IMG/VR virus record: IMGVR_UViG_3300035698_005305
Location: 1-40,399 of that record
Length of the DNA stretch: 40,399 bases
Strand: one strand, 5' to 3'
From: a virus
Under the pieces are notes generated by a model. That model made no database searches. It had not been told where the DNA came from and saw only the letters and a list, made by a program, of their open reading frames with translations. A program made the translations under genes and the position numbers. Shown here one piece after another: positions 1 through 40,399 of the stretch. Positions within the stretch are counted from its first letter, which is position 1; every line of letters begins with the position of its first letter.

Positions 1-1390
1 AAGCAACGGAATTATTACCAGTCGCAGATGTTCCAAGTCCACCAGCAAAAGTATGAATACCAAATGCAGATGTCCAAATTCCACAAGCAAATGAATTTTC
101 ACCCGATGCAGTTGTCCCATATCCAAATGTAGCAGATCGATAACCAGATGCTATCGTTTCTTGTCCACTAGCAAATGAATTCGCACCAGTTGCTACCGTC
201 TTATAACCAGTAGTCAACGATTTCGAACCGCTTGCTGTTGTTTCTACACCAATAGCTACTGAATTATCACCCGTTAATACATTATCATTACCAATTGATG
301 CAAGTGGTGAAGTTCCCGATGTGGTTATTTCTAAATGACCGAGTGAACTATCACCAGCCACATTGAAATATACAGCATTATTATCATACTCATTGGAAAG
401 TACTAATAAATTATCTGTTGGATCTGTAATTTGTAGTTTCCCTTTAGGACTCCAATCTCCGGTCGCACCAGCAGACGTTCCTATAGCAACACTATTATTA
501 TAAAACAACCCCATGGTATTATCAAAAAGTGGTATTCTTGACCATTCATCAGAGTGAAAAAATATTGTATTTGCGCCAGTTACACTATTAATAGTGAAAT
601 CTATCTCAACATCCAATTCAAATTGAGTGATTGCATTACTAGAACCTATTGACTTCTTTGTAACGGGTTGATTCAAAGAAACAACCGCAAATGGAACTGG
701 ATCTTCTGCTGTGACTATTGATCCATCCACATTCAAGCGTTGTATAAATAAGACCATTTTATTAAATTTAAAATCACCAAGATTATTCGCTAATACACAT
801 TTAAACAATCCACGCACTTCACCACTAGCTGAAGTTATAGGAACATATCTAATATCATCAAATAGAAAATCTCTATCTACATCTGTCGTCGATAATGGTG
901 AATCCGCGCTTGCTATTTGAACCAATGTACCAGTAGAAAAAACTGTTTCATCAAGAGAACCATCATAAACAGGAGTATTACCAGATACACAATCACTCAA
1001 CGGAAATCTACCATCCGGACCCGCGATTATATTCATTGATGTTGCCGCGTTTTGTTGCGATGTCGCAATTGAATTTGCACCAACGGTACTACCCGGAGTT
1101 TCATATACGAAACTTTGATTTTGATCTATATCATATGCAGAAGTGGTAGAGGCTAAATTAAAAAGGCGTTCACCTAATAGTGAAGTATAAGAAATTGTTT
1201 CTATATCTGTAGCAGAAGTATAAATTGCATCAGTCGCGCTTCCATCACCCGGATCATTATGGATATGCGGATCGGTTCTCTGATCATATATAGGAAGAAA
1301 GTATTTAATCCCAAATACCGGATACGTATTAGAATTGTTTACTTCATTTAAACCTGCTTGGGTTACTACTATTGAAGACAGTTGTGACAT
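1..1390 (-). CDS. Tail fibre protein with YadA-head-like repeats (C-terminus outside window)
   Basis: A continuous reading frame runs from an ATG at 1390 off the left edge, at least 463 residues, so only the N-terminal part is present. The start is supported by AAGGAG about 8 bases upstream. The first 270 residues look like a phage fibre attachment region. Roughly residues 365-463 are short repeats of the type NSVAIG, NSFASG, TTASGENSF, the left-handed roll repeat of trimeric autotransporter (YadA) head domains, which phages reuse in fibres. The likely role is a trimeric fibre that contacts the host surface. A late promoter lies 67 bases upstream, inside the end of the homing endonuclease gene, so the fibre does not depend on read-through. 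Fibre identity is inferred from repeats and position after the baseplate genes; no T4 fibre gene is matched specifically. Confidence 0.75.
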   Translation of the reverse strand, partial: MSQLSSIVVTQAGLNEVNNSNTYPVFGIKYFLPIYDQRTDPHIHNDPGDGSATDAIYTSATDIETISYTSLLGERLFNLASTTSAYDIDQNQSFVYETPGSTVGANSIATSQQNAATSMNIIAGPDGRFPLSDCVSGNTPVYDGSLDETVFSTGTLVQIASADSPLSTTDVDRDFLFDDIRYVPITSASGEVRGLFKCVLANNLGDFKFNKMVLFIQRLNVDGSIVTAEDPVPFAVVSLNQPVTKKSIGSSNAITQFELDVEIDFTINSVTGANTIFFHSDEWSRIPLFDNTMGLFYNNSVAIGTSAGATGDWSPKGKLQITDPTDNLLVLSNEYDNNAVYFNVAGDSSLGHLEITTSGTSPLASIGNDNVLTGDNSVAIGVETTASGSKSLTTGYKTVATGANSFASGQETIASGYRSATFGYGTTASGENSFACGIWTSAFGIHTFAGGLGTSATGNNSVA

Positions 1391-1456
1391 AGTTTATAAT
1401 CTCCTTAAAAATTCATCAATTTAAAATCGTTTACGTTCTACCGACGCATTTATATG

Positions 1457-1464
1457 TATTTATA
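1457..1464 (-). promoter_or_regulatory. T4-type late promoter (TATAAATA) for the tail fibre gene
   Basis: Exact TATAAATA on the minus strand, 67 bases before the fibre start and overlapping the stop codon of the endonuclease gene. The sequence is palindromic (TATTTATAAATA), so a plus-strand copy also exists, but no gene follows it on that strand. Confidence 0.7.
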
Positions 1465-2233
1465 AATAAAGCTGAATTGATGATCTACTAATCATCCAAC
1501 CCTTGTATTTTGAACGTCCTTTCTCTAATGCAGATCGCATGGATCTACTATTCATTCCACGTTTTTCACAAAATTGCTTCAATAAAGTTATATTATCATA
1601 TTTCACTCCTTCGGGTGAAATTAAACAATATTTATATTTTTGACTTACTCTTTCTTTTATGCTATATACTTTTCTCAGTGATTCGCTCATTCTTCTTCGA
1701 ATAACATCACTTCGTTTGGTTCCATAAGCATTTTTATTACCTCTGTTAGCTATACTCATCTTTTTTCTAGTTTCTTCACTTGCCTTTTTGCCTCTTTTAA
1801 CTATACTCATCTTTTTTCTAGTTTCTTCACTTACCTTTCTACCTCTGTTAGCTATACTCATCTTTTTTCTGGATTCCACAGTATGTTTTCTACCAGAACT
1901 TAATTCTTTAAACAGTTTCCTAAGCTCAATTTGTCGTTCCTTTGATAAATTATGAAATGCCATTCCGCCATCACCACCACTCGTGATGTTATAACCAATA
2001 TTTCTATCACGTGCGCCTAATTCAGCAATCCAAAAGACTTCCCTTTCGTTCAATGTAATTTTGTCTTTTATTCCTTTTTCGAGAATCTCTCTATCAAAAT
2101 TATTTCTTCTGTATTTTTTAATAGCCTGTTTTAAAATTTTACCCGAACCTAAATATCCATCATCTGCAGACGTGTTGTGTTGTCCGACGTAAATCTTACC
2201 ATTAATTAAATTTGTAGTTTTATATATTATCAC
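1460..2233 (-). CDS. Free-standing GIY-YIG homing endonuclease with NUMOD3 repeats
   Basis: A 257-residue protein. The N-terminal ~95 residues match the GIY-YIG nuclease fold: I3-Y4, Y15-V16-G17, then a GYNITSGGDGG stretch typical of phage seg-type enzymes. Residues ~110-170 hold NUMOD3-type DNA-binding repeats (SEETRKKMSI...RG) with a 17-residue period, visible in DNA as a 51-base tandem repeat. The product is expected to cut DNA of related phages lacking the gene and so spread itself. It starts with GTG at 2233, chosen because GAGAGG lies 6 bases upstream and the GIY-YIG core needs this start. It sits between the gp7-like gene and the tail fibre gene. Its leader carries the structured RNA element also found before the two Vsr-like endonucleases. 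Confidence 0.9.
   Translation of the reverse strand: MIIYKTTNLINGKIYVGQHNTSADDGYLGSGKILKQAIKKYRRNNFDREILEKGIKDKITLNEREVFWIAELGARDRNIGYNITSGGDGGMAFHNLSKERQIELRKLFKELSSGRKHTVESRKKMSIANRGRKVSEETRKKMSIVKRGKKASEETRKKMSIANRGNKNAYGTKRSDVIRRRMSESLRKVYSIKERVSQKYKYCLISPEGVKYDNITLLKQFCEKRGMNSRSMRSALEKGRSKYKGWMISRSSIQLYL
1751..1890 (-). repeat. 51-base tandem repeats encoding NUMOD3 motifs
   Basis: The word TATACTCATC recurs at 1751, 1802 and 1853, a 51-base (17-codon) period, with the first two units nearly identical. Encoded units read like SEETRKKMSIVKRGKKA. This is in-frame expansion of the DNA-binding repeat within the GIY-YIG gene. Confidence 0.85.
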
Positions 2234-2239
2234 TTGATG

Positions 2240-2323
2240 CCTCTCTACAGGTTAAATTAGGTGAATTAATAGAAGTAATCTTTGGTAGAGCAAAGAAACG
2301 ATTTGCAAATCGATGTCCTTCTA
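2240..2323 (-). promoter_or_regulatory. Structured leader RNA of the GIY-YIG gene: three-way junction with SD-masking pseudoknot (copy 3)
   Basis: Read on the minus strand. P1 pairs UAGAAG (2323-2318) with CUUCUA (2275-2270). Junction GACA(U) follows, then P2 CGAUUU/AAAUCG (2312-2299), junction UUU, and P3 CUUUG/CAAAG (2295-2280). The P3 loop is CUCUAC (2290-2285), and AUUA then leads back to P1. The P3 loop is exactly complementary to GUAGAG at 2248-2243, which overlaps the SD (2246-2240) of the GTG start. The junction strands are identical to those in the leaders at 21638-21716 and 31525-31602, while the stems differ in sequence but keep pairing. The likely role is translational control of the endonuclease. 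No known riboswitch class was recognised. Confidence 0.75.
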
Positions 2324-2351
2324 CTAAATTGTTTATATACTAATCTAAATG

Positions 2352-2359
2352 TATTTATA
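2352..2359 (-). promoter_or_regulatory. T4-type late promoter (TATAAATA) upstream of GIY-YIG gene
   Basis: Exact TATAAATA on the minus strand just after the gp7-like gene and 119 bases before the endonuclease start. The predicted transcript would include the structured leader. A TATAAA about 20 bases further downstream could be a sigma-70 -10 box, but I see no convincing -35. Confidence 0.6.
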
Positions 2360-2386
2360 GTTTAACATTAAATACCTTTATAATGA

Positions 2387-5300
2387 TTATGGTGTCCATT
2401 GGATACCAGTATGTCTTATCATCTGAATTAAAGTATTTTTCGATAAAACCCGAATATTAATTCTCGGAGCCATCAGTGTAAATATCCCCGATATCTCATC
2501 GAATACTGTATTTATAGGTCTTATTGAATCAATCGCTCTTGTTATTTGTGATATATTCTCAGCCCATTCTGGAGTGGTTTCAGTAAGATTCACACTCAAA
2601 TTAAAATGTGGTGTTGGATAATAATCCGCCGATACCGCGGCACTCAAATCAACACTTTCATCATATATAGCCCAATTATTACTATAATCACTTGTATATT
2701 TAAACACAATATCACCAACGATCCCAAAAGAATAGAGCATGATTTTAATTGCATTGCGAGTAGTTTTTATACGATACCAGTTTGGTAATGTTTCTATAAC
2801 AAAACGCAATGCTCTATCTTGAATATCAGCTTCTTCTGTTGTTGTTGGTGTTTCGGTATCTGTTGAAAACACACCCAAATCACCTTGAGTCAAATCCACA
2901 TTATATCCCATATTATTTGCGAAAAATTGAATAAACTCCATATCGATGATTGATGGATCATGCAATGAAGACAATCTTTCTATCTTCTTCAACATACTAA
3001 TATTACAAGGATCATCACTTTGAACATATAATGTGTTCAAGAAATTTTCGAAGAATTTAGTAAAATCAGCTATAGATTCACCCTGTAAATGAGACGGTAA
3101 AAAATCAACTAAATTTATTAATCTATCATTATCTTCACATCCAACAGTCCATTGACCATCACTTTCTATGTTAGTATTACCAGAAACATCCACCGCGGAA
3201 ACAATAATATCACCAGTTGCCGAAACATTCCATATATCAAAAGTAACTGTTTTCGTGTCAATTTGTTGCATTGAAGTATAATCTATAAATCCAATACTCG
3301 CAGACGTTAATTGAATCGTTTCCATTGCTCCTGTAATTGCTCCATAATCGCCATGATCATCCAACACCTCACAACGAACATAACCAGTCGCGGAATGCTG
3401 AACGGACGATGTGGACGCTCCCGTTGTTCCTAGAATACCATCAACAGCAGAAACCACATTTCCACGATTAGGAATAAATCTATCAGATGGATTATGATCA
3501 TAAAATCTTATACTTGGTGGTAACCGATGCTCGACCAATGATTGAATATAATAACCACCGTCTTGTTCATTAGATATATTACCCACACTATCTTCAACGA
3601 TAACCCCAATATCTTGAGGTCCACCCAAACCAGTAAGTACCACATCAAAAGTAATCTCTGTAGGAGATACTTGTATCTGACTACTTACATATCCAGCGGT
3701 TGCACTTAATGTTATACCAGCAAGAGTTAAACCCAAATTATCGGTTACTGTCACTGGTTGTGTTATAAATGATGAATGTATTTTATTTGCTGGTGATGGG
3801 GTTCCAAATGTAATCACCGGACTAACAATATCTGATAGAAATATCCAATTAACATTATTATTGGAATCAGTACTATTGGTAGCAACTCCCCCAACTCCAG
3901 CCGAAGCATCAGAATATCCGATATCGGCATAAGTGGCGTTAAGAGTAAGAAACGCATCTATAAAATGCGCACTGGCTGTGTTTAAATTTAACTGATTTGT
4001 AGCTTGACCATTAAATACACCATCCTCTCCGATTGTTAGTGTAACACCAGCCAAATTACTAATGGTTGTGGATGTTCCGTTTAATATTGTAAAATCACCA
4101 ACGGTATCCACGTCCAATGAATTAAAATCTATTATACCTGCTGTATTTGAAAATGCGGAAGTGTTTAATGCATTTGCGCTAAGTTGAAGAGTCCCTGTTC
4201 CTGTATGGTAAATAGGTGGCATAATTCGCGAACCAGTTGCCCCAAATTCTGGATTAAATACTTGAGTTCCCGTTCCGGTGAAATATAAAGATCCATCACC
4301 ACCATCAAACGCGCTTATACAAGCCGATGCGGTACCAAATTTTATTTCATCTCCAGCAAAAGTGATATCTTCATCACCAATACGGAAATTACATTGCGCG
4401 CCATCGTCAATTGCAAACACCGCGTTAAATGTGACGGTCGGGTTATTTGTTTTGAAATCAAGAGTAATTGTAGAACCAGATCCATTCTTTACTACGCGAA
4501 AATCACTATTAAAAATATGAGTCCCCGCCGCGAAAATATAATGGTAATCTGTACTACCTATATTAAATGTGACGGGTGCCGTGAATGTTCTCGCTGGTAC
4601 AGTTGCCCATGCATTTTGATACATTATTCTTGAACTAATAGTACCCAATTCATTTAATGTGGCACCTTCTATACAAAGATCATCTCCTTTTATAGTACTA
4701 CCAATACCTAGAGTTATCGCGCCAGTTACTACCAAATCACCAACCAATTCGACTTCACAACCAGCACCAACTACTAAATTAGCAACCGAACCACTCGCGC
4801 ATCTTAATATACCTCTTGTTACCGAATCTGCAAATTGTAAAGTATATAAACTATTCGCACCTATATTAACTTCTGCTGTACTCGCAGTTAATATAACTTC
4901 TGAAGTTCCGACTGTAACCGAATTAAACGGACTCAGATCAGCTGAATTTGAAAGTGTTAATGTAGATGAACCCAAATCAATACCATGACTATACCCAGAG
5001 TCCGCGCTTATACCTGCCGCGGTAATATCAATATCAACAATACAATTACTTGTCCATTGATGATCTATAAATCTCGCATATTCTCCGGTCAATGGTTGCG
5101 CACCAGTTGCCCAGTTTAAATCGGTACTCCAATTCGAATCAACATCGCCTTGCCAAAAGGGATCGGATTCAACATCCACAATTGGTGTTGAATACGCTAC
5201 TATTAATATTGGTCGTTGCTGAACTATTGTAATTTCTTTAAAAAATATCTGTGGTGAATTAAATCCATTTAACAGTGGATCATCAAACATAATACCAACA

Positions 5301-6394
5301 CCATAGTTAGTTACTGGTGTAGTCACCCAACTCTCTACTGTAGATACATCTATATTCCAAGGAACTAATGTATTCTTTAAATTAGCCGCACCCGGAACTG
5401 ATATATCTATAGAATCTTCTGTAGTACCCCCAAATAATCCGTTTGAATTTGTCCATGTTGCAGTCGATTCATCCCATGAACCAGTCAATTTCTTTAAATT
5501 GTATAATTTGTCTTGACTACAATCACCAACATACGTCCATAATTCAGAACTAGCAATATTACTAGAAATGATAGCAGATAAATCAAAATGCCACATTCCT
5601 CTTCTTTCTTGATTTAATCCAGCCGTTTCTAACGTAAATGAAGTAGATGTACCATAATTAGTCAATGGCGAATTTTGTTTTATATAAGTATCTTCATCCG
5701 CTGTGATCTGTACGTGATCCACGGTTGGATCTATTCCAGAATCTCTAAAATCACCCGATTGCCCACCAGCAGAAACCCATTCTGATTCATATGGATATTG
5801 TCCGGTATTTACATCTGGTGTTCCCCCAACATCGATTACTTCATCTACTTTTTTCCAAACACCACTATCATTATATTCAAGAATAAATGTAGATTCATCT
5901 GTATATGTAGAACTCGCCGTGTAAGTATAACTGTCACTGAAAGCATTTTGACCTGTTTTTAAATTGGGCGCGGTATCACTAGAAATAAATTGACTCCAAC
6001 CCGGCGGTAGTGTAATCTCGACTAAAGTTTCATCAAAATATCCACCAGCCGCGGTAATTTGAGCAGATCCCGCATATTGATATTGCCATTGCATTGAATA
6101 TTTTTCTGTTGATGGATATATTCTCGCTGGTCCATTCGCACCAAAATAATCATTTGATGTTGGTGGTGTAACTGTCAACGAACCAGTAGTACCCACGCTA
6201 CCCACCCCTGCTGTACCCGCTCCTTGAGTAAATGTAGATGCTGGTGCAGCAATATAAGACAATCCCACGACTCTATAGTCTGAAAGTGTTATTGCCGAAC
6301 TTTCATATGATATGAGTTTGAATGCAAATCGAGCTAAGTTATTCGCAGATGTGTGTCTTCTAACTTGCAGATTTACTTTATCAGTTAAAGCCAT
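2387..6394 (-). CDS. gp7-like baseplate wedge protein with inserted adhesin-type domains
   Basis: A 1335-residue protein directly after gp6, where T4 places gene 7. The last ~235 residues (from about 1100) resemble the wedge/P2 gpI-like tail domain: a helical stretch with FFENFLNTLY, then NWYRIKTTRNAIKIMLYSFG. The middle differs from T4 gp7 (about 1030 residues). Residues ~226-395 look like a DNRLRE/CBM96-type jelly roll (DTYI, NYGTSTSF, W-rich SWDESTATW), and ~410-900 is a Ser/Thr/Gly-rich beta-helix-like region typical of adhesins. The protein is inferred to join wedges to the periphery and also present a carbohydrate-binding surface. GGGAG precedes the start, 10 bases after the gp6 stop. 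The gp7 assignment rests on position and C-terminus; it could be another wedge/fibre connector. Confidence 0.65.
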   Translation of the reverse strand: MALTDKVNLQVRRHTSANNLARFAFKLISYESSAITLSDYRVVGLSYIAAPASTFTQGAGTAGVGSVGTTGSLTVTPPTSNDYFGANGPARIYPSTEKYSMQWQYQYAGSAQITAAGGYFDETLVEITLPPGWSQFISSDTAPNLKTGQNAFSDSYTYTASSTYTDESTFILEYNDSGVWKKVDEVIDVGGTPDVNTGQYPYESEWVSAGGQSGDFRDSGIDPTVDHVQITADEDTYIKQNSPLTNYGTSTSFTLETAGLNQERRGMWHFDLSAIISSNIASSELWTYVGDCSQDKLYNLKKLTGSWDESTATWTNSNGLFGGTTEDSIDISVPGAANLKNTLVPWNIDVSTVESWVTTPVTNYGVGIMFDDPLLNGFNSPQIFFKEITIVQQRPILIVAYSTPIVDVESDPFWQGDVDSNWSTDLNWATGAQPLTGEYARFIDHQWTSNCIVDIDITAAGISADSGYSHGIDLGSSTLTLSNSADLSPFNSVTVGTSEVILTASTAEVNIGANSLYTLQFADSVTRGILRCASGSVANLVVGAGCEVELVGDLVVTGAITLGIGSTIKGDDLCIEGATLNELGTISSRIMYQNAWATVPARTFTAPVTFNIGSTDYHYIFAAGTHIFNSDFRVVKNGSGSTITLDFKTNNPTVTFNAVFAIDDGAQCNFRIGDEDITFAGDEIKFGTASACISAFDGGDGSLYFTGTGTQVFNPEFGATGSRIMPPIYHTGTGTLQLSANALNTSAFSNTAGIIDFNSLDVDTVGDFTILNGTSTTISNLAGVTLTIGEDGVFNGQATNQLNLNTASAHFIDAFLTLNATYADIGYSDASAGVGGVATNSTDSNNNVNWIFLSDIVSPVITFGTPSPANKIHSSFITQPVTVTDNLGLTLAGITLSATAGYVSSQIQVSPTEITFDVVLTGLGGPQDIGVIVEDSVGNISNEQDGGYYIQSLVEHRLPPSIRFYDHNPSDRFIPNRGNVVSAVDGILGTTGASTSSVQHSATGYVRCEVLDDHGDYGAITGAMETIQLTSASIGFIDYTSMQQIDTKTVTFDIWNVSATGDIIVSAVDVSGNTNIESDGQWTVGCEDNDRLINLVDFLPSHLQGESIADFTKFFENFLNTLYVQSDDPCNISMLKKIERLSSLHDPSIIDMEFIQFFANNMGYNVDLTQGDLGVFSTDTETPTTTEEADIQDRALRFVIETLPNWYRIKTTRNAIKIMLYSFGIVGDIVFKYTSDYSNNWAIYDESVDLSAAVSADYYPTPHFNLSVNLTETTPEWAENISQITRAIDSIRPINTVFDEISGIFTLMAPRINIRVLSKNTLIQMIRHTGIQWTP

Positions 6395-6404
6395 TTATAC
6401 TCCC

Positions 6405-8834
6405 TTACGATTTATATCTATATATAGTATTATTTTCTATTTGAGCTATCTCATGTGATAGGGAAAAGTTTACAATATTTCCGCGCTCATCTAACATACC
6501 ATTTCTTATCGTTTCTGTAATATCATTATATAATTTCACCATAACATTTTTAAATTCATCAGAGTCTCTATATGTACCCTCTCCAGATAATCCTTCCCAA
6601 ATATCTTTCATTAAATACGTGAAAAAACGTCTGGAATTAAAATTTGCCATTCGATAATGCGCTTCACGATCAGTTACTATAGTTCTACCCCAAGTATCCC
6701 CACTCAAAGAAATATCACTTAATGATGCTATATCGAAATTATCACTCGCGGAAACACCAGATGCCACATCATAATGCGCATCGGTAGCCGAAGTGAATGC
6801 AGTCGCGTCTAATAAATCATCACCATCGATAAATATTTTAATATTATCATTTATTACAGTAACGACATTTGATAAATTACCACCATATGCAGTACATGCT
6901 TGAACATCCGCATCATTTGCAATTGTAGTTCCTATTATCGCACCACTCGTTTGAATCGCTTCTAACCAAACATCAGAATATAAAACTTCTGATTGATTTT
7001 TAATTTCATCTGTAATATTAGATATATAAACTGGTTTAGCGAAATCAGCATCTTCATTTAAAAATTCATATATTTTTTTGTTAACTTTTGTTTTTGTTGA
7101 ACTCAAATTATATAAATTTTTAACATAAACAGTTCCCGCTAATCTAAATTTTTGGATTAATGGCGGAATATATACATTCTTAATAGTAATCTGTGATTTA
7201 TTATCGAGTTTTTTTGTCATCACAGAAATAGGATGTGTATCAATATATGAATCGATAGTACCCAATTGATCAACAATACCAACACCAGCACAACCAGAAG
7301 CGGTACCCGCAACTAATAAATTAAAATATGTTAAAGCGGAATATGAATCATAATCATCGCCTTCTAAATACATATCGGTTAATCCAACATTCGTATCAGA
7401 ACCGGAAATTCTGGGTCCGGATGTATCAGTATCCAAAAAGTAATAAAGTTCCCCAATCACACTATAAAATACTATATTAAATAGTTTCTTTTGTGCGACT
7501 ACACTCTGACCATCTTCAGTTAAACGTTCAACTTCTTCCTGTTCACCCCACGCGATTGCATTTTTCACGTTGATTGGACTTGTTTGTTGTTTCAAAAATG
7601 ATATGTAATCTTTACTGGTGACCACACGATCCAATGCTTGGTAAATCCCCGGAGCATTAAATTTAATAGAATCAATGGATTCTAAATCGGCACCACCTGT
7701 TATATTTTTCGATAATCTAAATTCCAAATTATTTGTTATATTAACACCAGAATCACTTAATTGGAAATACCCATCAGTGGTTATTTTTTCACCAACAACA
7801 CCAACTTGGTTTGCGTTGGCACCTGTTGTTGATAAATACCGAACATATAAATTATCATTAATTGTTATCGGTCCTATTTTTGAAATAGTACCATCACCAA
7901 ATTCAATAGATGTACCCTCATTTAATTTTGTATCAACTAAACAAACTTGAGGTATATTAATACTATTAGAAATAGCAGAAATTGTAGTATCTTGAGTAAG
8001 GATTGATCTTCTAGCCATCTCATAAAGATTAGATGTAGTACTTAATGCAGTAGATTCATCAATACCAATACCAATTTTAGTAAATCCTTCCGAAAGATTA
8101 TACGTACCGTCAGTTATATCATAACTATAATCTTCCTCTCCGTATATATTACTAAATGAAGTATCACTAATTGCATATTTTTGGAATGTTTGACCACGAG
8201 ATGAATCTGGCGCGGAACCTAAAAACGTTTGTACTTTTAATTCTCCTTGTATAAGAGAAATGTCTTCAGCCGCCGATGTAGGAACGTTACCTTGTGAATT
8301 AAGATCTACTGTACTTAAATTATCAACAGCAACATTGATTGTTTTTGACCAACTCGAACTCCCAGTCCCATTAATAATATCAGTAGAAGTAAAAGTATAT
8401 TGATATGTTTTAGTTAACATATAATTATCACTTTTATGCTGAAAATTAATAGGAGAATCAGCTGTCCCTTTATATAAGGTTAACTTATCACCCACGGTAA
8501 TACCAGATGGAAGTGGACCTTTAATAGTAACAGATAATGCAGTAGAAGCAGGGATTGGTCTTGTTATAACATAACCAATATTCTTTGCTAATGAAATAGC
8601 AGAACTTCTTAGCTGTAACGTTTCGAAAAATTGTTCTTCCGCGCGACGTTCTAACATATAGTTAGTAAAGTCTGTTGTTGCAGAAAAAATTTCCATAACC
8701 ATTTGCGCAATCGCAGATTCACGGAAATTCTCAAAACGCGGATCTTCACTCAATCTGTTTGCTACCTGTTGTATTATTTCCGAATATGTAAGATTTGTAA
8801 AATTCAGAAAGTTTGTATTTGATCTTAAAGCCAT
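6405..8834 (-). CDS. 6: Baseplate wedge subunit gp6 (baseplate J family)
   Basis: An 809-residue protein, longer than T4 gp6 (660). The N-terminus (TYSEIIQQVANRLSEDPRF...AIAQMVMEIFS...YMLERRAEEQFFETLQLRSS) matches the start of T4-like gp6, whose dimers form the inner ring of the baseplate that holds the dome together. The C-terminal half carries the baseplate-J-like region, including PPLIQKFRLAGTVYVK and a block on NKKIYEFLNEDADF. It sits between gp25 and the gp7-like gene, as expected for wedge genes, and has its own late promoter 29 bases upstream plus an AGAGGAATAAT leader. The extra length is in beta-rich Ser/Thr/Asp segments. Confidence 0.88.
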   Translation of the reverse strand: MALRSNTNFLNFTNLTYSEIIQQVANRLSEDPRFENFRESAIAQMVMEIFSATTDFTNYMLERRAEEQFFETLQLRSSAISLAKNIGYVITRPIPASTALSVTIKGPLPSGITVGDKLTLYKGTADSPINFQHKSDNYMLTKTYQYTFTSTDIINGTGSSSWSKTINVAVDNLSTVDLNSQGNVPTSAAEDISLIQGELKVQTFLGSAPDSSRGQTFQKYAISDTSFSNIYGEEDYSYDITDGTYNLSEGFTKIGIGIDESTALSTTSNLYEMARRSILTQDTTISAISNSINIPQVCLVDTKLNEGTSIEFGDGTISKIGPITINDNLYVRYLSTTGANANQVGVVGEKITTDGYFQLSDSGVNITNNLEFRLSKNITGGADLESIDSIKFNAPGIYQALDRVVTSKDYISFLKQQTSPINVKNAIAWGEQEEVERLTEDGQSVVAQKKLFNIVFYSVIGELYYFLDTDTSGPRISGSDTNVGLTDMYLEGDDYDSYSALTYFNLLVAGTASGCAGVGIVDQLGTIDSYIDTHPISVMTKKLDNKSQITIKNVYIPPLIQKFRLAGTVYVKNLYNLSSTKTKVNKKIYEFLNEDADFAKPVYISNITDEIKNQSEVLYSDVWLEAIQTSGAIIGTTIANDADVQACTAYGGNLSNVVTVINDNIKIFIDGDDLLDATAFTSATDAHYDVASGVSASDNFDIASLSDISLSGDTWGRTIVTDREAHYRMANFNSRRFFTYLMKDIWEGLSGEGTYRDSDEFKNVMVKLYNDITETIRNGMLDERGNIVNFSLSHEIAQIENNTIYRYKS

Positions 8835-8862
8835 ATTATTCCTCTGCCAATTGATTTACAAT

Positions 8863-8870
8863 TATTTATA
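8863..8870 (-). promoter_or_regulatory. T4-type late promoter for gp6
   Basis: Exact TATAAATA overlapping the gp25 stop codon, 29 bases before the gp6 ATG. It would give a very short leader that still contains the AGAGGA ribosome site. Confidence 0.7.
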
Positions 8871-9249
8871 TAAACACTTTACGTTCGAATGTCGTTGAAA
8901 TAGATGATCGTTTGATATAATAAGGAATCTCTAAATTCAAAGCATTTTGATCCATTATTACTTGCATTCTCGCTCTCGATCTATCGAGTATAATTCTATC
9001 TTCCCATGTTTCTATAGCATCTAATATATTATCTAACAATTGTTCCGCGTTTGTCTCAGTAAAATTATCAAATAATACAAATGCAAGATCCGATCCATAA
9101 GACAATAAAAACAATCTCTCACCTCTTAAAGTAGAAAGGATGTTTTCTATAGATTGATTTATCACGTCCACATCGAAAATCTCGCCTTTCTTTTCTACAT
9201 TACGCGAAATGTCATATGCAAAACTTTTTTTGGTTTCTCTTATTGCCAT
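8866..9249 (-). CDS. 25: Baseplate wedge subunit gp25
   Basis: A 127-residue protein, close to T4 gp25 (132). The conserved GERLFLLSYGSDL at residues 43-55 corresponds to the EPR core of the gp25 family, followed by the usual helix LLDNILDAIETWEDRI and a short beta end. gp25 contacts sheath and inner wedge and nucleates sheath assembly; the same fold occurs in type VI secretion (TssE). The start overlaps the end of the upstream gene, whose last codons provide the ribosome site, so the two are probably translationally coupled. Confidence 0.9.
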   Translation of the reverse strand: MAIRETKKSFAYDISRNVEKKGEIFDVDVINQSIENILSTLRGERLFLLSYGSDLAFVLFDNFTETNAEQLLDNILDAIETWEDRIILDRSRARMQVIMDQNALNLEIPYYIKRSSISTTFERKVFI

Positions 9250-9251
9250 TA

Positions 9252-10085
9252 TTAACCGCCCATCGTTTCATCTTTTGGTATTCCGAGTGTACCAACCGCA
9301 TCAGAACGCCATCTATCGATCTTTGCTTGCGCTAATGCTATTTTTTGTTGGATTTCTATTTCCATATCATAAAAGTCTTGAATTTTATCATCAACATCCA
9401 CAAATGTCCAAGATGCACCCTCTTGAGTGATTGATAACCGTTCGCCATAATCTTCTAATTTATTTGAAGAAGTCGCGACATAGTTACATATTCCAAAACC
9501 ACAATTACCGAAAGCATCTAATAGATCCAATAGATCTAACATACTCTGACCGCCATAAATCGGTGTGCTTAATGCATTCATATAAGCAAGAATCAACGCA
9601 TCAACACCCGTAGATTCCAATAATTGCGCAGTGTAAATATTTAATTGTGCTTCAATCGCATCTACTTGTTCTGTAATCCAGTTTTGAATCATCTGTTGAA
9701 TTCCACCTTTACAAATATATAATTCGAACATTTCAAAATCCGTTTGTGCTGATGCTTTTTGTGGTGCGCTCAAAAACGAAAGTATATCATTACTAGGATC
9801 GAATAATTTATTTACTAATGTTTCACAAGCAAATGCTACTCTACAAAAATCAGAAGTCTCGTTTCTATCGATGTTTATCAATTTGAATAATTCATCTAAT
9901 TGTGCCAAAATAACATCCAGTGCCGCTTCGATAACAAGATATATCAAATGGTTTGTGCGATTAATTGTACTTTTAAATACATTCAACGCCAATAACGGAG
10001 CCGTGATTGTGCTTTCTATTATACTAACTAATGCAGTATATTCGGCTTTTAGTATATTGCAAAATAAAACTTCCGGTCCAGCCAT
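9252..10085 (-). CDS. Uncharacterised baseplate-region protein (277 aa)
   Basis: I do not recognise this protein. It is mostly helical, with a hydrophobic N-terminal third (residues 1-65, ending LDVILAQLDELFKLI), scattered Cys residues (C9, several between 80 and 125, and CGFGIC near 195), and a C-terminal amphipathic helix (DFYDMEIEIQQKIALAQAKIDRW) ending in Gly-rich DETMGG. It is preceded by AAAGGAG and lies 11 bases after the upstream gene. Position between the spike gene and gp25 suggests a baseplate or spike-associated virion protein. The even number of Cys and hydrophobic helices could also suit a protein near the membrane-contacting tip; this is inference. Confidence 0.6.
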   Translation of the reverse strand: MAGPEVLFCNILKAEYTALVSIIESTITAPLLALNVFKSTINRTNHLIYLVIEAALDVILAQLDELFKLINIDRNETSDFCRVAFACETLVNKLFDPSNDILSFLSAPQKASAQTDFEMFELYICKGGIQQMIQNWITEQVDAIEAQLNIYTAQLLESTGVDALILAYMNALSTPIYGGQSMLDLLDLLDAFGNCGFGICNYVATSSNKLEDYGERLSITQEGASWTFVDVDDKIQDFYDMEIEIQQKIALAQAKIDRWRSDAVGTLGIPKDETMGG

Positions 10086-10096
10086 TAAGCTCTCCT

Positions 10097-11353
10097 TTAA
10101 AATCGTTCAAATACTATATCTCTTTCAGTACCTAATACTGGTATAGAAACATAAATCGCGTTTATACCAGACGCACTTGTACATATATTTATACTTGTTG
10201 CGCATGTCATCATTGCAGACGCACCAAATGAATCAAGTGGTGAATTGTGTTCGGGTGTTATTCCCGACATAGGAACCGCGGATGAAGACATATTAGAATA
10301 GAAATCCGCCGATAAAGTATCTATATTTGGTTCAAATGTAGATGATATACTTGTAAAATTCGAATTCATATTCGAAATCGATGCACTTGTTAATAAATTT
10401 TCTGGTGTATCCGGCATCGCGGCGGCACTCACAACATCTATTAACGAAAGATCTATTCCTTCCATGGCACCATTATTAAGTATTGATATCGCAGACGTAT
10501 TCACACACGCAGTATTCATATAAAATTCATTACCGTTAAATAATGGTTGACAATCCGTTGGTGTTACTGTTGGTTGTCCAGCAGTATCGATATCATCAGA
10601 AAGAGCTTGTAAATTAGCAGTGTTCGCTTCACCATTCGCATCTATAATCCCAGTTAACCCCAAACTATCTAACATATCAGCTGGAATAGAATTACCACCA
10701 CGAGGCCAATTTAGAATATCGACAAAAATCCAGAAAGGAAATGTCATTCCCGTAAATACGCCCGTTGTTGGAATTGCTGTTCCTGTAGAAACAATAGGTG
10801 GTATAAAATTACCAATCAATCCCATGAAAATATAATTAGATAACATCTCATAATAATCATCCGGACCTTGCATATAACCAGCCGCCGCTAATGCGAAAAA
10901 TGTAGCCCAACAAGGAATACCCAACGCAGGCATTACTGGAAATAATGCCACTCCACTCCCAGTTAAAGTCGCGGGCGCGATTGATGATTTTATTTTAACA
11001 TCCATGGGTGCATTTAACCATTTTCCAATTTCGATAAACAATTTAGCGTGTATTTCCGGTGACATCGGAATTGGCATTGATGATTTTACCGCATTAACTA
11101 ATGCATCTTTTAAATCATCCTTATCTGGTATTTTTACATCGATATTACTAAACGCAACACCCGGAACCGGAGTTGGAGCAGTCGCGACCACACCAATTGA
11201 GGGATAAATTGGTAATAATAATGTCAGCTTTTGTATATTCATATACATAAAAACGGCATACGCAATACCCGTATAATATCCCTCGATAGGATCTGGATTT
11301 AATGCTACTTGCGCCGCGATATTAAATTTCAAAAGAGTACTCAATATAATCAT
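10097..11353 (-). CDS. Uncharacterised hydrophobic structural protein next to the spike gene (418 aa)
   Basis: The frame stays open further upstream to 11458, but the start is placed at the ATG at 11353 because AAGGAA precedes it and the longer version would overlap the end of the spike gene. The protein begins MIILSTLLKFNIAAQ and is rich in Ala, Pro, Ile and Met. It has hydrophobic stretches near residues 20-60 and 140-215 (including WATFFALAAAGYM and PFWIFVDILNW), and a Ser/Thr/Asn-rich C-terminal half. No family is recognised. It lies directly downstream of the gp5-like spike gene and upstream of another unknown, so a role in the central spike or hub, perhaps a membrane-active ejected protein, is possible but unproven. 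Confidence 0.6.
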   Translation of the reverse strand: MIILSTLLKFNIAAQVALNPDPIEGYYTGIAYAVFMYMNIQKLTLLLPIYPSIGVVATAPTPVPGVAFSNIDVKIPDKDDLKDALVNAVKSSMPIPMSPEIHAKLFIEIGKWLNAPMDVKIKSSIAPATLTGSGVALFPVMPALGIPCWATFFALAAAGYMQGPDDYYEMLSNYIFMGLIGNFIPPIVSTGTAIPTTGVFTGMTFPFWIFVDILNWPRGGNSIPADMLDSLGLTGIIDANGEANTANLQALSDDIDTAGQPTVTPTDCQPLFNGNEFYMNTACVNTSAISILNNGAMEGIDLSLIDVVSAAAMPDTPENLLTSASISNMNSNFTSISSTFEPNIDTLSADFYSNMSSSAVPMSGITPEHNSPLDSFGASAMMTCATSINICTSASGINAIYVSIPVLGTERDIVFERF

Positions 11354-11364
11354 TTTCAAATTCC

Positions 11365-12240
11365 TTATGGTGTTTCCGATAAAAGGGTTGTGATTAGTGG
11401 TAATCCACCATGCACAGCTTGTGAAGCAGGATCGACCGGAAGTGCATTCGGAAACCAAAGTGGTCCTTGTGGGTGCTTAATATGAACGAACGCGCTACCT
11501 TTGAGTGTAGTATCAATAGATTCAACAGCGATGCTTGTAGTCGCTTCGTGAACAGCAGTAGTTCCTGCTTTAGTACCCAATGAAGTTGTCGCTTCGATGT
11601 CCGTAGAACCATTAGAATTCATTGTAATATCACCAGTGACGTTAATATCCAAATTACCTTTGATGTTCCATGTCACATCACCTGTGTCCGCCGGAGTGGT
11701 ATCTAAAGTGATATTACCGCTTTCGTCGATTGTAATAATTGCTCCACTCGCGTGTCTGTATGTTGTTAAATTTGTTTCTCTATTAATAGTTAAATATTCA
11801 CCCGCGTCGGTTTCGAATAAAATCATATTATTCGGGTAATTGGTACTCACTCCCGCGCTGAAGGAACTTAAATTACTGGTATTAAAAACTTTAGTTGTGT
11901 ATCTCGGAGAATGAAAATCACCTTGGTCGAAATACACTTTTACAATCGCGTCTATAGGCGGAACAACAAACGATCCCAACGTAGAACCGATAAATTGAAA
12001 ATCGGGAACCGCCCATGGAAGATCACCATCTGGAATTTCATCGCCAAACACACCATATACCCGTATTCTACATTTACCCTGTTGATCTGGATCATCATTA
12101 GCCACGATTTTTCCAGTATAAAATGACACCTCTGTTTTCTGTTTAACTCTGGATTCAATAAATTTCGACATAACATCGGCAATATCCGACCCCAATCTCT
12201 CTTTAATGAGGGAAATATCAAGTTTTTGTTCTTTTGACAT
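11365..12240 (-). CDS. 5: Central baseplate spike gp5-like (OB fold plus beta-helix, no lysozyme)
   Basis: A 291-residue protein. Residues ~40-120 (YTGKIVANDDPDQQGKCRIR...LPWAVPDFQFIGS...DAIVKVYFDQGD) are the gp5/VgrG OB-fold. Residues ~140-260 are alternating beta strands (ITIDESGNITLDTT, GNLDINVTGDITMNSNGST) of the triangular beta-helix needle. T4 gp5 (575 residues) has a lysozyme domain between these; here it is absent. The start is placed at the second Met (12240) because GGAGAATTGT directly precedes it; the longer frame would begin with a poor TTG. It is transcribed from a bidirectional late promoter 35 bases upstream. The product forms the membrane-piercing tip under the gp27-like hub. 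Confidence 0.85.
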   Translation of the reverse strand: MSKEQKLDISLIKERLGSDIADVMSKFIESRVKQKTEVSFYTGKIVANDDPDQQGKCRIRVYGVFGDEIPDGDLPWAVPDFQFIGSTLGSFVVPPIDAIVKVYFDQGDFHSPRYTTKVFNTSNLSSFSAGVSTNYPNNMILFETDAGEYLTINRETNLTTYRHASGAIITIDESGNITLDTTPADTGDVTWNIKGNLDINVTGDITMNSNGSTDIEATTSLGTKAGTTAVHEATTSIAVESIDTTLKGSAFVHIKHPQGPLWFPNALPVDPASQAVHGGLPLITTLLSETP

Positions 12241-12274
12241 ACAATTCTCCAATTAAAATATACCCATACTCAAA

Positions 12275-12286
12275 TATTTATAAATA
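12275..12286. promoter_or_regulatory. Bidirectional palindromic late promoter TATTTATAAATA
   Basis: A perfect palindrome gives TATAAATA on both strands (12279-12286 plus, 12275-12282 minus). It sits between divergent starts: the spike gene at 12240 (minus) and the tube-cap gene at 12323 (plus). It would drive both tail operons from one spot. Confidence 0.8.
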
Positions 12287-12322
12287 ATTATATATTGGGA
12301 AAATTGTAAACAGAGGTTCGTA

Positions 12323-13117
12323 ATGGCAAAGATACAAAAAAGACAAATGACTTTATTCGATCGCGTCGGTAGAGATGTCACACAGAAAAATAATTATACC
12401 ATAACAATAGGTACCAAACCAAAACCCAGAATCGTCGGTGTTATCACGAATGAATTCAGTTTTGATCTTGCGGCTCAATGGGAAACTATGCCCATTTTTA
12501 AAGCCCCCTTTCAAACATTAGAAGGTGCCGCAAATGTCCTCGGTTATAGTCCGACTGGAGCTGGTGTATTTACACGAAAATTCTATAAGGGTGGCTCGTA
12601 TTTCGAATTCAACGTTGAATTCAGAGTAGTTGATTGGAAAGGGGAATCCGGATCTAATGATGTCGTCGAAGCATCAAGAGGTTTAGCTTATTATATGCTT
12701 CCAGTGGTTCCGAGTTCAACACAACTATCTAACGCGGCACAACAAACAACTGGTATATTAGGAAATGCAGGAAAGGAAATAAAAAATACTATTTTTGATC
12801 GTGATAAAGAGTCCGTAGAAAAAGGTTCTGCTTTAATGGCTACTACAGCAAATGGAATCGAAGAATTAACAAATTTCGGTGTCAGTGCTGTGAGAGTCCG
12901 TGTCGGTAACTTTTGGGATGGCGATTTGGTTCTTGAAAATATAAGTGTTAAATATTCCCGCGAAATAGTAGCATCTGGTCCTTTGTATGGTGATTTTTCT
13001 GTTAAAATGTCAACACGCGATATCCCACAAAGAGACGAACTAGAAAATCCTAAATTTGGTGTCATAGGATTCAGAAATACATTAAAAAGAACTTCTGTTG
13101 TTCAGTCAAAAGGATAA
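12323..13117 (+). CDS. Baseplate tail-tube cap protein, gp48/gp54-like
   Basis: A 264-residue protein. It opens MAKIQKRQMTLFDRVGRDV, and the C-terminal third (FWDGDLVLENISVKYSREI...GDFSVKMSTRDIPQRDEL) follows the tube-like beta pattern of T4 gp48 and gp54, the proteins that sit on the hub and start tube polymerisation. The middle (GILGNAGKEIKNTIFDRD) is helical linker. It is the first gene of the plus-strand tail operon, followed 3 bases later by gp53. Which of gp48 or gp54 it corresponds to cannot be told by eye, and only one such gene is seen here; a tube paralogue on the other strand may fill the second role. Confidence 0.55.
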   Translation: MAKIQKRQMTLFDRVGRDVTQKNNYTITIGTKPKPRIVGVITNEFSFDLAAQWETMPIFKAPFQTLEGAANVLGYSPTGAGVFTRKFYKGGSYFEFNVEFRVVDWKGESGSNDVVEASRGLAYYMLPVVPSSTQLSNAAQQTTGILGNAGKEIKNTIFDRDKESVEKGSALMATTANGIEELTNFGVSAVRVRVGNFWDGDLVLENISVKYSREIVASGPLYGDFSVKMSTRDIPQRDELENPKFGVIGFRNTLKRTSVVQSKG

Positions 13118-13120
13118 ATT

Positions 13121-13438
13121 ATGGCAATCGACCGTTTTAATAGAACAAAATTCATACAAAAAAATCTCATTAATGGTATAAAAGAATGTGATCTTCCGTT
13201 TAATGGATTCAAGGATTTTAATTTTAAACGTCCAATGATTCCATATATAATAGTACAAGAAGACATTCAACGACCAGAACTATTGAGCTATAAACTATAT
13301 CAGAAAATAAATTATTGGTGGATTATCATGAAAGTCAATAATATAGAAGATATTTGGAATGATTTAGAAATCGGTCAAGAAATACTATTGCCCGATACAA
13401 ATGATATTGAAGAATTTTACCGTACAACAAAGAAATAG
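13121..13438 (+). CDS. 53: Baseplate wedge subunit gp53-like (LysM-like)
   Basis: A 105-residue protein with a short N-terminal arm and the pattern ELLSYKLYQKINYWWIIMKVNN...WNDLEIGQEILLPD (residues ~45-92). This is the LysM-type fold shared by T4 gp53 and P2 gpX, which clamps neighbouring wedges together. T4 gp53 is longer (196). It begins 3 bases after the previous stop and is followed by the gp27-like hub gene after 10 bases, so it is probably co-translated with both. Confidence 0.75.
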   Translation: MAIDRFNRTKFIQKNLINGIKECDLPFNGFKDFNFKRPMIPYIIVQEDIQRPELLSYKLYQKINYWWIIMKVNNIEDIWNDLEIGQEILLPDTNDIEEFYRTTKK

Positions 13439-13448
13439 AGTATAATTT

Positions 13449-14699
13449 ATGGCGCAAGATCCAAAAAGAATAGAAGGTATCGATGTCTCACAGTCAATGT
13501 TGCAGTATCTCTGCAAAATGACCATTAATAATGTCGATGTTTTTCCGAAAAGTGTGTTATCTATCCAATTAAAAGAATGGATTTTTGATCTGATCCCGCG
13601 TCTCGATATTGTATTAATAGACGATGGTAAATTGTTTGATAAATATCCATTCGCAGAAAATAATAAAATAGAACTAATTGTCGGATTAAATAAAGAAGAA
13701 GACGAAATAATAAATACGACATTTTCGATCTATGATTATGAAGTCGCGAATACCGGAGACAATCAAATTCAGAGTAGTATTATTCGAATTATGGCTGTAT
13801 TAGAAAACACCACTTTATTTTCTCCACAATACAGCAGAGCATTCAAATCTGTAAATTCTACTGATGTGGTACAAGAGATTGCATCCGAAGTCGGTTTTGA
13901 GTCAGATATACGATTGAAAATGAATGATTCCATGACTTGGTTACAATGTTATCAAAATAATAAAGATTTTTTAGGAACTATTCTTGAGAAATCTTATAAT
14001 AAAGCAAACGATTGTACTTTTTGTTATACGGGTCGCGATAAAAAAATGGTTTTTACCACTCTACAAACAGAAATAGCAAAAAAGGTTAAATTCACTGCGT
14101 TTTTTGATTCAAAAGAAATAACATATACACAACCAAAATTCACCACCAATCAAAAAGATAAAGAATCCGATCAAGAAGTTATTTATTATAACACATTTAG
14201 ATATGTTAATCTTGGTGGATCTATTAATAGAAATATTGGTTATGGCGCGCAAATAGATTATTATGATATGGACGAACATCAAACATCAGAAATATTATCT
14301 GATATACATTCGATGTCCACACATTCTAATAAATCCAAAGATAACGTCGAAACTCTTAGTTTTCAAAAATGTGGTGGTCATCTAAATGCTAATATGCACT
14401 CTAATTATATGACAGCTGACATACAAAATAAATATTTAAAAGAAGAGTTCTTTTCTTCTTATGTAATGTTAACCACAAAACCAAGAAGTGATGTCAATCT
14501 TTTTGATAAAGTTCAATTGGTTTTGCCAACACAAGACGGTTCAACTAATGATGGAGTACATTCCGGTGAATATATCATAGGTGGTATGTCACACGAAACA
14601 TCTAACGATGGTCTTTACTACGTTAATATCTTTTTGTTTAGAAATGGTATTAATGCGGGTGAAGCATTAGGAGAAGAAGCAGAAACGAATCTTTCATAA
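13449..14699 (+). CDS. 27: Baseplate hub protein gp27-like
   Basis: A 416-residue protein, similar in length to T4 gp27 (391). An early beta domain (MTINNVDVFPKSVLSIQLKE...DIVLIDDGKLFDKYPF) is followed by SVNSTDVVQEIASEVGFE and SMTWLQCYQNNKDFLGTILE. The latter reads like the hub/late-control-D pattern in which a helix after a WLQ motif packs against the spike. The C-terminal region ends in Gly/Glu-rich residues. It would form the trimeric hub linking spike gp5 to the tube. Neighbouring gp53 and gp26-like genes support this. The identity is by pattern and context only. Confidence 0.7.
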   Translation: MAQDPKRIEGIDVSQSMLQYLCKMTINNVDVFPKSVLSIQLKEWIFDLIPRLDIVLIDDGKLFDKYPFAENNKIELIVGLNKEEDEIINTTFSIYDYEVANTGDNQIQSSIIRIMAVLENTTLFSPQYSRAFKSVNSTDVVQEIASEVGFESDIRLKMNDSMTWLQCYQNNKDFLGTILEKSYNKANDCTFCYTGRDKKMVFTTLQTEIAKKVKFTAFFDSKEITYTQPKFTTNQKDKESDQEVIYYNTFRYVNLGGSINRNIGYGAQIDYYDMDEHQTSEILSDIHSMSTHSNKSKDNVETLSFQKCGGHLNANMHSNYMTADIQNKYLKEEFFSSYVMLTTKPRSDVNLFDKVQLVLPTQDGSTNDGVHSGEYIIGGMSHETSNDGLYYVNIFLFRNGINAGEALGEEAETNLS

Positions 14700-14702
14700 A
14701 TA
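14695..14702 (+). promoter_or_regulatory. Variant late promoter (CATAAATA) before the gp26-like gene
   Basis: CATAAATA overlaps the hub gene stop codon, 32 bases before the next ATG, the same geometry as the exact late promoters elsewhere in this window. The first base differs from TATAAATA. Confidence 0.45.
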
Positions 14703-14734
14703 CAGATATATAACATTTTTTAAGGAGAATTGAT

Positions 14735-15568
14735 ATGAAAATGGTAGATCCCGCTGAAACCAGCGAAATGCAGGAAATTAACTCAAAAGAAACTGTTGCA
14801 AAAAAAGTCCCCCGCGCTAAACCTTTGGGTGTATCCCCAACGGATGGATTTTTCCCGATTGATGGAATTCCAAGTAAATACAAATTATACCCAGAAGGTA
14901 CTAAATTACACGCGCGACCACTAAAAGTACTCGAACTCAAGACACTCGCTACTCTTAATGAAAATAACGTGAATCTTGTTATTAATGATGTTCTTTCAAA
15001 AGCCGTTAAAGGGCTTCCTATCGACGATCTCATAGTTGCTGACAAACTCTATCTTATCTTCTGGTTAAGAGCATACACGTACAAAGACAGTGGTTATGTT
15101 ATTGATTTTGATTGCTCTGAATGTGACACAAAATCTAACTATGAATTTTCATTAGATTGTCTTAACATCAATGACATCAAAGATAATTATGATATATCCA
15201 AAGAGATCGTTCTCAAAAAGTCCGGAGATACTATTAAAATCGGTCAACTTTTGATAAAAGATGAAAACAATGTACAAAATTTCATCACAAAACACAGAAA
15301 TTCTTTAATGAAATTCAATGAAGAATTATTAGGCATCGCAAACCTAATAACCGAAATTAATGGTGAAGAGTTGAGTATGTTGTTGAAATATGAATATATC
15401 GTCAAACTCGATCCAATAGATTACCTTTTCATTGAGAGTTATATCAAAAAATATGAAATCGGCATCGATCCAATAATGGATGTAAAGTGCAAAACATGTG
15501 GAGGGACTGCGCCTGTGGCGGTTACGTTTCGTAGCGAGTTCTTTATTCCCACAGTTGATGTTGAATGA
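14735..15568 (+). CDS. 26: Baseplate hub assembly protein, gp26-like, with four-Cys zinc-site pattern
   Basis: A 277-residue protein preceded by AAGGAG. The mid region (KLHARPLKVLELKTLATLNE...LIVADKLYLIFWLRAYTYKDSGY) resembles the T4 baseplate gp26/phage chaperone-like family. Two CxxC pairs, C127/C130 and C252/C255, would form a zinc ribbon-like site; the segment between them is helical. T4 gp26 (208) is shorter. The gene overlaps the next small ORF by 11 bases in a different frame, an arrangement common to hub and tail-assembly chaperone pairs. The role is inferred as hub assembly before the tape measure and tube. Confidence 0.6.
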   Translation: MKMVDPAETSEMQEINSKETVAKKVPRAKPLGVSPTDGFFPIDGIPSKYKLYPEGTKLHARPLKVLELKTLATLNENNVNLVINDVLSKAVKGLPIDDLIVADKLYLIFWLRAYTYKDSGYVIDFDCSECDTKSNYEFSLDCLNINDIKDNYDISKEIVLKKSGDTIKIGQLLIKDENNVQNFITKHRNSLMKFNEELLGIANLITEINGEELSMLLKYEYIVKLDPIDYLFIESYIKKYEIGIDPIMDVKCKTCGGTAPVAVTFRSEFFIPTVDVE

Positions 15569-15737
15569 TATATTAGAAATTCAATTTGTTTTATCTCTAA
15601 AATGTAACATACCACCAGATGATAATATGGACTTTTTTACTGTTTATTGGTTTTATGAAAGATACATTGCCCACAAACAAGAAACTGATCCTGTTAGCGT
15701 CGCTGGTAATAATTTGTCTCAAATGATGACTGGGTAA
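15558..15737 (+). CDS. Small overlapping ORF, possible hub or tail assembly chaperone (59 aa)
   Basis: The frame stays open from 15498, but ATG at 15558 is the sensible start because it lies in the short overlap with the gp26-like stop (TGA at 15566-15568). This gives MLNDILEIQFVLSLKC, then YWFYERYIAHKQETD and a polar end. It has no clear ribosome site of its own, so it would depend on translational coupling or on a frameshift from the upstream frame; no classical slippery heptamer is seen. Such short helical proteins before a tape measure are typical of assembly chaperones. T4 gp51 has a hub-assembly role but is much longer, and no specific match is claimed. Confidence 0.55.
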   Translation: MLNDILEIQFVLSLKCNIPPDDNMDFFTVYWFYERYIAHKQETDPVSVAGNNLSQMMTG

Positions 15738-15745
15738 TCTAATAT

Positions 15746-15753
15746 TATAAATA
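15746..15753 (+). promoter_or_regulatory. T4-type late promoter for the tape measure gene
   Basis: Exact TATAAATA on the plus strand, 31 bases before the ATG at 15785, with AAGGA between them. It lies just after the small ORF stop. Confidence 0.7.
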
Positions 15754-15784
15754 GTTAAAACGATAAAACTAAGGACTATATATA

Positions 15785-18526
15785 ATGGCAGATAGAAAAC
15801 GAACAGACAACAAACGATCAAATAATAATTTGGTTGCGGGACTTAATAAAGCTGAACTTTTTAAACTTCATAACGAAGAACAGAAAAAGAATAATATTCA
15901 GATTAATTTACTAAGAAAGATGAGTTCGTCTAATATCGAAATTTCAAGTGATACTGATGAATTAATCAAATTACAAAAAAGTCAAAAATCTCCAGATGAT
16001 AAAGTGGGGAAAAAGACGAACTCATTACTTAGTAGATTAGTTTCGAATTCAGATCCTAGAACTTTAGATCTCACCGACAATACAATAAAAAGAATGGCTC
16101 AATCGCGATCTATTGGCGGCAGAACTTTTCATTTGTCTGCAAAAACCCTTAGAGAACTAAAACCAGAAAGCACAAATGATATATTAAGAAATGGTATCGA
16201 AATATCAGATACGAGTATTAATAAAATATCAACTGCCATGGGTAATGCGTTTAAAGGCTCTACTATTATAAAAGGATTGCTTCCAAATATAATGGCATTA
16301 CCAGCACGATTACTAAAATCTATAGCAACTCCAATTAAAGCATTACTTGAATTCCCAAAAAAGATGTTCAAACAGATCACCGATCCGATTGTTAATCTCA
16401 TTGGACTTCCTAAACGTATGCTCGATTCCGTAACGGATAAAGTAAAAGCGATAGGTAGCGCGTTACATCCCAAAAAACTCGTCAGTGGGTTCGGAAAATT
16501 ATTCGCTCCCATAAAAGGTCTTGTTTCGAAATTTGATCCTCGGAAATTATTCAAAAAGAAAAGAGAACCAGATGAATTTTTGAGAAACAAAAAAGATATT
16601 GCTGTTATACAACGTGATAAAATGATCAAGTTGCTTAGTGGTGGTGTGTTTGGTGGTAAATCCAAAAAAGATTTCGGATTATTAGGTAAAATGGGACTCG
16701 GTATTTTATTAGCCATAATTACGCGACAATTTTTAGGTCCGTGGGCTAATACACTTAATGTTTTCCGTAAAGGTTTTAGTATATTCAAAAAAGGTGGTAC
16801 AATAGCAAATACATTCCGTAAAATCGGTAAAGTCGGAGAAGTTGCTGGTAAAGTCGGTGGTACTCTTTTTGATGCTGGTAAAAAATTATTCAAATTAGTA
16901 GATAAAGGTGGTACAATAGCAAATACATTCCGTAAAGTCGGTAAAGTCGGTAAAGTCGGTGGTAGTATTGGTAAAGTTGCTGGTGGTATCGGTAAAGTCG
17001 GTGGTGGTATCGGTAAAGTTGCTGGTGGTATCGGTAAAGTCGGTGGTATGGTCAGCAAAACCAGCAGTAAAATTGCTGGGAAATTAGGGCTTAAAGCATT
17101 AGCAAAAATCCCCGGTCTTAGCGCTATAATAGGTATTGGATTTGCTATACAAAGATTACTCGGTGGTGATGTTAAGGGTGCTGGTTTAGAATTAGCATCT
17201 GGTCTATCCGCGATGATTCCTATCGTCGGTAGCGCAATAAGTGTGGGTATTGACATAGCATTAATTGCTAGAGATATAGCAAAATCTAAAAAAGTCAGTC
17301 AACCTAAAATGGTAGATGATAAAAATAATGTAATTGCTACAACAAAAACTTCTACCACAAAGAAAACAGGCAAGAAAATAACACTTAAACGAATATTAAA
17401 TACAATTCCTGGATTGAGAACTGCATTAGAGTTAGGTGCAGCAACACAAAAAATGTTCGGTGGTGACATAAAAGGAGGAACTAAAGACTTCTTATCAGCC
17501 GTTGTTGGATTCATACCTAGTTTAGGTAGTTCTTTACTCGAAGGCTTTAAAATAATGGGTGACGTTACTAGCATGAAATCGCCAGCTGAACTACTAAAAT
17601 ATATGGGTTCGGCAACTAAAAGAGTCGCGAGTGGTGCTAGTAAATTATTAGGCGCGGGAGCAAAAAAAGCATCCTCTGTTATAAGCGGTAAAAAAGAGGC
17701 TCCCGTTACCGCAACAGGAATGGCAGAAAACAAAGAAAATATAAAACCAAATATTGTAGATGAACAAAAAGTCGCGAGTGGTGCTAGTAAATTATTCAGT
17801 AAAGGAAAATCTTTATTAGGCGCGGGAGCAAAAAAAGCATCCTCTGTTATAAGCGGTAAAAAAGAGGCTCCCGTTACCGCAACAGGAATGGCAGAAAACA
17901 AAGAAAATATAAAACCAAATATTGTAGATGGACAAAAAGTTAATACCATCGGAGTAAAACCCGGCACTGATTTAACCGGAGTTTATTTAGGTGATTCTGA
18001 TATAGACAGTACGATATTAAATGCATATCAAAATGTAATGGGTAAAGGATTCCAACCTGTAGTTACCAGTGGATTGCGTTCGGCATCTGAAAACAAAAAA
18101 GTCGGTGGTAATCCAAGATCCAAACATATTACAGGTAATGCTATTGATTTACGTTCAAATGATACTGTTATGTCTAGTAGTGAAGGCACAAAAATTGCAT
18201 CGAATTTAAAAAGTAGATTAGGTGGTAATTATGGTGTAGTTCAACATGGAAGTGGATATAGTAGACATATTCATATGCAATACAATAAAGGAAACGAAGC
18301 TGGTGACCCAGATGTACCAGCAACCTTTAATGCGAAACAAAACCCAACCGAAATTTCTAATGTTAAATTCGAAAGAGATCGCGGTGATGCAGAAAAAATG
18401 AAAGAATTAATCTCATTTTTAGGCAATGACTTTGCAAATATAATGGCAGATAAATTATCATCTTCTATGAAAAAAGGTGTGAATTCAGCTCCGAAAAGAG
18501 TAGCAATAGGTAAAAATCCGTTTTAA
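15785..18526 (+). CDS. Tail tape measure protein with C-terminal M15-type zinc peptidase domain
   Basis: A 913-residue protein (T4 gp29 is 590), placed between hub genes and tube genes. Residues 1-380 are basic and helical. About 330-430 is Gly/Lys-rich with repeated GGIGKVA units. Hydrophobic segments around 440-500 and 550-600 are typical of tape measures that insert into membrane. Residues ~715-835 match a D-Ala-D-Ala carboxypeptidase/M15 fold: VTSGLRS, then HxxGxAxD as H781..D788 (SKHITGNAIDLRS), and HxH at H828-H830. It would set tail length and cut peptidoglycan cross-links on ejection. A recent tandem duplication lies just before the peptidase. The stop overlaps the convergent tube-paralogue stop. 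Confidence 0.88.
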   Translation: MADRKRTDNKRSNNNLVAGLNKAELFKLHNEEQKKNNIQINLLRKMSSSNIEISSDTDELIKLQKSQKSPDDKVGKKTNSLLSRLVSNSDPRTLDLTDNTIKRMAQSRSIGGRTFHLSAKTLRELKPESTNDILRNGIEISDTSINKISTAMGNAFKGSTIIKGLLPNIMALPARLLKSIATPIKALLEFPKKMFKQITDPIVNLIGLPKRMLDSVTDKVKAIGSALHPKKLVSGFGKLFAPIKGLVSKFDPRKLFKKKREPDEFLRNKKDIAVIQRDKMIKLLSGGVFGGKSKKDFGLLGKMGLGILLAIITRQFLGPWANTLNVFRKGFSIFKKGGTIANTFRKIGKVGEVAGKVGGTLFDAGKKLFKLVDKGGTIANTFRKVGKVGKVGGSIGKVAGGIGKVGGGIGKVAGGIGKVGGMVSKTSSKIAGKLGLKALAKIPGLSAIIGIGFAIQRLLGGDVKGAGLELASGLSAMIPIVGSAISVGIDIALIARDIAKSKKVSQPKMVDDKNNVIATTKTSTTKKTGKKITLKRILNTIPGLRTALELGAATQKMFGGDIKGGTKDFLSAVVGFIPSLGSSLLEGFKIMGDVTSMKSPAELLKYMGSATKRVASGASKLLGAGAKKASSVISGKKEAPVTATGMAENKENIKPNIVDEQKVASGASKLFSKGKSLLGAGAKKASSVISGKKEAPVTATGMAENKENIKPNIVDGQKVNTIGVKPGTDLTGVYLGDSDIDSTILNAYQNVMGKGFQPVVTSGLRSASENKKVGGNPRSKHITGNAIDLRSNDTVMSSSEGTKIASNLKSRLGGNYGVVQHGSGYSRHIHMQYNKGNEAGDPDVPATFNAKQNPTEISNVKFERDRGDAEKMKELISFLGNDFANIMADKLSSSMKKGVNSAPKRVAIGKNPF
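16793..17052 (+). repeat. Gly/Lys repeat tract in the tape measure gene
   Basis: A direct repeat beginning GGTGGTACAATAGC occurs at 16793 and 16907 (114 bases apart). It runs into a series of 21-base units of the type GGTATCGGTAAAGT between about 16946 and 17052, encoding alternating GGIGKVA and GGIGKVG heptads. All repeat lengths are multiples of three, so copy changes would alter tape length without breaking the frame. Confidence 0.85.
17624..17940 (+). repeat. Near-identical in-frame tandem duplication in the tape measure gene
   Basis: A 128-base block (17645-17772) recurs at 17813-17940 with a single A-to-G difference. The 20-odd bases before it, starting GTCGCGAGTGGTGCTAG, also recur (17624 and 17771). 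The second copy has a 21-base addition encoding SKGKSLL or equivalent. Near-identity indicates a recent event. Confidence 0.9.
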
Positions 18527-19140
18527 TTGCTATCGTGTGGTACCAATGAATAATTATCACAACCAAATGTGATAACTTGACTCACTGCTTCGTTTGCCGA
18601 ATATGAATAGTTCGGTTCTGTAGCATTCAAAAAATAACAATTCTCGAATGTATAAGTCGCGACCATATTAGATAATGCTGGGTTTACTGCGTTTCCGCTA
18701 TTTTTATGAATATTAACATCTATCTGAAGAACTTTTGCTTTTTCTGGATTAGTGTAAATTCCATTCTGATCCATAATTAATTCGCGCAAAAATTGAATGA
18801 AATAACCAACTGTGTGATTTTCATCCTCTTCTAATTCAATTCTCAATTCCAAACCATCGTCATCAAAAACAGGAAAGGTTCTCGGAAAGATACCAACTTT
18901 TTGTATTTCTTTTTTGAAATTATGTTGCGGTAAAATCACATTTTTAACCATATGATCTGGTATAGCACCCCATTCAAGAAATTGTTTAAGAAATGGATTA
19001 TTATCTATACGATATCTGGTATAACTCTGCATTTGATTAGTATGAACCAAGAAGTCAACATCGAACTGATACGCTCGTTGAATTGTCTTTGCATTTCTAT
19101 CGATATAAAATCTTTTTAAATTATCTTGAATTCTTGCCAT
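18523..19140 (-). CDS. Tail tube-related protein (gp19 paralogue, 205 aa)
   Basis: A 205-residue protein adjacent to the tube gene on the same strand. It has the tube-family layout: an N-terminal strand pair (RAYQFDVDFLV), a long central loop, and a C-terminal strand pair with a residue pattern like gp19 (ATYTFENCYFLNATEPNYSYSANEAVSQVITFGCDNYSL, comparable to the NMFLENVDDAALGYAANESIKINATFRFDYWLL end of the tube protein). It may be a tube initiator, tube-end protein or minor tube subunit (the gp54, gp48 or gp3 group in T4). It converges with the tape measure gene and their stop codons overlap in TTAA. Confidence 0.65.
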   Translation of the reverse strand: MARIQDNLKRFYIDRNAKTIQRAYQFDVDFLVHTNQMQSYTRYRIDNNPFLKQFLEWGAIPDHMVKNVILPQHNFKKEIQKVGIFPRTFPVFDDDGLELRIELEEDENHTVGYFIQFLRELIMDQNGIYTNPEKAKVLQIDVNIHKNSGNAVNPALSNMVATYTFENCYFLNATEPNYSYSANEAVSQVITFGCDNYSLVPHDSN

Positions 19141-19160
19141 AATATCCTATCCAGAATAGA

Positions 19161-19190
19161 AAGGGATAGAGAATAAATTCCCCATCCCCT
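19161..19190 (-). terminator. Long hairpin between tail tube and tube-paralogue genes
   Basis: On the minus strand the 30 bases fold into a ~13-bp stem with a 4-base loop (AGGGGAUGGGGAA against UUCUCUAUCCCUU, several G-U pairs). It is not followed by a U run, so it is better read as an attenuator or 3' end stabiliser of tube mRNA than as a classical terminator. Confidence 0.5.
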
Positions 19191-19205
19191 CAAAAATGAG
19201 TTAGA

Positions 19206-19748
19206 TTAAGTACCAGAATCTTCTAAAAGCCAGTAATCAAATCTAAATGTTGCGTTAATTTTGATACTTTCATTAGCCGCATATCCAAGAGCCGCGTCAT
19301 CAACGTTCTCTAAAAACATATTCTTAAATCGTATCTGTTTCTCAAGAGTAGTTCCGCCATAACCATACATTCTTAAAACACCGTCACTTACTATATCTCT
19401 CTTTGATGCTACTTGAGATTGTCCAGCAGTTGGTGATAAAGAATCATGATCAAAAATCTTCTGACTCCAATCATAAAGAGATTTAAGCGCTTTCTGATCT
19501 TCATGCTCTTCGATTTCTACTGATAAAGCATTTGTGAAAAGTGGTTGACCCGGATAAAATGCTTTAGTCCCCATGAAAAAACTCTCTATAGGTGTGTTTC
19601 CACGAGATGGAATAACCGCGGTTTTGCATCTTACGATCATATCATCTTGATTCCAGCTTCCAATGTTACCAATAAGTAATTCATACATATATTGGCGAGC
19701 GATATCGGGAGCGGCACGTAATCTGTTATCGAATGAAAAATTAGCCAC
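19206..19748 (-). CDS. 19: Tail tube protein gp19
   Basis: A 180-residue protein (T4 gp19 is 163). It opens FSFDNRLRAAPDIARQYMYELLIG, then MIVRCKTAVIPSRGNTPIESFFMGTKAFYPGQPLFTN, the characteristic gp19 sequence around the inner beta sheet. It ends with a strand pair FRFDYWLLED. It polymerises on the hub to make the rigid inner tube around the tape measure. Two exact late promoters in tandem lie upstream, fitting a protein needed in many copies. In T4 gp18 and gp19 are adjacent; here a homing endonuclease gene has been inserted between them. Confidence 0.9.
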   Translation of the reverse strand: MANFSFDNRLRAAPDIARQYMYELLIGNIGSWNQDDMIVRCKTAVIPSRGNTPIESFFMGTKAFYPGQPLFTNALSVEIEEHEDQKALKSLYDWSQKIFDHDSLSPTAGQSQVASKRDIVSDGVLRMYGYGGTTLEKQIRFKNMFLENVDDAALGYAANESIKINATFRFDYWLLEDSGT

Positions 19749-19789
19749 GTTTGTAACCTCCGTTTTGTATTAATGTTTCTTTCATTAAC

Positions 19790-19797
19790 TATTTATA
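19790..19797 (-). promoter_or_regulatory. T4-type late promoter (proximal) for tail tube
   Basis: Exact TATAAATA on the minus strand, 42 bases before the tube ATG. Confidence 0.75.
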
Positions 19798-19809
19798 GTT
19801 ATCTATTAT

Positions 19810-19817
19810 TATTTATA
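19810..19817 (-). promoter_or_regulatory. T4-type late promoter (distal) for tail tube
   Basis: A second exact TATAAATA, 20 bases upstream of the first and so on a similar helix face. The remaining ~165 bases up to the endonuclease stop hold only an imperfect inverted repeat (CATTATG...CATAATG near 19892-19929) and no supportable gene. Confidence 0.65.
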
Positions 19818-19984
19818 GAAATAAAAAAGGAAGACTAAATACAACCACAAAAAGCGGAATGAGTAAACCCAGTAAAATTTCTTCGTAATACATTATGATT
19901 ACTTGTGATACAAAGTGTATAACATAATGAAAAGTATACGACAATATGAAGAGGAATCGAAGTATTAGTGTAATATTAACTAAC

Positions 19985-21631
19985 TTATAATATCATATAC
20001 TTCAATGACCCAGAATCGTATATTCTATATATTTTACGTTCTAACATAATTTCTCGTTCAGTTTTATTTTTATCGTAACCCAGTTTAATTAACTCGGATT
20101 TCCTATATTTAAACCTGTTTTCGCGAATACCATTAACAACATAATAATAATTTGGTTTTGTTTTATGCATTAATTTAAATCCTAATTTTTCATATAATAC
20201 TCCTTTTGACCACGATCTATCGGCATAACTAATAACTCGAATGGGATTATATGTTCTGGAAAAATACTTAAATAATTTAGATGCCCCACCAACTACTGTT
20301 GTATTCAATTTATTACAAAATCTCAATAATTCATAATAGTCATCTTTGGATGTTTGACCTAAATTCTTTCTCAACCCACCAAACGTCATTAACGATACCA
20401 ATACACCATTATAATATAATCCACATCTAATTTTCGATATGCTACTTCCCTGCAAATGATTATCTATTAAAAAATCCCTCGATGTTTTGTAATCAACTTC
20501 TTTTATTATGCATTTTCTCGCGTATATTCTTTCGGAATGCCCGATGTGATTCATAATTCTCGATTTAACTATATCCTGCTTATACATCCAATCATCCTCA
20601 TAAATATGGATTAATTGAATTCCTTCTCGTTCGCATAAATCAGTCTTATTTAAGTGATAATCATTTGATTTATTCACTTCATTGTGCCAATATACTCCAT
20701 TATATTCAAATGCTAATTTTAACTCCGGTAAATATATATCCAATTCTAATGGAGCAATCAAATTTCTATTATTAATTTCAATTTTTCCTTTATAATGAGT
20801 TTCAATAAAATTCAAAACCCCCTTTTCCGCGATTGATGTTAAATGTTCAAACGAGTTGATAGGAGTACAATTAGTACATATATCTTGGTTTTTGTCAATT
20901 CTAAAAACCATAGTATAATACATTATCTCAAAATTCCTATTACATTTTGGACAATTTCCTATTATATCATATATTACATTCGAAAAATAATTTTTAACAC
21001 GGGTATTAATAAATGTCTTATTTTGACTTTTCAACATATCAAAAAGCCGATTATTTCGTCTATCATTCAACATTTTTGAGTTTTTCGGAATCGACGATGA
21101 ACAATACACACCATAATTGTTAAACATCGTAAATGCCTTTTTTTCTTTTATCTCAGTTAACTTTGATATATTATCTATACCATATTTTTCTATAACAGTA
21201 TTTTTGACTTTATTCTGAATTACGGAAGAGTGGAATGGACTTACCACACCATATCTATTTACACAAGTCTTTTTTATCCGTGCGGAATTTCTATAATTCT
21301 CGTCACCATATTTTTTTCTTTTACTATTCTTTATTTTTGTGGTTATTTTTATTCGATCCACATCCGTTTTATTCTTCCATGTCTCGGTAACTTTTCGTTT
21401 ATGATTTTCGTCTTTACTTGAACATTCTCTATGATATTCAGAATATCCCTTTGTCGCATTGATAAATGTAGTTTCTTTTCCACAAACCACACAAATACCT
21501 TCGCCATCTTTTCTTAAATAGGTATCATAATATTTCTTGGGGGTTTGGTTGTGTACAGGAATAACGTGATTTTTGATAAAAGTGTTAGTTCTTATATATT
21601 TTGTATCTATACCGCAAATTAAACATTTCAT
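19985..21631 (-). CDS. Free-standing Vsr-like (EDxHD-type) homing endonuclease
   Basis: A 548-residue protein. The N-terminus has a CxxC zinc-binding module (MKCLICGID...H...H) and a second (ICVVCGKET...C). The middle contains repeated DNA-reading units (RYGVVSPF, KYGIDNISK, NYGVYCSSS). The nuclease core at ~280-360 reads LELDIYLPELKLAFEYNGVYWHNE and then IQLIHIYEDDWMYK, the Vsr-like PD-(D/E)XK pattern of I-Bth0305I-type enzymes. The C-terminal ~170 residues (LRFCNKLN, VVGGASKLF, ISYADRSWS..LYEKLGFK) look like the Mom/GNAT-like domain often fused to such enzymes; that comparison is inference. It lies between tube and sheath genes with its own sigma-70-like promoter, structured leader and AGGAGG. 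Confidence 0.85.
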   Translation of the reverse strand: MKCLICGIDTKYIRTNTFIKNHVIPVHNQTPKKYYDTYLRKDGEGICVVCGKETTFINATKGYSEYHRECSSKDENHKRKVTETWKNKTDVDRIKITTKIKNSKRKKYGDENYRNSARIKKTCVNRYGVVSPFHSSVIQNKVKNTVIEKYGIDNISKLTEIKEKKAFTMFNNYGVYCSSSIPKNSKMLNDRRNNRLFDMLKSQNKTFINTRVKNYFSNVIYDIIGNCPKCNRNFEIMYYTMVFRIDKNQDICTNCTPINSFEHLTSIAEKGVLNFIETHYKGKIEINNRNLIAPLELDIYLPELKLAFEYNGVYWHNEVNKSNDYHLNKTDLCEREGIQLIHIYEDDWMYKQDIVKSRIMNHIGHSERIYARKCIIKEVDYKTSRDFLIDNHLQGSSISKIRCGLYYNGVLVSLMTFGGLRKNLGQTSKDDYYELLRFCNKLNTTVVGGASKLFKYFSRTYNPIRVISYADRSWSKGVLYEKLGFKLMHKTKPNYYYVVNGIRENRFKYRKSELIKLGYDKNKTEREIMLERKIYRIYDSGSLKYMIL

Positions 21632-21637
21632 TTAAAC

Positions 21638-21716
21638 CCTCCTACTAGGTAAATAAAAAGAGGTAATCCCTACTCAGTAGGTTTCGGGAAATGGTAGCTG
21701 ACCACTGTCCCTCTTT
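21638..21716 (-). promoter_or_regulatory. Structured leader RNA of Vsr-like endonuclease: three-way junction with SD-masking pseudoknot (copy 1)
   Basis: Minus strand. P1 is AGAGG/CCUCU (21714-21710 with 21663-21659, extendable outward by two A-U pairs), then GACA(G), P2 UGGU/ACCA (21704-21692), UUU, and P3 CCC/GGG (21688-21686 with 21670-21668), then AUUA. The P3 loop contains CCUACU (21681-21676), exactly complementary to AGUAGG at 21646-21641, which overlaps the SD AGGAGG (21643-21638). The same loop strand can instead pair locally with GUAGG in the loop, giving two mutually exclusive states. Junction strands match the other two endonuclease leaders while stems differ by paired changes. 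Confidence 0.82.
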
Positions 21717-21724
21717 TATTATTT

Positions 21725-21753
21725 AATATATAACCAAATCATTAAAAAATCAA
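21725..21753 (-). promoter_or_regulatory. Sigma-70-type promoter for Vsr-like endonuclease (copy 1)
   Basis: On the minus strand TTGATT (21753-21748), a 17-base spacer, and TATATT (21730-21725). The predicted start near 21718 falls right at the first base pairs of the structured leader. No TATAAATA late element is present in this gap. Confidence 0.7.
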
Positions 21754-21758
21754 ATGAT

Positions 21759-23552
21759 TTATAAAATTTCAGAAAAAGAAATTCCGGTTCTTGTTATAAT
21801 AATTTGCAATTTAATAAACTCAATCGCGCGACTTGGAGCCAACGCAATATCGACATTAAGTTGGTTATTATCACTATCATCTGATGTATTATTCGTTGCA
21901 TCACACACTACCTGATATGATGTAACACCACCACCAGCCAGTACCGTTTGCATAAATCCATCAACAACGCTAAACAAACGACTTCTTGTTTTATCTGTGT
22001 TAAGTTCCCACAAAAAGCTAAGAAGTGTCGGTTCTATGCTATTTTCTACAAAAAGTAACAATCTACGAACATTAATTCTATCGAGCGCGGATGCTTTTCT
22101 TTGCGCGGTCTTCTGACCCCAAAGAATATTTCCATAACCTCTGATAAAATTGGATGTATTGATATTACTATCATACAACGCACCGATTTCAGTTTCATTA
22201 TATTGTTTAAGCTGACCAAGTACAGGAAGAGACCCTCTATTAAGACCAGCAGGGGCACTCCAAGCATTTCCTGTTACTCTATCTGTTCTCGCCATAACAG
22301 TTGCACCATAAATCGCTTTAGGAATGAAAATCTTCTGATCCAAGAATGAATCGAAAACTTGATCCCATCCAGCATAAAGAGCAACATAAGATGGATTCGA
22401 AAATCCATAACTTGCTTGTTTAGCAAGGATCTGAGTTGTAGTCAAATCACTTTTTGTTCCTATCTGACCCACTGCAATCGAATCTTGACGACTCGCGGCA
22501 ATATCAGCAACATCAATGATGGTCTGAATATCAGCTGTATTTGGTTCGTCTGGAACAAGTAGAATATTAACACTCACTTTTCTCTTATCAGAATAAAGTG
22601 TCCACGCCGCTTGTTTTTGAGCCGCGGTAGATGCCGTTCCATCCACACCATTCGATAATGATGTGATAGTAGATAGTTTATTTGGATACGAACTTTCCTG
22701 TTTTACGTTAACGTAAATGTAGCTTGATGCTCCATTGATTACATCTGGCGCAAAAAGAGACGCACCGGAATCATCTTTGATTCTGTAGTTAGAAACCAAA
22801 TATGTTTCATCTGGAGATGTTCCGCTTAATGCAGTATATGTTCCATTACCCCAATAAGTATCACTCTGTCCAACTGGTTTTGTATAAACGTTTATACGAT
22901 ATACTTTTTTCCATTTAGCATCGGTGGCTGACGAAGCAACACCCGTTGATTCTGGATCATCGTATTTGTACTGCCAGTTAAAACCATTTTCGATACCACT
23001 TATCTGTTCTTCTGATGCACAAGTAACTATACTAACACCAACATCATTTCCATAAATACCCGGTCCTATCGACGCGATAATGAGCGATGTATCATGCTCA
23101 GTAATTGTTGGAGCAAATTCAACATCATAAATACCAGCTTCACCATTTTGAGAGGTTAAAGTATTTCCGTCTGCATAAAGAGCAACTGATAAAACATCAG
23201 ATGTAGTAGAAGCACTCAAAATTGCGGATGAAGAAACCGCGACTGCTGATGTTGATGTGCTTAAATAAACATTCGAATAAAACTCATCACCAAAAGATGG
23301 TCTAGTGAAGAAAAACTGACTTGATTCTTTCAAGAAAGCCAAAGATGCTTGATGACCTAAGTCACTAACTGTTTCTGGTTTTCCGAAGGTTGACAAAAAT
23401 TCTTTGTCATTTGAGATTGGCATTCTTACGTTGACCGGACCTTTATTGGTCTTGCCAACAACCGCACCAACACTCGTACCTGTAGGTCTTACAACCTCAG
23501 ATATGTCGGTTTCGATTATTTTAACGCCTGGTGCTACAAATTTGGTAGGCAT
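21759..23552 (-). CDS. 18: Tail sheath protein gp18
   Basis: A 597-residue protein (T4 gp18 is 659). It starts PTKFVAPGVKIIETDISEVV and GAVVGKTNKGPVN, the sheath N-terminal signature, and ends with the sheath domain (NVRRLLLFVENSIEPTLLSFLWELN...LNVDIALAPSRAIEFIKLQIIITR). The middle ~90-350 is the variable protruding region, rich in Ser/Thr. It forms the contractile sheath around the tube. It has two tandem late promoters, like the tube gene. A homing endonuclease gene follows it after a 127-base gap that contains that gene's promoter and leader. Confidence 0.93.
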   Translation of the reverse strand: MPTKFVAPGVKIIETDISEVVRPTGTSVGAVVGKTNKGPVNVRMPISNDKEFLSTFGKPETVSDLGHQASLAFLKESSQFFFTRPSFGDEFYSNVYLSTSTSAVAVSSSAILSASTTSDVLSVALYADGNTLTSQNGEAGIYDVEFAPTITEHDTSLIIASIGPGIYGNDVGVSIVTCASEEQISGIENGFNWQYKYDDPESTGVASSATDAKWKKVYRINVYTKPVGQSDTYWGNGTYTALSGTSPDETYLVSNYRIKDDSGASLFAPDVINGASSYIYVNVKQESSYPNKLSTITSLSNGVDGTASTAAQKQAAWTLYSDKRKVSVNILLVPDEPNTADIQTIIDVADIAASRQDSIAVGQIGTKSDLTTTQILAKQASYGFSNPSYVALYAGWDQVFDSFLDQKIFIPKAIYGATVMARTDRVTGNAWSAPAGLNRGSLPVLGQLKQYNETEIGALYDSNINTSNFIRGYGNILWGQKTAQRKASALDRINVRRLLLFVENSIEPTLLSFLWELNTDKTRSRLFSVVDGFMQTVLAGGGVTSYQVVCDATNNTSDDSDNNQLNVDIALAPSRAIEFIKLQIIITRTGISFSEIL

Positions 23553-23622
23553 ATTACGCTCCTATAGTAAATTTTTAAATAAACCTATTTCACTCACAAT
23601 GTATAAACCTGTTTCATGTAAT

Positions 23623-23630
23623 TATTTATA
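23623..23630 (-). promoter_or_regulatory. T4-type late promoter (proximal) for tail sheath
   Basis: Exact TATAAATA on the minus strand, about 70 bases before the sheath ATG. Confidence 0.7.
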
Positions 23631-23662
23631 TAAATGGGCTTACTTTTTTGTCATTATCTAAC

Positions 23663-23670
23663 TATTTATA
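23663..23670 (-). promoter_or_regulatory. T4-type late promoter (distal) for tail sheath
   Basis: A second exact TATAAATA, 40 bases upstream of the first. The rest of the 237-base gap up to the terminase stop holds no gene I can support and no strong hairpin. Confidence 0.65.
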
Positions 23671-23789
23671 CAATTATGTCTTAATTTGTCACAGAAACTC
23701 CGTAGAGCGCGAATTTGATCGGTTAATAATGATATTGCACTAAGATGTGTTATTATGTTAAAATCGATTTAAAGCGTCTATACGGGCGT

Positions 23790-25373
23790 TTAATTGAAAC
23801 ACCCAAGATTCCAATCAAATCCCCATTCATCCACACCCGCATCCAGTTCCATAACCACGGGTGGAAGTGTTTCATCGTCATCAGAGACTCTATATTTACC
23901 ATCGACTGATTTAATTCCAAGATCTCTATCATCAAAATGTTGGGTTATCAAGAAATAAATTGCCCAAATTAAAGAAGTAACCGCGTCATCATGTTCAGTA
24001 GCAGATGCTTTGAACACATCTGGACGTACCTCTTCATAGAGTGATAATTCGTATACTGTTCTTCGATCAAACAATTCTAACCACCCACTTTCCAAATATC
24101 TTTTTAATAACATATTTCCAGTGAGCTTTGATTTTCGCGTGGATCTAATACCGATGCTTTGTTTTCTTTCATCACAATTCAATATTTTATCGTATTCATA
24201 ATCCCACCAAATCGCGTTCACGACTTCGGCACCAACATCATTATTCTCAACCATCATATACGCACCATTATAATACTCGGAAACTGATATACATACTTGA
24301 GCAAAATCATACGGAGATATCATATTATTTCGGTAAATAGCAACCTGTTTAATATCATGTTCACCTAATATCTTTATGATTTGAATAGTCGAAAAATCAC
24401 TCCCTATACCTTTAGAACTATCCACACCAAGTATATAAGTTGCATTAGGAATCGGACGTTCGTAAATATGTAAATAATCTTTCATTGATAATTGTATAGG
24501 TTCCGTTGTACTATCACCTATTTTCTCTAACATCCCACCTTCAATTAAAGTGGAACTCGAACCTATGAATTTTGCCGCATACTCTTGATTCCATTTGACT
24601 ATACCAATATCTCGGATAACCTCATCTCTCCATGCTTCATCGCGACCCGGAACTTCATCCCAATTAATTTTTATTGGTCTAAAGTTATTATTCCCTTTAA
24701 CCGCATCATTATATATGTGGTAAAACCGATTCAAACCATGTGGAGTACTCACCACGATTATTTTAGCTGTTTTACTCGAAGAAATGGTTGGATAAACAGA
24801 AGACATGAAATCTTCCACGATATTCGATGGTACAAAAGCAAACTCATCCAATAAAAGTAATGAAATGGATTCTCCGCGGATCGCGGAAGAAGCAGTCGAA
24901 GCAGATATTATTCTCACTCCGTTCTCCAATTCTACTTGAATTTTACTCCACCCACCTTCTTTCACACCTTGTTGTAACCACAATGGTAGTTCTTCATATG
25001 CCATTTTGATTCTTCTAAGAATTTCTTTGGCTGTTTTTTCTTTATTAGCAAGCACCGCGATATATTTATCTTCATTGAAAATCGCATACCAAACCATATA
25101 AATCGTGGATATGGTTGTTTTTCCGATCTGACGCGACGATAGGCAACATATATGTCTTTTTTTGGGATCATCTTCGACAAATGCTTTCAACATTCGTTTC
25201 TGATATTCATGAAGAGGTATTAATTGTTTACCCTCATCGATATTAACAATATAGAAATAATTCTCTGCAAAATAGATAATATCTTCTTTACATCGAAACC
25301 ACTCCTTTAATATATCCGGTGGGTATTCAATTTGTTCGCCCTCTCCTCTGAGTTTTGGATTACCATTATGCAT
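23790..25373 (-). CDS. 17: Terminase large subunit gp17 (packaging ATPase-nuclease)
   Basis: A 527-residue protein (T4 gp17 is 610). ATPase: adenine-side motif LHEYQKRML, Walker A SSRQIGKTT (residues 79-87), Walker B LLLLDEFAF with D176-E177, and coupling motif VVSTPHG. Nuclease: a first acidic motif LGVDSSKG, a middle motif MVENNDVG, and a last EHDDAVTSL, the RNase H-like headful nuclease. It docks on the portal and pumps and cuts DNA. The start ATG lies inside the end of the upstream ATPase-only gene (8-base overlap ATGCATAA), implying coupled translation. The weak upstream GGGAAT suits coupling. Confidence 0.94.
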   Translation of the reverse strand: MHNGNPKLRGEGEQIEYPPDILKEWFRCKEDIIYFAENYFYIVNIDEGKQLIPLHEYQKRMLKAFVEDDPKKRHICCLSSRQIGKTTISTIYMVWYAIFNEDKYIAVLANKEKTAKEILRRIKMAYEELPLWLQQGVKEGGWSKIQVELENGVRIISASTASSAIRGESISLLLLDEFAFVPSNIVEDFMSSVYPTISSSKTAKIIVVSTPHGLNRFYHIYNDAVKGNNNFRPIKINWDEVPGRDEAWRDEVIRDIGIVKWNQEYAAKFIGSSSTLIEGGMLEKIGDSTTEPIQLSMKDYLHIYERPIPNATYILGVDSSKGIGSDFSTIQIIKILGEHDIKQVAIYRNNMISPYDFAQVCISVSEYYNGAYMMVENNDVGAEVVNAIWWDYEYDKILNCDERKQSIGIRSTRKSKLTGNMLLKRYLESGWLELFDRRTVYELSLYEEVRPDVFKASATEHDDAVTSLIWAIYFLITQHFDDRDLGIKSVDGKYRVSDDDETLPPVVMELDAGVDEWGFDWNLGCFN

Positions 25374-26049
25374 TTATTTCGTATTCCCGATTAAAAGCAT
25401 CATATTTAACTTTAAAATACTCAAAATCATCTCTATACCGAAACATAGATACTCCGGTTCCTACAGAAAATATCTTCGATCTGCGATTTGCTTTAATGAC
25501 TGGCAACGCACACTCCAAAAAGAGTGTTTTTTCTGAACATGGAGCGAAACAATATTCATCTAAGAAATAATTTATTGATGCATCACCTTTTAATTGTGAA
25601 AATATACTTTTAGCGGTGATACTAATTCCATTCCAAAATTCCAAAGAATATTTATTCCGAACACAAAAAGTATCATATTCGTTATCAGAACCCATCATTT
25701 TATATAACTCATAACAAAAAGATTCTATAAGATCTCTAACTTGTTTAAGAATCAATTCTGCATTCTTCATTTTATAACTAAGGATTACTGTGTTACCACC
25801 ATTATTTAACACATTCCACGCGCACGCAATTACAATAAGTACAGATTTGCCTACTTGGCGAGATGCTTCAATATCTATATTAGATTGGGTTTTATTAGAT
25901 GCAAATGATCTCAAAATCGTTTTTTGATAATCATATAACTTTATCGATTTCTGATCACGATCCGCATTAGTGCAATAAAAATATTTTTCTGCGAAATAAA
26001 CAATATCGTGCTTACATTTACAAATTTCTCTCTCGTATTCTGTTTTCAT
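25366..26049 (-). CDS. ATPase-only terminase paralogue immediately upstream of gp17
   Basis: A 227-residue protein from the ATG at 26049, chosen because AAAGGAATTGAAG precedes it; a Met at 26085 has no ribosome site. It reads like gp17's N-terminal half: CKHDIVYFAEKYFY against gp17 CKEDIIYFAENYFY, KLYDYQKTILRSF against LHEYQKRMLKAF, Walker A ASRQVGKS (K68), Walker B NYFLDEYCF (D164-E165), and a coupling-motif-like FSVGTG near 195. It ends about where the gp17 nuclease domain would begin. The catalytic residues appear kept, so it may be an active second ATPase, a motor regulator or a diverging duplicate. It overlaps the preceding gene by 32 bases and gp17 by 8. Confidence 0.82.
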   Translation of the reverse strand: MKTEYEREICKCKHDIVYFAEKYFYCTNADRDQKSIKLYDYQKTILRSFASNKTQSNIDIEASRQVGKSVLIVIACAWNVLNNGGNTVILSYKMKNAELILKQVRDLIESFCYELYKMMGSDNEYDTFCVRNKYSLEFWNGISITAKSIFSQLKGDASINYFLDEYCFAPCSEKTLFLECALPVIKANRRSKIFSVGTGVSMFRYRDDFEYFKVKYDAFNREYEINA

Positions 26050-26377
26050 CTTCAATTCCTTTTTTTGATTCAATAATATATTCATGGACTAAATTAATTA
26101 CATATTCTTTTGTTTTATGTTTAACATTAACACCTGTAATTGTCGAAAAATATTCTCGCGAAAGTTTACTCTCTTTGCTACATAGCGCGGAAAGCAATTC
26201 CACTTCATCTTTTTCTTTTATAAACGTGATGAATTTTTTAAACCAACCCCGTTGTTGTTCTAAGATTTCATTTCGGTTTAACTTACCAAAAAAACCTTTT
26301 TCATAGTATTTATCAAATACTTCACGAAAAATATCTACGTCTTTGGTTTCTAATAAATAATATTCTTTAAAACGCAT
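26018..26377 (-). CDS. Uncharacterised small protein between gp16 and terminase paralogue (119 aa)
   Basis: I do not recognise this protein. It starts MRFKEYYLLETKD, is highly charged and helical throughout (FDKYYEKGFFGKLNRNEILEQQRGWFKKFITFIKEKDEVELL), and ends with a Glu/Arg-rich tail. The frame is real by context: it begins 5 bases after the gp16 stop and its 3' end overlaps the next gene by 32 bases, as in tightly packed phage operons. A part in DNA packaging is possible from position between small and large terminase genes only. Confidence 0.65.
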   Translation of the reverse strand: MRFKEYYLLETKDVDIFREVFDKYYEKGFFGKLNRNEILEQQRGWFKKFITFIKEKDEVELLSALCSKESKLSREYFSTITGVNVKHKTKEYVINLVHEYIIESKKGIEDENRIRERNL

Positions 26378-26382
26378 GAATC

Positions 26383-26886
26383 TTAATCTCCATCTTCTAT
26401 TCTAAATTCTGCTTTGATTTCGTTTAAACTACTATTAGCTTTTGCATTTTTAGCCATTTTTAATAAGTCACTACTACTTAAATATTGATTAACAGTCAAA
26501 CTATTAGAAGACTTATTTGCTGTTTTGTCATCTATTTGTAATTGAACCACCGTTTTATTTAATTCCATAAGACCTTTAATAGTATCTACTAATTTACCCA
26601 TACCATTAAAAAATACCTCTGCTTGTCGCGGAGCTGATCCAATCTTAATATCTTTTCGTATTGTTTCTAGTACTTCTTTTCCACCCTCAATCAAATCTTT
26701 TAATGTGTCTTGCATGAACTCTTTATCCTGCAAAGTCATATCTGTTACATTCTCGATTTTCTTCGCGATCACATTCTTTTTCTTTTCGATTATATCCAGA
26801 TTTTCTTCTAAACAATCAAAATCAGTATTCAAGGCATCTGAGATCCCTTTGAACGCATCTTTTAATTCATCACTTATATCACTCAT
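26383..26886 (-). CDS. 16: Terminase small subunit gp16
   Basis: A 167-residue protein, close to T4 gp16 (164). It has a Glu/Lys-rich helical N-terminal half (LNTDFDCLEENLDIIEKKKN), a central coiled-coil part (RQAEVFFNGMGKLVDTIKGLMELNKTVVQLQ) and a C-terminal segment (SLTVNQYLSSSDLLKMAKNAK). The last resembles the T4 gp16 pattern of a VNTTNNAVFVGSTADLLK type. It forms a ring that binds phage DNA and stimulates the gp17 motor. It follows the gp15 gene and precedes terminase genes in T4 order. Assignment is by layout and position, with low sequence identity. Confidence 0.75.
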   Translation of the reverse strand: MSDISDELKDAFKGISDALNTDFDCLEENLDIIEKKKNVIAKKIENVTDMTLQDKEFMQDTLKDLIEGGKEVLETIRKDIKIGSAPRQAEVFFNGMGKLVDTIKGLMELNKTVVQLQIDDKTANKSSNSLTVNQYLSSSDLLKMAKNAKANSSLNEIKAEFRIEDGD

Positions 26887-26900
26887 AATAAAATCCTTGA

Positions 26901-27758
26901 TTAAGGCAATTCACCAGCCGAGTACGTAAACGATTGTGCATTTACTGCATAATATCCCGTTGCGCTTTGACCATCAATTAATGCCGAGAATGTTCCCGAT
27001 GTATCATAATCAGCAGAAGATGAAAACGCGCTTGTATCTGCAAATGCACTTGTGTTGTATTGTTCGGTTAATATATTAGTCGCACTTGAACTAGAACCAT
27101 TCGTATCAACAAAGTATCTCGAACGAATTTCTTTGATGACTTTTGCATTTTTTACCGGACGATACATCCAAGCGGCGATCGTAAAACTCAAAATCGCGTT
27201 AACTTCACGTTTCTCTGATTCTTCTTGATCTGTAATAAATTCCGGAGAAACTCCAGTCAAAAGAACCTGTAAAGTTCGTTCAACATCCAAAAATGAAAAT
27301 TCTTTGACTCTTAAATAAAGAGCTGGATTAAAATATGGTAGAATATTCTCTAAGATTTGAGAAAAATCATCCATAGATTCAGTTCTTATCATCATGTCAA
27401 AATCAATATCATATGGAGTCGGTTGTATATCTGTAACGAATTCTGTTATATTATCAAGACCTAACGCATTATCATAAAATTGTCTCGTTTCATTTATACC
27501 ACATGCGCGTTCTGCGCTGTAGTTAAACCCCATAGGAACAATAGAAATTCGCGGTAACTGCATATAATAATCTTTACCAGTCTCGCGTTCTTTTCGATAA
27601 TATTGAAATTTATTAACAGGACCAAATGTGATCGGTACTGAAATCTCTTTAGATACAACACCATAATCATCCAAACGCTGGACTTTTAAATCATTGAACA
27701 TATCCGATAACGCTGTTACTATGTTTCGGATTGTATGTGGATAGTACCATGTTAACAT
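26901..27758 (-). CDS. 15: Proximal tail sheath stabiliser / tail terminator gp15
   Basis: A 285-residue protein (T4 gp15 is 272). The N-terminus WYYPHTIRNIVTALSDMFNDLKVQR followed by ISVPITFGPVNKFQYYRKERE and LPRISIVPMGFNY tracks T4 gp15 (RRYATLMGDLF, RVPITYASKEHF, LPRINLHLVDFSY). The gp15 signature PTPYDIDFDMMIRTESMDDFSQILENILPYFNP follows. The C-terminal ~70 residues are Ser/Thr/Ala-rich and unlike T4. It caps the sheath and tube and joins them to the neck. A late promoter lies 34 bases upstream. Confidence 0.9.
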   Translation of the reverse strand: MLTWYYPHTIRNIVTALSDMFNDLKVQRLDDYGVVSKEISVPITFGPVNKFQYYRKERETGKDYYMQLPRISIVPMGFNYSAERACGINETRQFYDNALGLDNITEFVTDIQPTPYDIDFDMMIRTESMDDFSQILENILPYFNPALYLRVKEFSFLDVERTLQVLLTGVSPEFITDQEESEKREVNAILSFTIAAWMYRPVKNAKVIKEIRSRYFVDTNGSSSSATNILTEQYNTSAFADTSAFSSSADYDTSGTFSALIDGQSATGYYAVNAQSFTYSAGELP

Positions 27759-27791
27759 ATTATATACTCGCTTAAAAGATTCGATTCTTAA

Positions 27792-27799
27792 CTATTTAT
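27792..27799 (-). promoter_or_regulatory. T4-type late promoter for gp15-gp16-gp17 group
   Basis: Exact TATAAATA on the minus strand, 34 bases before the gp15 ATG and just after the gp14 stop. No other late element is seen before the terminase genes, so it probably serves gp15 through gp17. Confidence 0.7.
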
Positions 27800-27810
27800 A
27801 TATTATAGAG

Positions 27811-28629
27811 TTACCAACCCGCAAATGGATCATTTGTATCCGCGACTAACTTAACCGATCCACTGGTTACTATAAGTGTTGTTGGGTCTGTATGGACATA
27901 ACTACCACTTGTAGTCGCACTATCCGAATAATGAACAACATCACCTTTATCTCTATTAACCAAATCAGTAACATCAAACATATCTTCTTGATCCGCGTAT
28001 GCACTTAATGAATAAGACGCAATCGCTGAAGTAAATGGTGATGCGCATAGCTCATCAGAAGCAGTTTTTGCTAATACTCCATCAGCTGATGTACTGAAAC
28101 CCACATGATTATCTCTATAAAGTCTAACTTTCAATGTCCATGTATTAGATGTCTGTAAAAATTGATTATCTTCTTCACCAACATCTAAAATTTCATAAAA
28201 TTTATAGTTACTTGTGGATCTTATTAAATCACCCAATTTAGGTATATATTGAGCGAATGTTCCGGAAGTCGCGCCGTATTGATCATCATAATCTAATGTA
28301 GACGCGACTTGAAACTGTAATTTCGAAATAAACATCTCGATGTTATCTAATTCTTCTATTCCAAAACGAGATGCCATATCATCTTCTGGTGGCAAAACAA
28401 AATATACTTGCACCGGAAAACGACGTACCACATGACGATCCATATCTTCACCAAAAATAACATCATAGTCAGTATTATAATCAGTGATATAATACTGACA
28501 TTTTACACCAAAGTGATTAAATGCTTCATTAATCCATCTTCCGTATAAATTCTTTTCAACATCATAACAAGCACCCGTTAGATGCTTCATATAATCTTTT
28601 GTTCTTGGTAAATGTCCGAAATTAGTCAT
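27811..28629 (-). CDS. 14: Neck protein gp14
   Basis: A 272-residue protein (T4 gp14 is 256). Features include GRWINEAFNHFGVKCQYYITDYNTDYDVIFGED, the RRFPVQVYF stretch, and IPKLGDLIRSTSNYKFYEILDVGEEDNQF, the gp14 core in which strand pairs connect portal-side gp13 to the tail. The C-terminal 80 residues are Ser/Asp-rich with a final FAGW. It sits between gp13 and gp15 as in T4 and is probably translated on the transcript that starts upstream of the 97-residue gene. Confidence 0.88.
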   Translation of the reverse strand: MTNFGHLPRTKDYMKHLTGACYDVEKNLYGRWINEAFNHFGVKCQYYITDYNTDYDVIFGEDMDRHVVRRFPVQVYFVLPPEDDMASRFGIEELDNIEMFISKLQFQVASTLDYDDQYGATSGTFAQYIPKLGDLIRSTSNYKFYEILDVGEEDNQFLQTSNTWTLKVRLYRDNHVGFSTSADGVLAKTASDELCASPFTSAIASYSLSAYADQEDMFDVTDLVNRDKGDVVHYSDSATTSGSYVHTDPTTLIVTSGSVKLVADTNDPFAGW

Positions 28630-28638
28630 ATGTTATCC

Positions 28639-29403
28639 TTACGCAACAAAAAATGATGGTTGTTCAGCTTCGCCCATGATCTGTTCCATCACTTTTTCTT
28701 CTTCAGCAACACCATCTTGATAAATTTCAGCACCATTAATTGAACCACCACCCGGAAGCTCCACTGTATATTTTTTCAAAACTCTACCCCAAATTTTCAT
28801 TGCGAGCGCGACTGCTAGTTTTTTCAAGAGAATATTATTATACAGATGTCTTGATTTTTCTCTTTTATATACAGTTAACAATCCAGTAATAGTTTGTGTT
28901 GGTGTGGGAATTATCGTCAATGTTCCGGTGGCTTGTCTATAATCAGTTCGATAATATCTTCCAAACTGATTATAAAATTCTTTACCATACAACATCGCTA
29001 AATCAATTCCCGCCATTAACCGACCCTCACCCAATCCTTGACTAACAGATCCACCAGAGCCATAACTTTGATTATAAAAAGATCCACCCGGAACGCTCTT
29101 ATCACCAAAAAAATCACTCACAAAATGAAATCCCTCGGATACATCAAAATCAATCACATCTTCTAATGTTCCCTCATCATATGCGCTTAAATCATATGCA
29201 CTCGTTCCCGCGGAAACAGTAAATGCCATATAATCCTGATAAACCGCCTCACCATACATATAACGAGTGAAAATACCGATCGCATCACAAATAGCAGTAT
29301 CATATTGATCTGTAGTCAATTCAATACAATTAATTGGCGCACCAAGATTGAATTGAATATATTCTCTGAAGTCCCCTAAAGACTCTATACGTGAACAACT
29401 CAT
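28639..29403 (-). CDS. 13: Neck protein gp13
   Basis: A 254-residue protein (T4 gp13 is 309). The N-terminal helix pattern (LGDFREYIQFNLGAPINCIELTTDQYDTAICDAIGIFTRYMYGEAVYQDYMAFTVSAG) is the head-tail connector fold shared by gp13. A second helical block (LYNNILLKKLAVALAMKIWGRVLKKY) ends in a Gly-rich turn and QPSFFVA. It binds the portal and, with gp14, completes the neck after packaging. It starts next to the stop of the 97-residue gene, so the two are likely coupled. Confidence 0.85.
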   Translation of the reverse strand: MSCSRIESLGDFREYIQFNLGAPINCIELTTDQYDTAICDAIGIFTRYMYGEAVYQDYMAFTVSAGTSAYDLSAYDEGTLEDVIDFDVSEGFHFVSDFFGDKSVPGGSFYNQSYGSGGSVSQGLGEGRLMAGIDLAMLYGKEFYNQFGRYYRTDYRQATGTLTIIPTPTQTITGLLTVYKREKSRHLYNNILLKKLAVALAMKIWGRVLKKYTVELPGGGSINGAEIYQDGVAEEEKVMEQIMGEAEQPSFFVA

Positions 29404-29697
29404 TTATTTATCCTCGTTTAATGATGTTTCCTCTACAATAAATTTCTTTTTAGATTTCTTTCTTGTTCTTGGTTTTTCTATTTCGGAAATCAATTCTTGG
29501 TTTTCTTGCATCATAGGTTCCGATATAATCAACTGTTCTGTGACCGATCCTTCGTCTTTCTGCAAAACCTTAAATTCCATCAAAAGATGGCTTCCTACAT
29601 CTTGAGTAAAATTCAAAGATTCATACGGATCGAATTTGATTTTAGCACTACCCACGATAAAAACTTGCGGGCTGTTTGATATATTCTTGATTCTCAT
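29404..29697 (-). CDS. Small protein upstream of gp13 (97 aa)
   Basis: Not recognised. A beta-rich N-terminal half (MRIKNISNSPQVFIVGSAKIKFDP...LLMEFKVLQ) is followed by a highly basic Arg/Lys patch (RTRKKSKKKF) and an acidic end. AAGGAG precedes the start and a late promoter lies 31 bases upstream, so it begins the neck operon. Similar small proteins with a KxFxxGxxxxxxPxES-type turn occur near connector genes in phages; a minor head or neck role is inferred. Confidence 0.6.
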   Translation of the reverse strand: MRIKNISNSPQVFIVGSAKIKFDPYESLNFTQDVGSHLLMEFKVLQKDEGSVTEQLIISEPMMQENQELISEIEKPRTRKKSKKKFIVEETSLNEDK

Positions 29698-29727
29698 AAT
29701 TAAAACTCCTTATGGTATGTTTTTAAT

Positions 29728-29735
29728 TATTTATA
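29728..29735 (-). promoter_or_regulatory. T4-type late promoter for the neck operon
   Basis: Exact TATAAATA on the minus strand directly downstream of a terminator hairpin and 31 bases before the 97-residue gene. It starts the neck transcript (97-residue gene, gp13, gp14). Confidence 0.75.
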
Positions 29736-29742
29736 CAAATAA

Positions 29743-29770
29743 AAAAGGGAGCTTAAAAAAGCTCCCTTTT
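29743..29770. terminator. Intrinsic terminator after the second Vsr-like endonuclease
   Basis: GGGAGCTT (29747-29754) pairs with AAGCTCCC (29759-29766) around an AAAA loop, flanked by A and T runs on both sides, so it could work in either direction. On the minus strand it follows the endonuclease stop and precedes the neck late promoter. Confidence 0.85.
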
Positions 29771-29802
29771 CCTCACAAAACTGGTGATATACAACTAAAT
29801 GT

Positions 29803-31519
29803 CTAATCCATTACAAATTTTAAAGATCCGGAATCGTATATTCTATATATCTCTCGGTCTAACATTATTTGATGTTCCGTTTTATTAGAGTCATATCCCT
29901 GTTCAATTAACTCGGATTTACGATATTTAAACCTATTTTCCCGAATACCACCAACCACATAATGATAATTTGGGTTGGTTTGGTCACCTAACACAAATCC
30001 CAATTTTTTATATAGTTTCCCGACAGACCAAGAACGATCCGCGTAACTAATTACTCGATGGGGAATATGATTTTTCATAAAATGAGCAAATAACCTAGAA
30101 GCACCCCCAACAACAGAATAATTTAATTTGTTACAAAATCGCAATAATTCAAAATTACCTTCTTTAATATCATAACCCAAATTCTTTCTCAATCCACCAA
30201 ATGTCATCAACGAAATCAATTCTTCATCGTAAAATAAACCATACCTAATTTTTGATATACAATTACCCTGAGTATGATTTTCGTTTAAAAATATACTCGA
30301 CTCTTTCGCGACTACTTTTCTTATTTCACACTTACGCGCATATATCTTTTCGGATTTTCCCAATAAATTTAAGATCCTAGATTCAATTATATTTCGTTTA
30401 TACATCCAATCATCCTCATAAATATGGATTAACTGAATTCCTAGTTTCTCACATAATTCTGTTTTGGTCTTATGATATACATTCGGTTTATGTAATTCAT
30501 TATGCCAAAATAACCCATTAAATTCAAATGCCAATTTTAATTCGGGCAAATAAATATCTATCTCAAGTGGACTAATTATCTGTTTTGTATTAACAGTAAC
30601 TTCACCATAGTAATTTTTCTGTATAAAATCAACAACATCCTTTTCTGCAAAAGAAGTCCCGTTTAAAAAAGGTTCACATATTTGACATTTTAATTTTCTG
30701 TTATTAATCAATCGCAATCTAAATAACTGAACTTGTACATCAAAAATTTCTCCGCATTCACATCTACACGTAACAATACCACGTTCATAACTAATCACAT
30801 CAACACCGATATTTCTTGCATTTTCTTTAAAATGGGACATATGCATTCCGTTAAGTGTGTTTTTAATCTTATTTAATACCATATTAGATTGCGCTGGATA
30901 TTTAGTTCCGTATTTACCAAGATTAGTATTAATTTGCACGTTGTTTAACTTTTTCGTTTTTCATTGGATTATCAACGCCATACTTTTCCAATAGTGTTTC
31001 TTTGGTTTTACCTTGCGCGGATTCCAACTGAAACACATTTTCTACTCCATATTTTTTTAAATTGGTGTTTTTTATCTGTTCAATATTATTCACACTGTTA
31101 TATTTTTTCTTTTTCTTTTCCGCGGATTCAACATAAAACCCTTCTTTTTGAAAATACGACTCCACACCATAACGGTCTAAATTAGTATTCTTCTGCTTTT
31201 CGATTGATTCCGGATTATACATATTATGATAATAACCAGTTTTTTTAAAATACGTTTGTCTTGCTTTTTCTTTGGTATCACTCGATGAACAACTAACACA
31301 ACAATATTGTCTATAACCATTAGATGGATTTATAAATTTAGTCTCATTCTCGCAACCCTTTCTATTACAAATATTATCTTCTGATTTTTTGATATATTCA
31401 TCGTAATATTCTTGCGCGGATAAATTATGTATTTTTTTAACATGTAATTTAAAAAATGTCTTTGGTGTATACATCGTATATTCATTACAAATATGACAAA
31501 AAGTAGCTTTTTTATTCAT
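29803..31519 (-). pseudogene. Vsr-like homing endonuclease split by a one-base frameshift
   Basis: Two frames together equal one protein of about 571 residues, paralogous to the endonuclease at 19985-21631 (548). The first (31519-30929, 196 residues) has the Cys-rich N-terminus and repeats RYGVESYF, KYGVENVF and KYGVDNPM. The second (30939-29803) has LEIDIYLPELKLAFEFNGLFWHNE, IQLIHIYEDDWMYK and the C-terminal LRFCNKLN, GGASRLF, YADRSWS domain. At 30931-30932 the minus strand reads GCA AAT T AAT ACT AAT. Dropping one T restores ANNTNLGKYG, matching the repeat consensus NTNLxKYG. The second frame has only a GTG without a ribosome site. Inactivation, sequencing error, or recoding are the options. 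Its promoter, structured leader and AGGAGA remain intact. Confidence 0.85.
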
Positions 31520-31524
31520 AACAA

Positions 31525-31602
31525 TCTCCTATTTAGATCAAAAAAGAAGTAATCCCTACTCAAATAGGTTTCGGGAAACGGTCATGACTCCGCTGTCCTT
31601 CT
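31525..31602 (-). promoter_or_regulatory. Structured leader RNA of split endonuclease: three-way junction with SD-masking pseudoknot (copy 2)
   Basis: Minus strand. P1 is AGAAG/CUUCU (31602-31598 with 31549-31545), then GACA(G), P2 CGG/CCG (31592-31579), UUU, and P3 CCC/GGG (31575-31573 with 31556-31554), then AUUA. The P3 loop contains CCUAUUU (31568-31562), exactly complementary to AAAUAGG at 31534-31528, which overlaps the SD AGGAGA (31530-31525). Relative to the leader at 21638-21716, P1 changes a G-C to A-U, P2 changes U-A to C-G, and the loop and SD partner change together. Confidence 0.82.
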
Positions 31603-31608
31603 GTATAT

Positions 31609-31637
31609 ATTATATATTATTGTCCGTACATAGTCAA
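31609..31637 (-). promoter_or_regulatory. Near-consensus sigma-70 promoter for split endonuclease
   Basis: On the minus strand TTGACT (31637-31632), exactly 17 bases, TATAAT (31614-31609). The predicted start near 31602 is the first base of P1 of the structured leader. It lies immediately downstream of the capsid terminator, so this gene is insulated from late capsid transcription. Confidence 0.85.
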
Positions 31638-31642
31638 CAAAA

Positions 31643-31668
31643 AAAGGGGATTCAAAAGAATCCCCTTT
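31643..31668 (-). terminator. Intrinsic terminator after the major capsid gene
   Basis: GGGGATTC (31646-31653) pairs with GAATCCCC (31658-31665) around an AAAA loop, followed on the minus strand by seven T. It sits 28 bases after the capsid stop. Confidence 0.88.
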
Positions 31669-31696
31669 CTCACAAAACTTTATATTAACTAATTAC

Positions 31697-32944
31697 TTAG
31701 TTGATAATAGAAGTCAAGTTGGTGAAATTGATGAGACGGTAGTATCTACCAGACCCAAGAAGTGAATCTGTAATCGCGTATCTACTCATAACACCGATAC
31801 GTGGGGAGAAGTCTTCCTGTGCTACTGCGCGGGAGACAAGTCCTGTTACATATGGAGAATAGATAATACCAGAATCACGAACACCAGTACCTTTAAAACC
31901 AACGAGAGCATAATCATTAGTTGAAGCCGCATATGAATCGCGGTAAACTGTGATCTGTCCGTTGATAGTTCCAACTTCTACTAAACCGTTAGTTGCTCCA
32001 ACGATTGCTTGATTACGACTAAACTGTGGACTAGCCGCTTGTAATGCAGTTGCAACTCTTGGAGATACGATTACGAAGTTACCCGCGCCACGTCTTGTAG
32101 CAATCGCGATATCATTCGATTTGTTTATGATCTGAGTGATCATATTAGAGAATTTCTCTTGACTCCAACGTCCATCAGCAGAAGACACGTTGTATGTAAG
32201 AGCGGCGGCACCACCATTTGCTGTATCAATAGCCGCGGATTTCATTTTGTAAACAAGCTGACGATCAAGTTCAGCAGTAATCTCGTACTGAAGAATATCG
32301 ATCATTTCTCTCTCAAGATCAAAACTATGCATTGCGGCAATATCCATCTCAGCTTCTAGTGAGAAACTAGCGGCTAATTTTCTTGATTTTGCAGTAATTG
32401 CAGTCTGATCAACTCTTACTGTAAGTTCTGGCATATCAGAACCAATAGTCCAACCCTCTGCTGTTGCTGTTGCAACACCTTCACCAGAATCCAAAGGTCC
32501 ACCAGATGTAGCGGCTGAAGTTCCAGTAAATCCAGAGTATCCATCAACGTCATTAAACGCGGCTTCAACTGTTGGAAGTAAAGTTGTGTTGTAAAGTGTG
32601 CGAATAGCAAATGCAAGTCCAACTGGACCAGTCATTGCCTGTACACCAACAACTTTATGAGCGAACAAACCCGGAAAGGTTCTACGCATAAGAGCAAGTG
32701 TAACTGGAGCGAATGCACCAGCGCCAGTATCATTAAGTGTAGCACCAGCAACAGTTGTGGTACCTTTTGATGCCTCAAGCATAAGCGGAAGACGACGTTT
32801 AGCTACGCGATCTTGGTTTTCCAAAATCTTAGCCATGTTTTCTCTAATGTGTCTATCTTCGATATTGGTAATAGCCATTTTACCCGGCATATTTGACCAT
32901 TTCTCGATGATCTCATTGATTAAACTTTTTTCATACTGTTCCAT
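31697..32944 (-). CDS. 23: Major capsid protein gp23
   Basis: A 415-residue protein (T4 gp23 is 521). It begins with a charged helical N-terminal arm, then VTLALMRRTFPGLFAHKVVGVQAMTGPVGLAFAIR, the gp23 signature, and a C-terminal MSRYAITDSLLGSGRYYRLINFTN. A plausible prohead protease site lies at PLMLE-ASKG (after E57), which would release a ~57-residue propeptide as in T4. It forms the HK97-fold hexamers of the capsid shell. AGGAGG and a late promoter 33 bases upstream fit very high expression, and a terminator ends its transcript. Confidence 0.93.
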   Translation of the reverse strand: MEQYEKSLINEIIEKWSNMPGKMAITNIEDRHIRENMAKILENQDRVAKRRLPLMLEASKGTTTVAGATLNDTGAGAFAPVTLALMRRTFPGLFAHKVVGVQAMTGPVGLAFAIRTLYNTTLLPTVEAAFNDVDGYSGFTGTSAATSGGPLDSGEGVATATAEGWTIGSDMPELTVRVDQTAITAKSRKLAASFSLEAEMDIAAMHSFDLEREMIDILQYEITAELDRQLVYKMKSAAIDTANGGAAALTYNVSSADGRWSQEKFSNMITQIINKSNDIAIATRRGAGNFVIVSPRVATALQAASPQFSRNQAIVGATNGLVEVGTINGQITVYRDSYAASTNDYALVGFKGTGVRDSGIIYSPYVTGLVSRAVAQEDFSPRIGVMSRYAITDSLLGSGRYYRLINFTNLTSIIN

Positions 32945-32976
32945 ATTAAATTTCCTCCTAAATTATTATTCTTAAA

Positions 32977-32984
32977 TATTTATA
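32977..32984 (-). promoter_or_regulatory. T4-type late promoter for major capsid protein
   Basis: Exact TATAAATA on the minus strand, 33 bases before the capsid ATG, in the gap after the scaffold stop. Confidence 0.8.
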
Positions 32985-33015
32985 CATTTATTCATCAAAA
33001 AAAATCAATTGACTT

Positions 33016-33876
33016 TTAAAGCAATGATTCTGCTTTAGTATATTGATCTTCTATGATAATAACCGCATCTTCTTCTTTAACGCTATCTGGTGTTCCTACT
33101 GTGGATTCCACAATTCCATCATCCTCAGCAACTACACTGTCATCAGCAATAGTAGTTTCGTCTTTTGAACCAACAGATTCAACAACGACACCATCTTTAT
33201 TTGCAGAACTAAATGAAGAAGATTCTACAACAACTTCTACGATACTATCGATTTCCGCTGTGAGTTCTTCTATTTTTTTGCCTTCACAAAATTTCTTAAC
33301 TCTAGCTCTTTCTGACTCTGTGAGATCCGCGATTTTTTCAGAAATAAGAAGATCTGATTTAAGACCTTCCATAGATTCTGCTAATTCGATTTTCTCTGCT
33401 ATGATACTAGAAGCTGACTCTTCAAGTTCTTTGATTTTATCTTCGCTTCTACGCATAGTTTTTTCACCTTCGCAATCAAGTCCGACATACTGATCTTCGA
33501 ACAATGATTTGATTCCTTCGACGATAGGCAAATATGTTTCATTAACAGCAACGGTTTTTAACATCTCGTCACTAATCTTAGAAGAAATTTCAAGATCTAA
33601 GAATTTGTCGAGTTTTTCGACAATAACGTCTTCAAGATCAACGAGTTTTTTATCGTAATCTTCAATTAACGCTTCTTCTTTAGCAGTAATTCCCTCTTGG
33701 ATTTTTTGCTCGCAGTATTCTTCACCAAGAATTTCTAGTTTAACTTTCTCTTCAGCAACTTTTTCAGTTACCTTTTCAGTAACCATTTCTTCGATAGTTT
33801 CTGTGATCTGAGTCAAATCTTCTTCTGAAAGAATTTCTGAAAGTTTTTCAGCAATAAGTTTTAATTTTTTACTCAT
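33016..33876 (-). CDS. 22: Prohead scaffolding core protein gp22
   Basis: A 286-residue protein (T4 gp22 is 269). Strongly helical and acidic with long Glu/Lys coiled-coil stretches (TETIEEMVTEKVTEKVAEEKVKLE), and an acidic, low-complexity C-terminal 70 residues ending YTKAESLL. Placed between protease and capsid genes exactly as gene 22 in T4. It forms the internal core on which capsid assembles and is degraded by gp21. The C-terminal xxAxSLL end recurs in the neighbouring 234-residue protein. A late promoter is 41 bases upstream. Confidence 0.85.
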   Translation of the reverse strand: MSKKLKLIAEKLSEILSEEDLTQITETIEEMVTEKVTEKVAEEKVKLEILGEEYCEQKIQEGITAKEEALIEDYDKKLVDLEDVIVEKLDKFLDLEISSKISDEMLKTVAVNETYLPIVEGIKSLFEDQYVGLDCEGEKTMRRSEDKIKELEESASSIIAEKIELAESMEGLKSDLLISEKIADLTESERARVKKFCEGKKIEELTAEIDSIVEVVVESSSFSSANKDGVVVESVGSKDETTIADDSVVAEDDGIVESTVGTPDSVKEEDAVIIIEDQYTKAESLL

Positions 33877-33916
33877 GTCTTTTCCTCCGTATTATAAAAG
33901 ACTAATTTTCAGTAAA

Positions 33917-33924
33917 TATTTATA
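33917..33924 (-). promoter_or_regulatory. T4-type late promoter for scaffold gene
   Basis: Exact TATAAATA on the minus strand, 41 bases before the scaffold ATG and downstream of a terminator. Confidence 0.75.
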
Positions 33925-33955
33925 TAAAATAAGTCAAAAAAATAACAAAAAAAGA

Positions 33956-33973
33956 CGTTACATTTATGTAACG
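33956..33973 (-). terminator. Intrinsic terminator after the 234-residue core-like gene
   Basis: CGTTACA (33956-33962) pairs with TGTAACG (33967-33973) around TTTA. On the minus strand it is followed by TC and seven T. It precedes the scaffold late promoter. Confidence 0.8.
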
Positions 33974-34008
33974 CCTTGATTTTCAACCATTTATGAAAGG
34001 TAAAATAC

Positions 34009-34713
34009 TTACAAAAGCGAGGATGCGTGATCCATATTTGTGTTAGTATTTGTGTTGTTGGGTTTTGGGTTCGGACTATCTAAAAGAAGATTAGCATGTT
34101 CAAGAATCGAATCATCAGTAGATTCTTTCTTTAACTTTTTCTTCTCATCAACTTCTTCATCGTCGTCTTTTTTTGGATCTTCTTCTTCTTTAACTATACC
34201 TTTAGCGATACTTGTAGAAGCGTCAGAAAGTTTTTTCATGAAAGTATTAGATTCTGGTTCATCGGAAAGAGCAAGACCTTTAAGAAGCTGAACTGCTTTC
34301 ATCTGTGCTTCGTTATCTTTACCCCAATCAGTATCACCGAGATCTTTGATGATTTTTTTAACATCAAATTTGGCTTCGACGATAACAGTTTCTTCGCTTT
34401 CTTTAAGTATAACCAAAAATGATTTACCATCTTCATAATCAACTCTACTATATTTATTTTTAAGAGCATTAATAAGTTTGGTAATATCTTTTTTGTCTTT
34501 ATCTCTTGGTTTTAAATCCCAATTTAACTTAATACCCTTGCCACCACCGCTATATTTTTGGACACCAATATCAAAATAATCGGGTTGAATAACATCAAAA
34601 TTAACAGACTTTACAAACTTCTTTACTGAAGACGGTGACAATGCTTCATTAATATCAAAATCAGCATTATCTTCACTCATTTGTGATTTTAGAAACTCTC
34701 TGAATTTTACCAT
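34009..34713 (-). CDS. Putative prohead core / capsid-associated protein (234 aa)
   Basis: Not a recognised T4 protein, but its place between protease and scaffold genes fits a prohead core component. It begins MVKFREFLKSQMSEDNADFDINEALSP, where INE-A (after E23) matches the prohead protease rule [I/L]-x-E. The centre is mixed alpha/beta (KNKYSRVDYEDGKSFLVILKESEETVIVEAKFD). Then comes an acidic/lysine-rich low-complexity stretch, and a C-terminal SILEHANLLLDS (another I-L-E site at E205) with a final MDHASSLL resembling the scaffold end. It lacks its own clear late promoter in the 36-base gap. Confidence 0.6.
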   Translation of the reverse strand: MVKFREFLKSQMSEDNADFDINEALSPSSVKKFVKSVNFDVIQPDYFDIGVQKYSGGGKGIKLNWDLKPRDKDKKDITKLINALKNKYSRVDYEDGKSFLVILKESEETVIVEAKFDVKKIIKDLGDTDWGKDNEAQMKAVQLLKGLALSDEPESNTFMKKLSDASTSIAKGIVKEEEDPKKDDDEEVDEKKKLKKESTDDSILEHANLLLDSPNPKPNNTNTNTNMDHASSLL

Positions 34714-34749
34714 GGTATACCTCGTTTTTATTATTTTAAATTACATTTA

Positions 34750-35385
34750 TTATAAACTTTTTTCGACTTCATAGAGAAATTGTTTTAATGCCATCTTTAT
34801 ATACTTCGAACCATGTTGATCCAAATTCTTTTTAAGACCGTTAACCGCAATTTCTACGAGGTGATTTCCTTCCATTATATAATCCTTATTTTCAAGAACC
34901 CCATCGACAAAAGCAGATGGAGCAGAAGGATCTGCTACAATATCTATTGCTAACAATTTATAATCATTACCAACTTTTTCACCTTTAAGAGAACCTATAC
35001 CTCTGCTACTAACACCAAGCTGTACACCAGAACGAAGTAATGCTTCAGCAATTTTTCCTGTTGGTGTTGGTAAAATTTTAGCAACACCCATACCATTATT
35101 ACCTTGCATTTGTAAAGATTCTATAAGATGAGAAGCTCTCTCAAGATTAACTGTCGGTGTTGGTGGATGATCTAATTCGCCCAAAGCAGTCCCTTTAAGA
35201 ATCTTTTCATCGGTATAACGCGTAACTTCACGCGATAAAACTTCACCCGGATATATCCGTCCGTTTCTATTTTTGATTTCCGCTTGAACGAATGGTCCTT
35301 TGATCTTATATTGTTTCTTTTCTTCACCCTCAGAAATTATTTCTAAATCTTGAAAGTCTACATATTCTGTAATTAGCTTTGCCAT
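34750..35385 (-). CDS. 21: Prohead core protease gp21
   Basis: A 211-residue protein (T4 gp21 is 212). GPFVQAEIKNRNGRIYP, then ALGELDHPPTPTVN with the likely catalytic His at H73, VSSRGIGSL with the catalytic Ser at S126 or S127, and DIVADPSAPSAFVDGV. This is the U9/S78-type herpes-protease-like fold. It sits inside the prohead core and cleaves capsid, scaffold and core proteins at [I/L]-x-E sites before DNA entry. It lies between portal/core and scaffold genes as in T4. Confidence 0.92.
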   Translation of the reverse strand: MAKLITEYVDFQDLEIISEGEEKKQYKIKGPFVQAEIKNRNGRIYPGEVLSREVTRYTDEKILKGTALGELDHPPTPTVNLERASHLIESLQMQGNNGMGVAKILPTPTGKIAEALLRSGVQLGVSSRGIGSLKGEKVGNDYKLLAIDIVADPSAPSAFVDGVLENKDYIMEGNHLVEIAVNGLKKNLDQHGSKYIKMALKQFLYEVEKSL

Positions 35386-35399
35386 TTTGATTCTCCGAT

Positions 35400-35585
35400 T
35401 TATTTCTCGTCTTTAAAGCCAGTAGTAATGAAGTTTTGCTTAAAATGTTTAATTTTATCAGCTACTTTTCTAGCTACTACAGATTCGATATCATCTTTTA
35501 AAGTGGCATAATCACCTTTATAAATTCTACCAATGAGTGTAGGATCTGTTGCAACTGCTTCATTTTCATTAACTTTTTTAACCAT
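35400..35585 (-). CDS. Small prohead core protein (gp67/gp68 position, 61 aa)
   Basis: A 61-residue protein between portal and protease, where T4 has genes 67 and 68. Begins MVKKVNENEAVATDPTLIGR, then a helical DDIESVVARKVADKIKHFKQNF. Length and basic-acidic helix suit a core protein like gp67 (80) or a reduced gp68, but sequence similarity cannot be judged by eye. A good ribosome site (AAGGAG) and a late promoter 21 bases upstream support expression. Confidence 0.6.
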   Translation of the reverse strand: MVKKVNENEAVATDPTLIGRIYKGDYATLKDDIESVVARKVADKIKHFKQNFITTGFKDEK

Positions 35586-35605
35586 TATGAACTCCTTATA
35601 TTATG

Positions 35606-35613
35606 TATTTATA
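35606..35613 (-). promoter_or_regulatory. T4-type late promoter for core protein and protease
   Basis: Exact TATAAATA on the minus strand, 21 bases before the 61-residue gene. A one-base variant (GATAAATA) lies 16 bases further upstream. Confidence 0.7.
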
Positions 35614-35636
35614 TTAATTATTATTTATCTCGCGTT

Positions 35637-37307
35637 TTAAACGCTTTTTTCTTCTTTTGGTTTTTCTTTCTGATCTTCCTTCAGCTCTTCTTTTGGGGCT
35701 TCTTCAACACCATCTTCAGCACCATCTTGTGGCATCCCAGATGCTTTAGCAGTCTCTTTTTCTAATTCACCAGTAAGTCGCGCTTGATCCAACGCGGCTT
35801 CTTCTGCCATCTTTTTCTCTTTAGCCTTAAATTTAATGTTCGCGGCAATTTCGGCATCTGTCATATTCATCCATTCACGCATCACAAATTCTTCTGAAAA
35901 TGGAGCATTTGGTTCCTGTGGACTCGTCACGAACGATGACATGGTTGACCATATATTCATTTTCGATTCGATAAGTTCAGATTTCTTAAATTCTTTAAAG
36001 TAATTCGACTCGGTGAATTTGAAATCATATAGGGCGCGATTGATAACCTCTGTTGGAAAATTTTTAAATTTCAACTGTTGTATAAATGCATCCATGAAAA
36101 TAGCTTTAAATCTATTTAATGTTCTGTCGATAAATTTTCCAAAACGCACTTCTTCGCGCTCCATATTTCTACCAGAAGAATATTGAGCGGAAGCATCTTG
36201 AAATCTATCTTTCGGCATTTTAAGAACTTTTTGTAATTTTGTGAGAAAATATTCTATATCAGTAAGTTCTCCCAAATTCATAGCACCACCGATAGTATCA
36301 ATTCTCGATCCAGAACCATCTCTTTGAGCAAACCAAAAATCCTCAGTCATTGCTTGGACGTTCATAGATGAATCTATTGCGCCAGTATGTGTGTTATAAT
36401 TAACTTGTTTTTTATACTTATGTATCAATTTCTTGATATGTTCTTCTGCTTTTCCCGTAGGCATTTTACCAACTTCTATATTCCATACTCTTCTTTCTGG
36501 TGCGCGGACTAACCGATAAACAATTACCGCATCTTCCAAATTACGAAGCTGATTGTATGTTCTAACGGCTGGTTCTAAATAACCACGAACATCCGTTTTA
36601 TCTTTACCAAACCCGTATAAATCCCAACATGAATATGCAATCTGTGCGCGTGGAAACGCGACCAAATCATCTTCTGGATTTAGATATTGAACTGGTTGTC
36701 CAGAACCATCGTCTTCAGTTTTTAACTGAGCAAATCCCACAATTATGTTACCTTTGTATATAGGACGTGTTTTAAACGCGGCGAGTGGTTTAATACCGAT
36801 AATATTATTACCATCCTTGTTCAATACGAGTTCTAAAAACAACTCACCTTCAATCAACCACTTTTTGTAAAATGAATATATACGTTCGGGTTTGAACACC
36901 TCTTCGATTAAATAATTAAATTCATTTTGAAGTTTTCTTTGCATTGATGCGTGTAATTCTTTCTTGAAATTCAACCGAACTATTTTACCTTTTGCATCTT
37001 CAACTATCGCGTCATCCGCTACAATATCCAGCGCTTCACTAACTTCCGGAAATAATGACATCTGACGATATGTTGATATTCTATGTTTTTTATGTTGAAA
37101 TAGTTGAGAAAAATGAATAGGTGCTACGAAAGCCTCTCCACCCGGACCCAAATCCGGCACGGCATCGAATCTATCATAATAATCCAACTCATCAAGTTCA
37201 GAAACACCTTGCGCGTTCTGTAGTATTTGTTGTTCGGTCTCTCTGTCTTTATCCGTTTTTGCTAAAAAGAATTTAGAAAAAGGATTAAAGTATGCAAAAT
37301 TCGCCAT
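35637..37307 (-). CDS. 20: Portal vertex protein gp20
   Basis: A 556-residue protein (T4 gp20 is 524). Carries HRISTYRQMSLFPEVSEALDIVADDAIVED, typical of T4-type portals, then FYKKWLIEGELFLELVLN, QLRNLEDAVIVYRLVRAPERRVWNIEVGKMP, and the LGELTDIEYFLTKLQKVLKMPKDRF block. A long C-terminal helical stretch leads to a Lys/Glu-rich tail (KEELKEDQKEKPKEEKSV), not seen in T4. It forms the dodecamer through which DNA enters, binds gp17 during packaging and gp13 afterwards. A late promoter lies 20 bases upstream. Confidence 0.93.
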   Translation of the reverse strand: MANFAYFNPFSKFFLAKTDKDRETEQQILQNAQGVSELDELDYYDRFDAVPDLGPGGEAFVAPIHFSQLFQHKKHRISTYRQMSLFPEVSEALDIVADDAIVEDAKGKIVRLNFKKELHASMQRKLQNEFNYLIEEVFKPERIYSFYKKWLIEGELFLELVLNKDGNNIIGIKPLAAFKTRPIYKGNIIVGFAQLKTEDDGSGQPVQYLNPEDDLVAFPRAQIAYSCWDLYGFGKDKTDVRGYLEPAVRTYNQLRNLEDAVIVYRLVRAPERRVWNIEVGKMPTGKAEEHIKKLIHKYKKQVNYNTHTGAIDSSMNVQAMTEDFWFAQRDGSGSRIDTIGGAMNLGELTDIEYFLTKLQKVLKMPKDRFQDASAQYSSGRNMEREEVRFGKFIDRTLNRFKAIFMDAFIQQLKFKNFPTEVINRALYDFKFTESNYFKEFKKSELIESKMNIWSTMSSFVTSPQEPNAPFSEEFVMREWMNMTDAEIAANIKFKAKEKKMAEEAALDQARLTGELEKETAKASGMPQDGAEDGVEEAPKEELKEDQKEKPKEEKSV

Positions 37308-37326
37308 AAAATCTCCTATATATCAA

Positions 37327-37334
37327 TATTTATA
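37327..37334 (-). promoter_or_regulatory. T4-type late promoter for portal
   Basis: Exact TATAAATA on the minus strand, 20 bases before the portal ATG. The leader would be only about 8 bases, so it may also need an upstream promoter. Confidence 0.6.
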
Positions 37335-37338
37335 ACAC

Positions 37339-37851
37339 CTATTTTGGAATATATAATTTATAATTATTCAATACCGCACCAACCGACGCTCCAAAGTATG
37401 TATTAGAAATGAATTTCATCGTTTCATCCAACGATTCTGTTGGTATTCTTTTTAATTTGCGAACGCGTTTCTTTTTATATTGTCGAACACCGTATGTAGA
37501 TTTTTTAAACATCATATATAAATGTTGGAAATCATTAAGAGGTATCAATCTCTTGTCTTCTTCCATCAAATAACCCATGAATGATCTCGCACGTGCCATC
37601 CAAATTTGCCGTGATCGTGGTCCCATATGATGAAAATTCAATCCAAAAAAATTATCACCTTTTTGCTCATATACAAAAACTAGAGGAAATACGTCCCAAT
37701 ATTTTAATACTTTATAATCATGTCTGCTTTTATCGAAAAGATAGTTATACGTATAAAATCTTCCTGTGAAGACTCTACCCGAATGTATACCCGTATCTTC
37801 TATAAAATTTAGATATGTCTGTAAATTTGCTTGACCTTTTAACCGAGGCAT
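37339..37851 (-). CDS. Conserved T4-superfamily structural-region protein (170 aa)
   Basis: Not firmly recognised. The sequence (GRVFTGRFYTYNYLFDKSRHDYKVLKYWDVFPLVFVYEQKGDNFFGLNFHHM) has the YxxFPLVxVxE...FxGLNxHY pattern I associate with an often-annotated but undefined family near portal genes in T4-like phages. The second half is very basic (KKSTYGVRQYKKKRVRKLKR), so it probably binds DNA. A head-completion or DNA-end-binding role is possible; inference only. It starts 3 bases from the stop of the next upstream gene. Confidence 0.65.
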   Translation of the reverse strand: MPRLKGQANLQTYLNFIEDTGIHSGRVFTGRFYTYNYLFDKSRHDYKVLKYWDVFPLVFVYEQKGDNFFGLNFHHMGPRSRQIWMARARSFMGYLMEEDKRLIPLNDFQHLYMMFKKSTYGVRQYKKKRVRKLKRIPTESLDETMKFISNTYFGASVGAVLNNYKLYIPK

Positions 37852-37854
37852 CTT

Positions 37855-38154
37855 TTAACCACCATAATAATATTCGCTAAAACGCGTAATTGCTTTTCCA
37901 CCAGTACCACTTAATTTAGGAGAAAACGCACCAGATTGACTATCTCCGACATTAGCTCCGGTAGTAGTTATAGTTTCTAATTTTAACATATTATTCAGAA
38001 CACCCGTGATCAATCGAAAATACCTATCACTTTCAACAGGAATGGTTAGATATCCTTTTTTAACTATTTCTCTTGCCCGGTTCCAAAGAGATTCTACTTC
38101 TTTTTCGGTTTTCCCAGTTTTATCAGCAAATGATTTTATTAATGGTATTGACAT
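37855..38154 (-). CDS. Small conserved head-region protein (99 aa)
   Basis: Not recognised by function. It starts MSIPLIKSFADKTGKTEKEVESLWNRAREIV, a helix-turn motif common to short phage proteins beside portal genes, followed by YFRLITGVLNNMLKLE, then Gly/Ser-rich AFSPKLSGTGGKAITRF. It probably works with the adjacent 170- and 152-residue proteins, with which it is nearly contiguous (gaps of 3 and 1 bases). Confidence 0.65.
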   Translation of the reverse strand: MSIPLIKSFADKTGKTEKEVESLWNRAREIVKKGYLTIPVESDRYFRLITGVLNNMLKLETITTTGANVGDSQSGAFSPKLSGTGGKAITRFSEYYYGG

Positions 38155-38155
38155 A

Positions 38156-38614
38156 TTAATCCTCTTTTAAAAAACCTAATTCATTTGTGTGTTCTTTGAC
38201 CTCTTCGTGCATCAATACACCCAACATATCAATAATATCGCAATCATACTTCTCTGAAACCTTCTCTATGTCGCGCTTAATCCGTTTTATCGCGGCTTTC
38301 TGTTCTACGCCACCCTTAACAATTAAGTTGTTATAGAAGTCATTACCAAGCGTCTGAACGTAAAGGAAATTATTAAGTTGTGATATCTTACCGCCCAACA
38401 ATCGTTTAATTTTGAACATGAATTTATCAAAAAGAGTTAATGTTGCTTTTTCTTCATCCGTTTCTGGTTGTCTTACAATCCTACCTTGTGAATCAACTAA
38501 TTCCAGTTTAAATGCTTTTGTTTTTTTCACTGGTGTCATTAATTTTTTAATCACAAGGAACGATAGTACGTCATCCACTCTTTGTTTCTGTAAATCTGTA
38601 CCTAAATTTGCCAT
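38156..38614 (-). CDS. Conserved structural-region protein (152 aa)
   Basis: Not recognised by function. It starts MANLGTDLQKQRVDDVLSFLVIKKLMTPVKKTKAFKLELVD, with a strand-rich middle, a basic helix (LFDKFMFKIKRLLGGKISQLNNFLYVQTLGN), a charged helical QKAAIKRIKRDIEKVSEKYD, and an acidic tail. It is the first gene of a transcript that includes the 99- and 170-residue proteins. Probably a virion-assembly protein by context. A late promoter lies 19 bases upstream. Confidence 0.65.
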   Translation of the reverse strand: MANLGTDLQKQRVDDVLSFLVIKKLMTPVKKTKAFKLELVDSQGRIVRQPETDEEKATLTLFDKFMFKIKRLLGGKISQLNNFLYVQTLGNDFYNNLIVKGGVEQKAAIKRIKRDIEKVSEKYDCDIIDMLGVLMHEEVKEHTNELGFLKED

Positions 38615-38632
38615 ATTATATCCTTTTCCAAG

Positions 38633-38640
38633 TATTTATA
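38633..38640 (-). promoter_or_regulatory. T4-type late promoter for the 152/99/170-residue group
   Basis: Exact TATAAATA on the minus strand directly after a terminator and 19 bases before the 152-residue gene. Confidence 0.75.
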
Positions 38641-38647
38641 AACGAAA

Positions 38648-38677
38648 AAAAAGGAGCCTATAATTAGACTCCTTTTT
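38648..38677 (-). terminator. Intrinsic terminator after the repeat-rich fibre-like gene
   Basis: GGAG-C-CTA (38653-38660) pairs with TAG-A-CTCC (38665-38672) around TAAT, with one mismatch, extended by flanking A and T runs. It is 21 bases past the fibre-like gene stop and followed on the minus strand by a T run. Confidence 0.8.
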
Positions 38678-38697
38678 AAGTGTAAAGTTATATTTTA

Positions 38698-40110
38698 TTA
38701 AACGCCAGAAGCAATCCATCCATAAGCAACACTAGGTAACGTATTTCCAGTCATATCCCAACTACCAACAGAAGCTCCGGTTGACGATGCACCCGAAATA
38801 GTCATAACTGATGGAGTAACCGAACTCACCGAAATAGCAATCGCTGGTGTACTTACAAATCCCGCAAAACTGATCGATCCTATACCCGCGTCATCAGTAA
38901 TTCCAGTACCCGATCTTACTGCTGTTGCAGAAATTTCAATAGCATTATTAAAATCATCATAAGTAATATCGATATTCGGACCCGCGCTTAAAAGCTGAGA
39001 TACTCGATCATCAATTACTTCATTACTCACGGAAGAAACAGAATCAACTGCCGCAGAAAGAACATCTATTTCACCGTTTAATAGACCAACTTCGTTTGAT
39101 AAATCCGGAGCGCCCGATATTTCGATGGCACCATTATAATCATCATAAGTAATTTCTATATTTGAACCAGCGCTTAATGTTGCGGCAACAACGTCTTGAA
39201 TATCTTCAACACCAGTACCACTAATTTCGATCGCACCATTATAATCATCATAAGTGATTGTAATGTTTGGACCCGCGCTTAATGTTGTTGACATTAAATC
39301 TTGTACCTGTTCATCAGTTTTAACTGCCGCTGAAATTTCTATTGCACCATTATAATCATCATAAGTAATAGATACATTCGAACCAGCACTCAATGTTGTT
39401 GACATTAAATCTTGTACCTGTTCATCAGTTTTAACTGCCGCGCTGATTTCTATAGCACCATTGAAACTATCATAAGTAAGTACGACGTTTGATCCAGCAC
39501 TTAATGTTGTTGACATCAAAGTTTGAATCTCTGCATCTGTTGCTGACGTAGCAAGCGACCAAGTTCCGTCACCTAGTAGAAACTTATTTTGATCTCCAGC
39601 GGCAGGAGCAGGAACCGAACCAGCCAAACCAGCGGTACCAGAAGTCGCGGCAGTCATTACCCAACCTCTAATAGCTTCGCGGACATCATTAATACCCAAT
39701 CCACCACCACCACCAAATCCAGTCATTCCAGTTTCACCATCTTTAACAAAGAGATCCCATTTTCCACCAGTATAAACAAAAACACCACCAGTCATCGAAT
39801 TTCTATAAAAATCATACATTTTTGGGTTTGCAGGTGGTTCTTTAGATGCACCTAAAAAATTAAAAGCACCCAAATCTTTTTTATCATCTGCATTTGGAAC
39901 TATTGAAATATTTTCTACAATAGAATCACCTAATAGATAATTAGCTTGTTCCACAATAACATCTTTGGTTATTGGTTTAACTACGTTCTCGATTTTAACA
40001 TCGATAACCTTTTCGGCAATAGGCTCAACTTTTTTGTCTGTTTTTTTGTATTTTGCCGGAAGATCACTTTCGAAAATCTTTAACAACTCTTCTTTTTTCT
40101 CGTTTTTCAT
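38698..40110 (-). CDS. Repeat-rich fibre-like virion protein with possible cleaved N-terminus (470 aa)
   Basis: The start is placed at the second Met (40110), because AAGGGA precedes it and a late promoter sits inside the longer frame. Residues 1-63 are charged (KKEELLKIFESDL...) and contain IAE (E33) and IVE (E54), prohead-protease-like sites, then QANYLLGDS. Residues ~75-140 hold PANPKMYDFYRNSMTGGVFVYTG and a Gly run. Residues ~193-390 carry five repeats of the form LSAGSNIxITYDDYNGAIEIS with linker EQVQDLMSTT. The C-terminal ~70 residues (ISVSSVTPSVMTISG...AYGWIASGV) look like a fibre tip, possibly lectin-like. A head or tail fibre, or head decoration, is likely; gene position among head genes favours head. 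Confidence 0.65.
   Translation of the reverse strand: MKNEKKEELLKIFESDLPAKYKKTDKKVEPIAEKVIDVKIENVVKPITKDVIVEQANYLLGDSIVENISIVPNADDKKDLGAFNFLGASKEPPANPKMYDFYRNSMTGGVFVYTGGKWDLFVKDGETGMTGFGGGGGLGINDVREAIRGWVMTAATSGTAGLAGSVPAPAAGDQNKFLLGDGTWSLATSATDAEIQTLMSTTLSAGSNVVLTYDSFNGAIEISAAVKTDEQVQDLMSTTLSAGSNVSITYDDYNGAIEISAAVKTDEQVQDLMSTTLSAGPNITITYDDYNGAIEISGTGVEDIQDVVAATLSAGSNIEITYDDYNGAIEISGAPDLSNEVGLLNGEIDVLSAAVDSVSSVSNEVIDDRVSQLLSAGPNIDITYDDFNNAIEISATAVRSGTGITDDAGIGSISFAGFVSTPAIAISVSSVTPSVMTISGASSTGASVGSWDMTGNTLPSVAYGWIASGV
38930..39560 (-). repeat. Five fibre repeats (LSAG-N-x-ITYDDYNGAIEIS)
   Basis: Five copies of about 33-37 codons. Copies two and three are the closest; copies four and five diverge, with a longer linker between them. 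The DNA word ATTATAATCATCATAAGT recurs in copies, so unequal recombination could alter repeat number. Confidence 0.85.
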
Positions 40111-40154
40111 AATATTTTCCCTTAAATTAAATATAAATGTCCCGTCTTTATTAT

Positions 40155-40162
40155 TATTTATA
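40155..40162 (-). promoter_or_regulatory. T4-type late promoter for fibre-like gene
   Basis: Exact TATAAATA on the minus strand, 45 bases before the ATG at 40110. It falls within the longer reading frame that starts at 40170, which supports the shorter start. Confidence 0.75.
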
Positions 40163-40193
40163 TTATTCATGATTTAAAAATTAAATTTTATTA

Positions 40194-40399
40194 TTATACT
40201 ATAAATATCCGTCTCTTCGCGCCACCTACTGGTGCGGTATAATCTACAACTATGGATACATTATCTATATCTATCCACCACGCAATCGTATTTGTATTCA
40301 TCGCGATTATAACACCATCATGAGCAGTTTTAGTACCATCGACAAATGCTTGCCATAAAGTAACCATAGTTGAATTAGTTAAAAATGTTTTTGTGCCTG
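40194..40399 (-). CDS. C-terminal end of an unidentified gene (starts beyond the right edge)
   Basis: An open frame enters from the right edge and stops at TAA 40196-40194, giving 67 residues: TFLTNSTMVTLWQAFVD, then HDGVIIAMNTNTIAWWIDID and a final GGAKRRIFIV. It is short, beta-rich and preceded by nothing visible here. By position it is probably another virion or fibre protein, but no family can be claimed. A plus-strand TATAAATA at 40200-40207 overlaps its end. Confidence 0.6.
   Translation of the reverse strand, partial: GTKTFLTNSTMVTLWQAFVDGTKTAHDGVIIAMNTNTIAWWIDIDNVSIVVDYTAPVGGAKRRIFIV

Follow-up and report, generated by a model that had tools for sequence, protein, structure and literature searches.

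A conserved pseudoknot RNA predicted to control translation of mobile endonuclease genes in phages

We describe a cis-acting RNA, about 65 nt long, that is predicted to control the translation of mobile endonuclease genes in phages. A three-way-junction core (helices P1, P2, and P3) would present a loop strand to the 6 to 8 nt covering the SD just downstream. When this pseudoknot forms, ribosomes would be kept off and the gene would be off; when the core is open, the SD would be free. Binding at the conserved junction, whether of a small molecule or of a widespread protein, may shift the balance. Covariation among the copies makes the pseudoknot architecture very probable. Translational repression in cis, which we infer from the architecture as we do switching, is likely, and control by a ligand or protein, with its presumed binding at the junction, stands at even chances. 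The complete statement, from the architecture through the ligand or protein step (the weakest), is one that we favor with some reservation.

The window analyzed is the whole stretch of 40,399 nucleotides of IMG/VR record IMGVR_UViG_3300035698_005305 (positions 1 to 40,399). It contains three copies of the element, all on the minus strand, labeled W1 (21.6 kb), W2 (31.5 kb), and W3 (2.3 kb); labels of the form L001 or G017x denote loci on other viral contigs. With these three, 19 distinct copies were found in viral contigs by pattern scans of IMG/VR, by covariance models R1 (built on 13 copies) and R2 (17 copies), and by whole-record and protein-guided searches. Permutations of the loop-SD pairing, P1, and the local hairpin were run on 18 copies, L276 having joined later. 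The set of 19 leaves out identical copies (L008, equal to L001; L078, L080, and L081, equal to L077; L083, equal to L082; and the L084 copy equal to L079b), cut-down remnants (L079, positions 120 to 158, and L084, positions 10507 to 10545), antisense copies (L182 to L185), and pattern matches failing R1 (L002, L005, L069 to L074, L076, and L085, plus 34 of 36 loci newly turned up by a further pattern scan). L075b was included despite its gene lying past the contig end. The L079 remnant consists of the 5' part only, and the same contig also holds an intact copy; the two together suggest that the element both spreads and decays.

In W1, the two strands of P1 lie at positions 21711 to 21717 (5' strand) and 21656 to 21662 (3' strand) and enclose the GGACA junction strand with hairpin P2 (21691 to 21710). 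The 5' strand of P3, UCCC (21686 to 21689), pairs with GGGA (21670 to 21667), which is overlapped by the sequence GUAGG (21673 to 21669). Between the P3 strands lies the loop strand CCUACU (21676 to 21681), the predicted pseudoknot partner of AGUAGG (21641 to 21646), which covers the SD and ends 9 nt before the ATG. The gene that follows (19985 to 21631, minus strand) encodes a Hef-like homing endonuclease of 548 amino acids with a DUF7487 match, and its relatives are annotated as homing endonucleases.

The second copy, W2, spans 31545 to 31602 (P1, P2, P3, and the loop strand CCUAUUU at 31568 to 31562) and scores 74.1 bits with R2, W2 being in the training set of that model. Its SD-side strand, AAAUAGG, lies at 31528 to 31534, and a promoter-like TATAAT (31609 to 31614) stands immediately upstream. 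Between the preceding gene and W2, there is a strong terminator-like hairpin on the minus strand (31640 to 31668; AAAGGGGATTC/GAATCCCCTTT and then a T-run). The endonuclease gene below W2 (29803 to 31519, minus strand) is divided between two overlapping open reading frames (30929 to 31519 and 29803 to 30939) of 196 and 378 amino acids, which are in different frames and overlap by 11 bases. A frameshifted copy, a decaying copy, and programmed frameshifting are candidate explanations. Elsewhere on the minus strand, a shorter second terminase-like reading frame (25366 to 26085), with a weak Terminase_6N match under the Pfam cutoff, lies directly upstream of the full terminase frame (23790 to 25373).

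W1 and W2 have in common GGACAG, UUUCCCGAAACC, and GAGUAGGGAUUAC, flanked by complementary strands. The pattern TTTCCCGAAACCN{8,38}GGGATTAC, common to both, has two matches in the window and none in 100 shuffles. Single-sequence folding energy was unremarkable in four stretches (z scores of -1.13, -0.36, -1.76, and +0.13). The divergent third copy, W3 (2265 to 2328, minus strand), has P1, P2, a P3 of UCUUUG/CAAAGA, and a 6-nt loop, CUCUAC (2290 to 2285), that matches the SD-side strand GUAGAG (2243 to 2248). Its score rose from 22.3 bits with R1 to 35.8 bits with R2 (E = 6e-8), although W3 was not in the R2 training set; the rise came once P3 was part of the model. Position and strand also fit, as W3 precedes a third endonuclease-like gene (1460 to 2233, minus strand; GTG start), which has NUMOD3 motifs and looks GIY-YIG-like by eye.

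Support for the individual helices differed. In every one of the 18 copies tested, P1, the closing helix, has 3 to 8 contiguous bp; none of 20,000 permutations was as good, and all six pairs show changes on both sides. The same holds for three of the four pairs of P2, a short hairpin in which one G-U pair is conserved. P3 joins UCC(C), directly 5' of GAAA, to (G)GGA, directly 5' of UUAC. Compensatory changes affect two of its four pairs, in one sequence each (L075b, GCC/GGC; G017x, UCCU/AGGA), and L152 has lost one base from each side. P3 is wholly different in W3 and in L276 (GGUUAGUG/CACUAACC), with pairing kept, and in both copies the ordinary minimum-energy fold is the proposed P1+P2+P3. 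Taken jointly, 91.8% of the P1, P2, and P3 cells are paired, and the covariation score is 0.601 versus 0.173 for shuffled data (0 of 500 shuffles; 17 copies). By sequence comparison, then, P1, P2, and the pseudoknot strongly covary; support for P3 is thinner, its changes being few but real.

The predicted pairing between the loop and the SD covaries as well and extends over 6 to 8 bp in all 19 copies, among which the loop strand takes 17 different sequences. The strand concerned follows GAAA, except in W3 and L276, where it is the 6-nt P3 loop. Of 133 loop-SD cells, 131 are paired, versus 26 to 59% when the strands are slid against each other. Over 18 copies, the mean score of own pairs was 16.97, compared to 10.43 for permuted pairs, and none of 20,000 permutations reached the former. 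Where the sequence includes the start codon, the SD-side strand ends 7 to 10 nt before it. All four helices are mutually compatible and yield an H-type pseudoknot with the SD in the second stem. L276, which was found through its protein, has P1, a new P3, a 6-bp loop-SD match, and TATAAATA 11 nt before GGACA.

The core is conserved in an aptamer-like manner, as in riboswitches, and lies in 5' leaders. GGACA is invariant (19/19), GAAACC is present in all 17 main-form copies, and the near-invariant strands of the main form (GGACA, UU, GAAA, AGUA, and UUAC) are kept above different genes. The GGA of GGACA could alternatively pair with the same UCC as P3, extending P2. This pairing hardly varies; one of its pairs is broken in L075b, and the UCC is gone in W3 and L276, where GGACA is nevertheless retained. 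This suggests that GGACA is kept for a reason other than pairing with UCC.

Before any pseudoknot penalty, the closed state, with P1+P2+P3 and the stacking energy of the pseudoknot helix counted, was more stable than the best nested fold by 3.8 to 12.1 kcal/mol across the 19 copies. The usual penalty is several kcal/mol; with that assumed value, closed and nested states come out near balance. In most copies, the best ordinary fold already hides some of the SD, which leaves room for simple static repression: the pseudoknot might permanently lower the expression of a harmful endonuclease, with nothing being sensed. Static structures that sequester the SD are known for I-TevI, mobE, and segB (PMC2988022). 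Such a throttle, however, needs no invariant junction, and the conservation of GGACA and GAAACC leads us to regard it as rather unlikely, if the strongest of the alternatives.

The genes below the element bear on whether a protein locks the pseudoknot. The downstream gene is endonuclease-like in 15 of the 19 copies and belongs to several unrelated kinds. Pfam assigned DUF7487 (W1, W2, and L079b), NUMOD3 (W3), DUF723 (L075a and G017x), and ROS/MUCR (L077). By eye only, L139 is DUF7487-like, L004 resembles L075a, L003 and L152 are HNH-like, and L006, L010, L276, and a gene cut short in L082 are GIY-YIG-like. Three of the 19 copies precede genes not recognizable as endonucleases, namely, a RepA_N gene (L009), an HTH gene (L007), and a 32-amino-acid reading frame (L001); the gene of L075b is lost at the contig end. 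The L009 and L007 copies (positions 267 to 360 and 2554 to 2647) are on Gram-positive-type phage contigs.

In reverse, the link between RNA and gene is weak, as endonuclease relatives mostly lack the RNA. Neither R1 nor R2 gave a credible RNA at any of 36 loci of P0001 relatives (best E values, 0.59 and 0.97); R2 searches of the whole records of 13 of these loci had matches in two, both of them antisense copies. None of 80 loci of W3 endonuclease relatives was credible, the sole match (E = 0.8) falling inside a reading frame. Among relatives of the L006 endonuclease, the RNA was present in 3 of 77 (L010 and the new L276 besides the query); a further candidate in this group, L307 (E = 0.16), was not accepted. 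The scarcity of the RNA among endonuclease relatives implies that RNA and genes recombine. Together with the presence of unrelated genes under one RNA, this favors a shared signal and disfavors autoregulation. We therefore find it unlikely that the junction is the operator of a repressor, whether a host protein or a phage-encoded one like gp32 or gp43, that binds there and locks the pseudoknot. The core is conserved, as an operator might be, and T4 has a pseudoknot operator bound by gp32 (PMC3014915), but the hosts are seemingly very different (T4-type and Gram-positive-type phages), so any such protein would need a wide distribution.

The original prediction had placed an on/off switch in the W1 leader, in which CCUAC would pair with the nearby GUAGG in the on state and with the SD in the off state. 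CCUACU, GUAGG, and AGUAGG are indeed all present on the minus strand, and the W2 leader offers the predicted choice between a perfect 7-bp SD pairing (CCUAUUU/AAAUAGG) and a local CCUAU/GUAGG hairpin with a U-G pair. Of the two pairings, the long-range helix with the SD is conserved and covaries, and its geometry suits translational control; the exclusive local hairpin lacked support as a general mechanism. At least 4 bp of this hairpin can form in 13 of the 19 copies, including W1 and W2, and it is part of the W1 minimum-energy fold. Its excess over permutations is modest (47 and 38 of 20,000 with two scores; 18 copies, uncorrected for kinship), and the obligatory match of CC-pyrimidine to the AGG of the SD yields three of its pairs automatically. 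Homologues that keep one pairing only, which the prediction had named as evidence against itself, do exist: W3, L276, L139, L152, L075b, and L079b keep the SD pairing with hairpins of 0 to 3 bp (in ascending order, 0, 0, 2, 2, 2, and 3 bp). A local competitor is impossible in W3 and L276, where a P3 of 6 to 8 bp closes the 6-nt loop that supplies the SD-pairing strand. Moreover, the 3' strand of the hairpin overlaps the GGGA of P3, so that forming the hairpin precludes both P3 and the pseudoknot. Given six copies with the pseudoknot and without the hairpin, the latter can be no more than an auxiliary open form, a role that it may play in the 13 capable copies. As far as the aligned copies tell, the local hairpin is not the conserved mechanism, and we consider an exchange between the two pairings improbable as such.

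A 405-kb phage record contains three weaker copies (31.9, 30.8, and 21.5 bits), one of which recurs in a related contig. These antisense copies (L183, L184, and L185, approximately 1501 to 1571; L182) adjoin endonuclease-like genes but are encoded on the other strand. Their P3 loop differs, no SD can be seen on their side, and promoter-like sequence is present on either flank. The SD-control model does not cover them. The RNA might instead be a ribozyme that cleaves itself, or an element acting in processing or as DNA, that moves along with the endonuclease and pairs with the SD only secondarily; this is highly improbable. Antisense copies are unexplained by SD control and phage-borne small ribozymes exist (theta ribozymes; PMC10879173), but no Rfam ribozyme family matches, the order P1-P2-P3-pseudoknot does not map on the nested double pseudoknot of the HDV fold, and the SD covariation would be left without a role. 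CsrA-type GGA sites, ribosomal-protein operators, and an RNA thermometer are further conceivable readings.

The preferred reading, a leader pseudoknot that represses translation, has parallels in known systems. Riboswitches of the preQ1-I/II and SAM-II types have a compact conserved core and a pseudoknot helix that contains the SD, as predicted here. Unlike them, the present element has no sequence or covariance match in Rfam and precedes mobile genes of phages instead of metabolic genes. Exact promoter-like sites stand before several copies: TATAAATA (8/8), which we take to be the T4 late promoter consensus, 10 to 11 nt before GGACA in L075a, L075b, and L276, and TATAAT (6/6) 9 to 11 nt before GGACA in W2, L001, L009, and G017x. 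These predicted sites sit at the outer end of P1 or farther upstream, and not inside the structure. Along with the terminator-like hairpin before W2, they suggest that the element probably begins the mRNA. In T4-type homing endonuclease leaders (I-TevI, I-TevII, I-TevIII, segB, and Aeh1 mobE), the ribosome binding site is likewise hidden in leader RNA with a late promoter nearby (PMC2988022). There, however, the hiding structures are hairpins, one arm of which is excluded by the late promoter (PMC2988022), whereas here the hiding helix is a predicted pseudoknot from a conserved three-way junction, and the promoter-like sites are upstream of the whole element. The T4 gene 32 leader also uses a pseudoknot in translational control, but that pseudoknot is 67 nt upstream of the start codon and binds the product of its own gene, nucleating binding across the ribosome site (PMC3014915).

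Outside the family, searches returned no credible relative. Rfam 15 covariance models gave no match in the window at the gathering score, no credible match in the W1 and W2 leaders at E values up to 10, and none in 13 related loci at E values up to 0.5. In bacterial chromosomes, the pattern TTCCCGAAACC..GGGATTAC had 56 loci versus approximately 58 computed for chance; one of these, L059, matched R1 weakly (22.1 bits) without GGACA or P1. R2 found nothing in 4 bacterial genomes. With stricter filters and no positive control, it found nothing in 198 genomes from the phylum of a Bacteroidales genome and one match among 299 genomes from the class of a Planococcus genome, inside what appears by eye to be an aldehyde-dehydrogenase-like reading frame. 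Seven whole phage records holding P0001 relatives had no R2 match (stricter filters), and blastn matches of three copies to named phage records covered at most 45% of the query. No such element was found in the literature searched, whose scope excluded preprints and most subscription papers. SD sequestration before phage homing endonucleases is already known (PMC2988022), so this type of control has precedent; within the searched literature and Rfam, the RNA family, the pseudoknot design, and the occurrence above unrelated genes appear new.

As of 2010, PMC3014915 reported no functionally characterized T4 riboswitch and hoped for candidates in related phages. The element described here is a directly testable riboswitch candidate with a defined consensus. 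Tentatively, it might represent a new riboswitch class that travels with phage mobile genes. Such an RNA would have been acquired by unrelated endonucleases and by phage genes of replication type, and the cue that it senses, one of infection or of host state, would be shared by widely differing hosts; we treat this as a possibility rather than an expectation. Homing endonucleases must act while two phage genomes share one cell. If the travelling-riboswitch reading is true, selfish genes would be translated only at the right moment, and unrelated endonucleases, by carrying one aptamer-like RNA, would all be equipped with the same sensor.

Follow-up and report, generated by a model that had tools for sequence, protein, structure and literature searches.

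A nuclease-less paralogue of the gp17 ATPase domain encoded directly before gp17 in an uncultured T4-like myovirus, and its counterparts in other phages

The packaging gene cluster and the gp17 paralogue

The stretch of DNA analysed here, referred to as the window, is a 40.4-kb piece (40,399 nt) of an uncultured T4-like myovirus from an IMG/VR record and carries genes of the gp13 to gp20 type. The gene order in its late packaging operon is gp15-gp16-119-aa gene-paralogue-gp17-gp18 (Table 1). The reading frame of the paralogue starts with ATG, 7 nt downstream of a good Shine-Dalgarno sequence (AAGGA); an alternative in-frame ATG at 26085 would extend the protein to 239 aa. The frame overlaps the upstream 119-aa gene by 32 bp and gp17 by 8 bp. 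The chance of an open frame as long as this, calculated from base composition, is 8e-10, and the composition per codon position resembles that of the neighbouring genes.

Table 1. Features of the gp15 to gp17 region of the window
Feature	Position	Strand	Basis
gp17, complete terminase large subunit, 527 aa	23790..25373	-	Pfam Terminase_6N 7e-19, Terminase_6C 9e-8
Paralogue, gp17 ATPase only, 227 aa (P0001)	25366..26049	-	BLASTP, PDB, AlphaFold2, Foldseek
8-bp stop/start overlap of paralogue and gp17, ATGCATAA	25366..25373	-	sequence
Weak Shine-Dalgarno-like CGGGA of gp17, within paralogue R-E codons	25385..25389	-	sequence
Altered coupling motif SVGT (gp17: VVST-P)	25456..25467	-	aligned to T4 T285-T287
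Walker B YFLDE, residues 161-165, with catalytic Glu	25555..25569	-	aligned to T4 D255, E256
Walker A/P-loop SRQVGKS, residues 63-69, including the SRQ arginine	25843..25863	-	aligned to T4 gp17 R162, G165, K166
119-aa conserved protein (P0003), between gp16 and paralogue	26018..26377	-	homologues in same position in L004, L005, L009, L127 and others
Paralogue Shine-Dalgarno sequence AAGGA	26057..26061	-	sequence 5' of ATG 26049
gp16, terminase small subunit	26383..26886	-	PHROG 445, E 4e-11
gp15, tail sheath stabiliser	26901..27758	-	Pfam, E 5e-45

The 119-aa protein obtained no assignment above threshold from Pfam, PHROG or NCBIfam; its gene directly follows gp16 in many relatives. As judged by eye, the gp16-gp17 interval is a hotspot of accessory genes in relatives (L025:1979-3205, L004:3650-4852, L028:1853-3214), with ORFs that vary by relative (P-loop ATPase, ParB-like, nuclease-like, and Q/N-rich repeat protein). 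Elsewhere in the window, a homing endonuclease (PHROG 3339) is encoded in two overlapping and probably frameshifted frames (29803-30939 and 30929-31519, both on the minus strand), with an intact relative at 19985-21631, and an ORF resembling a GIY-YIG-type homing endonuclease was recognized by eye at 1460-2233 (minus strand). A search of the window against Rfam gave no match.

A sequence-only reading had proposed that 25366-26049 encodes a paralogue of the gp17 ATPase with Walker A (SRQxGK) and Walker B (DE) motifs, and this is borne out, the motifs being SRQVGKS and LDE. The protein shows 29% identity to gp17 of the window across 211 aa (BLASTP, E 2e-26); by sequence, it matches T4 gp17 in the PDB (E 5e-13) and the terminase large subunit family PHROG 5989 (E 1.5e-18), while the match to Pfam Terminase_6N (3e-4) is under the cut-off. 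A predicted structure without the terminase ATPase fold had been named as a refutation, but the prediction gives the fold of the T4 gp17 ATPase: the AlphaFold2 model, computed with an alignment of the proteins from the collected loci as input, has a pLDDT of 86.9 and a pTM of 0.86, and its first Foldseek match is the T4 gp17 ATPase (2o0j, TMq 0.74). A fold match was also obtained with the terminase of 8dgc, an Avs3 complex, as would be the case for any TerL. PADLOC reported no match for the paralogues.

All seven tested ATPase-site residues (T4 Q143, R162, G165, K166, D255, E256, T287) are kept in the paralogue, compared to 32 of 110 among the other columns with at least 80% conservation (Fisher p 3e-4). 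In the coupling motif (motif III), T287 is kept, and both T286 and the following proline are replaced by glycine, so that ST/TT has become GT. The protein ends before the hinge and the C-terminal RNase H-like nuclease domain, and ATPase subdomain II is largely absent. The end of the paralogue had been placed where the nuclease begins; the nuclease is indeed missing, but so is most of subdomain II. The paralogue is thus a stand-alone, nuclease-less homologue of the gp17 ATPase domain.

The same arrangement in other phages

The sequence-only reading knew of no standard phage with such a tandem pair, which is incorrect for phages at large: the pair is found in phiM12, phiN3, CBB, GAP32, XbC2, Kaldavass, BF, and SNUABM phages. 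An ATPase-only copy (half-copy) followed by gp17 is already known from cultured phages and has been published as "unusual" (PMC5259590): CBB_274 was described as a truncated terminase adjoining gp17, and truncated terminases were also reported for other Rak2-like phages and for Sinorhizobium phages phiM12 and phiN3 (Buttimer et al., 2017). A viral fold search led us to the 235-aa protein of phage CBB, and we confirmed the pair in the genomes of CBB, GAP32, XbC2, SNUABM_19, BF, Kaldavass, phiM12, and phiN3. The annotations name the pair gp17.2-gp17 in phiM12/phiN3 and CBB_274-CBB_275 in the Rak2-like jumbo phages. In the latter, the ATPase-only ORF lies directly 5' of gp17, and the pair is present across the genera Mimasvirus and Eneladusvirus. 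No functional study of a tandem truncated terminase was found in the literature.

Close members of the paralogue were found neither by a single-protein search of IMG/VR with P0001 nor by tblastn against cultured phages, where the best matches listed are full gp17s. A first gp17-based scan had suggested that the pair is nearly unique, and this was overturned by a search with the C-terminal half of gp17. In the IMG/VR scans, which used this query and an HMM built from 68 gp17s, ATPase-only copies are patchy, being present in 4 of 129 nonredundant loci that include the start of gp17 and 1.5 kb or more upstream of it. Three uncultured relatives (L127, L129, L190) share the gene order of the window including the 119-aa gene, together with a complete gp17. 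In L135, the half-copy precedes an intein-split gp17, whereas the copy of L027/L097 (Q) is located in a fractured gp17 and follows a gene for a homing endonuclease. According to the alignment, and to tail inspection for the window and L027, all known copies end at about T4 positions 335-365. Two further gp17 relatives were found in genome contigs: L277 has no upstream paralogue, and L278 has almost no sequence upstream of gp17. An apparent exon duplication in L094 proved to be a spurious HMM match within a mini-intein.

In this clade, gp17 often carries inteins or split inteins, at three sites: at the P-loop, before Walker B, and at the ATPase/nuclease boundary. It is interrupted in L022, L025-L028, L030, L071, L089, L094, L135, L145, L163-L166, and others, and several of the interrupted genes have genes for Zn-finger, HNH or Vsr-like homing endonucleases between their halves. 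The paralogue might accordingly be imagined as one half of a gp17 split by an intron or a split intein, to be spliced to another product, given that one of the three sites in relatives is the boundary where paralogues end. This is contradicted by the completeness of the downstream gp17 in the window, L127, phiM12, and CBB, and the paralogue has no intein tail, so that we regard it as hardly conceivable. An intein remnant was also considered as the origin of the truncation and was rejected, the tail CLTTTQT of the L127 copy being an out-of-frame gp17 start sequence.

Phylogenetic analysis indicates that half-copies arose repeatedly. Placement of all copies in one clade is rejected (AU p 0.02), and more than one origin is therefore concluded from the sequences. 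The L135 copy and the gp17 adjacent to it are sisters (support 100/98), a relationship that marks a partial duplication in situ. The copies from the window, L127/L129, and L135 fall inside the clade of uncultured gp17s (94/98), and those from Rak2-like phages and phiM12 fall outside of it. Because of their long branches, the exact placement of the window and L027 copies is unsure; a direct derivation of the window copy from the window gp17 gains no support from its position on such a branch.

Selection, divergence, and catalytic residues

Selection was measured in relatives, the window copy being a single sequence. The dN/dS of the half-copies is 0.20 for phiM12/phiN3, 0.22 for CBB/GAP32, and 0.15 for XbC2/Kaldavass (Fisher p < 1e-10 in all cases); for the neighbouring gp17, it is 0.04 in the cultured pairs. 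The core of the L127/L129 paralogues gives a dS of 1.48 and a dN of 0.44 (p 2e-6) and hence a dN/dS of about 0.3, a value obtained at near-saturated dS and from alleles that were possibly exchanged by recombination. At the protein level, the half-copies of CBB and GAP32 are 57% identical as compared to 97% for gp17, and those of phiM12 and phiN3 82% as compared to 99%. The half-copies of these relatives thus change several times as fast as gp17.

Outside the paralogue block, the DNA of L127 and L129 hardly differs over several kb, with 98.9% identity in gp17. Within the paralogue core, 165 differences occur in 369 columns, with nearly identical flanks. This core block looks like a swapped allele, long diverged yet constrained, that recombination may have brought in. 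Divergent core alleles with few differences nearby were also seen when L127:4500-4960 was compared with L129 and L190, a pattern of an allelic exchange hotspot.

The P-loop lysine is kept in the copies of the window, L027, phiM12, and phiN3, in which all tested ATPase residues are intact. It is lost in three of the six groups, being replaced by Thr in L127/L129, by Cys in L135, and by Leu or Ile in all Rak2-like phages. Q143 and R162 (T4 numbering) are kept in 13 of 13 aligned copies, including those devoid of the P-loop lysine. For the catalytically dead L127 copy, the predicted structure is still a full gp17 ATPase fold (pLDDT 90.6; TMq 0.85 to T4 gp17). As the lysine has been lost and purifying selection persists where it is testable, ATP hydrolysis is probably not the shared function of the half-copies.

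Simple decay is disfavoured for the class. Decaying relics of a gene 17 duplication, retained through shortness of time, would be consistent with the patchy distribution, with the loss of ATPase residues from several copies, and with the origin of the L135 copy next to its own sister gp17. They are nevertheless improbable, given a dN/dS of 0.15-0.3 in four comparisons, frames that remain open at saturating dS, selective retention of catalytic residues in the window and L027 copies, and persistence of the pair across Rak2-like Mimasvirus and Eneladusvirus. The sequence-only reading had already argued against simple decay and retains that point, but its argument from kept motifs fails for the class, where the P-loop lysine is lost under selection. 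Of the homologue pattern that it had proposed to check, recurrence of the pair in several lineages was found, but intact Walker motifs are not kept in L127/L129, L135, and the Rak2-like phages. Walker-mutated homologues evolving at neutral rates had been named as a refutation; mutated copies do exist, yet they are under purifying selection where this is testable.

The 8-base overlap of paralogue and gp17 was confirmed, and the coupled synthesis that it had suggested is supported by the gene overlap. The overlap comprises 8 nt in the window, 25 nt in L127, and 14 nt in CBB; in CBB, GAP32, BF, and SNUABM_19, the truncated ORF overlaps gp17 by about 11-14 nt. The Shine-Dalgarno site of gp17, which is weak in the window, has a perfect AAGGAG as its counterpart in L127, and in both it lies inside the last codons of the paralogue. 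These features would also suit a translational leader, with gp17 re-initiating at the overlap and the open frame selected regardless of the encoded protein. Such a leader would not select an amino acid sequence (dN/dS 0.2 along the gene) or an ATPase fold, however, and the copies of XbC2 and Kaldavass have no overlap with gp17, while a 112-bp gap precedes gp17 in L135. We consider this explanation very improbable.

Proposed function and comparison with known systems

Probably, the half-copies act as mimics or regulators and are neither parts of the motor nor junk. We favour, with a probability of about 0.45, that the paralogue is a nuclease-less mimic of the gp17 ATPase domain which is made together with gp17 and would occupy a partner of that domain without driving packaging. 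A mimic is the most economical inference because all copies keep a folded gp17 ATPase-domain surface and are made with gp17. The paralogue would be produced jointly with gp17, and its product is expected not to translocate DNA. Candidate partners within the phage are gp16, DNA, and gp17 itself; outside the phage, they are hostile terminase-binding proteins from the host or a rival. Occupancy of the partner would either tune packaging or have a decoy effect. A counterpoint to the mimic is that the window copy keeps all tested ATPase-site residues, although these would be dispensable for pure binding mimicry.

This counterpoint could be taken to indicate an active auxiliary motor part, with the paralogue in a mixed ring with gp17 at the portal or with gp16-stimulated ATP hydrolysis aiding packaging initiation. 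The tested ATPase residues are all intact in L027 and phiM12/phiN3 as well, synthesis is coupled to gp17, and the T4 pentamer tolerates ATPase-defective subunits, mixed motors with inactive subunits running more slowly (PMC8589836). The isolated ATPase and nuclease domains of T4 gp17 are active, but do not translocate DNA without the hinge, and the portal-contact residues adjoin the hinge (PMC9958956). Because the hinge is missing, a half-copy is unlikely to act as a translocating subunit; it also lacks the nuclease and the bulk of subdomain II, and the P-loop lysine is lost in half of the groups with selection persisting where testable. The hetero-oligomeric motor, one of the options raised initially, is weakened by this loss in selected copies, and we consider an auxiliary motor part unlikely.

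For the favoured mimic, patchiness, fast divergence, and allelic swapping fit better with a role in conflict than with a core role in packaging. Avs1-4 immunity recognizes large terminase or portal proteins (PMC12931631), and Tab and anti-Tab defence and counter-defence genes reside in the terS-terL interval of Pseudomonas phages (PMC10884400). A decoy against terminase-sensing Avs immunity is thus a candidate role of the paralogue. More specifically, though still a rather unlikely scenario, repeatedly evolved terminase ATPase mimics might blind Avs-type receptors as decoys or poison the packaging motors of rival phages, which would explain recurrent origin, lost catalysis, purifying selection, rapid divergence, and core swaps.

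On this comparison, a half-copy with gp17 appears to be a recurrent, selected feature independent of ATP hydrolysis, which predicts a binding mimic and not a motor part; gp17.2 of phiM12 is a tractable model. Should the paralogue prove to be a decoy, this would amount to a new counter-defence centred on a protein that is among the most conserved in phages; should it prove to be a regulator, a well-studied molecular motor would gain a new layer of control.

The closest known systems share only part of the properties of the window copy. The truncated terminases of Rak2-like phages (CBB_274, GAP32_268, BF_0272, and relatives; PMC5259590) are likewise ATPase-only ORFs that measure about 230 aa and directly precede a complete gp17, but they are dead (P-loop Lys replaced by Leu/Ile, Walker B DE by DS/DD), their neighbourhood is not gp15-gp16-gp17-gp18, and they form a separate branch. 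The gp17.2 proteins of Sinorhizobium phages phiM12, phiM7, phiM19, and phiN3 (Emdodecavirus) also have intact ATPase residues and no nuclease, within the order gp15-gp16-gp17.2-gp17-gp18; unlike the window copy, they have 196 aa, end earlier (T4 position 335), are not preceded by an intervening 119-aa gene, and are on a separate tree branch. The paralogue has the fold, P-loop, Walker B, catalytic Glu, and cis-arginine in common with the T4 gp17 ATPase domain (2o0h, 2o0j), which however sits in a two-domain protein, whereas in the paralogue the coupling motif is altered and the hinge, the nuclease, and the greater part of subdomain II are absent. T4 also makes shortened gp17 alongside full gp17, by internal initiation (NP_049777-NP_049779), but in these products the N terminus is missing and the nuclease present, whereas the window has a separate gene with the ATPase kept and the nuclease lost. 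The Tab/anti-Tab genes of Pseudomonas phages (PMC10884400) occupy the same terS-terL interval, but encode unrelated proteins without terminase homology.
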